Source: Thermoplasmatales archaeon (GTDB taxonomy: Archaea > Thermoplasmatota > Penumbrarchaeia > Penumbrarchaeales > Penumbrarchaeaceae). From it: DNA of 34,216 nt. Position numbers and translations under genes: made by a program. Shown here piece after piece: positions 1-34,216 of this stretch; position 1 is the stretch's first letter, and every line of letters begins with the position of its first letter. The stretch spans positions 1 through 34,216 of the forward strand of contig JAUVCN010000020.1 of NCBI GenBank assembly GCA_030595715.1. The letters run 5' to 3'. Under the pieces are notes generated by a model. It made no database searches. It saw nothing but the letters and a program-made list of their open reading frames with translations, and was not told where the DNA came from.

Positions 1-465
1 CATCCTGCCGATATGCCTTGTAAGTCTCTGGGTCCCACCGAATCCTGGGCTGATGCCCAGATTGATCTCCGGTTGTCCCAGTTTTGCTTTTGTTGAAGCA
101 TATGCAACGTCACAGGCCATCATCACTTCACACCCTCCTCCAAGTGCATAACCATTGACAGCAGCAATATACGGGAGTCTCGATGCTTCTATCTTGTTCA
201 GGAGATTGTGCCCGTATTCGGCGAACAATTTCGCCTGAATGGTTGTAAGGTTCAGCATATGCTTGATATCGGCACCGGCGATGAACGCTTTGCCATTACC
301 GGTCAGTATGACCACACTGATGTTATTATCCATCTCCAGTTCATCCACAGCATGCATCAGGTCCCGGAGGGTCTGCTCATCAAGTGCGTTCAGGGCCTCC
401 GGTCTGTTGATAGTGATGGTTGCAACAGTTCCATCCTTCTCAATGATCAGGTTCTGATATTCCAT
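1..465 (-). CDS. enoyl-CoA hydratase (crotonase family), 3' end cut by window
   Basis: Partial gene: 155 codons from the ATG at 465, running off the left edge. The crotonase family hydrates 2-enoyl-CoA to 3-hydroxyacyl-CoA. The translation shows an N-terminal 'TITINRPEALNAL' segment, an oxyanion-hole region 'AGADIKHM', then 'GYALGGGCE' and 'GQPEINLG', which hold both glutamates needed by true hydratases, then 'PGFGGTQRL'. It follows the dehydrogenase stop by 5 bp and has a clear AAGGAGTGAT Shine-Dalgarno, so it is the third gene of a thiolase, dehydrogenase, hydratase operon. The three enzymes catalyse consecutive reversible steps between acetyl-CoA and crotonyl-CoA. Whether the flow is beta-oxidation or synthesis cannot be told here. 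Confidence 0.93.
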   Translation of the reverse strand, partial: MEYQNLIIEKDGTVATITINRPEALNALDEQTLRDLMHAVDELEMDNNISVVILTGNGKAFIAGADIKHMLNLTTIQAKLFAEYGHNLLNKIEASRLPYIAAVNGYALGGGCEVMMACDVAYASTKAKLGQPEINLGISPGFGGTQRLTRHIGRM

Positions 466-470
466 ATCGA

Positions 471-1328
471 TCACTCCTTGTTGTAGTCATAGAAACCCAT
501 GCCGGTCTTCCTTCCGAGCATTCCCGCCTGGACCTTCTTCTTCAACAGCGGGCAGGGCCTGTACTTGGAATCGTTGAAACCATCATAAAGGACGTTCATG
601 ACACTCAGGCATATGTCAAGACCGATAAGGTCCGCCAATGCAAGAGGCCCCATGGGATGGTTCATGCCGAGCTTCATGACACCATCGATGGCCTCAGGAG
701 TGCCAACGCCCTCATAAAGGCAGTATATGGCCTCGTTGATCATTGGCAGGAGGATCCTGTTGGAAACGAATCCGGGACTATCATTAACCTCGATGGGGGT
801 TTTTCCCATCTTCTCTGAAAGGTCGTTGATGAGCCCGGTGGTCTCGTCCGAGGTCCGAAGTCCCGTGATGACCTCTACCAGTTTCATTATGGGGACCGGG
901 TTCATGAAATGCATCCCTATGAACTTCTCCGGCCTCTTGGTGGATGAAGCCAGGTCCGTTATCGGGATGGTGGATGTGTTGGATGCGAGGATGCAATCCT
1001 CCTTGCAGATGGAATCAAGCTTGATGAACAATCCCTTCTTGATCTCGGGGTTCTCCACTATGGCCTCTATCACCAGGTCGGAATCGGCCAGGTCGTTCAG
1101 GTCAACGGTGCCCTTGATCCTGCCCATTACAGCTTCCTTCTCTGATTCCTCCATCCTCCCCTTTTGCACCGATCTGGCCAGGAACTTCTCTATCTTTGCG
1201 ATACCTCCCTGGACGAACTCATCCTTGATATCGTTCAGGATGACATCATAACCCGCCTTGGCGGATACAAGCGCGATACCGTGTCCCATCTGACCGGCAC
1301 CAATGACGGCTATTTTCTTGATCTCCAT
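471..1328 (-). CDS. hbd: 3-hydroxyacyl-CoA (3-hydroxybutyryl-CoA) dehydrogenase
   Basis: 285 residues, the usual size of a stand-alone dehydrogenase. It oxidises (S)-3-hydroxyacyl-CoA with NAD(P). The N-terminus has the Rossmann motif '[11 protein letters not shown]' at residues 9-19 and an acidic 'NDIK' after the second strand. The catalytic histidine lies in '[17 protein letters not shown]', with the partner glutamate in the same segment. The family motif '[19 protein letters not shown]' and the C-terminal helical domain '[15 protein letters not shown]' follow. It sits 11 bp after the thiolase and 5 bp before the crotonase on the same strand. The enzyme class is secure; chain-length preference is not visible. 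Confidence 0.96.
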
Positions 1329-1339
1329 TCATTTCACCT

Positions 1340-2521
1340 CTACTCTTTCTCTATGACCATGCTCACTGCATTACCGCCACCGAGACATATGGTGGCCAGT
1401 CCTCTCTTCTTTCCGAGCCTCTTCATTGCATGGATCAGTGTGACCAGGATCCTGCTACCGGAGGAACCGATCGGATGACCAATAGCGACAGCTCCCCCGT
1501 TAACATTGAACTTGTCCTCTGGAATGTTATGTTCCTTCATCAATCCAACGGAAGCAGAGGCGAATGCCTCATTATGCTCCACGAGGTCGATATCATCCAT
1601 GGTGAGGGCCATCTTCTTCAGAAGCTGTTCGACCCCGGGAACCACTGCATACATCACGTGCTTCGGTTCCACGCCAACAGTGTTGTAATCCTTGATGGTT
1701 GCGAGTATCTCGCAGCCCAGTTCCTTTGCCTTCTCCTCGGACATGACGATGACCGCGGATGCCCCGTCAGTGAGCTGTGAAGCGTTCCCGGCGGTGACCA
1801 CCCCGCCTTCCTTGAAGAACGGCTTCAACTTTGCCATCCCTTCGACGGAGGCGTCATACCTGATCCCCTCATCTTTTTCGAATATGATCGGGTCCTTCCT
1901 CTTCTGGGGGATCTCTATCGGGATTATCTCGTCTTTGTAATATCCCTCATTGGTAGCTTTGGCAGCCTTCAGATGACTTGAAACAGCGAACTCATCTATC
2001 TCTTCTCGCGAGAGGTCGCATCTTTCTGCAACGATCTCACCGGTATGTCCCATATGGAAGTCGTTGTGAGCATCCCACAATCCATCATGGACCATTGAAT
2101 CAATGATCTTGCCATCGAAAAGACGGTATCCGAACCTGGCATTATCGAGGATATAGGGGCAGTTCGACATCGATTCCATGCCACCGGCCAGGATCACATC
2201 GGCATCACCGCATTTGATCGCCTGGGCAGCAAGGATCACTGCCTTCAGGGATGAACCGCAGACCTTGTCCACATGGAAAGAACCCACTTCAAAGGGGACT
2301 CCAGCCTTGATCGCTGCCTGACGGGCGACATTCTGACCCTGTCCTGCGGAAACGACATTCCCCATTATCACCTCATCAAGGTCTCCCGGGGAAATACCTG
2401 CCTTTTCTATTGCACCCTTTATGACAATGCTTCCAAGATCGGTGGATCTGAATCCTTTCAATGCACCGGAGAATTTGCCCTGAGCGGTCCTCACCGCTGC
2501 TACGATTACTGCCTGTCTCAT
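1340..2521 (-). CDS. acetyl-CoA C-acetyltransferase (thiolase)
   Basis: 393 residues from the ATG at 2521, chosen because the protein then begins with the canonical 'MRQAVIVAAVRTAQGKFSG' and a GGAAGGG ribosome site lies just upstream. A further in-frame start at 2587 only adds 22 non-homologous residues. Thiolase condenses or cleaves acetoacetyl-CoA. All catalytic pieces are present: nucleophilic Cys88 in 'DKVCGSSLKA', 'EHNEAFA', 'GHPIGSSGSR' and the second cysteine in 'CLGGGNA'. This is the bacterial/mitochondrial-like type. It is unlike the archaeal mevalonate thiolases that pair with a DUF35 OB-fold protein, and no DUF35 gene is nearby. It is the first gene of the three-gene acyl-CoA operon. 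Confidence 0.95.
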   Translation of the reverse strand: MRQAVIVAAVRTAQGKFSGALKGFRSTDLGSIVIKGAIEKAGISPGDLDEVIMGNVVSAGQGQNVARQAAIKAGVPFEVGSFHVDKVCGSSLKAVILAAQAIKCGDADVILAGGMESMSNCPYILDNARFGYRLFDGKIIDSMVHDGLWDAHNDFHMGHTGEIVAERCDLSREEIDEFAVSSHLKAAKATNEGYYKDEIIPIEIPQKRKDPIIFEKDEGIRYDASVEGMAKLKPFFKEGGVVTAGNASQLTDGASAVIVMSEEKAKELGCEILATIKDYNTVGVEPKHVMYAVVPGVEQLLKKMALTMDDIDLVEHNEAFASASVGLMKEHNIPEDKFNVNGGAVAIGHPIGSSGSRILVTLIHAMKRLGKKRGLATICLGGGNAVSMVIEKE

Positions 2522-2568
2522 AATAACCCTTCCATTCTGAGAATTTCGCGGCAGTATCGTGAAGCCCT

Positions 2569-2581
2569 GATAAAACCTTTC
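2569..2581 (-). promoter_or_regulatory. probable TATA box/BRE of the thiolase operon
   Basis: On the minus strand GAAAGG is followed directly by TTTTATC, a BRE plus TATA-like element. The predicted transcript start lies about 25 nt downstream, leaving a leader of roughly 25 nt with the GGAAGGG ribosome site before the thiolase ATG. The element stands in the gap after the PH-like gene, so the operon can be transcribed on its own. Confidence 0.45.
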
Positions 2582-2610
2582 CCACACATTGAGACATATG
2601 AGATGCTCAC

Positions 2611-3156
2611 TTACCTTCCCTTTTCCATTTTTCTTTCATGAAGGTCCTGAATAAAACCGGTCCTTGTCCTTTTTATCGGCTCGATCCCCCATATCCTCTC
2701 GATCCCTTCGATGAGTTTCTTGGGTGGTTGATCGATCCTGAACATATCCACCCCATCCTCATCGATGAAATGTATTGGCAGTCTCTCATTCTTCCCCTTC
2801 ATGAACCTGAGCTTGTACGGGTCAATGATGCAGACCGACCCGACGGACCCTCGTTCGATCTTCCTTTTCCTGAAAAAGAAAAGCGAACCGAACCTCATTT
2901 CAAGGGAGTCCGTATCGATCCGGTAGATAATGTATCTGTTCCAATTGGCCCGGACAATGAGGGGGAACATGGCCAGCAATATTACATACAACACCGGGAA
3001 GATCGTACCGGGACCGGAGACGAAGGCTACGGAATACATGAAGAATGCCAGAGCAGTGTAGAAGGCTATCGCGATATAGATCATCTCGATATCCATTATT
3101 CTCTTCCTTGCCTCCATGGAAGGAAGTATGCCATTCAGTGAGAAAACCTTTGTCAT
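2611..3156 (-). CDS. membrane protein with bacterial-PH-like domain
   Basis: 181 residues if the ATG at 3156 is used. Two adjacent hydrophobic segments (about residues 24-47 and 50-69) are followed by a soluble domain beginning 'NRYIIYRIDTDSLEMRFG', with alternating strands and a closing amphipathic helix 'PPKKLIEGIERIWG'. This resembles the two-TM plus PH-like layout of bPH2-type proteins, but no catalytic motif is visible and the function is unknown. The start is uncertain. Neither the ATG at 3156 nor the one at 3117 has a Shine-Dalgarno, while the ATG at 3096 has a weak AAGGAAGAG site and would begin just before the first membrane segment. It may share a symmetric promoter region with a small divergent ORF. 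Confidence 0.7.
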   Translation of the reverse strand: MTKVFSLNGILPSMEARKRIMDIEMIYIAIAFYTALAFFMYSVAFVSGPGTIFPVLYVILLAMFPLIVRANWNRYIIYRIDTDSLEMRFGSLFFFRKRKIERGSVGSVCIIDPYKLRFMKGKNERLPIHFIDEDGVDMFRIDQPPKKLIEGIERIWGIEPIKRTRTGFIQDLHERKMEKGR

Positions 3157-3225
3157 TCGGAGTATCGGACAGAATTACATTGAATAGGTTAAGATCAGAG
3201 AGAATTGGGGCGTCCAGGAGAAAAC

Positions 3226-3247
3226 ATTATATAAACGTCTATATAAT
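3226..3247. promoter_or_regulatory. symmetric divergent TATA element
   Basis: ATTATATA, a six-base spacer AACGTC, and TATATAAT form a perfect 8-bp inverted repeat. Each arm is a good archaeal TATA box, so TBP could bind in either direction. One side would serve the PH-like gene (start 3156 or 3096, minus); the other would serve the small plus-strand ORF at 3268. It could alternatively be an operator for a dimeric regulator. Confidence 0.5.
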
Positions 3248-3267
3248 CTATATCGTTGGTGGATTTA

Positions 3268-3399
3268 ATGAGCCGGTTGATCAGTGGCGATAACAGTCTC
3301 TATTCCCTTCAGATGAAATGTTTCTACATCAGCACGGAATACGAGACCCCAAAAGGCCTATCCGGCCCCAATTATCTCAAGGATATATTTGAGGAATGA
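3268..3399 (+). CDS. possible 43-residue small protein
   Basis: An ATG about 21 nt after the symmetric TATA element opens a 43-codon frame starting MSRLISGDNSLYSL and ending YLKDIFEE. There is no Shine-Dalgarno, but short-leader and leaderless messages are normal in archaea and the TATA spacing fits. The product has no recognisable family, membrane segment or metal motif. The evidence is promoter position only, so it could instead be the untranslated 5' part of a longer transcript. Confidence 0.25.
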   Translation: MSRLISGDNSLYSLQMKCFYISTEYETPKGLSGPNYLKDIFEE

Positions 3400-3527
3400 T
3401 GGGGCGCCTAAGGGGTGACAGTAAGGATCAGAACAGCCTTCATTCAATCATATTGTTAATTCGAATGAAAACTCAATTATGCCAATTGATCGTTATACAT
3501 CCGTTGATCAGGGGGTAGTTTCGGATC

Positions 3528-4673
3528 ATGAGCGGATCGGTCGTGGACTGTATCGTTATCGGAGGTGGACCTTCGGGGGCCACAGCTTCCAGCGAACTTT
3601 GCCGTGAGGGATACTCTGTGATCCTTCTGGATCCAAAAAAAGAACCGGGAATACCTGTTCTCTGCGGTGAAGGGATATCCAAAAACACATTGGAACTATC
3701 GGGTTTGGATCCGGACGGACCCTGGATCGTCAACCCTGTTTCCGGTTATCGATTGAGATCGCCGTCAGGGGATGATCTGTTCTCTGCTACCGAAGGGTTC
3801 AACATTAAACGGGACCTGTTTGACAAGGAGCTATGCAAGATAGCAGAGGGAAACGGAGTCGAACTGAGGTTCGGTATTGCAGTATCAACCATAGAGGAAG
3901 AGGACCACATATGGAAGATCAACACCCCTAAGGGCTTACTCCGATCAAGATCGATAGTAGTTGCTTGCGGTGTGAATCAGCACATCCTGCCTCAGGTGGC
4001 CCCCGACAACATTCCACTGACCATCAAGGCCCTAGGAGCCAAGATCAACAAGAAGGAACAAGGAGGTGAGCTCCTCTTCTATGTGAAAGAAGCTTTGAAA
4101 GGAGGATATGGATGGTACTTCCCACGCAATGATGAGATAAACATCGGCGTCCTGTCCCCGGGTGACATCTCCAATGAGTTCAAATGGTTGTTGAAGACCA
4201 CAGGTATAAAAAGAAATGAGATCAGGAGCTTTCATGGCGGAGAGATACCGATCTCCGGACCCATGAAAACTTACCGGAATGATAACTGCATCATCGTTGG
4301 CGATGCTGGTGGATTCAGCAATCCCGTATCCAAAGGTGGCATAGTGGGGGCACTTCTCTCTGGAAAGGAGGGAGCAAAGGCACTCGCAGGATCGCTTTCA
4401 GGTGAAGAGGACCGATTGAAAGAATGGAGCAAGAAGATGCGAGAGCATCCTGCGTTTTCCCACCTGAACCTTGAAAGGCTGGAGTTCCTGACCTCGCTTG
4501 ATGATAACACTCTCAACTCATTGACCGATATCGCTGGTGGAAGGGACATCTGGTCGATCCCAAAAACAGAGGTATTGAAGGGGACCTGGAAACGACCGGA
4601 ACTGCTCAGGGCCATCAGAGGAGCCCTCCATATTGCAAGAGGAGGGCGAGAATGGGCTAGGTGGGCCTTCTGA
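3528..4673 (+). CDS. geranylgeranyl reductase family FAD-dependent oxidoreductase
   Basis: 381 residues. The family reduces double bonds of geranylgeranyl chains in archaeal membrane lipids or isoprenoid precursors. The N-terminus has the FAD-binding 'VIGGGPSGATAS' (residues 10-21). 'PVLCGEGIS' carries the conserved cysteine (Cys46) of the archaeal lipid reductases. 'YGWYFPRND' is the YxWxFP substrate-cavity motif, and 'GDAGGFSNPVSKGGI' is the second flavin-binding segment. The ATG is followed directly by the FAD motif and no earlier in-frame start is better. Its 3' end overlaps convergent folC by 17 bp. Exact substrate (lipid core, free diphosphate, or quinone tail) is not decided by sequence. 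Confidence 0.9.
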   Translation: MSGSVVDCIVIGGGPSGATASSELCREGYSVILLDPKKEPGIPVLCGEGISKNTLELSGLDPDGPWIVNPVSGYRLRSPSGDDLFSATEGFNIKRDLFDKELCKIAEGNGVELRFGIAVSTIEEEDHIWKINTPKGLLRSRSIVVACGVNQHILPQVAPDNIPLTIKALGAKINKKEQGGELLFYVKEALKGGYGWYFPRNDEINIGVLSPGDISNEFKWLLKTTGIKRNEIRSFHGGEIPISGPMKTYRNDNCIIVGDAGGFSNPVSKGGIVGALLSGKEGAKALAGSLSGEEDRLKEWSKKMREHPAFSHLNLERLEFLTSLDDNTLNSLTDIAGGRDIWSIPKTEVLKGTWKRPELLRAIRGALHIARGGREWARWAF

Positions 4674-6162
4674 TCCTCTCGACCACAGGTTGGTATAGAT
4701 AGAAACTGCCTCCTGCGATCCCGAGCCCGTTCATCTTGGACATTACCACCCATTCGTTCAATGCCTGATCGATATCATCTCGAACATGGATGTCGAAATC
4801 CCTCGAACTCTCGGAAGATAACTCCTTCAATATTGTTCGAACATCCTTGGACCTATCGAGATCCACACGGGTCACGATCACGGTCGAGACCACATCACCC
4901 ATGGTCTCGAGATAGGCACCAGGGTCCTTATCCTCCATCATCGCAAGGAGGAGGACCCCTTTTCTCTCCCGAAACATCCTCTTGATGTTCTTGGCGAAGA
5001 GGGAAGCTGCCTCACGGTTGTGTCCTCCATCGAAGACTATGTCGGGATCTCCGCTGTTCAACAGTTCGCACCTTCCCATCATTCTTGTCCGTGCGAGACC
5101 GGTCTTGATCATGGAAGCAAGCTCATCATCATCGTAACGGGTTCGGAGTGCAACGGTGCTTCCTTCTATCAGGTCCGAAAGGGCTCCTCGTTCGCCCTTC
5201 GACAGTCTCATATGTGAAAAAGCCCCGGGAAGGGAAAGGAGCGACAATGATACTGCGCATGCCATGTTGAACATCTGCATATTGCCTTGCAGCGGCGAAT
5301 CGAAACATCCGTCGATCACTCCATCCAGAATGGACAGTCTATCCTCGAAGGAACCGTCATCCCTGAAAGGCACCGATCTCAAGACGACCTTATCTCCATC
5401 TTCACCTTCGGCCCTTTCCACCGATATTATCCTTCCATCGGGTATTGAACGTGATCTCATCATCTCACTCAACAGACCAACATCTTCAACGGGTGCGGCA
5501 ATGATCACAGGACATCCGTTGGATGTGCAAATATCGAGGATCGCTCCAAGTGACCTTGTTCCTGCATCCCCTCTATGGATCGGTCCAAGGACCACCGGAG
5601 TTGAAGGCCTGATGATCCCTGCCTTCTCCCTGGCGATGGAATGCTCCTCGTCACCCAGGTGTTCGATATGATCGAGTGAGATCGAGGTGATACATACCGC
5701 CTGAGGTTCCAGGATATTCGTCGCATCGAACCGCCCTCCCATTCCAACCTCCACTATACTGAGATCTGACCCTCTCCTTCTTGATAGTTCAAAGAAAGCA
5801 GTTGTAAGCGTCTCGAAGTAGGTTGGCATATCATCCGGGTCGAACAGGCTTTCCCCGATCCCGAAGATCTCCCCCAATATGGACCGCAGCTCTTCATCTT
5901 CCACCTCTAACCCATCATAGACGAGCCTCTCATGAACTCTAATGAGGTGGGGTGAGGTATACAGAGCCCGGCTGACCGGAAATGTCGAAACGATAGAATC
6001 CATCATATGGCAGGTCGATCCCTTTCCATTCGTCCCCGCAACATGGACCGATGGGATCCGGAGCTGGGGCATGCCAAACTTCTCCATCATCCGATTCATA
6101 CGGGCAAGACCCAATCTCATCCTGAACTGCCCAAGGGATGATAATCTTTCGATCGGGTCCAT
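4657..6162 (-). CDS. folC: FolC-like Mur-ligase family protein (folylpolyglutamate / dihydrofolate synthase)
   Basis: 501 residues, longer than the usual 420-430. FolC adds glutamate to folates (or makes dihydrofolate) with ATP. The P-loop 'HVAGTNGKGSTCHM' is at about residues 40-53, 'SIVEVGMGGRFDATNI' and 'CITSISLDHIEHLGDEEHSIAREKAGI' match the family core, and the C-terminal domain has 'RMMGRCELL' and 'DIVFDGGHNREAA'. The extra length lies between the ATPase core and the glutamate-ligase domain (about residues 210-330). The gene is divergent from the PUA protein and convergent with the reductase, so it is a single-gene unit. In archaea it implies folate or an analogous polyglutamylated C1 carrier; which one is unknown. 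Confidence 0.88.
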   Translation of the reverse strand: MDPIERLSSLGQFRMRLGLARMNRMMEKFGMPQLRIPSVHVAGTNGKGSTCHMMDSIVSTFPVSRALYTSPHLIRVHERLVYDGLEVEDEELRSILGEIFGIGESLFDPDDMPTYFETLTTAFFELSRRRGSDLSIVEVGMGGRFDATNILEPQAVCITSISLDHIEHLGDEEHSIAREKAGIIRPSTPVVLGPIHRGDAGTRSLGAILDICTSNGCPVIIAAPVEDVGLLSEMMRSRSIPDGRIISVERAEGEDGDKVVLRSVPFRDDGSFEDRLSILDGVIDGCFDSPLQGNMQMFNMACAVSLSLLSLPGAFSHMRLSKGERGALSDLIEGSTVALRTRYDDDELASMIKTGLARTRMMGRCELLNSGDPDIVFDGGHNREAASLFAKNIKRMFRERKGVLLLAMMEDKDPGAYLETMGDVVSTVIVTRVDLDRSKDVRTILKELSSESSRDFDIHVRDDIDQALNEWVVMSKMNGLGIAGGSFYLYQPVVERIRRPT

Positions 6163-6199
6163 GATATCAAGAATGTTGTAATGATTAAATCAACTTCCG

Positions 6200-6210
6200 C
6201 GATATATACT
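6200..6210 (+). promoter_or_regulatory. TATA box of PUA-protein gene
   Basis: CGATATATACT lies about 30 bp upstream of the ATG at 6237, so the transcript would start within a few bases of the start codon. No Shine-Dalgarno is present, which agrees with a leaderless message. Confidence 0.55.
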
Positions 6211-6236
6211 AATATTCTTGTCACTTATTTCGGTCC

Positions 6237-6725
6237 ATGAAGGAGCTTGTCCTGAGGAGAAGGACCAAACTGAGATCCAAGGATGCAAAGAAGATATTTG
6301 CATGGATGGAGGAGGAATGGGGTATAGTCACGGATACAGGGACAAATATGGATACAGGATCCCTTGGCCACAGGTCAGCATACCTCATCAATGGAAAGAT
6401 CATAGGGGTCGAGGAAGATGGGGGATTCATGCTCACGCTCCATGGGATATTGGAACTATCTCCAACGAAGAAATATGTGACAGTGGACATGGGGGCAGTG
6501 AGATTCCTGGCGAATGGTGCGGATGTAATGGCCCCTGGAGTGTTGGAGGCAGATGAGGCCATCGAAAAGGATGATCTGGTCTTCACAAGGGATGTGAACA
6601 ATAAAAGGCCACTCTGTGTGGGGCGGGCTTTGATCAGCGGTCCGGAAATGGTCCGGGCCACATCCGGAAAGGCCATCAAGACCCTTCATTTCGTAGGTGA
6701 TGAGGTCTGGAACGCCGGAATGTGA
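6237..6725 (+). CDS. PUA-domain RNA-binding protein (archaeal MCT-1/Tma20-like)
   Basis: 162 residues. An N-terminal domain rich in basic and helical residues (1-75) is followed by a PUA domain (about 76-155): 'KYVTVDMGAVRFLANGADVMAPGVLEAD' and 'VGRALISGPEMV'. This is the layout of the archaeal PUA proteins related to eukaryotic MCT-1/Tma20, which bind RNA and act around ribosomes. The archaeal role is not established. The ATG is positioned as in a leaderless transcript behind a good TATA box. It is divergent from folC and probably monocistronic. Confidence 0.85.
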   Translation: MKELVLRRRTKLRSKDAKKIFAWMEEEWGIVTDTGTNMDTGSLGHRSAYLINGKIIGVEEDGGFMLTLHGILELSPTKKYVTVDMGAVRFLANGADVMAPGVLEADEAIEKDDLVFTRDVNNKRPLCVGRALISGPEMVRATSGKAIKTLHFVGDEVWNAGM

Positions 6726-6800
6726 ACATCAATTTGGGATCGTATTTTCGAAATATAGGTCCTCTGAGGGGGCAAGATCACCGAAATGTTTCCAAGAACC

Positions 6801-6862
6801 GATATATTAATCTTGAATCCCTCTTTACCCATGGAGTGAAATTCCCATTATTCCAGAGGAGG
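6801..6862 (+). promoter_or_regulatory. TATA box and strong Shine-Dalgarno of the aminotransferase
   Basis: GATATATTAA at 6801-6810 fits an archaeal TATA box, giving a leader of about 40 nt. GAGGAGGT at about 6855-6862 lies the right distance from the TTG at 6870 and decides that start, because no ATG in frame precedes the conserved protein. Confidence 0.6.
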
Positions 6863-6869
6863 TCATCAA

Positions 6870-8141
6870 TTGTCAAAACCTATCTATGAGAGTCTTCTTT
6901 CGCAAAGAGCATTAAAAATGAAAGGTTCGGTTATCAGAGAGCTTTTAAAACTAACACAGAAACCAGAGATAATATCATTTGCCGGGGGACTGCCGAACCC
7001 ACTGGCATTCCCGGTCGAGAAGATACATCACATCATCAACGACCTCATCAAGGACCGACCACAGATCATGATGCAGTACGGTTCCACCGAAGGTGTTCCC
7101 GAGCTGAGAGAGGAGATCGCAAAGAGGCTCAAGAACAAATGGAACATGGACGGAGATGCGGATAACATCCTTATCACGGTCGGGTCGCAGCAAGGTCTGG
7201 ACCTTCTTGGAAGGGTCTTCATCGGCCATGATTCAACGATCATAATGGAAGCCCCTACATATCTTGGGGCCCTGAATGCCTTCAACGTATATGATCCGAA
7301 CATTGTATCGATCCCCCTTGATGACAGCGGGCTGATGGTGGACAGGCTCGAGGAATATCTTGCATCGATGCAGAAGCATTCCATACAATTGAAGTTCATT
7401 TACACCGTTCCGACCTTCCACAACCCTGCAGGGGTCTGCATGAACCTTCCAAAGAGGAAGAAATTGATAGATCTCTCACACGAATATGACTTCATTATCG
7501 TGGAGGACGATCCATACGGCGAGCTCAGATATCATGGTGACCCGTTACCAACACTCGCATCCATGGACAAGGAGGGGAGAGTGATATATCTAGGAACGTT
7601 CTCAAAGACCCTTGTACCTGGATTCAGGGTCGCCTGGACATTCGGACCGAAACCGATAATTGACAAGATGGGGATCGCAAAGCAGGCGATCGATCTCTGC
7701 ACTCCTCCGTTCACACAGCACATTGCAAAGGAATACCTGAAGAGGGGCTACATCGATAAGCATCTTAACAATATCATCGACCTTTACGGTAGAAAACAGA
7801 GGATCATGGCAAAGGCAATGGATGAGAAGATGCCAAAAGAATACATCAGATGGCCCGTCCCCGAAGGTGGAATGTTCCTCTGGGCAACACTTCATGAGAA
7901 CATCAATACGTCCGATATGTTCCATGATGCCATCACGGAGAATGTCGCGTATGTCATCGGAAGTGCGTTCCATGCGGATGGAAGCGGAACGAACTGCATG
8001 AGGTTGAACTTCACACATGCGGATGACGACAAGATAGTCGAGGGAGTTGGCAGGCTCTCCGGTGTGGTCGAGAAATGGGGGAAGGAGATGGTGGACAAAG
8101 CACCGACCACAACGGAGAAAGAGGTCATCACCGGCATCTAG
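6870..8141 (+). CDS. PLP-dependent class I/II aminotransferase (LysN/AAT-like)
   Basis: 423 residues from a TTG start with a strong ribosome site. It transfers amino groups between an amino acid and a 2-oxo acid with pyridoxal phosphate. The sequence has the fold-type I pattern of the 2-aminoadipate/aromatic/MocR-like group: 'ISFAGGLPNPLAFP', 'QYGSTEGVPELREEI', 'PTFHNPAGVCM', 'VEDDPYGELRYHG', and the PLP lysine in 'LGTFSKTLVPGFRVAW', with the carboxylate-binding arginine in 'NCMRLNFTH'. It has its own TATA box and appears monocistronic. The group covers aminoadipate, branched-chain and aromatic substrates, and the specific one cannot be assigned. Confidence 0.92.
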   Translation: MSKPIYESLLSQRALKMKGSVIRELLKLTQKPEIISFAGGLPNPLAFPVEKIHHIINDLIKDRPQIMMQYGSTEGVPELREEIAKRLKNKWNMDGDADNILITVGSQQGLDLLGRVFIGHDSTIIMEAPTYLGALNAFNVYDPNIVSIPLDDSGLMVDRLEEYLASMQKHSIQLKFIYTVPTFHNPAGVCMNLPKRKKLIDLSHEYDFIIVEDDPYGELRYHGDPLPTLASMDKEGRVIYLGTFSKTLVPGFRVAWTFGPKPIIDKMGIAKQAIDLCTPPFTQHIAKEYLKRGYIDKHLNNIIDLYGRKQRIMAKAMDEKMPKEYIRWPVPEGGMFLWATLHENINTSDMFHDAITENVAYVIGSAFHADGSGTNCMRLNFTHADDDKIVEGVGRLSGVVEKWGKEMVDKAPTTTEKEVITGI

Positions 8142-8241
8142 AACGATATTACTTGCTCTATATGGATCACCTGTTCGTAATACGGCCTTGAGATCGTTAT
8201 AGCCTGGCCTTTGCAGGGATCCTATATGTCAATATTTGAAG

Positions 8242-8290
8242 GGATAGGATCGTGTTTGGCATCAGGTGCAATACCCGGTTGATGAGATAA
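8242..8290 (+). pseudogene. relic of the 3' end of a third copy of the duplicated membrane-protein gene
   Basis: The stretch beginning GGATAGGATCG at 8242 and containing TGTTTGGCATCA aligns, with small gaps, to the last codons and stop region of the first paralog (GGATAGGATGG... TGTTTGGCATCA near 8857-8890). Downstream, both run into the same promoter sequence. No open frame is kept. It is best read as what remains of a preceding copy, or as the left edge of the tandem duplication unit. Confidence 0.6.
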
Positions 8291-8310
8291 TGAAAGAAAG
8301 ACATATCATC

Positions 8311-8320
8311 TGATATATTC
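8311..8320 (+). promoter_or_regulatory. TATA box of first duplicated gene
   Basis: TGATATATTC with its TATA start 48 bp before the ATG at 8360. The second copy has the matching element at the same distance, so the promoter was copied together with the gene. Confidence 0.55.
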
Positions 8321-8359
8321 ATCCGGTTATTGATCATGATCGTAAATGGGGGTTTGATA

Positions 8360-8908
8360 ATGGTCAAAGGATCAAAGGGAAAGAAAAAGAAAAATGAGAT
8401 CAAGGAAGAGGAGGGAGAGGATCCCGGGGAGGAGGATCCGGAAGAAGATATCGAAGATGAAGATGACGACATACCGGATGATGATGAGGACTCCGGGGAA
8501 GATGACGAGGACGAAGAGGAGGAGAAACCTAAAAAGAAGAAAAAGAAGCCCTCAAAGAAAAAGGGTAAGAAGAAGGGAAAGAAAGGAAGGAAGAAGAAGA
8601 AGGGAAAAGGTGGGATCTTTGCCATCATATCCCTGATCCTCGGGATGATCACCTTCTTCACGTGGGTCGTTTACATTCCCTTTACCTTTCATGAGGTGAT
8701 GTCGCTGGTCTGTCTCGGTATTGCCCTGCCCTTCAGTATTTTATTGATGATATTGACGGTTATAATGGCGATCGTTGGCCTCTCGAAGGGAGCCGGAGGC
8801 AAGAAAGCCCTTGCCATAATAGGCATCATCATAACGATAGTAATGTTCGTGATCTGGATAGGATGGATAGTGTTTGGCATCATGTACAATACTGGAATGC
8901 TGGATTAA
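8360..8908 (+). CDS. acidic/lysine-rich membrane protein, DUF4190-like (copy 1)
   Basis: 182 residues from the ATG at 8360, chosen over the in-frame TTG at 8330 because GGGGG precedes it and the second copy starts at the same point. The N-terminus is a short lysine patch 'GKKKK', then about 45 residues of mostly Asp/Glu, then a lysine block of about 35 residues. A hydrophobic half follows with about three membrane segments, joined by a 'KGAGGKKALAIIGIIITIV' unit like that of DUF4190-type proteins. No catalytic residues are seen. The charged half is probably cytosolic by the positive-inside rule. Function is unknown. It is one of a tandem pair. Confidence 0.8.
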   Translation: MVKGSKGKKKKNEIKEEEGEDPGEEDPEEDIEDEDDDIPDDDEDSGEDDEDEEEEKPKKKKKKPSKKKGKKKGKKGRKKKKGKGGIFAIISLILGMITFFTWVVYIPFTFHEVMSLVCLGIALPFSILLMILTVIMAIVGLSKGAGGKKALAIIGIIITIVMFVIWIGWIVFGIMYNTGMLD

Positions 8909-8936
8909 TGCGAAAAAGAAAGAAAGACATATTATC

Positions 8937-8946
8937 TGCTATATTC
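8937..8946 (+). promoter_or_regulatory. TATA box of second duplicated gene
   Basis: TGCTATATTC with its TATA start 48 bp before the ATG at 8986, the same spacing as in copy 1. The surrounding bases are also conserved between copies. Confidence 0.55.
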
Positions 8947-8985
8947 ATCCGGTCTTTGTTTCAAATGAAAAATGGGGGTTCGATT

Positions 8986-9612
8986 ATGGTTAAAGAGTCA
9001 AAGGGAAAGAAGAAGAAAAAAGAGATCAAGGAAGATGAGGAAGAGGACCAAGAAGAGCCAAGGGAAGCTGCAAGTCCTCCGGAAGATGAAGATGACGACA
9101 TCCCGGATGATGAGGAGGAAGATGAGGATTCCGGGGAAGATGATGACGAGGACGACTCCGAAGACGACGAGGAGAAGGACTTCGAGGAAGATGACGAAGA
9201 TGAGGACGACTCCGAAGACGACGAGGAGGAGGAAAAACCCAAAAAGAAGAAAAAGAAGTCCTCAAAGAAGAAGGGAAAGAAAGTAAAAAAGGACGATAAG
9301 AAGAGCAAGGGAAAAGGGATGGCATCATTTGCGATGATAGCCGGAATCGCTGCTGTTGTCCTTGGAGGGATCTGGTTCGTTCTCATGGTCCTATCCAACT
9401 TCATAGGATTGTTCGCCTGTTTCACGGGGATATTCCAGTGTTTTGCACTTCTTGCAGGATGCTTGATCGCGATCGGTGCGATCATTATGGGAATAATCGC
9501 CATTGTAATGGGGGCAGGTCCAAAGAAAATCTCTGCGATCATAGGAATTGCTTGTGGGGTACTTTTCTACGTCCTGCTTGTCGTGGGGAACATTGTCAAC
9601 TGGATACTCTGA
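8986..9612 (+). CDS. acidic/lysine-rich membrane protein, DUF4190-like (copy 2)
   Basis: 208 residues from the ATG at 8986; earlier in-frame codons back to 8863 lie in the previous gene and the duplicated promoter. The layout matches copy 1: 'GKKKKKE', then about 80 residues dominated by Asp/Glu/Ser, then a lysine block 'KKKKKKSSKKKGKK', then about three hydrophobic segments ending 'GPKKISAIIGIACGVLFYV'. The acidic part has grown by an internal 54-bp repeat encoding 'DEDDSEDDEE' twice. The hydrophobic half is only loosely like copy 1. Two hairpins follow the stop. Function is unknown. Confidence 0.8.
   Translation: MVKESKGKKKKKEIKEDEEEDQEEPREAASPPEDEDDDIPDDEEEDEDSGEDDDEDDSEDDEEKDFEEDDEDEDDSEDDEEEEKPKKKKKKSSKKKGKKVKKDDKKSKGKGMASFAMIAGIAAVVLGGIWFVLMVLSNFIGLFACFTGIFQCFALLAGCLIAIGAIIMGIIAIVMGAGPKKISAIIGIACGVLFYVLLVVGNIVNWIL
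9148..9228 (+). repeat. 54-bp imperfect internal repeat in acidic region
   Basis: A 27-bp block coding for 'EDDSEDDEE' occurs at 9148-9174 and identically at 9202-9228, 54 bp (18 codons) apart. This explains why the acidic tract is longer here than in copy 1. Confidence 0.75.
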
Positions 9613-9627
9613 ATCGAAAGAGTATCC
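9602..9627 (+). other. hairpin spanning the stop codon of copy 2
   Basis: GGATACTCT, an 8-base loop, then AGAGTATCC give a perfect 9-bp stem. The TGA stop (9610-9612) straddles stem and loop. It may be the first of two 3' structures that end or protect the transcript. Confidence 0.5.
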
Positions 9628-9632
9628 TTTCA

Positions 9633-9683
9633 GGTGGCAAAGGGGGTGTTTTTTCAATCCCCTTTTCCACCTTTTGTTTTTTT
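9633..9683 (+). terminator. probable transcription terminator
   Basis: GGTGG-C-AAAGGGG pairs with CCCCTTTT-CCACC across a T-rich loop. The stem is followed by TTTTGTTTTTTT. Oligo-T tracts terminate archaeal RNA polymerase, and the stem strengthens the call. It separates the duplicated pair from the regulator gene at 9750. Confidence 0.6.
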
Positions 9684-9749
9684 AGGAAAAAAAGTATCTA
9701 TTCAACAATGTATCCAAGTTGTAGATCGATAACTTGATGAGCTGTTTGG

Positions 9750-10034
9750 ATGAAGAAACTTCTATGGTGGCTGATAGCCGGGTCAAAGGGCGGTCTCACA
9801 CGCGCCTCTATCATCAACTCTCTGAACGAGAGACCAGCCAATGCCAACCAGCTTACAAAGAGGTTGAACCTCGATTACAAGACCATCCGGCATCACCTGA
9901 AGGTCCTGGAAGAGAACAGTATTATCACCATAATGAACAGGAAGAAGTACGGTGCGGTCTATTTCCTGTCAACGGAGATGGAGAGGAACTACGGATATTT
10001 CCAGGAAATTTGGGGCCAAATTGGGGAAAAGTAG
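9750..10034 (+). CDS. small winged-helix (ArsR-like) transcriptional regulator
   Basis: 94 residues. After a short N-terminal helix, 'TRASIINSLNERPANANQLTKRLNLDYKTIRHHLKVLEENSII' is a winged-helix DNA-binding unit with recognition helix 'DYKTIRHHLKVL', and 'YGAVYFLS' forms the wing. There is no separate ligand domain and no cysteine, so no metal site is visible. The small membrane protein at 10072 follows closely, and an ABC exporter starts 412 bp after its stop. It may regulate these genes; direct repeats lie upstream of the exporter promoter. Confidence 0.85.
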   Translation: MKKLLWWLIAGSKGGLTRASIINSLNERPANANQLTKRLNLDYKTIRHHLKVLEENSIITIMNRKKYGAVYFLSTEMERNYGYFQEIWGQIGEK

Positions 10035-10071
10035 AAAATGCGGATAGAGGAATGAAAAAGGTGGAAAAAAC

Positions 10072-10380
10072 ATGACCGATCTCCTAGAAATTGCAACGAT
10101 CATCACAACCGTGATCTCATTTATGGTGGCCATCGCCAATATCGTTCTACTTGTCGGTCTCATCAGAATATTCCATTCCAGCTATCGGAAGATCAAGGCC
10201 AAATTCACCAGGGGACTGCTGACCTTCGTTACATTCCTCCTAGTCCAGCAGTTATTCTTCCTGATGGGGCTGATAGCACTCAATACATTTCGGCAGTTCA
10301 GTGCGGGAGGTCCGATATTCTTCCTCAACGCTCTTGAACTCGTAGCATTGATCATTTTCTACCGTACAACTCGGGAATGA
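10072..10380 (+). CDS. small membrane protein next to wHTH regulator
   Basis: 102 residues with three hydrophobic segments (about 5-30, 45-68, 80-98) separated by a basic loop 'HSSYRKIKAKFTRG' that should be cytosolic. AAGGTGG lies 7 bp before the ATG. It is 37 bp downstream of the winged-helix gene and probably co-transcribed. Pairs of a small ArsR-like regulator and a three-TM protein are common in euryarchaea, and the membrane member may act as a sensor. No family could be assigned with certainty. Confidence 0.7.
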   Translation: MTDLLEIATIITTVISFMVAIANIVLLVGLIRIFHSSYRKIKAKFTRGLLTFVTFLLVQQLFFLMGLIALNTFRQFSAGGPIFFLNALELVALIIFYRTTRE

Positions 10381-10426
10381 TTGGGTATGAATTTGGGTAT
10401 TAGTCTGGTAAAATCGTTTTAAATAG
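10381..10426 (+). promoter_or_regulatory. ABC exporter promoter with upstream direct repeats
   Basis: GTTTTAAATAG (10416-10426) is a TATA box about 25 bp before the ATG at 10446, so the message is probably leaderless. Just upstream, TTGGGTAT occurs at 10381-10388 and 10393-10400, two direct repeats 12 bp apart start to start. They are a plausible regulator site near the BRE. Confidence 0.5.
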
Positions 10427-10445
10427 AAACCACTCATCATCGATC

Positions 10446-11399
10446 ATGACAAGCAGAAATTATCCGATCGAGATCAAGGGCCTCGTGAAGAGGTACGGGA
10501 AAGGCCCGATGGTCCTCCGGGGCATATCGATGAAGATCGACAAGGGGGAGATCGTCGGATATCTCGGGCCGAACGGTTCGGGAAAGACAACAACCATCAA
10601 GATGTTGACCAACTTGATCAAGCCCACTGCCGGGACTGTCAAGATCAAGGGTATCGATGTACAGAAATATCCCAAGAAGGCATTGAAGCATGTGGGTGCC
10701 CTTATCGAGGTTCCGGGGGTATATGACTATCTTTCACCCAGGGAACTACTGACATATTTCGGCAGGGTCTACGGAATGAGGAAGAAGGATATCGAGGACA
10801 GGATCGTCGAGGTTCTGAAAGAGGTCAAACTCTCAAGGTCGGTGGATGATAAGGTTGGGTCCTTCAGCACCGGAATGCAGAGGAGGCTGATGATCGCCAA
10901 GGCGATCTTCCACGACCCCGAGATCCTCATCCTGGACGAGCCCGTGATCGGGCTTGACCCGAAGGGGATCAAGGAGGTCAGGGACCTGGTGAGAAAACTT
11001 GGATCGGAAGGTAGAAGCGTCCTTATGAGCTCACATCTTCTATCCGAAGTGAGCGACACATGCGACAGGGTCATTTTCCTGAACAACGGAAGGATCGTGG
11101 AGGATGACACCGTGGCGAACATCGTTGACAAGGCCTCTTTCAGGAGGATCGACGTATCGTTCGCCAAGCTTCAGAGCGACCGTGCGATCTTGGATATCAA
11201 CTCGATCACAGGAGTTGACAGAACAGAGAGGAACAACGGCGGCGCAAGCATCTACTATGATGGAAAACCGGTAACCGGTGGATCCATCCTGAGAGAGATG
11301 ATGAAAGCAGGATATCCGGTATATTCCTTCACTCCCGGTTCGGGAGGCCTGGAGCAGTATTACATCTCCATCATGGGTGATGAGAAGGGGGTGAGCTGA
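10446..11399 (+). CDS. ABC-2 type exporter, ATP-binding subunit
   Basis: 317 residues. It hydrolyses ATP to drive the membrane partner encoded next. Walker A 'GYLGPNGSGKTTTIKML' is at about residues 38-54, the signature 'FSTGMQRRLMIAKAIF' and Walker B 'EILILDEPVIGLDP' follow, and the switch histidine is in 'LMSSHLLSEV'. A C-terminal extension of about 90 residues is typical of CcmA/NatA-like subunits. Its stop abuts the permease ATG with no gap. Substrate is unknown; a multidrug, lipid or Na+ type is possible. Confidence 0.93.
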   Translation: MTSRNYPIEIKGLVKRYGKGPMVLRGISMKIDKGEIVGYLGPNGSGKTTTIKMLTNLIKPTAGTVKIKGIDVQKYPKKALKHVGALIEVPGVYDYLSPRELLTYFGRVYGMRKKDIEDRIVEVLKEVKLSRSVDDKVGSFSTGMQRRLMIAKAIFHDPEILILDEPVIGLDPKGIKEVRDLVRKLGSEGRSVLMSSHLLSEVSDTCDRVIFLNNGRIVEDDTVANIVDKASFRRIDVSFAKLQSDRAILDINSITGVDRTERNNGGASIYYDGKPVTGGSILREMMKAGYPVYSFTPGSGGLEQYYISIMGDEKGVS

Positions 11400-12215
11400 A
11401 TGGGCAATTTCAACAATGAGGCCATGGACGATGTGCACAACGTATGGCTTACTATCAAGTTCGAATTGAGGAAGCACTTCCGCCGAAGGAGGTTTACGAT
11501 AGCACTCGGGATCTCACTCTTCATAGCCCTGATATTCTCATTTCTGCCATTTCTGATCGGTGGAGATTTCCCAGATAACGGAGTAGCATTCTTCAATAGC
11601 AACCTGGGTTTCATAGGCATGCTTATCGTTATCGTTGCAGCGATATTTGCAGGGGACGTGATATCCAGCGAGTTCGAGAAAAAAACAGGACTGCTTCTAT
11701 TTCCAACACCCCAGAGGAGAGGAACGATCTATGTGGGCAAGTTCATAGCGGCCCTGATACCCGTGCTGCTCTCTGTTGGTATATACTATCTTGCAACATC
11801 GATCTCCGTGGTAGCGATCTACGGTTTCGGGGACCTTCCGATCGAGGCCCTGTATTCATTCCTGATCGCACTGGTTTACTCCACATCGATAGTTGCTGTC
11901 ATCTATTTCTTCTCAAGCTTCATGAAGAGGTCGATCACATCCTCATTGGTGGGGTTCTTCCTGATAATAATGATCTTCCCCATCATATCCGCAATCCTGA
12001 ACGCGGCCGGAATAGAACCCTGGTTCATACTGACATATTCAGGGGACCTGATCACCACCGTTCTCAACGCCACCACGGAATCATTCGGCCCCGGAGGTCA
12101 TATGGCCGCTTCGAGTGAGCCCGATACCGTGATCGGCCTGATCATAATGGGCGTATACACTCTTTCTGGCTTTGTCGGAGGGTTGATACTCGCAATGAGA
12201 AGAAGGATGGAATGA
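11400..12215 (+). CDS. ABC-2 type exporter, permease subunit
   Basis: 271 residues. An N-terminal amphipathic, basic stretch 'FELRKHFRRRRFT' is followed by six hydrophobic segments: about 30-50, 70-90, 116-140, 150-172, 180-203 and 245-265. 'GDVISSEFEKKTGLLLF' is the coupling region typical of ABC-2 permeases of the NatB/YhaP type. The loop before the last segment (about 210-240) lacks long hydrophobic runs and should be outside. It is translated directly after the ATPase, and the two form a two-gene exporter. Confidence 0.88.
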   Translation: MGNFNNEAMDDVHNVWLTIKFELRKHFRRRRFTIALGISLFIALIFSFLPFLIGGDFPDNGVAFFNSNLGFIGMLIVIVAAIFAGDVISSEFEKKTGLLLFPTPQRRGTIYVGKFIAALIPVLLSVGIYYLATSISVVAIYGFGDLPIEALYSFLIALVYSTSIVAVIYFFSSFMKRSITSSLVGFFLIIMIFPIISAILNAAGIEPWFILTYSGDLITTVLNATTESFGPGGHMAASSEPDTVIGLIIMGVYTLSGFVGGLILAMRRRME

Positions 12216-12255
12216 ACATGAAAAAAGGGAGTGGATTGGGGCCATCCGAATTAAA

Positions 12256-12303
12256 AATATTTATAATGTACATCCTTTTAGGGGCTGTAATAGTAACGGA
12301 GTG
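12256..12303 (+). promoter_or_regulatory. promoter and ribosome site of aIF5A operon
   Basis: AATATTTATAATG (12256-12268) is a TATA box. GGAGTG (12298-12303) lies 8 bp before the ATG. The predicted leader is about 25 nt. Confidence 0.55.
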
Positions 12304-12311
12304 TAACAAAT

Positions 12312-12698
12312 ATGTCCTGGACCATGCAGCAGGTCAGAGAATTGAAGGTGGGCAGATACATCGTCATAGATGATGAGCCCTGCAAGATCATCGATCTCAC
12401 TACATCCAAACCAGGGAAACACGGTGAGGCAAAAGCGAGGATCGTGGCCACCGGTATTTTCACCGGTAACAAGAGATCACTCGTATCACCTGTAACTCAC
12501 AAGGTCCAGGTTCCGATGATCGAAAAGAAACAGGCCCAGGTCGTTTCCATACAAGGCAAAGAAGTCCAGCTCATGGATCTGGAATCCTACGAGATGTTCA
12601 ACATCGATATCCCGGAGGAGTTCAAAGAAAAGATCGTACCTGGCGCAGAGATCTCATACCAGGATGCAATGGGCAGACGTCAGATCACGAGGGTCTGA
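12312..12698 (+). CDS. eif5A: translation initiation factor aIF5A
   Basis: 128 residues, normal for the archaeal factor. It binds the ribosome and relieves stalling at difficult peptide bonds. The N-terminal SH3-like domain contains 'SKPGKHGEAKAR'; Lys36 in PGKHG is the residue modified to deoxyhypusine or hypusine. The C-terminal OB domain begins near 'KKQAQVVSIQ'. The next gene, a ureohydrolase, starts 18 bp after the stop on the same strand. That fits a supply of polyamine (agmatine/putrescine) for the lysine modification. Confidence 0.96.
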   Translation: MSWTMQQVRELKVGRYIVIDDEPCKIIDLTTSKPGKHGEAKARIVATGIFTGNKRSLVSPVTHKVQVPMIEKKQAQVVSIQGKEVQLMDLESYEMFNIDIPEEFKEKIVPGAEISYQDAMGRRQITRV

Positions 12699-12716
12699 TC
12701 CGGAGGAGTGTTCCCG

Positions 12717-13655
12717 ATGCCTGACGGGGACCTTGATCTCACAGAACCCGTAAGAAGGTTCGCAGACTGTAATAGTGATCTCCGATCATCCAAGTATGTT
12801 GTATTCGGTGTGCCGTACGATGCCACTGCTTCTCACAGACCGGGCGCTTCAGGGGGACCCCGGGCGATCAGAGAGGAGACATACAATTTCGAGACATTTC
12901 TTATGGACCTTGATGTGGAGCTGGACGATCTCGCCCTGATCGACATTGGCGACATTGTTCTGAATAATACCGAGGATGGGCAGCAGAAGATGATCGCTGA
13001 CACCAGAGCCGTGACATCATTCATCTTGAAAGAAGGGAAGTTTCCTTTAATGATGGGGGGGGAACACTCTGTCACGGAAGGTGCGGTCGACGCGTTCATG
13101 GAGATGTATCACAATAAAGGTGGTATCGTTGTCATCGTCGATGCTCATCTGGATTTCAGGAACGAATATCTCGGCAATCCCCATTCACACGCCTGCATCG
13201 TGAGAAGGATCCTTGAAAGATGGGGGCCTGATTCCGTTGTCCTCATGGGGGCAAGGTCAGGATGCAAGAGCGAGGTCCTTGCCGCCGAGAAATTGGAACT
13301 CAACTATGTCACCACCAAACAGGTCCATCAGGAAGGCGTTCACACCGTTGTTGAAGCCTGGGATGGTGCGTTATCCCTAAAGGACAGACCCATTTACCTG
13401 AGTATAGATATCGATGGGCTCGATCCTTCATATGCTCCGGGTACCGGGACACCAGAACCATGGGGACTGTCATCCGGTGAGGTTCTCCTCTTACTTGAGG
13501 AATTGAGGAGCAACATACTGGCAATGGATGTTGTTGAAGTGTCTCCGAACATCGAGAGATACATTACACCGGGACTTGCCGGAAAATTGATGAGACAGAT
13601 GATAGGTTTGAAGGAAATGATCGTTCAAAATCCAACCTGGCTTGAAAAGATCTGA
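12717..13655 (+). CDS. speB: agmatinase-type ureohydrolase
   Basis: 312 residues from the ATG at 12717. GGAGGAG lies 8 bp upstream of it, whereas the GTG at 12708 overlaps that site. Agmatinase splits agmatine into putrescine and urea. The binuclear manganese ligands are visible in order: 'GGEHS', 'VDAHLDFR', and 'SIDIDGLDPSYAPGTGTPEP'. Early 'YDATASHRPGASGGPRAIRE' is the substrate loop. Sister families (guanidinobutyrase, arginase) share the metal motifs, but the aIF5A operon favours agmatinase. Confidence 0.87.
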   Translation: MPDGDLDLTEPVRRFADCNSDLRSSKYVVFGVPYDATASHRPGASGGPRAIREETYNFETFLMDLDVELDDLALIDIGDIVLNNTEDGQQKMIADTRAVTSFILKEGKFPLMMGGEHSVTEGAVDAFMEMYHNKGGIVVIVDAHLDFRNEYLGNPHSHACIVRRILERWGPDSVVLMGARSGCKSEVLAAEKLELNYVTTKQVHQEGVHTVVEAWDGALSLKDRPIYLSIDIDGLDPSYAPGTGTPEPWGLSSGEVLLLLEELRSNILAMDVVEVSPNIERYITPGLAGKLMRQMIGLKEMIVQNPTWLEKI

Positions 13656-13718
13656 TAATATCTTCACCCTACTCTCCCACATTTCCCTTTTTAAAAGGAC
13701 AATGCCAATCCTTTGAGG

Positions 13719-14240
13719 ATGGGAGTTGACTATGAGAGGGAGCTGAAGAAGCTCCTTGAAGGGAACATGGGCCAGCTTGCCAAGATGAAGAAGACCTGTG
13801 ATGCCCATCAATGCATAGGTTACGAGACAATGGAGTCTTTCCCTTTCATGGTGATCAGAGGAGCGGGCTCGTTTGGAACGGACCTTGTGGCCCTCAGGGG
13901 TGAGCTCTCATTTCCCATCGAGGTCAAATCCTCAAAATATCCGAAAATGTACCTTAGCCAACCCAGGCTCAAGGAGCAGCTCGAGGTCTTCTTAGAGGAA
14001 TGTCTGGGGGCCAATACTTTTCCCATCTATGCATTCAGATACAAGGGTCACAAGGGCGACCCCTGGATGGTCTTCACGATAAAACTCGACGGTCTGAAAT
14101 ATTTCTCAAGAGTTCTCAACAGAAAGATACCTTCCCTCAGGCAGACACCGGGAGGGAACTATGTAATGGAATGGGAGGAAGGGATGCCAATGTCCGACCT
14201 CCTGCGCGAGGTGGGAAAGATATGCTCATCTATCAAGTAG
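13719..14240 (+). CDS. hjc: Hjc-like Holliday junction resolvase with an insertion
   Basis: 173 residues from the ATG at 13719 (the TTG at 13713 adds two residues); a TTTTTAAAAGG element about 28 bp upstream suggests a leaderless message. Hjc cuts four-way DNA junctions. Family pieces seen are 'YERELKKLLEG' with the first catalytic glutamate, 'VIRGAGSFGTDLVAL' with the metal aspartate, and 'PIEVKSSKYPKMYLS' with the E-x-K pair. About 25 residues ('QLAKMKKTCDAHQCIGYETM') lie between the first helix and the core strand, and the C-terminus is longer than in typical 125-140-residue Hjc. A related junction nuclease is possible. Confidence 0.75.
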   Translation: MGVDYERELKKLLEGNMGQLAKMKKTCDAHQCIGYETMESFPFMVIRGAGSFGTDLVALRGELSFPIEVKSSKYPKMYLSQPRLKEQLEVFLEECLGANTFPIYAFRYKGHKGDPWMVFTIKLDGLKYFSRVLNRKIPSLRQTPGGNYVMEWEEGMPMSDLLREVGKICSSIK

Positions 14241-14264
14241 GAAGTTCATTTATCAGCCAATGGA

Positions 14265-14277
14265 TTTATAAGATATA
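14265..14277 (+). promoter_or_regulatory. TATA box of large secreted protein gene
   Basis: TTTATAAGATATA lies just upstream of the gene. Standard spacing puts the transcript start near 14293, after the ATG at 14285 and before the ATG at 14312. It therefore argues for the later start codon. Confidence 0.45.
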
Positions 14278-14284
14278 ACTTCGA

Positions 14285-17200
14285 ATGTCATCACGGCATT
14301 CGGTGTATACCATGAGGTCCATCTCTGCGGTTATCAGTATTATCCTCCTTCTGATCGCGTCATATCCCCTTCTCGCGGAAAGTGAAGGAGGTGAACCCTT
14401 TACTGCCAATGTTACGAGAGATCTCCATCCATTGGACATTGAGGGTAACATCACAGGACTCTATGATGGGATCCTGACATACGAGGATACGGCCCTGATA
14501 GTAAACGATAATTCGGCCGTATCAAAGGAGATAGCCGACTATTTCGTTGAAAGGAGGAACATACCTCGAATTAACATCATCAACATCACCGTTCCAACGG
14601 ATGAGATCATCGATTTCGATGAGTTCGATGACCTTTTAAACCAGATCAGCACGGCTCTTTCCGACAGGGACCTTACAGATAGTATCGATTATCTGATCAC
14701 AACAAAGGGCGTGCCTTTGAAGATAACTTCCGGATATACGAACATGAACGATCAAAGATACTACAACTCTGCCTCTGTGGACTCCGAACTGATGTTGATG
14801 GATTCAGAATACGAATCGGATATACACCGAAGATGGCAGATAGAGAATCCTTACTTCGAAGCAAATAAAACCTTTTCCAGGGAAGACTTCGGGATCAGGC
14901 TCGTCACAAGATTAACAGGTTATACGGTTGAAGAAGCAAAAAGGCTTGTTGACCTTGCAGAACCTTCATTGGGTGTCAGGGGAGAAGCGTATCTCGATAT
15001 GGACCCGGGAAAGGGGGTCGGCTCGACCGGATATGGAATGGGAAATAAATGGATGATCGACGCAAATGATTGGCTCGTGGAGAACGATCATATTTCCCAC
15101 CTTGACAACGAGGTCGCCTTCCAGACGGACCTGACCAATGTGTCAGCATATTTCTCATGGGGCTCCAACGATGCGAACTGGAATGCAAATCAGATGACGA
15201 ACACCGGTTTCGAGGCAGGGACAGGCCCCATCCCGTCGGGATGGGCCATCGAAGCGGTCGGGGGCATCGTCGAAAGGACCACAGAGACTGTGGGGTCCGG
15301 AGACTATTCCCTGAAGATGACAAGGAATTCATCAGGTGTCATCAGGGCCTATCAGGATATGGTTGTCAACTATGATGATCACAGGTTCATCGCAGACGGA
15401 AGGATGAGGGCCAGCGATGTCACTTCACCGGGTGCAAGGATCGTCCTCGAGGGATATGATGCATCATCCACCCTACTATGGACCCATACTCTCACCAATA
15501 GAACCGGTACCAGGAACTGGTATTACATCCAGGACCCGATAGAGAACATATCGGGCACCGTGAGGATACGGTATATCGTTGAACTTCTGGGAGACGGAAC
15601 AGTATATTTCGACCAGAACTTCATAAGAGTGATCAGACCCCATAATGAATGGGTCCCTGGGTCCATAGCAGAAACGATCGTTTCAACAGGTGGAAGGTCC
15701 CAAACATACGGAACATGGTACGGGCAGTCACTGATCTCTGATCTGATAAGGGATGGGGTCACGGGTCTCAAAGGGTATGCCTGGGAGCCTTTCATCAATG
15801 CCATCTCCCACCCTGACATTTTCATTCCAGCTTATTACAGAGGTTATAACCTGGCCGAAGCTCTCTGGATGGGGTCAGAGATGGGATCGTGGATGGGATA
15901 TGTCGTGGGCGACCCGAAATGTACACCCTATCTGAATGAAAGGGGCGATATGGGTTTCTCGCAGGAACTCCCGCCGCTGGAGACATTCGTTGACGATAAC
16001 GGTGACCCATATGTCACCATACGGCTCCATAACAAGGGAAACTCCGAGGTCCGGGAAGGACAGGTGGAACTCCTCCTGGAAGGATACCCTGTATGGAAAG
16101 GGAGGGTGAACATTCCGGCCCGTGGGGACGCCCTGATCAACATCTCATCGGTTGATGAACCTATTATTGGCAGTCACCGATTTATGATCATTCTGAATGG
16201 CGATGAGGCCATATGGGAGTATGATGAAAAGAACAATGTACTCGAAATGAACCTGACGGTCAATTCGATTCCGACCCTGGACCTGAAGATCAATGAGCAG
16301 GAAGTATACAGAACATCTCCTTTGAACATCGAAACAGAGATCGCCGATGTCGATAACGACATCACACTTGATGGTCTGTCCATTAAGATAAGTGGACCTC
16401 TTGGAATGATCCATACTCCCGCTATTATCCGATCCACAAACATGACAGGATCATTATCCCTCCTAATGGCATTCTCGCCCCCCTGGAATGCTACACTTGG
16501 ATTTTACACCATCCGCGGCCGTTATGATGATCCGAACGGTTCATTTTCGGAATCTCTTTTGTACAGTTCGTTCAAGGTCCTGAACATGGCTCCGACGATC
16601 TCGGGTGAGGTCCCTCTCGAAGAGGTTCCCCGATCATCAGAGTTCCAGGTGAACCTTACATGGAAAGACGACGACACACCGGATGATGACCTCGAGATCG
16701 ATATCTATGCTACGAGGACCATGGGGGGAAGGATAAAACCCATATCCGTGAATGCCACATCGAACAATTCAGTAGAATGTACCTTCACCATTCCGATCAC
16801 GGAACTGTCGGGGACCTGGTCAATAATCGCAAGTGCGACCGACAGGGATGGAGCGATCTCATCATGGGAATCTAATGTAAAGACATTCAATGAGAAGCCA
16901 TCGATGGAGGTCGTAGCGGGAATGGGTCAGAACATCACAAGACTTGATACTGCATCGTTCACGATCAGGTATAATGACCCAGAAGAAAGGGCTGCCAGCC
17001 AGATAGATCTGAAGGTCTTCGGACCGACCGGAAGTGGTGGTGAAGAGATAGTTCTGGAAAGGGAGCTATCACTTGAGAATGAAGAGGAGAGGACCTTCAC
17101 CATATCGGCAAGGAGCCTGGCTATCGGAGACTACGCCTTGAGACTCTTCTACGAGGATGATGAAAGGGCAGGGGCCGACATATCGTTCCAACCCCTGTTC

Positions 17201-18346
17201 ACCGTTAACCCGATCGCTCCGGAGATCATGGAGCCTGCTGTCTCCTACACTGGAGGTGACGGCCCTCCGGGTGGTTCTTTCATCAAAGGGAATACGATTT
17301 CCATCAACATCCCCATCAACGATATTGATATTGTGGGTGATCCACTCATTGTGGATGCAGTAATTGGCCTTCCAAGCGGAGAGACCAGAGAATTGGTCCT
17401 CACCAACAGAGGCGACGGAAATTACAGGGCAAAGATCCCAACAGAGGGATGGGAAGTTGGCCCATACTCCCTTGATATCCTCGTAACGGATGGAGACGGG
17501 ATGACAAGTTCACTCTCGGTCGATATACTGTTCGAACTGAAAGCGGATCTCCCGCTGTTCGATGAGGGAGAGGTTTTTGTCAGATCGAACAATTCGGCGG
17601 ATGCCGAGATCTTCATCAGCGTCACCCTATCATCCAGCAGACCGGTATCCGTCGAGCTGTTCCTTTACGATGGAAATGACACGTTGATAGGGGAGTTCTA
17701 TCTGACGGAATCAAGTGGGTTCGGGCTCTGGCAAGGCAATGGGACCATTGACGGGAACCCCATCAGGGGTTCTATTCGTGTCATAGATGACATTGGCAGG
17801 ACCATCTGGATGAACGAGACCCTAACATTCAGGTTCGAGGAGAAGGATAGCAATCCTGATGTTTCAGAAGATGTCCCGGAGGATGAGCAGGACTACCTGA
17901 TCTTCATCCTGATCGCGGTCGTTGCCTTCATGATTATCCTGATCGCGGTCCTGATCCTGGTAGTGACCCGGTCAAAACGATCTCGCATGATGGCTCCTCC
18001 TCCGATGACAACATCCTTACCTCCTGCGTCAGGACATGCAAGCCTGCCTCAAGTGCAAACTGCGGCCCTACCTCCAGGCTCGACAAATGAGATATCCGGT
18101 CCCGCACCGATCAATGAGCTTCCACCGGGAAAGATAATGGAGAACGGTGGATCATATCACAGACCGGTAGAGCAAGCACCTGTTCCAAAGACTGATGAAC
18201 ATAAGCCGGCGGAGAATAATATCGCGGAGGATGGACACCCGACCGATGTTCCGAGGCCCCCAGAACCTGCACCTCATCAGGAAGGAGAGATGCCGCAGGC
18301 ACCAGCACCGATCTCCGATGGCGTGCAGGTCCCAAATGACAGTTGA
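14285..18346 (+). CDS. large secreted, membrane-anchored multidomain protein (TIGR03790-like)
   Basis: 1353 residues, or 1344 if the ATG at 14312 is used, which fits the TATA box and puts the signal peptide 'MRSISAVISIILLLIASYPL' at the N-terminus. Residues about 50-300 and 455-560 look like the TIGR03790 family: 'TALIVNDNSAVSKEIADYF', 'DYLITTKGVPLKI', 'AYFSWGSND', 'GYVVGDPKCTPYL'. Between the halves, about 302-455, is a jelly-roll domain resembling carbohydrate-binding modules ('SGWAIEAVGGIVERT', 'GDYSLKM'). A CARDB-like domain (about 566-655) and several Ig-like domains follow, then one membrane helix (about 1203-1225) and a Pro-rich cytosolic tail. It is likely a surface protein; activity is unknown. 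Confidence 0.75.
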   Translation: MSSRHSVYTMRSISAVISIILLLIASYPLLAESEGGEPFTANVTRDLHPLDIEGNITGLYDGILTYEDTALIVNDNSAVSKEIADYFVERRNIPRINIINITVPTDEIIDFDEFDDLLNQISTALSDRDLTDSIDYLITTKGVPLKITSGYTNMNDQRYYNSASVDSELMLMDSEYESDIHRRWQIENPYFEANKTFSREDFGIRLVTRLTGYTVEEAKRLVDLAEPSLGVRGEAYLDMDPGKGVGSTGYGMGNKWMIDANDWLVENDHISHLDNEVAFQTDLTNVSAYFSWGSNDANWNANQMTNTGFEAGTGPIPSGWAIEAVGGIVERTTETVGSGDYSLKMTRNSSGVIRAYQDMVVNYDDHRFIADGRMRASDVTSPGARIVLEGYDASSTLLWTHTLTNRTGTRNWYYIQDPIENISGTVRIRYIVELLGDGTVYFDQNFIRVIRPHNEWVPGSIAETIVSTGGRSQTYGTWYGQSLISDLIRDGVTGLKGYAWEPFINAISHPDIFIPAYYRGYNLAEALWMGSEMGSWMGYVVGDPKCTPYLNERGDMGFSQELPPLETFVDDNGDPYVTIRLHNKGNSEVREGQVELLLEGYPVWKGRVNIPARGDALINISSVDEPIIGSHRFMIILNGDEAIWEYDEKNNVLEMNLTVNSIPTLDLKINEQEVYRTSPLNIETEIADVDNDITLDGLSIKISGPLGMIHTPAIIRSTNMTGSLSLLMAFSPPWNATLGFYTIRGRYDDPNGSFSESLLYSSFKVLNMAPTISGEVPLEEVPRSSEFQVNLTWKDDDTPDDDLEIDIYATRTMGGRIKPISVNATSNNSVECTFTIPITELSGTWSIIASATDRDGAISSWESNVKTFNEKPSMEVVAGMGQNITRLDTASFTIRYNDPEERAASQIDLKVFGPTGSGGEEIVLERELSLENEEERTFTISARSLAIGDYALRLFYEDDERAGADISFQPLFTVNPIAPEIMEPAVSYTGGDGPPGGSFIKGNTISINIPINDIDIVGDPLIVDAVIGLPSGETRELVLTNRGDGNYRAKIPTEGWEVGPYSLDILVTDGDGMTSSLSVDILFELKADLPLFDEGEVFVRSNNSADAEIFISVTLSSSRPVSVELFLYDGNDTLIGEFYLTESSGFGLWQGNGTIDGNPIRGSIRVIDDIGRTIWMNETLTFRFEEKDSNPDVSEDVPEDEQDYLIFILIAVVAFMIILIAVLILVVTRSKRSRMMAPPPMTTSLPPASGHASLPQVQTAALPPGSTNEISGPAPINELPPGKIMENGGSYHRPVEQAPVPKTDEHKPAENNIAEDGHPTDVPRPPEPAPHQEGEMPQAPAPISDGVQVPNDS

Positions 18347-18389
18347 GCAGTCAACCTTTAATAATAGTGTGAGTGTGGGAGCGAATATC

Positions 18390-19427
18390 ATGTTCATAAT
18401 CCCAACGATAATGACAGCAGAGGAGCTCTTGGCCAAGGCATTCAGGAGAACTTCCAAGGTACAGGTCACCGACCCGGATTTCAGGTTCAGGATGCAGAAA
18501 TTGAACCGGTCCAAGGTAGATTCACTGGGTTCCACCATAGATTCAACGTTGGAAAAATATGTCAAGGCCTTCCCATCGTTCGACAACCTCCCACCCTTTT
18601 ACAACGCATTGATAGATCTACTGGAACCGATCGATGATATCAAGAGGATGCTGGGGAGACTGGATGGGGCCAGGAAAGCTGTCATTAACATTCAGAAGAA
18701 GACCATCAGGCAGATCAACAGGACCGCCAAACCGGCATATATGGATGCGAAAAGAAATGAGGCATTCGGCAGGATCTCTTCCATTGTAAGGGTCCTTGAT
18801 GAGGATCTGAAACACCTGAACAAGGTGAGGGAGAAGTTCAAAACACTTCCCTCGATCTCGACCAAGGACCCGACCATCGTTGTAGCAGGATATCCAAGCG
18901 TTGGAAAATCCCAGCTGGTAAGGGAGATTTCCACAGCTGACCCAAGGGTTGCATCATATCCGTTCACGACCCAGGAGCTCACGGTGGGTTATTTCTACCA
19001 TATGAGGACCAGATATCAGATCATAGATACCCCCGGTCTTCTGGATCGCCCATTCGAGGAGAGGAACATTATCGAAAAGCAGGCGATCCTTGCCCTGAGC
19101 CTGCTGACAAAGATGTGTGTATTCATGATAGATCCGACAGGACACTGCGGTTTCCAGATCGAACCTCAGGTCGAGCTCCTCATGAAAACCGCAGAATCCA
19201 TTCCGGAAATGGAATTCATCATAGTGATCAACAAATCCGACATCGACATACCTGAAGGCAGTAAAATGGACCTGATAGATGATAGGGTATCAAAACTGGG
19301 TGACAGGATCATCGGTGTCCATCATATCTCTGCGGTCAAGGAAGAGGGCATAGACGAATTCAGGAAGGCCCTGATCGATGCCCTTATCCAGAAAGAGGAC
19401 AAACCCTGGGAGAACTTCGAGGAGTGA
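18390..19427 (+). CDS. NOG1-type GTPase
   Basis: 345 residues from the ATG at 18390; upstream in-frame codons overlap the preceding gene. NOG1 proteins act in large ribosomal subunit assembly in eukaryotes, and archaeal members are presumed similar. The N-terminal helical domain (about 1-160) includes 'LPPFYNALIDLLEPIDDIKRML'. The G domain has G1 'GYPSVGKS' (about 167), 'ASYPFTTQELTVGY', G3 'DTPGLLDRP' (about 213) and G4 'NKSD' (about 281). 'PTGHCGFQIEPQVELL' is typical of the family. A TTTAATAATAG element about 25 bp upstream suggests its own promoter. Its stop abuts the stop of the convergent gene. Confidence 0.9.
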   Translation: MFIIPTIMTAEELLAKAFRRTSKVQVTDPDFRFRMQKLNRSKVDSLGSTIDSTLEKYVKAFPSFDNLPPFYNALIDLLEPIDDIKRMLGRLDGARKAVINIQKKTIRQINRTAKPAYMDAKRNEAFGRISSIVRVLDEDLKHLNKVREKFKTLPSISTKDPTIVVAGYPSVGKSQLVREISTADPRVASYPFTTQELTVGYFYHMRTRYQIIDTPGLLDRPFEERNIIEKQAILALSLLTKMCVFMIDPTGHCGFQIEPQVELLMKTAESIPEMEFIIVINKSDIDIPEGSKMDLIDDRVSKLGDRIIGVHHISAVKEEGIDEFRKALIDALIQKEDKPWENFEE

Positions 19428-20090
19428 TCACCCGTTCAGAAGTTCCTCTATCTCCAGGTTCTCTTCAAGATAATTGATGATCCTTCTCAGCATCTCCCCG
19501 GATATCTCTCCTTTTATCTTGATATCGATATCATGTCCCAAGTTCGTATGGACCTTGTCGACCTTGATCCTTGCTGCCGTATCTCCCTCTTCATGTTCCA
19601 GGATGACAGCCTCCACCTCTTCCGCATTGGAGAAATCCTCATCAAGGTCCTTGATGTTCTTCAGGACCTTCCTCAGGTCGAAATCGAGCTCCGGGTGTTC
19701 ATATACCTTCTTTCCATCGAAATTGACCTCTGCCAGATTCTTGAACCTTGCCTTTGCAAAGGCCCTGAGTACCTTCTCCATGGTAGATAGGACATCGAAA
19801 TCGGCTTCCCTTGGGTCCAATCCGATCAAATGAAGGAATTCTGAAAGAGGACCTTTATCCCTGTCAACGTCTTGAACCTCAAGGTCGATCCTGATATGTG
19901 GATCAAGAACACCCTTGACGATCATCTTTCTGGAACTGTCAGACTCCCTTTCTCCATCGGAGATCACTTCCACACCCGAGGATGGGAATATCCCCAGGAA
20001 ACGACCCTCGAGCCTGGCAGAATGACCGGCCGAGGACCCTTTCAATACTTTGAGGTCCTTTTCGACCCCGTACGGTTCCATCGTGGACAT
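19428..20090 (-). CDS. conserved-looking hypothetical protein, 220 residues
   Basis: No family recognised. The protein is soluble, acidic and without cysteine, signal peptide or membrane helix. Predicted strands such as 'IRIDLEVQDVD' and 'HDIDIKIKGEIS' alternate with helices such as 'LSTMEKVLRAFAKARF' and 'MLRRIINYLEENLEIEELL', suggesting two alpha/beta halves. A TATA-like ATTAATAGG about 25 bp before the ATG fits a leaderless message. It is convergent with NOG1 (stops adjacent) and divergent from the zinc/coiled-coil operon. Confidence 0.7.
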   Translation of the reverse strand: MSTMEPYGVEKDLKVLKGSSAGHSARLEGRFLGIFPSSGVEVISDGERESDSSRKMIVKGVLDPHIRIDLEVQDVDRDKGPLSEFLHLIGLDPREADFDVLSTMEKVLRAFAKARFKNLAEVNFDGKKVYEHPELDFDLRKVLKNIKDLDEDFSNAEEVEAVILEHEEGDTAARIKVDKVHTNLGHDIDIKIKGEISGEMLRRIINYLEENLEIEELLNG

Positions 20091-20134
20091 GTGCGGCAGA
20101 TATGATTACACCTATTAATCAGCCACTGTTTCTC

Positions 20135-20143
20135 TTTTTAAAG
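20135..20143 (+). promoter_or_regulatory. TATA box of the four-gene zinc/coiled-coil operon
   Basis: TTTTTAAAG places the transcript start near 20162. The first ATG after it (20168) opens a 14-codon frame ending at 20212, which overlaps the true start at 20200. The main gene has no Shine-Dalgarno of its own. Confidence 0.4.
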
Positions 20144-20199
20144 GATGCTCCACCCAAAAGAAATAATATGGTGGAAGATGATTGTGAAAACGATAGCCC

Positions 20200-20616
20200 A
20201 TGGCAGAGATAGGTGACAGTCTGCATTTTATCATCATAGGGATCCTATTCCTTGTGGTGCTGCTCTATTCAACATTTGTGATCATCAGGATAATAAGGAG
20301 AAAACTCAGGGTCCGGGATGCAAGCAGGGAGATCTCCCTGCTCAAGATGGACCTGCTCAGCAAACAAGCCCATCTCGAGAACCTGATCGAGGATTCCGTG
20401 GAATGGACCCAGGGAGACCTCAACGATTATGATGACACGCTGGAGAACACCAGGGTCCTGAAGGGAAAACTCGACAAAGGAATGGTCGTTGCCGATGCCA
20501 GGACCAAAAAACTTGAGCTGATGAACGAGACCATGGAACTCTTCGACACGATGAACAAGATCAGGACCTATGAGGGAAAGATCGACAGAGGTTTCGAACC
20601 CAAGAGGAGGCGCTGA
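20200..20616 (+). CDS. membrane-anchored coiled-coil protein A of four-gene operon
   Basis: 138 residues; an in-frame stop just upstream fixes this as the earliest start. One membrane helix (about 9-31, 'FIIIGILFLVVLLYSTFVII') is followed by an arginine-rich stop-transfer 'RIIRRKLRVRD' and about 90 residues of charged helix with heptad-like leucines ('ISLLKMDLLSKQAHLENLIE', 'ELMNETMELFDTMNKI'). The basic flank puts the helix in the cytosol. No known family. The next gene starts 2 bp after its stop. Confidence 0.78.
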   Translation: MAEIGDSLHFIIIGILFLVVLLYSTFVIIRIIRRKLRVRDASREISLLKMDLLSKQAHLENLIEDSVEWTQGDLNDYDDTLENTRVLKGKLDKGMVVADARTKKLELMNETMELFDTMNKIRTYEGKIDRGFEPKRRR

Positions 20617-20618
20617 TC

Positions 20619-20993
20619 GTGGCGAAGAGGACCAAGAAGAAGACAGCTCCACGTAAAGTGGAAGTCTCTGGACCCTCTGCTCTTGCCATCAGGGAGTTCA
20701 CATTCGCCCATAAAGAAGGGCATGACAGGAAGGACCTGGAGGCCCTGAGGATCTATCTCTTTGATCTCTACGGGATCGATATGTCCACAGAAGGACTCCA
20801 TGCACTGATAGAACAGGCAAAGATCGAGATGAAATCAAAGGCAGTTGCAGATGAGATGGAATCCATTCTCTTTTCCACTGACAGACCCACTCCAAGATTC
20901 AAGATAGGGTCACCATTCTGCAAGAAATGTGCACGGTTCAAGAACTACAAGAAGGAATGTCCATTCTGCGGATATCATGAGATGACGGTGTGA
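20619..20993 (+). CDS. zinc-ribbon protein B of four-gene operon
   Basis: 124 residues from a GTG start 2 bp after the previous stop; GAGGAGG-like sequence ends the upstream gene and serves as ribosome site. The N-terminus is basic ('AKRTKKKTAPRK'), the middle is helical ('RKDLEALRIYLFDLYGIDM'), and the C-terminus has a compact zinc ribbon with Cys101, Cys104, Cys114 and Cys117 ('FCKKCARF', 'ECPFCGYH'). The ribbon could bind nucleic acid or protein. No family recognised. Its position between two membrane coiled-coil proteins suggests a peripheral member of a membrane complex. Confidence 0.78.
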   Translation: MAKRTKKKTAPRKVEVSGPSALAIREFTFAHKEGHDRKDLEALRIYLFDLYGIDMSTEGLHALIEQAKIEMKSKAVADEMESILFSTDRPTPRFKIGSPFCKKCARFKNYKKECPFCGYHEMTV

Positions 20994-20996
20994 GTG

Positions 20997-21479
20997 ATGG
21001 AGATGAAAACGTTCCTACCCCAACCAGCATTTGCTGCCAACGCTGCAGTGGATGTAATACAGGACAACCTGCTTCTCATATTGTTCGCCATAGGTCTTAC
21101 GATCACCATCATAGCCGTGATGACCCTCTTCGATCAATGGTCAAGGTACAGCTCCAGGACCAAGCTCGATGAGCTCGGGAACAAGCTTTCAAAGCTGAAA
21201 AGATATGCACAGGACCAGAAGAGGAAAGCCCTGAGGGACTCCATAACAATGCTCAAGCCGAAGGAGAGGGAACACCTCTTCAAGCTCTGGGAGGATAATG
21301 CTGTGATCTCCAGAAAGGCATTGTTCAAATTGAATGAACTCGAGGACAGGCTAAGGAGGTCCGAGCGGGGAGCCGAGATGAGATGGGCCGAGTCGAAGAT
21401 AGACGAGGTCAAGGGTGCCGAGAGGAAGCTATTCCCTGAAGCTTTCGAGTATGATGGAAAGAGGAGGAAGAACAGGTGA
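20997..21479 (+). CDS. membrane-anchored coiled-coil protein C of four-gene operon
   Basis: 160 residues from the ATG at 20997, 3 bp after the previous stop; a GTG at 20994 would add one residue. About 20 N-terminal residues ('QPAFAANAAVDV') precede one membrane helix (about 26-45, 'LLLILFAIGLTITIIAVMTL'). A long, strongly charged helix follows ('LDELGNKLSKLKRYAQDQKRK', then 'LNELEDRLRRSE'). The layout repeats that of protein A, although the sequences are not clearly homologous. The stop overlaps the GTG of the next gene, so the two are translationally coupled. Confidence 0.78.
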   Translation: MEMKTFLPQPAFAANAAVDVIQDNLLLILFAIGLTITIIAVMTLFDQWSRYSSRTKLDELGNKLSKLKRYAQDQKRKALRDSITMLKPKEREHLFKLWEDNAVISRKALFKLNELEDRLRRSERGAEMRWAESKIDEVKGAERKLFPEAFEYDGKRRKNR

Positions 21480-21799
21480 AACCGCTGAGGACCCAGAAGA
21501 AGGAATCCCTCTTTCCAAAGGTAAAGAAGAACATCATTCAGGTCCGAAAACAGGGAGATCCCCCCGAAGAGGACCTCGAATCCATGGAAGGTTTCATTTG
21601 CGATCTGTGTCTGGCAACTGCACACAGGAAAGGGATCACACAATGCCCATTCTGTGGTCGATGGGTGTGCAGGGACGTATGCTATAATGAGGATGAGCTC
21701 TGCTGCACATCATGTGCCGGTGTTATCAAATTGATGAGAGAATCGGTGGTCCTTGAAGATCTGGCTCAACCTGTATTGGAGGAAAAGAAGAAGAAATGA
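21476..21799 (+). CDS. nine-cysteine RING/FYVE-like zinc protein D of four-gene operon
   Basis: 107 residues from a GTG overlapping the previous stop, with GAGGAGG 7 bp upstream. A basic N-terminal third leads to a cysteine cluster: Cys42, 45, 57, 60, 65, 69, 76, 77 and 80. The order C-x2-C-x11-C-x2-C-x4-C-x3-C-x6-C-C-x2-C resembles the eight-ligand cross-brace of FYVE and RING fingers, and 'CPFCGRWVC' is a typical treble-clef knuckle. A helix 'IKLMRESVVLEDLAQPVLEE' and a lysine tail end the protein. No specific family or activity is assigned; a ubiquitin-ligase or lipid-binding role would be speculation. Confidence 0.78.
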   Translation: MKPLRTQKKESLFPKVKKNIIQVRKQGDPPEEDLESMEGFICDLCLATAHRKGITQCPFCGRWVCRDVCYNEDELCCTSCAGVIKLMRESVVLEDLAQPVLEEKKKK

Positions 21800-21861
21800 G
21801 GTCATCTTCTTTTTATCATTGTGCCGGAAAACTTAAAAGGAGAACCGCCTGAGAAATTACC

Positions 21862-22602
21862 ATGGACCGAAAGAGATCTTTTTCCACGGCAATTGCCATC
21901 ACATTGATAGTTTCTCTTGCCGGTGCTCTGTTCGCGGGTTATATCCTTGCATTCGATGATCCTTTCTCGGAAGATCGAACGATCGTCGGGGGAGAGGTCC
22001 CTGACAAGATACCAGGATCACCCGACAATACGACACCTGTTGAAACGGAAGAGGAGATGCCCGGCTGGATAGTGGCCGTCATCGGTGGAAGCATGGTCGC
22101 GGCCTTGACGTTCTTCATCCTATCAGGAATGGTCTACATGAAGGCCAAGAGAGGAGAGAACATGGTTAGGATGGACCTGCTAGATCTCATCACGGTAAAT
22201 CCCGGCATCAACCTTACATCCATCAGACGGGAACTTCAACTCTCCCAGGGTGCGGTCTCGTATCACATCATGAAGCTTGAAAAAAGTGGAAAGGTCCTTT
22301 CCGAAAAGGGATCCAAGGAGAGAAGATATTATCCGTCCTCCATGGGATATACCAATGCAATGGAGATGGCCCACAGGGATGAGATCGCCTCGATCCTTTC
22401 AAACGAGACCTCCAGGAATATCGTGGACCTTCTCAGACAGGGGACGAAGAGCCAGAACGAGCTCGTAAAGGAACTCGATATCTCACCATCCACGGTTCAC
22501 TGGCATATGGAGAGAATGAAGAAGGTCTCCATGATAAGCAAGGTCCACAGGGGAAGGTCGGTCTACTATCAGCTGCTGGAACTTCCTGACATCAATACTT
22601 GA
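21862..22602 (+). CDS. membrane-tethered regulator with tandem winged-helix domains
   Basis: 246 residues. The first membrane helix (about 9-30) is followed by an acidic outer loop of about 38 residues ('DDPFSEDRTIVGGEVPDK'), a second membrane helix (about 68-93), and two cytosolic winged-helix domains. The first is about 103-160 ('SIRRELQLSQGAVSYHIMKLE'), the second about 172-240 ('ELVKELDISPSTVHWHMERMKK'). The topology suits a one-component sensor that reads the cell surface and binds DNA from the membrane. A TTAAAAGG element about 30 bp before the ATG suggests its own promoter. The ligand and target genes are unknown. Confidence 0.85.
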   Translation: MDRKRSFSTAIAITLIVSLAGALFAGYILAFDDPFSEDRTIVGGEVPDKIPGSPDNTTPVETEEEMPGWIVAVIGGSMVAALTFFILSGMVYMKAKRGENMVRMDLLDLITVNPGINLTSIRRELQLSQGAVSYHIMKLEKSGKVLSEKGSKERRYYPSSMGYTNAMEMAHRDEIASILSNETSRNIVDLLRQGTKSQNELVKELDISPSTVHWHMERMKKVSMISKVHRGRSVYYQLLELPDINT

Positions 22603-22657
22603 GGTTAATGACATAAATGATATAACCCAAGAGGTTCTAATAAACCACGGTGAGCAA

Positions 22658-23083
22658 ATGACCGTAATTGTGCAGAACCCTCTTGATGTGATCATTGCAC
22701 TGGATTATGATGATGAACTGTCCGGGGAGGACATGTTCAATCTGGCCGATGCATTGGATGGTTACGAGATAGAAAAGGAGATCGAGGATAGGCTTGTCGT
22801 CGATATCGTGGAGATATCATCGGCAGGTGTGTTCGCGGTACATATAATTCCCAAACAGATGCTCACATACAAGGACCTCAACTACTTCATCCATGATATG
22901 GTATCCACATCGTTGAAACGTGAGGACCTTCCATTCAATTCGTTCAATGTGAAAAAGGTCCTTTTCAGAACAACGGAACCAGGTAAGCCATCCGAGACCA
23001 CAAATGACATGACCGAGATCAAGGAGAAGGTGGCAAAGATGTGGAAGGGGTTCAATAAAGACTCCCTGAGATCGTACGTATAG
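22658..23083 (+). CDS. hypothetical protein upstream of arcS
   Basis: 141 residues; GGTGAG lies 3 bp before the ATG. No family recognised. It looks like one alpha/beta domain ('VIIALDYDDELSGEDMFNLADAL', 'GVFAVHIIPKQMLTYKDLNYFIHDM') with a charged helical C-terminus. There are no cysteines and no membrane segment. It is 16 bp upstream of the arcS start on the same strand, so it is probably co-transcribed. A link to tRNA modification is only suggested by this position. Confidence 0.72.
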   Translation: MTVIVQNPLDVIIALDYDDELSGEDMFNLADALDGYEIEKEIEDRLVVDIVEISSAGVFAVHIIPKQMLTYKDLNYFIHDMVSTSLKREDLPFNSFNVKKVLFRTTEPGKPSETTNDMTEIKEKVAKMWKGFNKDSLRSYV

Positions 23084-23099
23084 ATGTAGGGTGGTTCCC

Positions 23100-24914
23100 A
23101 TGCCTGATCCCAGATCGTCATACAGGATCGATATCATCGATGGTCCGACAAGATGTGGAAAACTCGAATCCGATAGTGGGAAGGTAAAACTACCCATTCT
23201 TATCGATATCGAAAATGAAGGACCCGGAAAGATCAAGGTAATATTCCCCGAAAGGATGGATGCGTCATTCGATAGAAGAGAAGGGTCCGATCCTCACCCG
23301 ATCATGGTAGATCATATGATGAAAGGTCTGTCAAGGATCAAGGCCGATAGCATGGTAGGAGCCGTTTCAGCATTTTCGAACAGATTCTTTTTGATGTCCG
23401 GAGAGAACTTCAGCGAGGTCCCGCTTACAACGGACCTGCTTTCACGTGTCATCACGACCGATCCCTTCCTTTTATCAGACCTTCTGATAGCGATCAAGGG
23501 AAATGATCCTCTGCATGACCCACTGTACCTTCCGGGGACCGGTGGGACACTGGACCTGGAAACGTTGTTCTACCTCGGCGTGGAAGTGTTCGATACCATG
23601 AAAGCGAGATCGGACGGAAGGAACGGTATCTATTACACCGAACGCTCCTCCCTGGATGCTACAGAATTAAAGAACCTGGGAGGGGCCTCCTCCATCTGTT
23701 CCTGTCAGGCATGTTCGGGAACGGGTGAGGATCTCTCGAACCTTTCCATATCGGACCATAATGTGGAAATGATCGGAAAAAGATTGAAAATGGCGGTATT
23801 CTACCTCAGGAAGGGATCCCTCAGGGAACATGTAATGGCAACCCTTGCAGGTAAACCCGAGCAGATGTCCATTCTTAGAAAGGTTGAAAAGGGGGTCGGA
23901 TGGGACCTGGGAGGATGCACGCCATCGTTCAGAAGGTCCGACAAGGTCGCTGTGACCTACAGGGATGACCTTAACGCCCCTGACCATTCTCTTTGGCGTC
24001 AGAGGATCATCGAGGAATTCACCCCGATCCCGACAAAGAGATTGCTTCTGCTCCTTCCATGTTCAGCAAGGAAGCCGTATTCAAGTTCAAGGACACACAG
24101 GAGGATAGATAACGCATTGAATTCCGTCAAGGGATGGAAGACGATCTGTCAGAGACTGGTCTTGACCTCTCCGCTGGGAGCCGTCCCGATGGAACTTGAA
24201 AGCCTCTACCCCGCAGCCCATTATGATATACCCGTAACAGGCGACTGGCACAACGAGGAGATCGAACACATCCGGAAATTGACAGGATCCGTCATGAAGA
24301 AGGGAAACTTCGATAAGGTCATCTGTTATCATCATGACAGGGATCGATTCTTCCCCGAAGCGATAGGGCGATCCCAGCTTTTCGGTTCCGAGTTCGTGGA
24401 CGTCCATGGTCTTGCGGATGATGAAGGGATCAGGCCGGATGAGATGCTGAGACGGACCATCTCTCCCGAATTGGAAGGCCCAATGGACCTGAACCGCCGT
24501 GAGAACGAGGTAATGGAGGTTTTAAAGGCTATCGAATTCTCCACCGGGATCGAGTTCGAATTCACCAGGGACCTCAATATCAAGACCTCCTGGCGCGGGT
24601 CCATGTTGAGAAGTGGAAAAAGGGACCTTTTCGACCTGAAGATCGGAGGGCCGGTACCGACAAAGGAAGCTGGCAAGATCGCCTGGGAGGTCGAAGGCAA
24701 TGGAAAGAGGATAATGATTGATGATTTCACACCAAAGGGCACTCTTTTCTCCCACGGTATAAATGAGGTCAAGGGCATCGTAAGACCGGGCGATATCGTC
24801 CTTATCGGTCATGACGATACTTTCAAGGCTGTCGGAAGGGCCATGATCCCGGGCAGCATGATGGGAACCCCGATCCGTGGAAATGGGGTCAAGGTCCTCT
24901 CTTACATGAAATAG
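23100..24914 (+). CDS. arcS: archaeosine synthase alpha subunit (ArcS/TgtA2)
   Basis: 604 residues from the ATG at 23100; GGTGG 5 bp upstream serves it better than the GTG at 23091. ArcS works on preQ0-containing tRNA made by TgtA, to form archaeosine at position 15. The N-terminal half is TGT-like with the zinc cysteines 'CSCQACSG' (about 200-207). The diagnostic motif 'PCSARKPYSSSRTH' (about 320) fits PC-x3-KPY-x2-S-x2-H, known for ArcS. The C-terminus is a PUA domain ('GIVRPGDIVLIGHDD'). TgtA itself and a radical-SAM partner are not in the window. Confidence 0.9.
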   Translation: MPDPRSSYRIDIIDGPTRCGKLESDSGKVKLPILIDIENEGPGKIKVIFPERMDASFDRREGSDPHPIMVDHMMKGLSRIKADSMVGAVSAFSNRFFLMSGENFSEVPLTTDLLSRVITTDPFLLSDLLIAIKGNDPLHDPLYLPGTGGTLDLETLFYLGVEVFDTMKARSDGRNGIYYTERSSLDATELKNLGGASSICSCQACSGTGEDLSNLSISDHNVEMIGKRLKMAVFYLRKGSLREHVMATLAGKPEQMSILRKVEKGVGWDLGGCTPSFRRSDKVAVTYRDDLNAPDHSLWRQRIIEEFTPIPTKRLLLLLPCSARKPYSSSRTHRRIDNALNSVKGWKTICQRLVLTSPLGAVPMELESLYPAAHYDIPVTGDWHNEEIEHIRKLTGSVMKKGNFDKVICYHHDRDRFFPEAIGRSQLFGSEFVDVHGLADDEGIRPDEMLRRTISPELEGPMDLNRRENEVMEVLKAIEFSTGIEFEFTRDLNIKTSWRGSMLRSGKRDLFDLKIGGPVPTKEAGKIAWEVEGNGKRIMIDDFTPKGTLFSHGINEVKGIVRPGDIVLIGHDDTFKAVGRAMIPGSMMGTPIRGNGVKVLSYMK

Positions 24915-24916
24915 GT

Positions 24917-25378
24917 TCAAACATCAAGATGGGACAGGAATGCGGGTATCGATTCGACATCCTTGATCCATTTCCCGACAATGGATGAGATATCCCTTCT
25001 TACATCGACATCGATCCTGACATCCAGATGGATGCACGCCTTTTTCACCCTACTTGCAAGCATTCCACCCTTCCGGTCCCAGTCGGTCAGAATAACGAGG
25101 GTCCCTTTGAAAGGAGCGTTCAATTCCGGAAGCTCACCCGAACCTATCAGATCTATCAGATCGAAGATGTTCATCCCTCGATTCAATTCGATTATGGGAT
25201 GCGTGACTCCCATCAGGACCAGGGCGGCCATGTCCTTCTTACCTTCGACCAGGATGGCCCATTCATCCTCCCTGGAGTTTAGCTCCTCGAGCCATTCCAT
25301 TATCTTTTCACGGACCTCTTTATCATTTGAAGGATACACCCCATCTCTGCTCGACAATACTGGCATCTCCATTTCCAC
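24917..25378 (-). CDS. archaeal Toprim-domain protein (UPF0292-like)
   Basis: 153 residues. The Toprim metal-binding motifs are present: 'AILVEGKKDMAAL' with Glu45, and 'VILTDWDRKGG' with Asp99 and Asp101 in a D-x-D. This is a compact stand-alone Toprim like RNase M5-type and UPF0292 proteins, which cut or bind nucleic acid; the target is unknown. An N-terminal helical piece of about 35 residues precedes the fold. It is convergent with arcS (2 bp between stops) and divergent from the KaiC-like gene. Confidence 0.83.
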   Translation of the reverse strand: MEMEMPVLSSRDGVYPSNDKEVREKIMEWLEELNSREDEWAILVEGKKDMAALVLMGVTHPIIELNRGMNIFDLIDLIGSGELPELNAPFKGTLVILTDWDRKGGMLASRVKKACIHLDVRIDVDVRRDISSIVGKWIKDVESIPAFLSHLDV

Positions 25379-25400
25379 TTCAAAGTAAAAACTCCGAAAG

Positions 25401-25451
25401 TTCTATATCATTGTTGTGTGTTGAATTCCAAAGGACAATGGAGGCCATTGT
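25401..25451 (+). promoter_or_regulatory. TATA box and palindrome over the ribosome site of the KaiC-like gene
   Basis: TTCTATATCA (25401-25410) places the transcript start near 25431. ACAATGG-AGG-CCATTGT (25435-25451) is a perfect 7-bp inverted repeat that contains the Shine-Dalgarno GGAGG and ends immediately before the ATG. It could be an operator or an RNA hairpin that hides the ribosome site. Confidence 0.45.
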
Positions 25452-26153
25452 ATGATTGAAAATTCGATCGAGGGTTTGGACAACATATTCTACTCGGACA
25501 TCTTCCAAGGAGCGATCACGATCGTATACGGTCCACCGGGCTCCTTGAAATCCGGAATGGTCTTCTCGGTGTTGTCCAGATATCTGCAGAATACAGGTGA
25601 GTTCGGCATGTACCTCACCGTGGAAGAGAATACCATCTCCCATCTGAGGAACATGGACTCATTGGGGATCAAGGTCCCCGAGAACCTTCTGATATCGGAT
25701 TACAGTGATATCAGGGCAAGGTTCGAAGGTGGAGGCGGCGTGGACAAGCCTGACTTCCTTGACATGGTCGATGGCGTTATCAAATTCTTCAAGGACAAAG
25801 AGGGAGATAATTTCACCTGTTTCGGACTGGATTCCCTGGGAGGTCTCTATTCATTGATCGAGACCGGAAGCCTGAGGTCCAAGATGTTCCACTTCTTCAA
25901 GAAGCTCAGAGAATACAATCTCACATCATTCATAATCATGGAGACACCCAGGTTCTCGAACATCATCGAGGGCCAGGGATCGGAGATGTTCCTCGCAGAC
26001 GGTATCATCGAGATGGGTCCCATCGAACACCAGCATGACATTCACCTTTACATGCAGGTCTTGAAGATGAGGTCCTGCCACCATTCGAGGAAGAAGCACC
26101 TGATCGACATAGGCGAGAACGGTATCTCCATTCTCAGTCCTGTCGTTAACTGA
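25452..26153 (+). CDS. KaiC/RecA-superfamily ATPase with atypical Walker A
   Basis: 233 residues, one RecA-like domain. The P-loop 'VYGPPGSLKSGM' (Gly27 to Ser34) has leucine where glycine usually precedes the lysine. 'FTCFGLDSLGGLYSL' is the Walker B strand, 'MYLTVEENTISHLRNM' is the strand after the P-loop helix that in KaiC reads 'y.s.EE', and the C-terminal 'KMRSCHHSRKKHLIDIGENGI' matches the KaiC-like ending. Archaeal single-domain KaiC-like proteins often act as signalling or regulatory ATPases; the partner here is unknown. The lysine and serine that bind phosphate are retained, so nucleotide binding is likely. Confidence 0.83.
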   Translation: MIENSIEGLDNIFYSDIFQGAITIVYGPPGSLKSGMVFSVLSRYLQNTGEFGMYLTVEENTISHLRNMDSLGIKVPENLLISDYSDIRARFEGGGGVDKPDFLDMVDGVIKFFKDKEGDNFTCFGLDSLGGLYSLIETGSLRSKMFHFFKKLREYNLTSFIIMETPRFSNIIEGQGSEMFLADGIIEMGPIEHQHDIHLYMQVLKMRSCHHSRKKHLIDIGENGISILSPVVN

Positions 26154-26181
26154 TCCGGTTCGCATTCATAATGCCCCCGAT

Positions 26182-26212
26182 AATTAGGGTGACCTAATTC
26201 TATTAGGGTGTC
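26182..26212 (+). promoter_or_regulatory. putative DtxR/IdeR-type iron operator of feo operon
   Basis: AATTAGG-GTGA-CCTAATT (26182-26199) is a perfect 7-bp inverted repeat resembling the TTAGG...CCTAA core of DtxR/IdeR sites. A second half-site ATTAGGGTG follows at 26202-26210, 19 bp on, as expected for two repressor dimers. It lies directly upstream of the TATA region, so a bound repressor would block TFB/TBP. Confidence 0.65.
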
Positions 26213-26218
26213 AAAAAA

Positions 26219-26229
26219 CCTTTATACAT
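26219..26229 (+). promoter_or_regulatory. TATA box of feoB operon
   Basis: CCTTTATACAT lies about 30 bp before the ATG at 26252 and 7 bp after the second operator half-site. The leader would be only a few bases. Confidence 0.6.
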
Positions 26230-26251
26230 ATGGCCCTTTTGCATCGATGAA

Positions 26252-28255
26252 ATGGACCCAAAACCTATCAAGGTCGCTCTTGCAGGCAATCCGAATGTCG
26301 GAAAGACAACACTGTTCAATGAGCTTACCGGTGAGAATCTTCATGTTGGTAACTGGCCGGGAGTGACCGTTGAGAAAGTTATCGGCAAGAAGGTCCATAA
26401 GGGACACAACATCGAGATCGTTGACCTGCCGGGGACATATTCCCTGACCGCATATTCAAAGGATGAGCTGATAACAAGGAACTATATCGTCGAAGAGGAA
26501 CCGGACCTGGTCCTGAATATCATAGACCCGACGAACCTTGGTAGAAATCTTTACCTCACATATCAACTGATGGAGCTTCAGTGCCAGATGCTCCTCGCAG
26601 TTAACATGTGGGACCTCACGAAGGACCCGGAGAACGCTGTGGATCTCAAGGCCCTCTCCAGGGAATTGGATATCGAGGCGATCCCTACCATCTCGACCAC
26701 CGGTAAAGGTGTTAGGGAACTTCTCGATGCAATTGTCAGAGTGGCCGGGTCCAACCCGACCTGCAAGGAACAGATCCGTTTCAACGATGATATCGAAAAA
26801 GAGATCCATAAGATCACCAGGGCATTGAACGATTGGGATCCTGGCAGAGATCATCGATGGATGGCGATCAAGGCCCTTGAAGGTGACAAGCAGGTCTGGG
26901 ACCTGCTGAAGGAAAGGGACCTCGATGATAGACTGCGCGAACTCATGGGCGAGATCGACCCAATGGGGATGGAGATCTCGATCACGGACGGAAGGTATCG
27001 GCAGATCGATAATGTTCTTGCGAAGGTAAAGAAGAAGGTGAAAAAAAAGGAAAAGATATCGGACCTGATCGACAGTGTCGTTACCAACAGACATCTGGGA
27101 ATCCCCATCTTCCTTGTCATCATCTGGTCGATCTTCGAACTCACATTCGAATTTGCCACCCCCTTTTCCAATCTGATCGACATGGGATTCGGAGAACTCT
27201 CAACCTTTGCACTGGAACAGATACAGCCTGCCTGGTTATCGTCCCTGATCGGAGAAGGCATCATCGGAGGAGTGGGGGCGGTAATAATATTCCTGCCGAA
27301 CATCTTGGTCCTTTTCTTCCTTATCTCTCTCCTTGAAAGCTCGGGTTACATGGCCAGGGCCGCCTTTGTCATGGACCGTGTGATGTCAAAGATAGGGTTG
27401 TCCGGAAAATCGTTCATCCCCATGGTGATCGGGTTCGGATGCAATGTTCCGGCAATAATGGCGACAAGGTCCATTGATGATCGGAAGGATCGTCTAGTGA
27501 CCATACTTGTCAATCCATTTGTCTCATGTGGAGCAAGGCTGCCCGTATATATCCTGTTGATAGGGATATTCTTCAAAGGATCCGGCAGCATGGTGATATT
27601 CTTCCTCTATCTATTGGGCATAGTGGTTGCCATCCTCTCTGCAAAGCTTTTCAGGGTCACCATCCTCAAAGGTGATCCGGCACCATTTATAATGGAACTA
27701 CCAAGATACAGGGGTCCCGACCTGAGACTATCCATAAGATCGACATGGGAAAAAGGTTACCAGTATCTCAAAAAGGCGGGAACCGTTATTCTTCTGGGTT
27801 CTGTCATCATGTGGTTCCTTGCAAGTTATTCATTTTCACTCGAAAATGTGGATTACGGCAGTGAAGCCAGTATGGCCGCTGCAATGGGAAAATTCATTGT
27901 ACCGATCCTGGCCCCACTTGGGTTCGATTGGAGGATCACCGTGGCACTGATCTTTGGATTCGTTGCCAAGGAGATCGTTGTCAGCGCCATGGGGGTATTG
28001 TATAATGTCGGAGCGGAAGGATCCACATTGACTGAAAGGTTATCCTCAGAAGGGTCCGGAATGACGTCGCTCAACAGTCTTTCCCTGATGGTCTTCGTTC
28101 TGCTCTATGTGCCCTGTCTGGCAACTATAGGGGTGATCAAGCAGGAGACCGGATCATGGGGTTGGGCGATATTCGCGATCATCTACACAACATCGATCGC
28201 ATATTTACTGGCACTGATAATATACCAGGGAGGGTTGCTGCTTGGGTTCGGATGA
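26252..28255 (+). CDS. feoB: ferrous iron transporter FeoB
   Basis: 667 residues, a normal archaeal length. FeoB imports Fe(II) through the cytoplasmic membrane. The N-terminal G domain has G1 'GNPNVGKTTLFNELTG' (from residue 12), 'GNWPGVTVEKVIGKK', G3 'DLPGTYSLTAYS' and G4 'NMWD'. The membrane part begins near residue 285 and includes the gate segments 'IGFGCNVPAIMATRSIDDRKDR' and 'PFVSCGARLPVYIL' with the conserved cysteines. It is followed without a gap by a membrane protein and a FeoC-like regulator. No feoA is present nearby. Regulation by iron is suggested by the upstream palindrome. Confidence 0.96.
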   Translation: MDPKPIKVALAGNPNVGKTTLFNELTGENLHVGNWPGVTVEKVIGKKVHKGHNIEIVDLPGTYSLTAYSKDELITRNYIVEEEPDLVLNIIDPTNLGRNLYLTYQLMELQCQMLLAVNMWDLTKDPENAVDLKALSRELDIEAIPTISTTGKGVRELLDAIVRVAGSNPTCKEQIRFNDDIEKEIHKITRALNDWDPGRDHRWMAIKALEGDKQVWDLLKERDLDDRLRELMGEIDPMGMEISITDGRYRQIDNVLAKVKKKVKKKEKISDLIDSVVTNRHLGIPIFLVIIWSIFELTFEFATPFSNLIDMGFGELSTFALEQIQPAWLSSLIGEGIIGGVGAVIIFLPNILVLFFLISLLESSGYMARAAFVMDRVMSKIGLSGKSFIPMVIGFGCNVPAIMATRSIDDRKDRLVTILVNPFVSCGARLPVYILLIGIFFKGSGSMVIFFLYLLGIVVAILSAKLFRVTILKGDPAPFIMELPRYRGPDLRLSIRSTWEKGYQYLKKAGTVILLGSVIMWFLASYSFSLENVDYGSEASMAAAMGKFIVPILAPLGFDWRITVALIFGFVAKEIVVSAMGVLYNVGAEGSTLTERLSSEGSGMTSLNSLSLMVFVLLYVPCLATIGVIKQETGSWGWAIFAIIYTTSIAYLLALIIYQGGLLLGFG

Positions 28256-28685
28256 ACAGAGGCGGATGACCACATTGATCCTGGGGATCGTGTTCGGATC
28301 AGCATATCTGATCTCAGGCATCCTTCAGTTCCTCTCATCGATAAGCATCATAGATGACCCGATCGGGAACCTGCCCGGGGATGTAATAGGAGGTTCTGTA
28401 ATGATCATCATCTCCATTATCTTCATTGCAGGTGTTCTATCCTACAAGAAAGAAGAAGGAAGAATGAGGTCGTTCCTTCTTGTTGGAACCTTCCTTTCTA
28501 TACTCTATGGCATCACACAGGCCCTGGTCACGATCTCGGATCAGGTCTCGGACCTGATAGGTACTACTGAGGGCGCAGGGAATATCATTATCAACCTCTC
28601 TGCCCCATCGATCATCCTCTGTATCCTGTTGATCCCCGTTGGTGCATCGATGTTATTGTTCACGATAAGAGGTGAAAAGAGATGA
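28242..28685 (+). CDS. four-TM membrane protein inside the feo operon
   Basis: 147 residues from a TTG that overlaps the feoB end by 14 bp and has GGGAGGG 7 bp upstream. An alternative ATG at 28266 would remove eight hydrophilic residues. Four hydrophobic segments (about 10-31, 45-65, 76-96, 115-138) are separated by short loops, one basic ('SYKKEEGRMR'). No metal ligands or family were recognised. Its ATGA overlap with the FeoC-like gene shows translational coupling. It probably assists FeoB or couples it to another signal. Confidence 0.7.
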   Translation: MGSDEQRRMTTLILGIVFGSAYLISGILQFLSSISIIDDPIGNLPGDVIGGSVMIIISIIFIAGVLSYKKEEGRMRSFLLVGTFLSILYGITQALVTISDQVSDLIGTTEGAGNIIINLSAPSIILCILLIPVGASMLLFTIRGEKR

Positions 28686-28954
28686 TAGCAGAGCTGCTCG
28701 AATACCTGAACAGAGGTGGAAGGACCCTTGCCCAGATAGCGAAAGAGTTGGGGATCGAAAGGGATGAACTCCATGAGAGGGTCCACATGCTCGAGAGGTC
28801 AGGATATCTGGAAGAGGTCTCGACCGCAGGGAAGGAGTGTGGGTCAAGGTGTTACAATTGTCCGATAGCGACCACCTGTCATGATGACCCCTCCAAACCA
28901 AGATACCTGCTTCTCACAAAAAAAGGCAAGGATTTCCTGGCATCCAAAAAGTAG
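28682..28954 (+). CDS. feoC: FeoC-like winged-helix protein with cysteine cluster
   Basis: 90 residues. An N-terminal winged helix ('RTLAQIAKELGIERDELHERVHMLERSGYLEE') is followed by Cys53, Cys57, Cys60 and Cys66 in a wing loop ('KECGSRCYNCPIATTC', C-x3-C-x2-C-x5-C). FeoC proteins have this small fold with an oxygen-sensitive Fe-S cluster and affect FeoB stability or transcription. The start ATG overlaps the stop of the preceding gene. Operon position and cysteine loop together make the assignment good; DNA binding is not shown. Confidence 0.83.
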   Translation: MIAELLEYLNRGGRTLAQIAKELGIERDELHERVHMLERSGYLEEVSTAGKECGSRCYNCPIATTCHDDPSKPRYLLLTKKGKDFLASKK

Positions 28955-29032
28955 ACCTGCAGCATAAAACTTCCATGTTTCCGGTTCAATATGTGTAAAA
29001 AGCCATTATATTCGGTCCTCTTCGAGAAAGGG

Positions 29033-29042
29033 TTTTAATATA
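29033..29042 (+). promoter_or_regulatory. TATA box of the 56-residue protein gene
   Basis: TTTTAATATA preceded by GAAAGGG (BRE-like). The predicted start near 29061 leaves a leader of about 28 nt that contains GGAGGT 6 bp before the ATG. Confidence 0.6.
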
Positions 29043-29088
29043 CTTTCAGCAATGTGGGCCTGAGCGATTATATCGTGGAGGTTATGAT

Positions 29089-29259
29089 ATGGCAGAAATA
29101 GAGTTCTATGATGTTAAATCCAAGGGTAAGTTCAAGACAGAGACATTCGACATCAGGGAAAAGAAGGGCAGGTTCTTTGCAGTGGCAAAGTCCACTACAG
29201 GCACCCACGAGTGCTGGAGAATCCTTTCCGCCAAGCAGGCAAAGGAACTCCAGGGCTGA
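29089..29259 (+). CDS. small basic protein, 56 residues, probably highly expressed
   Basis: A complete small gene: TATA box, GGAGGT ribosome site 6 bp before the ATG, 56 codons and a strong terminator 18 bp after the stop. The product begins MAEIEFYDVKSKGKF and continues with 'KKGRFFAVAKSTTGTHECWRI', which looks like a five-strand beta unit with a final helix 'SAKQAKEL'. It has 10 lysines, one cysteine and one tryptophan. Small basic beta proteins of this size in archaea include chromatin and RNA-binding proteins, but I cannot assign a family. Its solitary, well-signalled transcription unit suggests abundance. Confidence 0.75.
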   Translation: MAEIEFYDVKSKGKFKTETFDIREKKGRFFAVAKSTTGTHECWRILSAKQAKELQG

Positions 29260-29277
29260 TCTCTTTATCCTGAAAAT

Positions 29278-29310
29278 GGGCGGAGGTCCCTCCGCCCGCT
29301 CTTTTTTATT
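29278..29310 (+). terminator. strong intrinsic-like terminator
   Basis: GGGCGGAGG-TC-CCTCCGCCC is a perfect GC-rich 9-bp inverted repeat followed by a CTTTTTTATTTTAT tract. It closes the transcript of the 56-residue protein before the cytochrome genes. Confidence 0.8.
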
Positions 29311-29372
29311 TTATATAATGTAGTGATATTTCCCATTATCCTTTTAATAATAATACTGTTCTTGGGGGTCAT

Positions 29373-31613
29373 ATGGGTGATGAGATATTATTCTCCGGAG
29401 AGAACATTCCGAGATTTACAAGGAAGAACCTTGGTCTGATCGCGGTCACCCTTGGATCCTTGTTGATCATCTCCCCCATCGCTGCAATTACACTGATGGA
29501 TGGGATCCCACCCAGAGGCTCGACAGACGTCTGCAATGGATGTCATGGTGGAGTGTATGACCTTGTGATCGAGGACCCCACATTGACCATCCCCTCAACC
29601 ATTGAGGTAGGTGAGAACGATCAAGCTACGGTATCTGTCAGGATAACATCAGATGGTACCAACAGTTACTGGGAGTTCGATATTATCATTAAACTGATCT
29701 CTCTGTACTCCAAGGTCTCGGTAAGTTCACAGCAGGTATTCAACAACCAGAGACCGTCCGGTTCTTCCCAACCTTACACATGGACAAAAGATGTCGTTTT
29801 CGACCTCAATGGAATAACACCGGGAACGGACACCCTCAGGGCGGAGGCGAGGATGGATGCGGATCATTTCAGTGCGCCTACTACCAGAAGTGTTACCGAT
29901 ACTCTCACTGTTCCGAACACTCCGCCGACGTTGACCGGAGGTGCGGTCGATCCACTATTCGGGAACACAGAGACCGATCTCACGTTCAGTGTAACATATA
30001 TGGACCCGGATGTCCAAGCACCTTCCTCTATCGATGTCCACGTTGCAGGGGGGACCTATCCATTATCCGTAACGGATGGGAATGCTGATAGTATCGGAAC
30101 GGGAGAGGGTTATTCTGCAACGATCAAACTTCCAGCGGGCGAACACTCGTTCCATTTCGAAGCATCGGATGGGATCGATCAGACATCTTTCCCCGTATCC
30201 GGAGGAGACATTGAAGGACCCAATATTATCATCAAGAACACACCTCCGGTACTGTCCGACCAGGAAGTGAGCCCCGCTTCCGGTAACTGCAATGATACAT
30301 TCAGGTTCTCGGTCACCTACACCGATGAGGAAGGGGACGTCCCCCAGGCCGTAAACCTGACCCTCAACGGAACGATCATTCCCATGACAGCTCTTACCGG
30401 AGGAATGACCCATCTCTCCGATGGTGATCACTCCAACGGGGAACGGTACGTGATCGAACTGTTCCTTGAATGCGGGGTATACCATTACTCCTTCAACACG
30501 ACAGATGGTGAACTATACCATCAGATAGGGTCCTTCTCCGGCCCATTCGTCAGCGAGGTCCCAATATTGATATCAAGGATCCTTGAACCCGGGGTAGGAG
30601 GGGCGTTCCTTTTCAATTCGACCATCCGATTCAACAGCTCATTCGACTCCAATCAGGATATCACCGATGCAACCTTCAAATGGTCATCCAATATTTCCGG
30701 CACGATAGGAGGGGAGCAGAATATTGAGGTCATCCTTCCTCCCGGCCGTCACAGGATCAGCCTCGAGGTGAATTCCATTGAATGGGGATTGGTCTCGTTC
30801 GATCATGTCAATATTACTGTTGATGAAGAAGTGGTGATGCCACCGGACCCTGTTTTCATACTGGGCCATTCCCCTGAAGGCAACCGATCGGTCGTTGAAG
30901 GTGATACCATTACCTTCTCCATCAACCTTGACATGGACCAGATGATCCACACCATGGAATGGACCATCAACGGTGTGGTTATAGATGAAGGAACGACCAG
31001 CCTGACATTTGAGCCCACATATCTGGACCAGGGATCAAAGATCATCGAGTTCGTATTGTTCGATGAGAACGGAGATGAGCTTGGCAGTGTGATGTGGAAC
31101 GTTACCGTCATCGATCGAAAAGCACCCATTCTCCTGACAGGGGACATTATCGAGGATCGTGGAGAATTCGAGAAAGGTGACATGCTGTTCATCCTGCTTC
31201 CGGTAACGGACCCCGAAGGGAGGGAGCTCACAGTAACATGGCATATAGATGGTGATGAGATCTCTGCTTCCGGGATCGAACTCTACTGGGAATTGAAGGC
31301 TGGACCCTGGTCAAAGGACGGTAACCATTCGGTCAATGCTACCATCGAGAACCCCGATGGCAATTCCATATCCATTGACTTTTTCTACCGTATGCTTGTT
31401 GAAGAAGAGATCATCATACCGCAGGATGAAGATCCGATAATCATATATCCCGAAGAGGACACAGATAAGGGCCTGTTCGCATCTATCAAGGATGACGCTG
31501 GAGCAAGGGCAATACTCGCTCTTGGAACGATAGCACTCGTATTCGGTGTGATATGGTCTGTTTTCGTTCTGATCAGACCCATCAAGAGCAGAGGTCCAAA
31601 AATGGAAGAGTGA
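29373..31613 (+). CDS. membrane-anchored single c-heme (CxxCH) protein with Ig-like repeats
   Basis: 746 residues. A membrane helix at about 19-42 is followed after 11 residues by Cys54-Asn-Gly-Cys57-His58, a c-type heme site on the outer face. About 600 residues of Ig-like/PKD-like domains follow, recognisable by repeats of 'NTPPTLTGGAVDPLFG', 'NTPPVLSDQEVSPASG' and 'VTYxDxxxDxP', then an acidic stretch. A C-terminal membrane helix (about 709-731) precedes a short basic tail. It is translated just before the second CxxCH protein (5 bp between stop and start). It is likely a surface electron carrier or scaffold. The fold and partners are inferred. Confidence 0.75.
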   Translation: MGDEILFSGENIPRFTRKNLGLIAVTLGSLLIISPIAAITLMDGIPPRGSTDVCNGCHGGVYDLVIEDPTLTIPSTIEVGENDQATVSVRITSDGTNSYWEFDIIIKLISLYSKVSVSSQQVFNNQRPSGSSQPYTWTKDVVFDLNGITPGTDTLRAEARMDADHFSAPTTRSVTDTLTVPNTPPTLTGGAVDPLFGNTETDLTFSVTYMDPDVQAPSSIDVHVAGGTYPLSVTDGNADSIGTGEGYSATIKLPAGEHSFHFEASDGIDQTSFPVSGGDIEGPNIIIKNTPPVLSDQEVSPASGNCNDTFRFSVTYTDEEGDVPQAVNLTLNGTIIPMTALTGGMTHLSDGDHSNGERYVIELFLECGVYHYSFNTTDGELYHQIGSFSGPFVSEVPILISRILEPGVGGAFLFNSTIRFNSSFDSNQDITDATFKWSSNISGTIGGEQNIEVILPPGRHRISLEVNSIEWGLVSFDHVNITVDEEVVMPPDPVFILGHSPEGNRSVVEGDTITFSINLDMDQMIHTMEWTINGVVIDEGTTSLTFEPTYLDQGSKIIEFVLFDENGDELGSVMWNVTVIDRKAPILLTGDIIEDRGEFEKGDMLFILLPVTDPEGRELTVTWHIDGDEISASGIELYWELKAGPWSKDGNHSVNATIENPDGNSISIDFFYRMLVEEEIIIPQDEDPIIIYPEEDTDKGLFASIKDDAGARAILALGTIALVFGVIWSVFVLIRPIKSRGPKMEE

Positions 31614-31618
31614 GCAAG

Positions 31619-32836
31619 ATGAAAAAGACCTTTCTTTCTTTAATGACCCTATTCCTTCTCATTGCTATTTCCGGGAATGCACTAGGAGCGTCATGCGAAT
31701 CCTGTCATTCTTCCCGCACCCCATCAGGCGGCTGGATATACCACCCCCCCGTTATCACGCTGTTACATGATCCGTTCTACCTGCCAGATACCGACGTCAC
31801 GGTTAGATTGATCATCACTCCGGCCTCGGACTATTCCATCAGCTCATTATCCGGGGAACTGGGAACCATCTACGGAAGCCTGATATCAACAGGACCCGGG
31901 ACCCCCGGGGTCGATCCTCAGGGCAACAAGTATATCGACTGGACGTTCACAGCCGGGGGTGTCGGAGAGAGCATTTTGATAGTCGATGTTGATTACACCG
32001 TATATTACAAGCATAAGACCCCTGGCACCATGGATTCCGCATCATACTTTGACAGGATCGAAACAACCGTGATCGTTGCTGATCTGGACCTGTCAATATC
32101 TCCAGGTACATTGATCTTTGAAAAGGAGAGAGAGGAAAAGGAGATCCAGCTGACCGCAACATCTGATGTGACGGATATCGAGGTCATCCTCCACGGATCA
32201 CTCGAGGGACTTGTCACCTTTTCCCAGCCCCTGGTTGAATTGAGCGATGGCGGGTCCACAACGATAACCGTTACAGTTCTCAACAGAACGAACATCATAT
32301 CATTCATGACAATCAAATGGCTTGAAGGCGATGTCCAACGTGAGATCAAGATCGAGATCGTGATCACGGACCCTGGAGATGGAGGTGGGTCCGACCTTCT
32401 GGGGGAGGTTGGAAAATACACCGGGATAGCTGCTGCTGTCCTTGTCCTGGTTGGTTTCTTTACCGGCGGAACATCCAGGTTGAAGACCATTGCCAACAAG
32501 GTCTTCGGAAGCGCAAAGAAGAGAATTGATTTCCACTGTGCGCTTTCCTTTGTCACACTTATTCTGGTTGCGATACACTTTGCAACACTGTTCTACGGAC
32601 CTTTCAGGAACCTGATATTCCAGTGGGAGGTCATTCTGGGCGAGGTTGCAATGTTGATCATGGTGATCATCTCCCTGAATGGGATATTTCAGAAGAAGTT
32701 CATCAAACTGCTGGGTTTCCAGAACTGGAGAAGGGTGCATGCATGGGGATCATATCTTATCACGGTGCTTGTATCGATCCATATGCTTCTATATGGCAGT
32801 CACTTTGTCTGGTTCAGGGAGCTCATAGGATACTGA
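31619..32836 (+). CDS. c-heme domain fused to ferric-reductase-like cytochrome b
   Basis: 405 residues from the ATG at 31619, giving a clean signal peptide (about 1-23). Cys26-x2-Cys29-His30 is a c-heme site at the mature N-terminus. A beta-rich outer domain (about 40-255) follows, then four membrane helices. His306 and His320 in one helix and His374 and His388 in another are each 14 apart. This H-x13-H pairing is typical of the two stacked b hemes in ferric reductase, NOX and MsrQ-like domains. There is no flavin or NAD(P)H domain in the chain, so electrons must come from a quinol or another protein. Confidence 0.78.
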   Translation: MKKTFLSLMTLFLLIAISGNALGASCESCHSSRTPSGGWIYHPPVITLLHDPFYLPDTDVTVRLIITPASDYSISSLSGELGTIYGSLISTGPGTPGVDPQGNKYIDWTFTAGGVGESILIVDVDYTVYYKHKTPGTMDSASYFDRIETTVIVADLDLSISPGTLIFEKEREEKEIQLTATSDVTDIEVILHGSLEGLVTFSQPLVELSDGGSTTITVTVLNRTNIISFMTIKWLEGDVQREIKIEIVITDPGDGGGSDLLGEVGKYTGIAAAVLVLVGFFTGGTSRLKTIANKVFGSAKKRIDFHCALSFVTLILVAIHFATLFYGPFRNLIFQWEVILGEVAMLIMVIISLNGIFQKKFIKLLGFQNWRRVHAWGSYLITVLVSIHMLLYGSHFVWFRELIGY

Positions 32837-32845
32837 GGTTTCAAA

Positions 32846-33247
32846 ATGGCGCATGAACTCGAGAGTGTTCTCATCCTCATCCACCCTCCCCTTGCGATAC
32901 TGGGATACCTCTTCACTTTCATTGCAGCAAAGAAGATGATCGGCCTCCTTCGGGGAAAGAAGGAGAGGATGGACCTGAAGATCTCTCTCACGATCGCCTG
33001 GTGGCTTACCTTTGCCGGGCTTGTCACCGGAATGATCTGGGCACAGATCGCATGGGGAAGATTCTGGTCATGGGACCCGAAGGAGACGGCAACACTCGTC
33101 ATCTTCGTCACATTGACGATCATCTATATCATGAACCTGAAAAAGATATCTTTGAAGGTCCAGGCCGCATACATGGCCATCAACATCCTATCCATCATCG
33201 GAACCATTTCGATAACTTTCATCGATATCGGTCTTCATTCGTTCTGA
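32846..33247 (+). CDS. minimal CcsA/CcmC-like cytochrome c heme-handling protein
   Basis: 133 residues, far shorter than CcsA (about 300) or CcmC (about 240). Four membrane helices are visible. The WWD heme-presenting motif is clear at about 70-81: 'WGRFWSWDPKET'. Two histidines are placed as the axial heme ligands: His13 in 'IHPPLAILGY' and His131 in the final 'GLHSF'. These proteins present heme to apocytochromes for attachment to CxxCH. It starts 9 bp after the cytochrome b fusion and serves the two CxxCH proteins directly upstream. CcsB/Ccs1 or CcmE/F partners are not in the window. Confidence 0.85.
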   Translation: MAHELESVLILIHPPLAILGYLFTFIAAKKMIGLLRGKKERMDLKISLTIAWWLTFAGLVTGMIWAQIAWGRFWSWDPKETATLVIFVTLTIIYIMNLKKISLKVQAAYMAINILSIIGTISITFIDIGLHSF

Positions 33248-33326
33248 TGAGGTCACCCCCTTCCTGGTACCAGAAATCCTTGAATAATAAGGAATATCCG
33301 ACAACATCATTTAATACATCAGGTTC

Positions 33327-33338
33327 AATTTATAGTAG
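33327..33338 (+). promoter_or_regulatory. TATA-like element of the final gene
   Basis: AATTTATAGTAG about 25 bp before the ATG, with GGGGGAGATG just upstream of the start codon. Both signals support the 33359 start. Confidence 0.45.
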
Positions 33339-33358
33339 ATCACAGGGGGAGATGAACT

Positions 33359-34216
33359 ATGGTCGAAAAAGCCGTTTACAGGATCCTTTCAACCCTTTCC
33401 ATATTTGCTCTGATGATCATTTCTTTCCAGGTATCAGCGGAAGATCACGCCGGAACACGGGTCTCGGAGGTGATGTCAAGGGATATCACCTACAATTCCA
33501 CCCGGATCACCTGGATCACCGATATTCCTTCGGACAGCCTGGTGGAGATATCGGAGGAACTGCCATTTTCAGTTATACTTGGTGAATTCCATGGGACACT
33601 TGAAATGACACATTCTGTGAATATATGGGACCTCTCCCCTGATCAGATATATTATTTCAGGGTAACATCCGTTGATGGCGAAGGGAACTCCACAACGGAT
33701 GACAACGGAGGTTCATATTACCAGTTCTCCACGTCGACCAGTGAACCTCCGAGCATAACCAATACCGCCTCAACTGGCCCCACCACGGGGGATCGATACA
33801 ACTTCACAGCGGTTGTCGATGATGATTGGGGGGTCATCTACCTCAGCGTTGAATACAGTATAGATGAGGGGGCACCCGAGAACGTATCCATGGTGGAATG
33901 GTACCTGGGATGGTTCCATGAGATATCCATCCCTGATGATGCCTATCAACTTGAATATTCATTCTACTGCCTGGATGTGGAAGGTAACTCGATATCACAA
34001 ATGGCGGTCGAACCTGTTCTCGACGATGATAGCCCCATCATAGATAGCGTTGTAGTGGATAATGTAACAACAGGTGATCTGATCGAGATCAATGCCTCCA
34101 TCTCCGATAACATCGGAGTTGTGGAAGCATATGTGAAGACCTGGTACGGCACGGGGTATTTTTTCAGGAACTCCTCGATGACCGAGGGCCCCCCTGGCCA
34201 CTGGACCTATCATCAC
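33359..34216 (+). CDS. secreted protein with FN3/Ig-like domains, cut by window edge
   Basis: 286 codons are visible and the frame is open at the right edge. The N-terminus is a signal peptide ('LSTLSIFALMIISFQVSA'). The first domain (about 30-125) resembles fibronectin type III or the N-domain of purple acid phosphatase: 'TRITWITDIPSDSLVEI', then 'LSPDQIYYFRVTSVDGEGN'. Further Ig-like repeats follow ('EPPSITNTASTG', 'DDDSPIIDSVVVDN'). No CxxCH is seen so far. It has its own promoter signals and may or may not belong to the upstream cytochrome set. The C-terminal part, including any anchor or catalytic domain, is outside the window. Confidence 0.8.
   Translation, partial: MVEKAVYRILSTLSIFALMIISFQVSAEDHAGTRVSEVMSRDITYNSTRITWITDIPSDSLVEISEELPFSVILGEFHGTLEMTHSVNIWDLSPDQIYYFRVTSVDGEGNSTTDDNGGSYYQFSTSTSEPPSITNTASTGPTTGDRYNFTAVVDDDWGVIYLSVEYSIDEGAPENVSMVEWYLGWFHEISIPDDAYQLEYSFYCLDVEGNSISQMAVEPVLDDDSPIIDSVVVDNVTTGDLIEINASISDNIGVVEAYVKTWYGTGYFFRNSSMTEGPPGHWTYHH

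Follow-up and report, generated by a model that had tools for sequence, protein, structure and literature searches.

The stretch of DNA analyzed here, referred to as the window, comprises 34,216 nucleotides and is one complete contig (C66) of a 3.07 Mb assembly that is 95.6% complete. The host is an uncultured member of Candidatus Thermoplasmatota. The four nearest named relatives identified are all Candidatus Thermoplasmatota or Thermoplasmata MAGs. Three adjacent intact open reading frames, denoted g1, g2, and g3, are found on the plus strand, in the order and at the place given by an earlier reading made from the letters alone (the sequence-only reading). The features of the locus are as follows.

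26252..28255, plus strand: feoB (TIGR00437, E = 3.3e-197)
28682..28954, plus strand: FeoC-like winged-helix protein (PF09012, E = 0.002; IclR-type HTH)
29089..29259, plus strand: 56-aa open reading frame between the feo genes and g1; genome G005 has a similar sequence in the corresponding position
29277..29298, plus strand: terminator-like hairpin between the feo side and g1 (9-bp stem, T tract)
29373..31613, plus strand: g1, predicted monoheme cytochrome c of 746 aa with Ig repeats and a membrane anchor
29532..29546, plus strand: CNGCH, candidate heme c motif of g1
31619..32836, plus strand: g2, predicted fusion of a cytochrome c and a di-heme cytochrome b, 405 aa
31694..31708, plus strand: CESCH, candidate heme c motif of g2
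32012..32014, plus strand: H132 codon of g2, candidate distal heme c ligand
32534..32578, plus strand: H306-x13-H320 of g2 (helix 2, residues 299-326), predicted to supply one ligand per b heme
32738..32782, plus strand: H374-x13-H388 of g2 (helix 4, residues 370-391), predicted to supply the second ligand per b heme
32846..33247, plus strand: g3, putative minimal WWD protein for heme handling, with four helices and 133 aa
32882..32884, plus strand: H13 codon of g3, candidate P-His1
33053..33085, plus strand: WGRFWSWDPKE, WWD motif of g3
33236..33238, plus strand: H131 codon of g3, candidate P-His2

The end of g1 at 31613 is followed by the start of g2 at 31619, and 9 bp separate the stop codon of g2 from the start of g3. 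From this close spacing, the three genes appear to be co-transcribed. They probably constitute one functional unit, a judgment made with the same modest confidence as the whole of the explanation developed below.

The start codon of g2 is most likely the ATG at 31619; a longer open reading frame from 31553 runs into g1. The protein has a signal peptide, the CESCH motif at residues 26-30, two β-sandwich domains, and four transmembrane helices that contain the two histidine pairs. The structural model places the β-sandwich domains at residues 45-153 and 158-249 and the helices at 257-391, with a pLDDT of 68 (about 60 in the helices), such that confidence is high for the β part but not for the helices or the first 40 residues. 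The family alignment consists of the g2 of the window and ten other proteins that are 21-45% identical to it. The CxxCH motif, H132, and the four b-type histidines are invariant in all 11 members, and these motifs are therefore not the result of chance. A fold search with g2 returned generic Ig-like matches only, none of which identified the cytochrome b region, and the g2 profile had no significant match in the PDB. The loops between helices 1 and 2 and between helices 3 and 4 carry net charges of +4 and +5, which would place them inside and the c domain outside. With the positive loops inside, H306/H374 would form the inner b heme site and H320/H388 the outer one.

The sequence-only reading had matched the b part of g2 to ferric reductase-type domains. 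The match to PF01794 (Ferric_reduct) is real, but for g2 itself the score of 23.5 bits is under the Pfam cut-off of 28. Of the 11 proteins in the family, 7 match this profile, and in relatives the E-value goes as low as 3.3e-7. In common with the ferric reductase domain and MsrQ-YedZ, g2 has four potentially heme-spanning histidines, two on each of two helices, which would hold stacked b hemes. It differs from these proteins in having four helices, a fused outer c-heme domain, and no flavin domain. The last of these had been predicted correctly: g2 ends 14 residues past helix 4, and no flavin/NADPH dehydrogenase domain is found.

The g1 protein has a hydrophobic segment at its N terminus and a transmembrane segment at its C terminus; its CNGCH motif occupies residues 54-58, and Pfam gives weak matches to PKD/Ig-like domains. 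Its N-terminal domain is homologous to the c-heme domain of g2, and the g2 profile also picks up the g1 homologues of other genomes. The two proteins have in common an outer β-sandwich domain, a single CxxCH motif, and a conserved histidine approximately 105 residues later. In the g1 family (4 members) the CxxCH and H165 are invariant. At the alignment column that matches H132 of g2, a histidine is present in 24 of the 31 c-Ig domains aligned; in most of the remaining domains, a longer insert precedes a Y-x-H or comparable motif. The exported CxxCH expected of a c-type cytochrome is kept in the homologues, the exceptions being two divergent relatives (G012 and G023) in which CxxHH replaces it. 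We thus predict that g1 and g2 are monoheme cytochromes c with bis-His ligation and an Ig-like fold; the structure model leaves the c-heme site of g2 unresolved, and the bis-His prediction draws on conservation. The label of "scaffold" given to g1 in the sequence-only reading was a guess. Since its N-terminal domain is homologous to the c-heme domain of g2, a more fitting name for g1 is a second cytochrome c of the monoheme type. In two relatives (G111 and G302) a g1-type protein adjoins a stand-alone, 170-residue cytochrome b with four histidines, which supports a partnership of g1 with the b domain. A genome-wide count of CxxCH patterns as a list of cytochromes was dropped; there were 276 matches versus 123 for the reversed pattern, which is too short for this purpose, the control itself being crude.

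The g3 protein matches PF01578 (Cytochrom_C_asm) with an E-value of 2.9e-18 and 66.7 bits, above the cut-off of 29.9, and the CcsB/CcsA-type and CcmC models of NCBIfam score about equally. The structural model has four helices and a pLDDT of 86. The best matches among solved structures are CcmC (7f02 and 8ce1) and CcsBA (7s9y), with a Foldseek probability of 1.00, E-values of about 0.015, and TM-scores of 0.53-0.62, and the g3 profile matches CcmF, CcsA, CcsBA, and CcmC of known structure. The outer heme site of WWD proteins is formed by two histidines and the WWD loop (PMC10663686). The g3 protein keeps H13, the WWD loop (W70-E80), H131, and little else; H13, H131, and most residues of the WWD motif are invariant in 10 members. 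Histidines are found at positions 3, 13, and 131 only, with no transmembrane pair. A tree of WWD domains separates the g3 proteins, as one clade, from CcmF, CcmC, and CcsA (support of 100/99), and the placement of its sister group is limited by the inclusion of only three CcsA sequences. Judged from profile, model, and tree, g3 belongs to the heme-handling WWD family of CcmC, CcmF, and CcsA and consists of its four-helix core. One paralog (G000:C22) reads WGRPFAFDPKE and has lost tryptophan residues of the motif. A search of the literature outside subscription papers turned up no account of a WWD protein of four helices that stands alone.

The g3 profile was searched against 390 Thermoplasmatota genomes. 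It identified 15 loci in 12 genomes from seven families, all with at least 132 bits; the next matches, at 70 bits, are CcmF-like. In 14 of the 15 loci, g3 lies directly 3' of a g2-type gene, with a spacing of -19 to +9 bp. The remaining locus starts at the end of a contig, and in that genome a g2-type gene is cut off by the end of a different contig. Among the 12 g3 genomes, which are metagenome assemblies (the absence calls rest on assemblies 66-99% complete), none has the System I proteins CcmE (PF03100; control genomes were positive) or CcmF, for which only short WWD matches rather than a long WWD protein were obtained, and none has ResB (PF05140). There are 20 genomes with g2 and no g3; 14 of these have CcmE, and several others have CcmF and CcmC. 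A Fisher test of CcmE against g3 among the g2 genomes gave p = 1.1e-4, a value that is uncorrected for shared ancestry and serves as a guide only. The contrast is cleanest within a single family (f9): in G016 (99% complete), g1-g2-g3 is present and Ccm is absent, and in G027, which has no g3, the genes for CcmF, CcmC, and CcmE directly precede g1-g2. In G005, a genome that is 69% complete, a g2-type gene on contig C62 is not followed by g3, and no Ccm was found.

Relatives that have Ccm retain g2 although they have no g3. When Ccm is present, the b-type function of g2 therefore does not require g3, as would be expected of a c-heme loader. The adjacency to g2 and the mutual exclusion with Ccm together argue strongly for the earlier proposal of a dedicated heme-loading protein, and g3 is probably a minimal, dedicated loader of cytochrome c. 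This finding is stronger than that of the g1-g2 conduit, and the loader role is more interesting than the sequence-only reading had suggested.

The known maturation systems resemble g3 in part. As in CcsA (System II, CcsBA), g3 has a WGxYWSWDPKE-type WWD loop and two outer, periplasmic histidines, but it consists of the four-helix core only, has neither the transmembrane histidines nor a ResB/CcsB partner, and falls in a separate clade. CcmC, the heme exporter subunit of System I, is the closest fold by Foldseek TM-score and is also without transmembrane histidines (PMC10663686). It differs from g3 in having six helices rather than four and in its association with CcmE, which the g3 genomes do not have, and most CcmC proteins of Thermoplasmatota carry a WGxYWRWED-type motif. 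In Methanosarcina, CcmABCEF suffices, and this defines the streamlined archaeal set (eLife 2022; PMC9084895). According to the same paper, Methanosarcina barkeri Fusaro lacks ccm genes. The job of that set would be the same as that of g3, and in G027 the Ccm genes are beside g1-g2, but five or six genes are used where the g3 system would have one of 133 aa. Kletzin et al. found System I to be the only maturation system in archaea and noted monoheme candidates in archaeal species having no or one maturation protein (2015; PMC4429474). The g1-g2 pair would be similar to MtrCAB-type conduits in carrying electrons over a membrane to surface c hemes, but these are monoheme β-sandwich cytochromes with no porin and a single membrane. 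To our knowledge, WWD-based cytochrome c maturation takes several genes.

We consider it probable, with some reserve, that g1 and g2 form an electron path and that g3 is their cytochrome c maturation factor. The electron donor to g2 would be the quinol pool or lie in the cytosol; g2 would pass the electrons from the inner b heme (H306/H374) to the outer b heme (H320/H388), and then outward to the c heme bound by C26, C29, and H30, and probably H132. From there, electrons may go to the c heme of g1 or to a further acceptor at the cell surface. This route is the best reading of g1-g2, and the transmembrane conduit proposed in the sequence-only reading agrees with the ligand positions, topology, and conservation. 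On the outer face of the membrane, g3 would hold reduced heme between H13 (P-His1), H131 (P-His2), and the WWD loop and attach it to the CxxCH motifs of g2 and g1. Alone, or together with g2, it would thereby do the job that is done elsewhere by CcmABCEF or CcsBA. CcmF has been proposed to reduce heme via a transmembrane heme b (PMC10663686). The strict pairing of g2 with g3 is the sole basis for suggesting that the b hemes of g2 stand in for the internal site of CcmF or CcsBA. It is a tentative proposal, and one that we think may well prove wrong, that g3 and the b hemes of g2, as a transmembrane heme/electron site, make up a complete and self-contained maturation system, a minimal fourth class of WWD system that would take the place of System I in several families of archaea. 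The marker AhbB, indicative of heme synthesis in archaea, was below the cut-off in 18 of 18 genomes tested, including those with Ccm. This result, the incompleteness of the assemblies behind the absence calls, the lack of transmembrane histidines in g3, the G000:C22 paralog, the G005 C62 locus, and the moderate quality of the g2 model were counted against the best explanation.

The g1-g2 pair may instead be a respiratory quinol:acceptor module that serves an outward-facing reductase or dehydrogenase and not solid or extracellular acceptors. In G010, g1-g2 is directly 3' of an operon of the DMSO-reductase family that encodes a molybdopterin-binding domain, a Fer4_11 subunit, an EB_dh heme-b subunit, and a NarJ-type chaperone, and the pair there probably serves an outward-facing oxidoreductase. 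However, none of the 12 genomes with g3 yielded an EB_dh-type subunit, and none of the 14 genomes searched yielded a heme-copper oxidase, the window's own being included in both cases; no such partner was found in the window's genome. We regard this module as possible, at well under an even chance. The absence of both proteins from the window's genome suggests that the organism is probably anaerobic. It is rather unlikely that g3 is a heme- or quinone-binding accessory subunit of g2, with an unrecognised loader or a metal at the CxxCH motif. Its constant position beside g2, its lack of transmembrane histidines, and the paralog that has lost motif tryptophans would all be compatible with such a subunit, but g3 is not needed for b-type function in the relatives with Ccm, and the WWD motif and both P-His residues are conserved. 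An ordinary System I or II with the remaining genes lost from the assemblies is very improbable; every genome is a draft, yet CcmE, ResB, and a long WWD protein are missing from 12 of 12 genomes in seven families, including the 99% complete G016, and g3 is in a clade of its own.

The sequence-only reading had also called reduction of Fe(III) for uptake of Fe(II) attractive but unproved; g1-g2 would then act at the surface and FeoB would import the product. Upstream of g1 are indeed feoB, a membrane protein, and the FeoC-like HTH gene, and g2 has similarity to Ferric_reduct. The DUF-feoC-g1-g2 order is common to the window and G005 only, one of five relatives checked. However, the 56-aa open reading frame and a strong terminator-like hairpin intervene, and g1 appears to be transcribed separately from feo. 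The flanking sequences retrieved for the g1-g2 loci of G001, G002, G004, and G006 contain no feo homologue, and g1-g2 is beside the molybdo-oxidoreductase operon in G010 and the ccm genes in G027. Because of the terminator and the patchy synteny, Fe(III) uptake was demoted as the main function, and we now consider it improbable.

The preferred reading, with g3 as the loader of g1 and g2, marks a family of β-sandwich monoheme cytochromes in Thermoplasmatota and a probable transmembrane electron route in a phylum for which little is known of the outlets for electrons. If confirmed by experiment, g3 would be the smallest known heme-attachment device. A natural system of four helices would reveal the essential part of the WWD machines and provide a simple model for heme attachment, and it would explain how CxxCH proteins are matured in archaea without ccm genes.

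The genes for the monoheme cytochrome c (g1), the cytochrome c/b fusion (g2) and the putative cytochrome c loader (g3) are flanked in the window by the first two features below; the others belong to loci (L) of the compared Thermoplasmatota genomes (G).

Window 29277-29298: strong intrinsic-terminator-like hairpin with a T tract, in an archaeal genome
Window 33359-34216: cell-surface gene 3' of g1-g3, truncated at the contig end
L035:1-5892 (G010:C158): operon with molybdopterin-domain, Fer4_11, EB_dh and NarJ-type parts
L093:2852-3478 (G006): 208-aa c-Ig protein
L094:5742-6368 (G004): 208-aa c-Ig protein
L095:6134-6760 (G001): 208-aa c-Ig protein

The cell-surface gene encodes a fibronectin type III/purple-acid-phosphatase N-terminal-like domain. 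In the relative G010, the listed DMSO-reductase-family operon lies immediately 5' of the g1-g2 pair. The window's own genome holds another g2-g3 pair (L045:3400-5144, G000:C22), whose g3 carries the motif WGRPFAFDPKE, with Phe replacing the motif Trp.

A stand-alone four-His cytochrome b of 169-172 aa adjoins a g1-type cytochrome at L096:5223-8556 and L097:3698-6841, and thus the g2 fusion is split in those genomes. Two g2 relatives (L050:7556-9049 and L049:5841-8087) have CxxHH instead of CxxCH and retain all four b-type histidines; their heme is possibly held by a single thioether or non-covalently.

The siroheme decarboxylase AhbB fell below the cut-off in all 18 genomes tested (G000 and 17 others), most of which encode cytochromes of the g1/g2 kind.

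The 208-aa proteins, each membrane-anchored with a single CxxCH in a predicted outer Ig-like domain of the type seen in g1 and g2 (c-Ig), are encoded at other places in their genomes, and the clients of g3 may therefore not be limited to g1 and g2.
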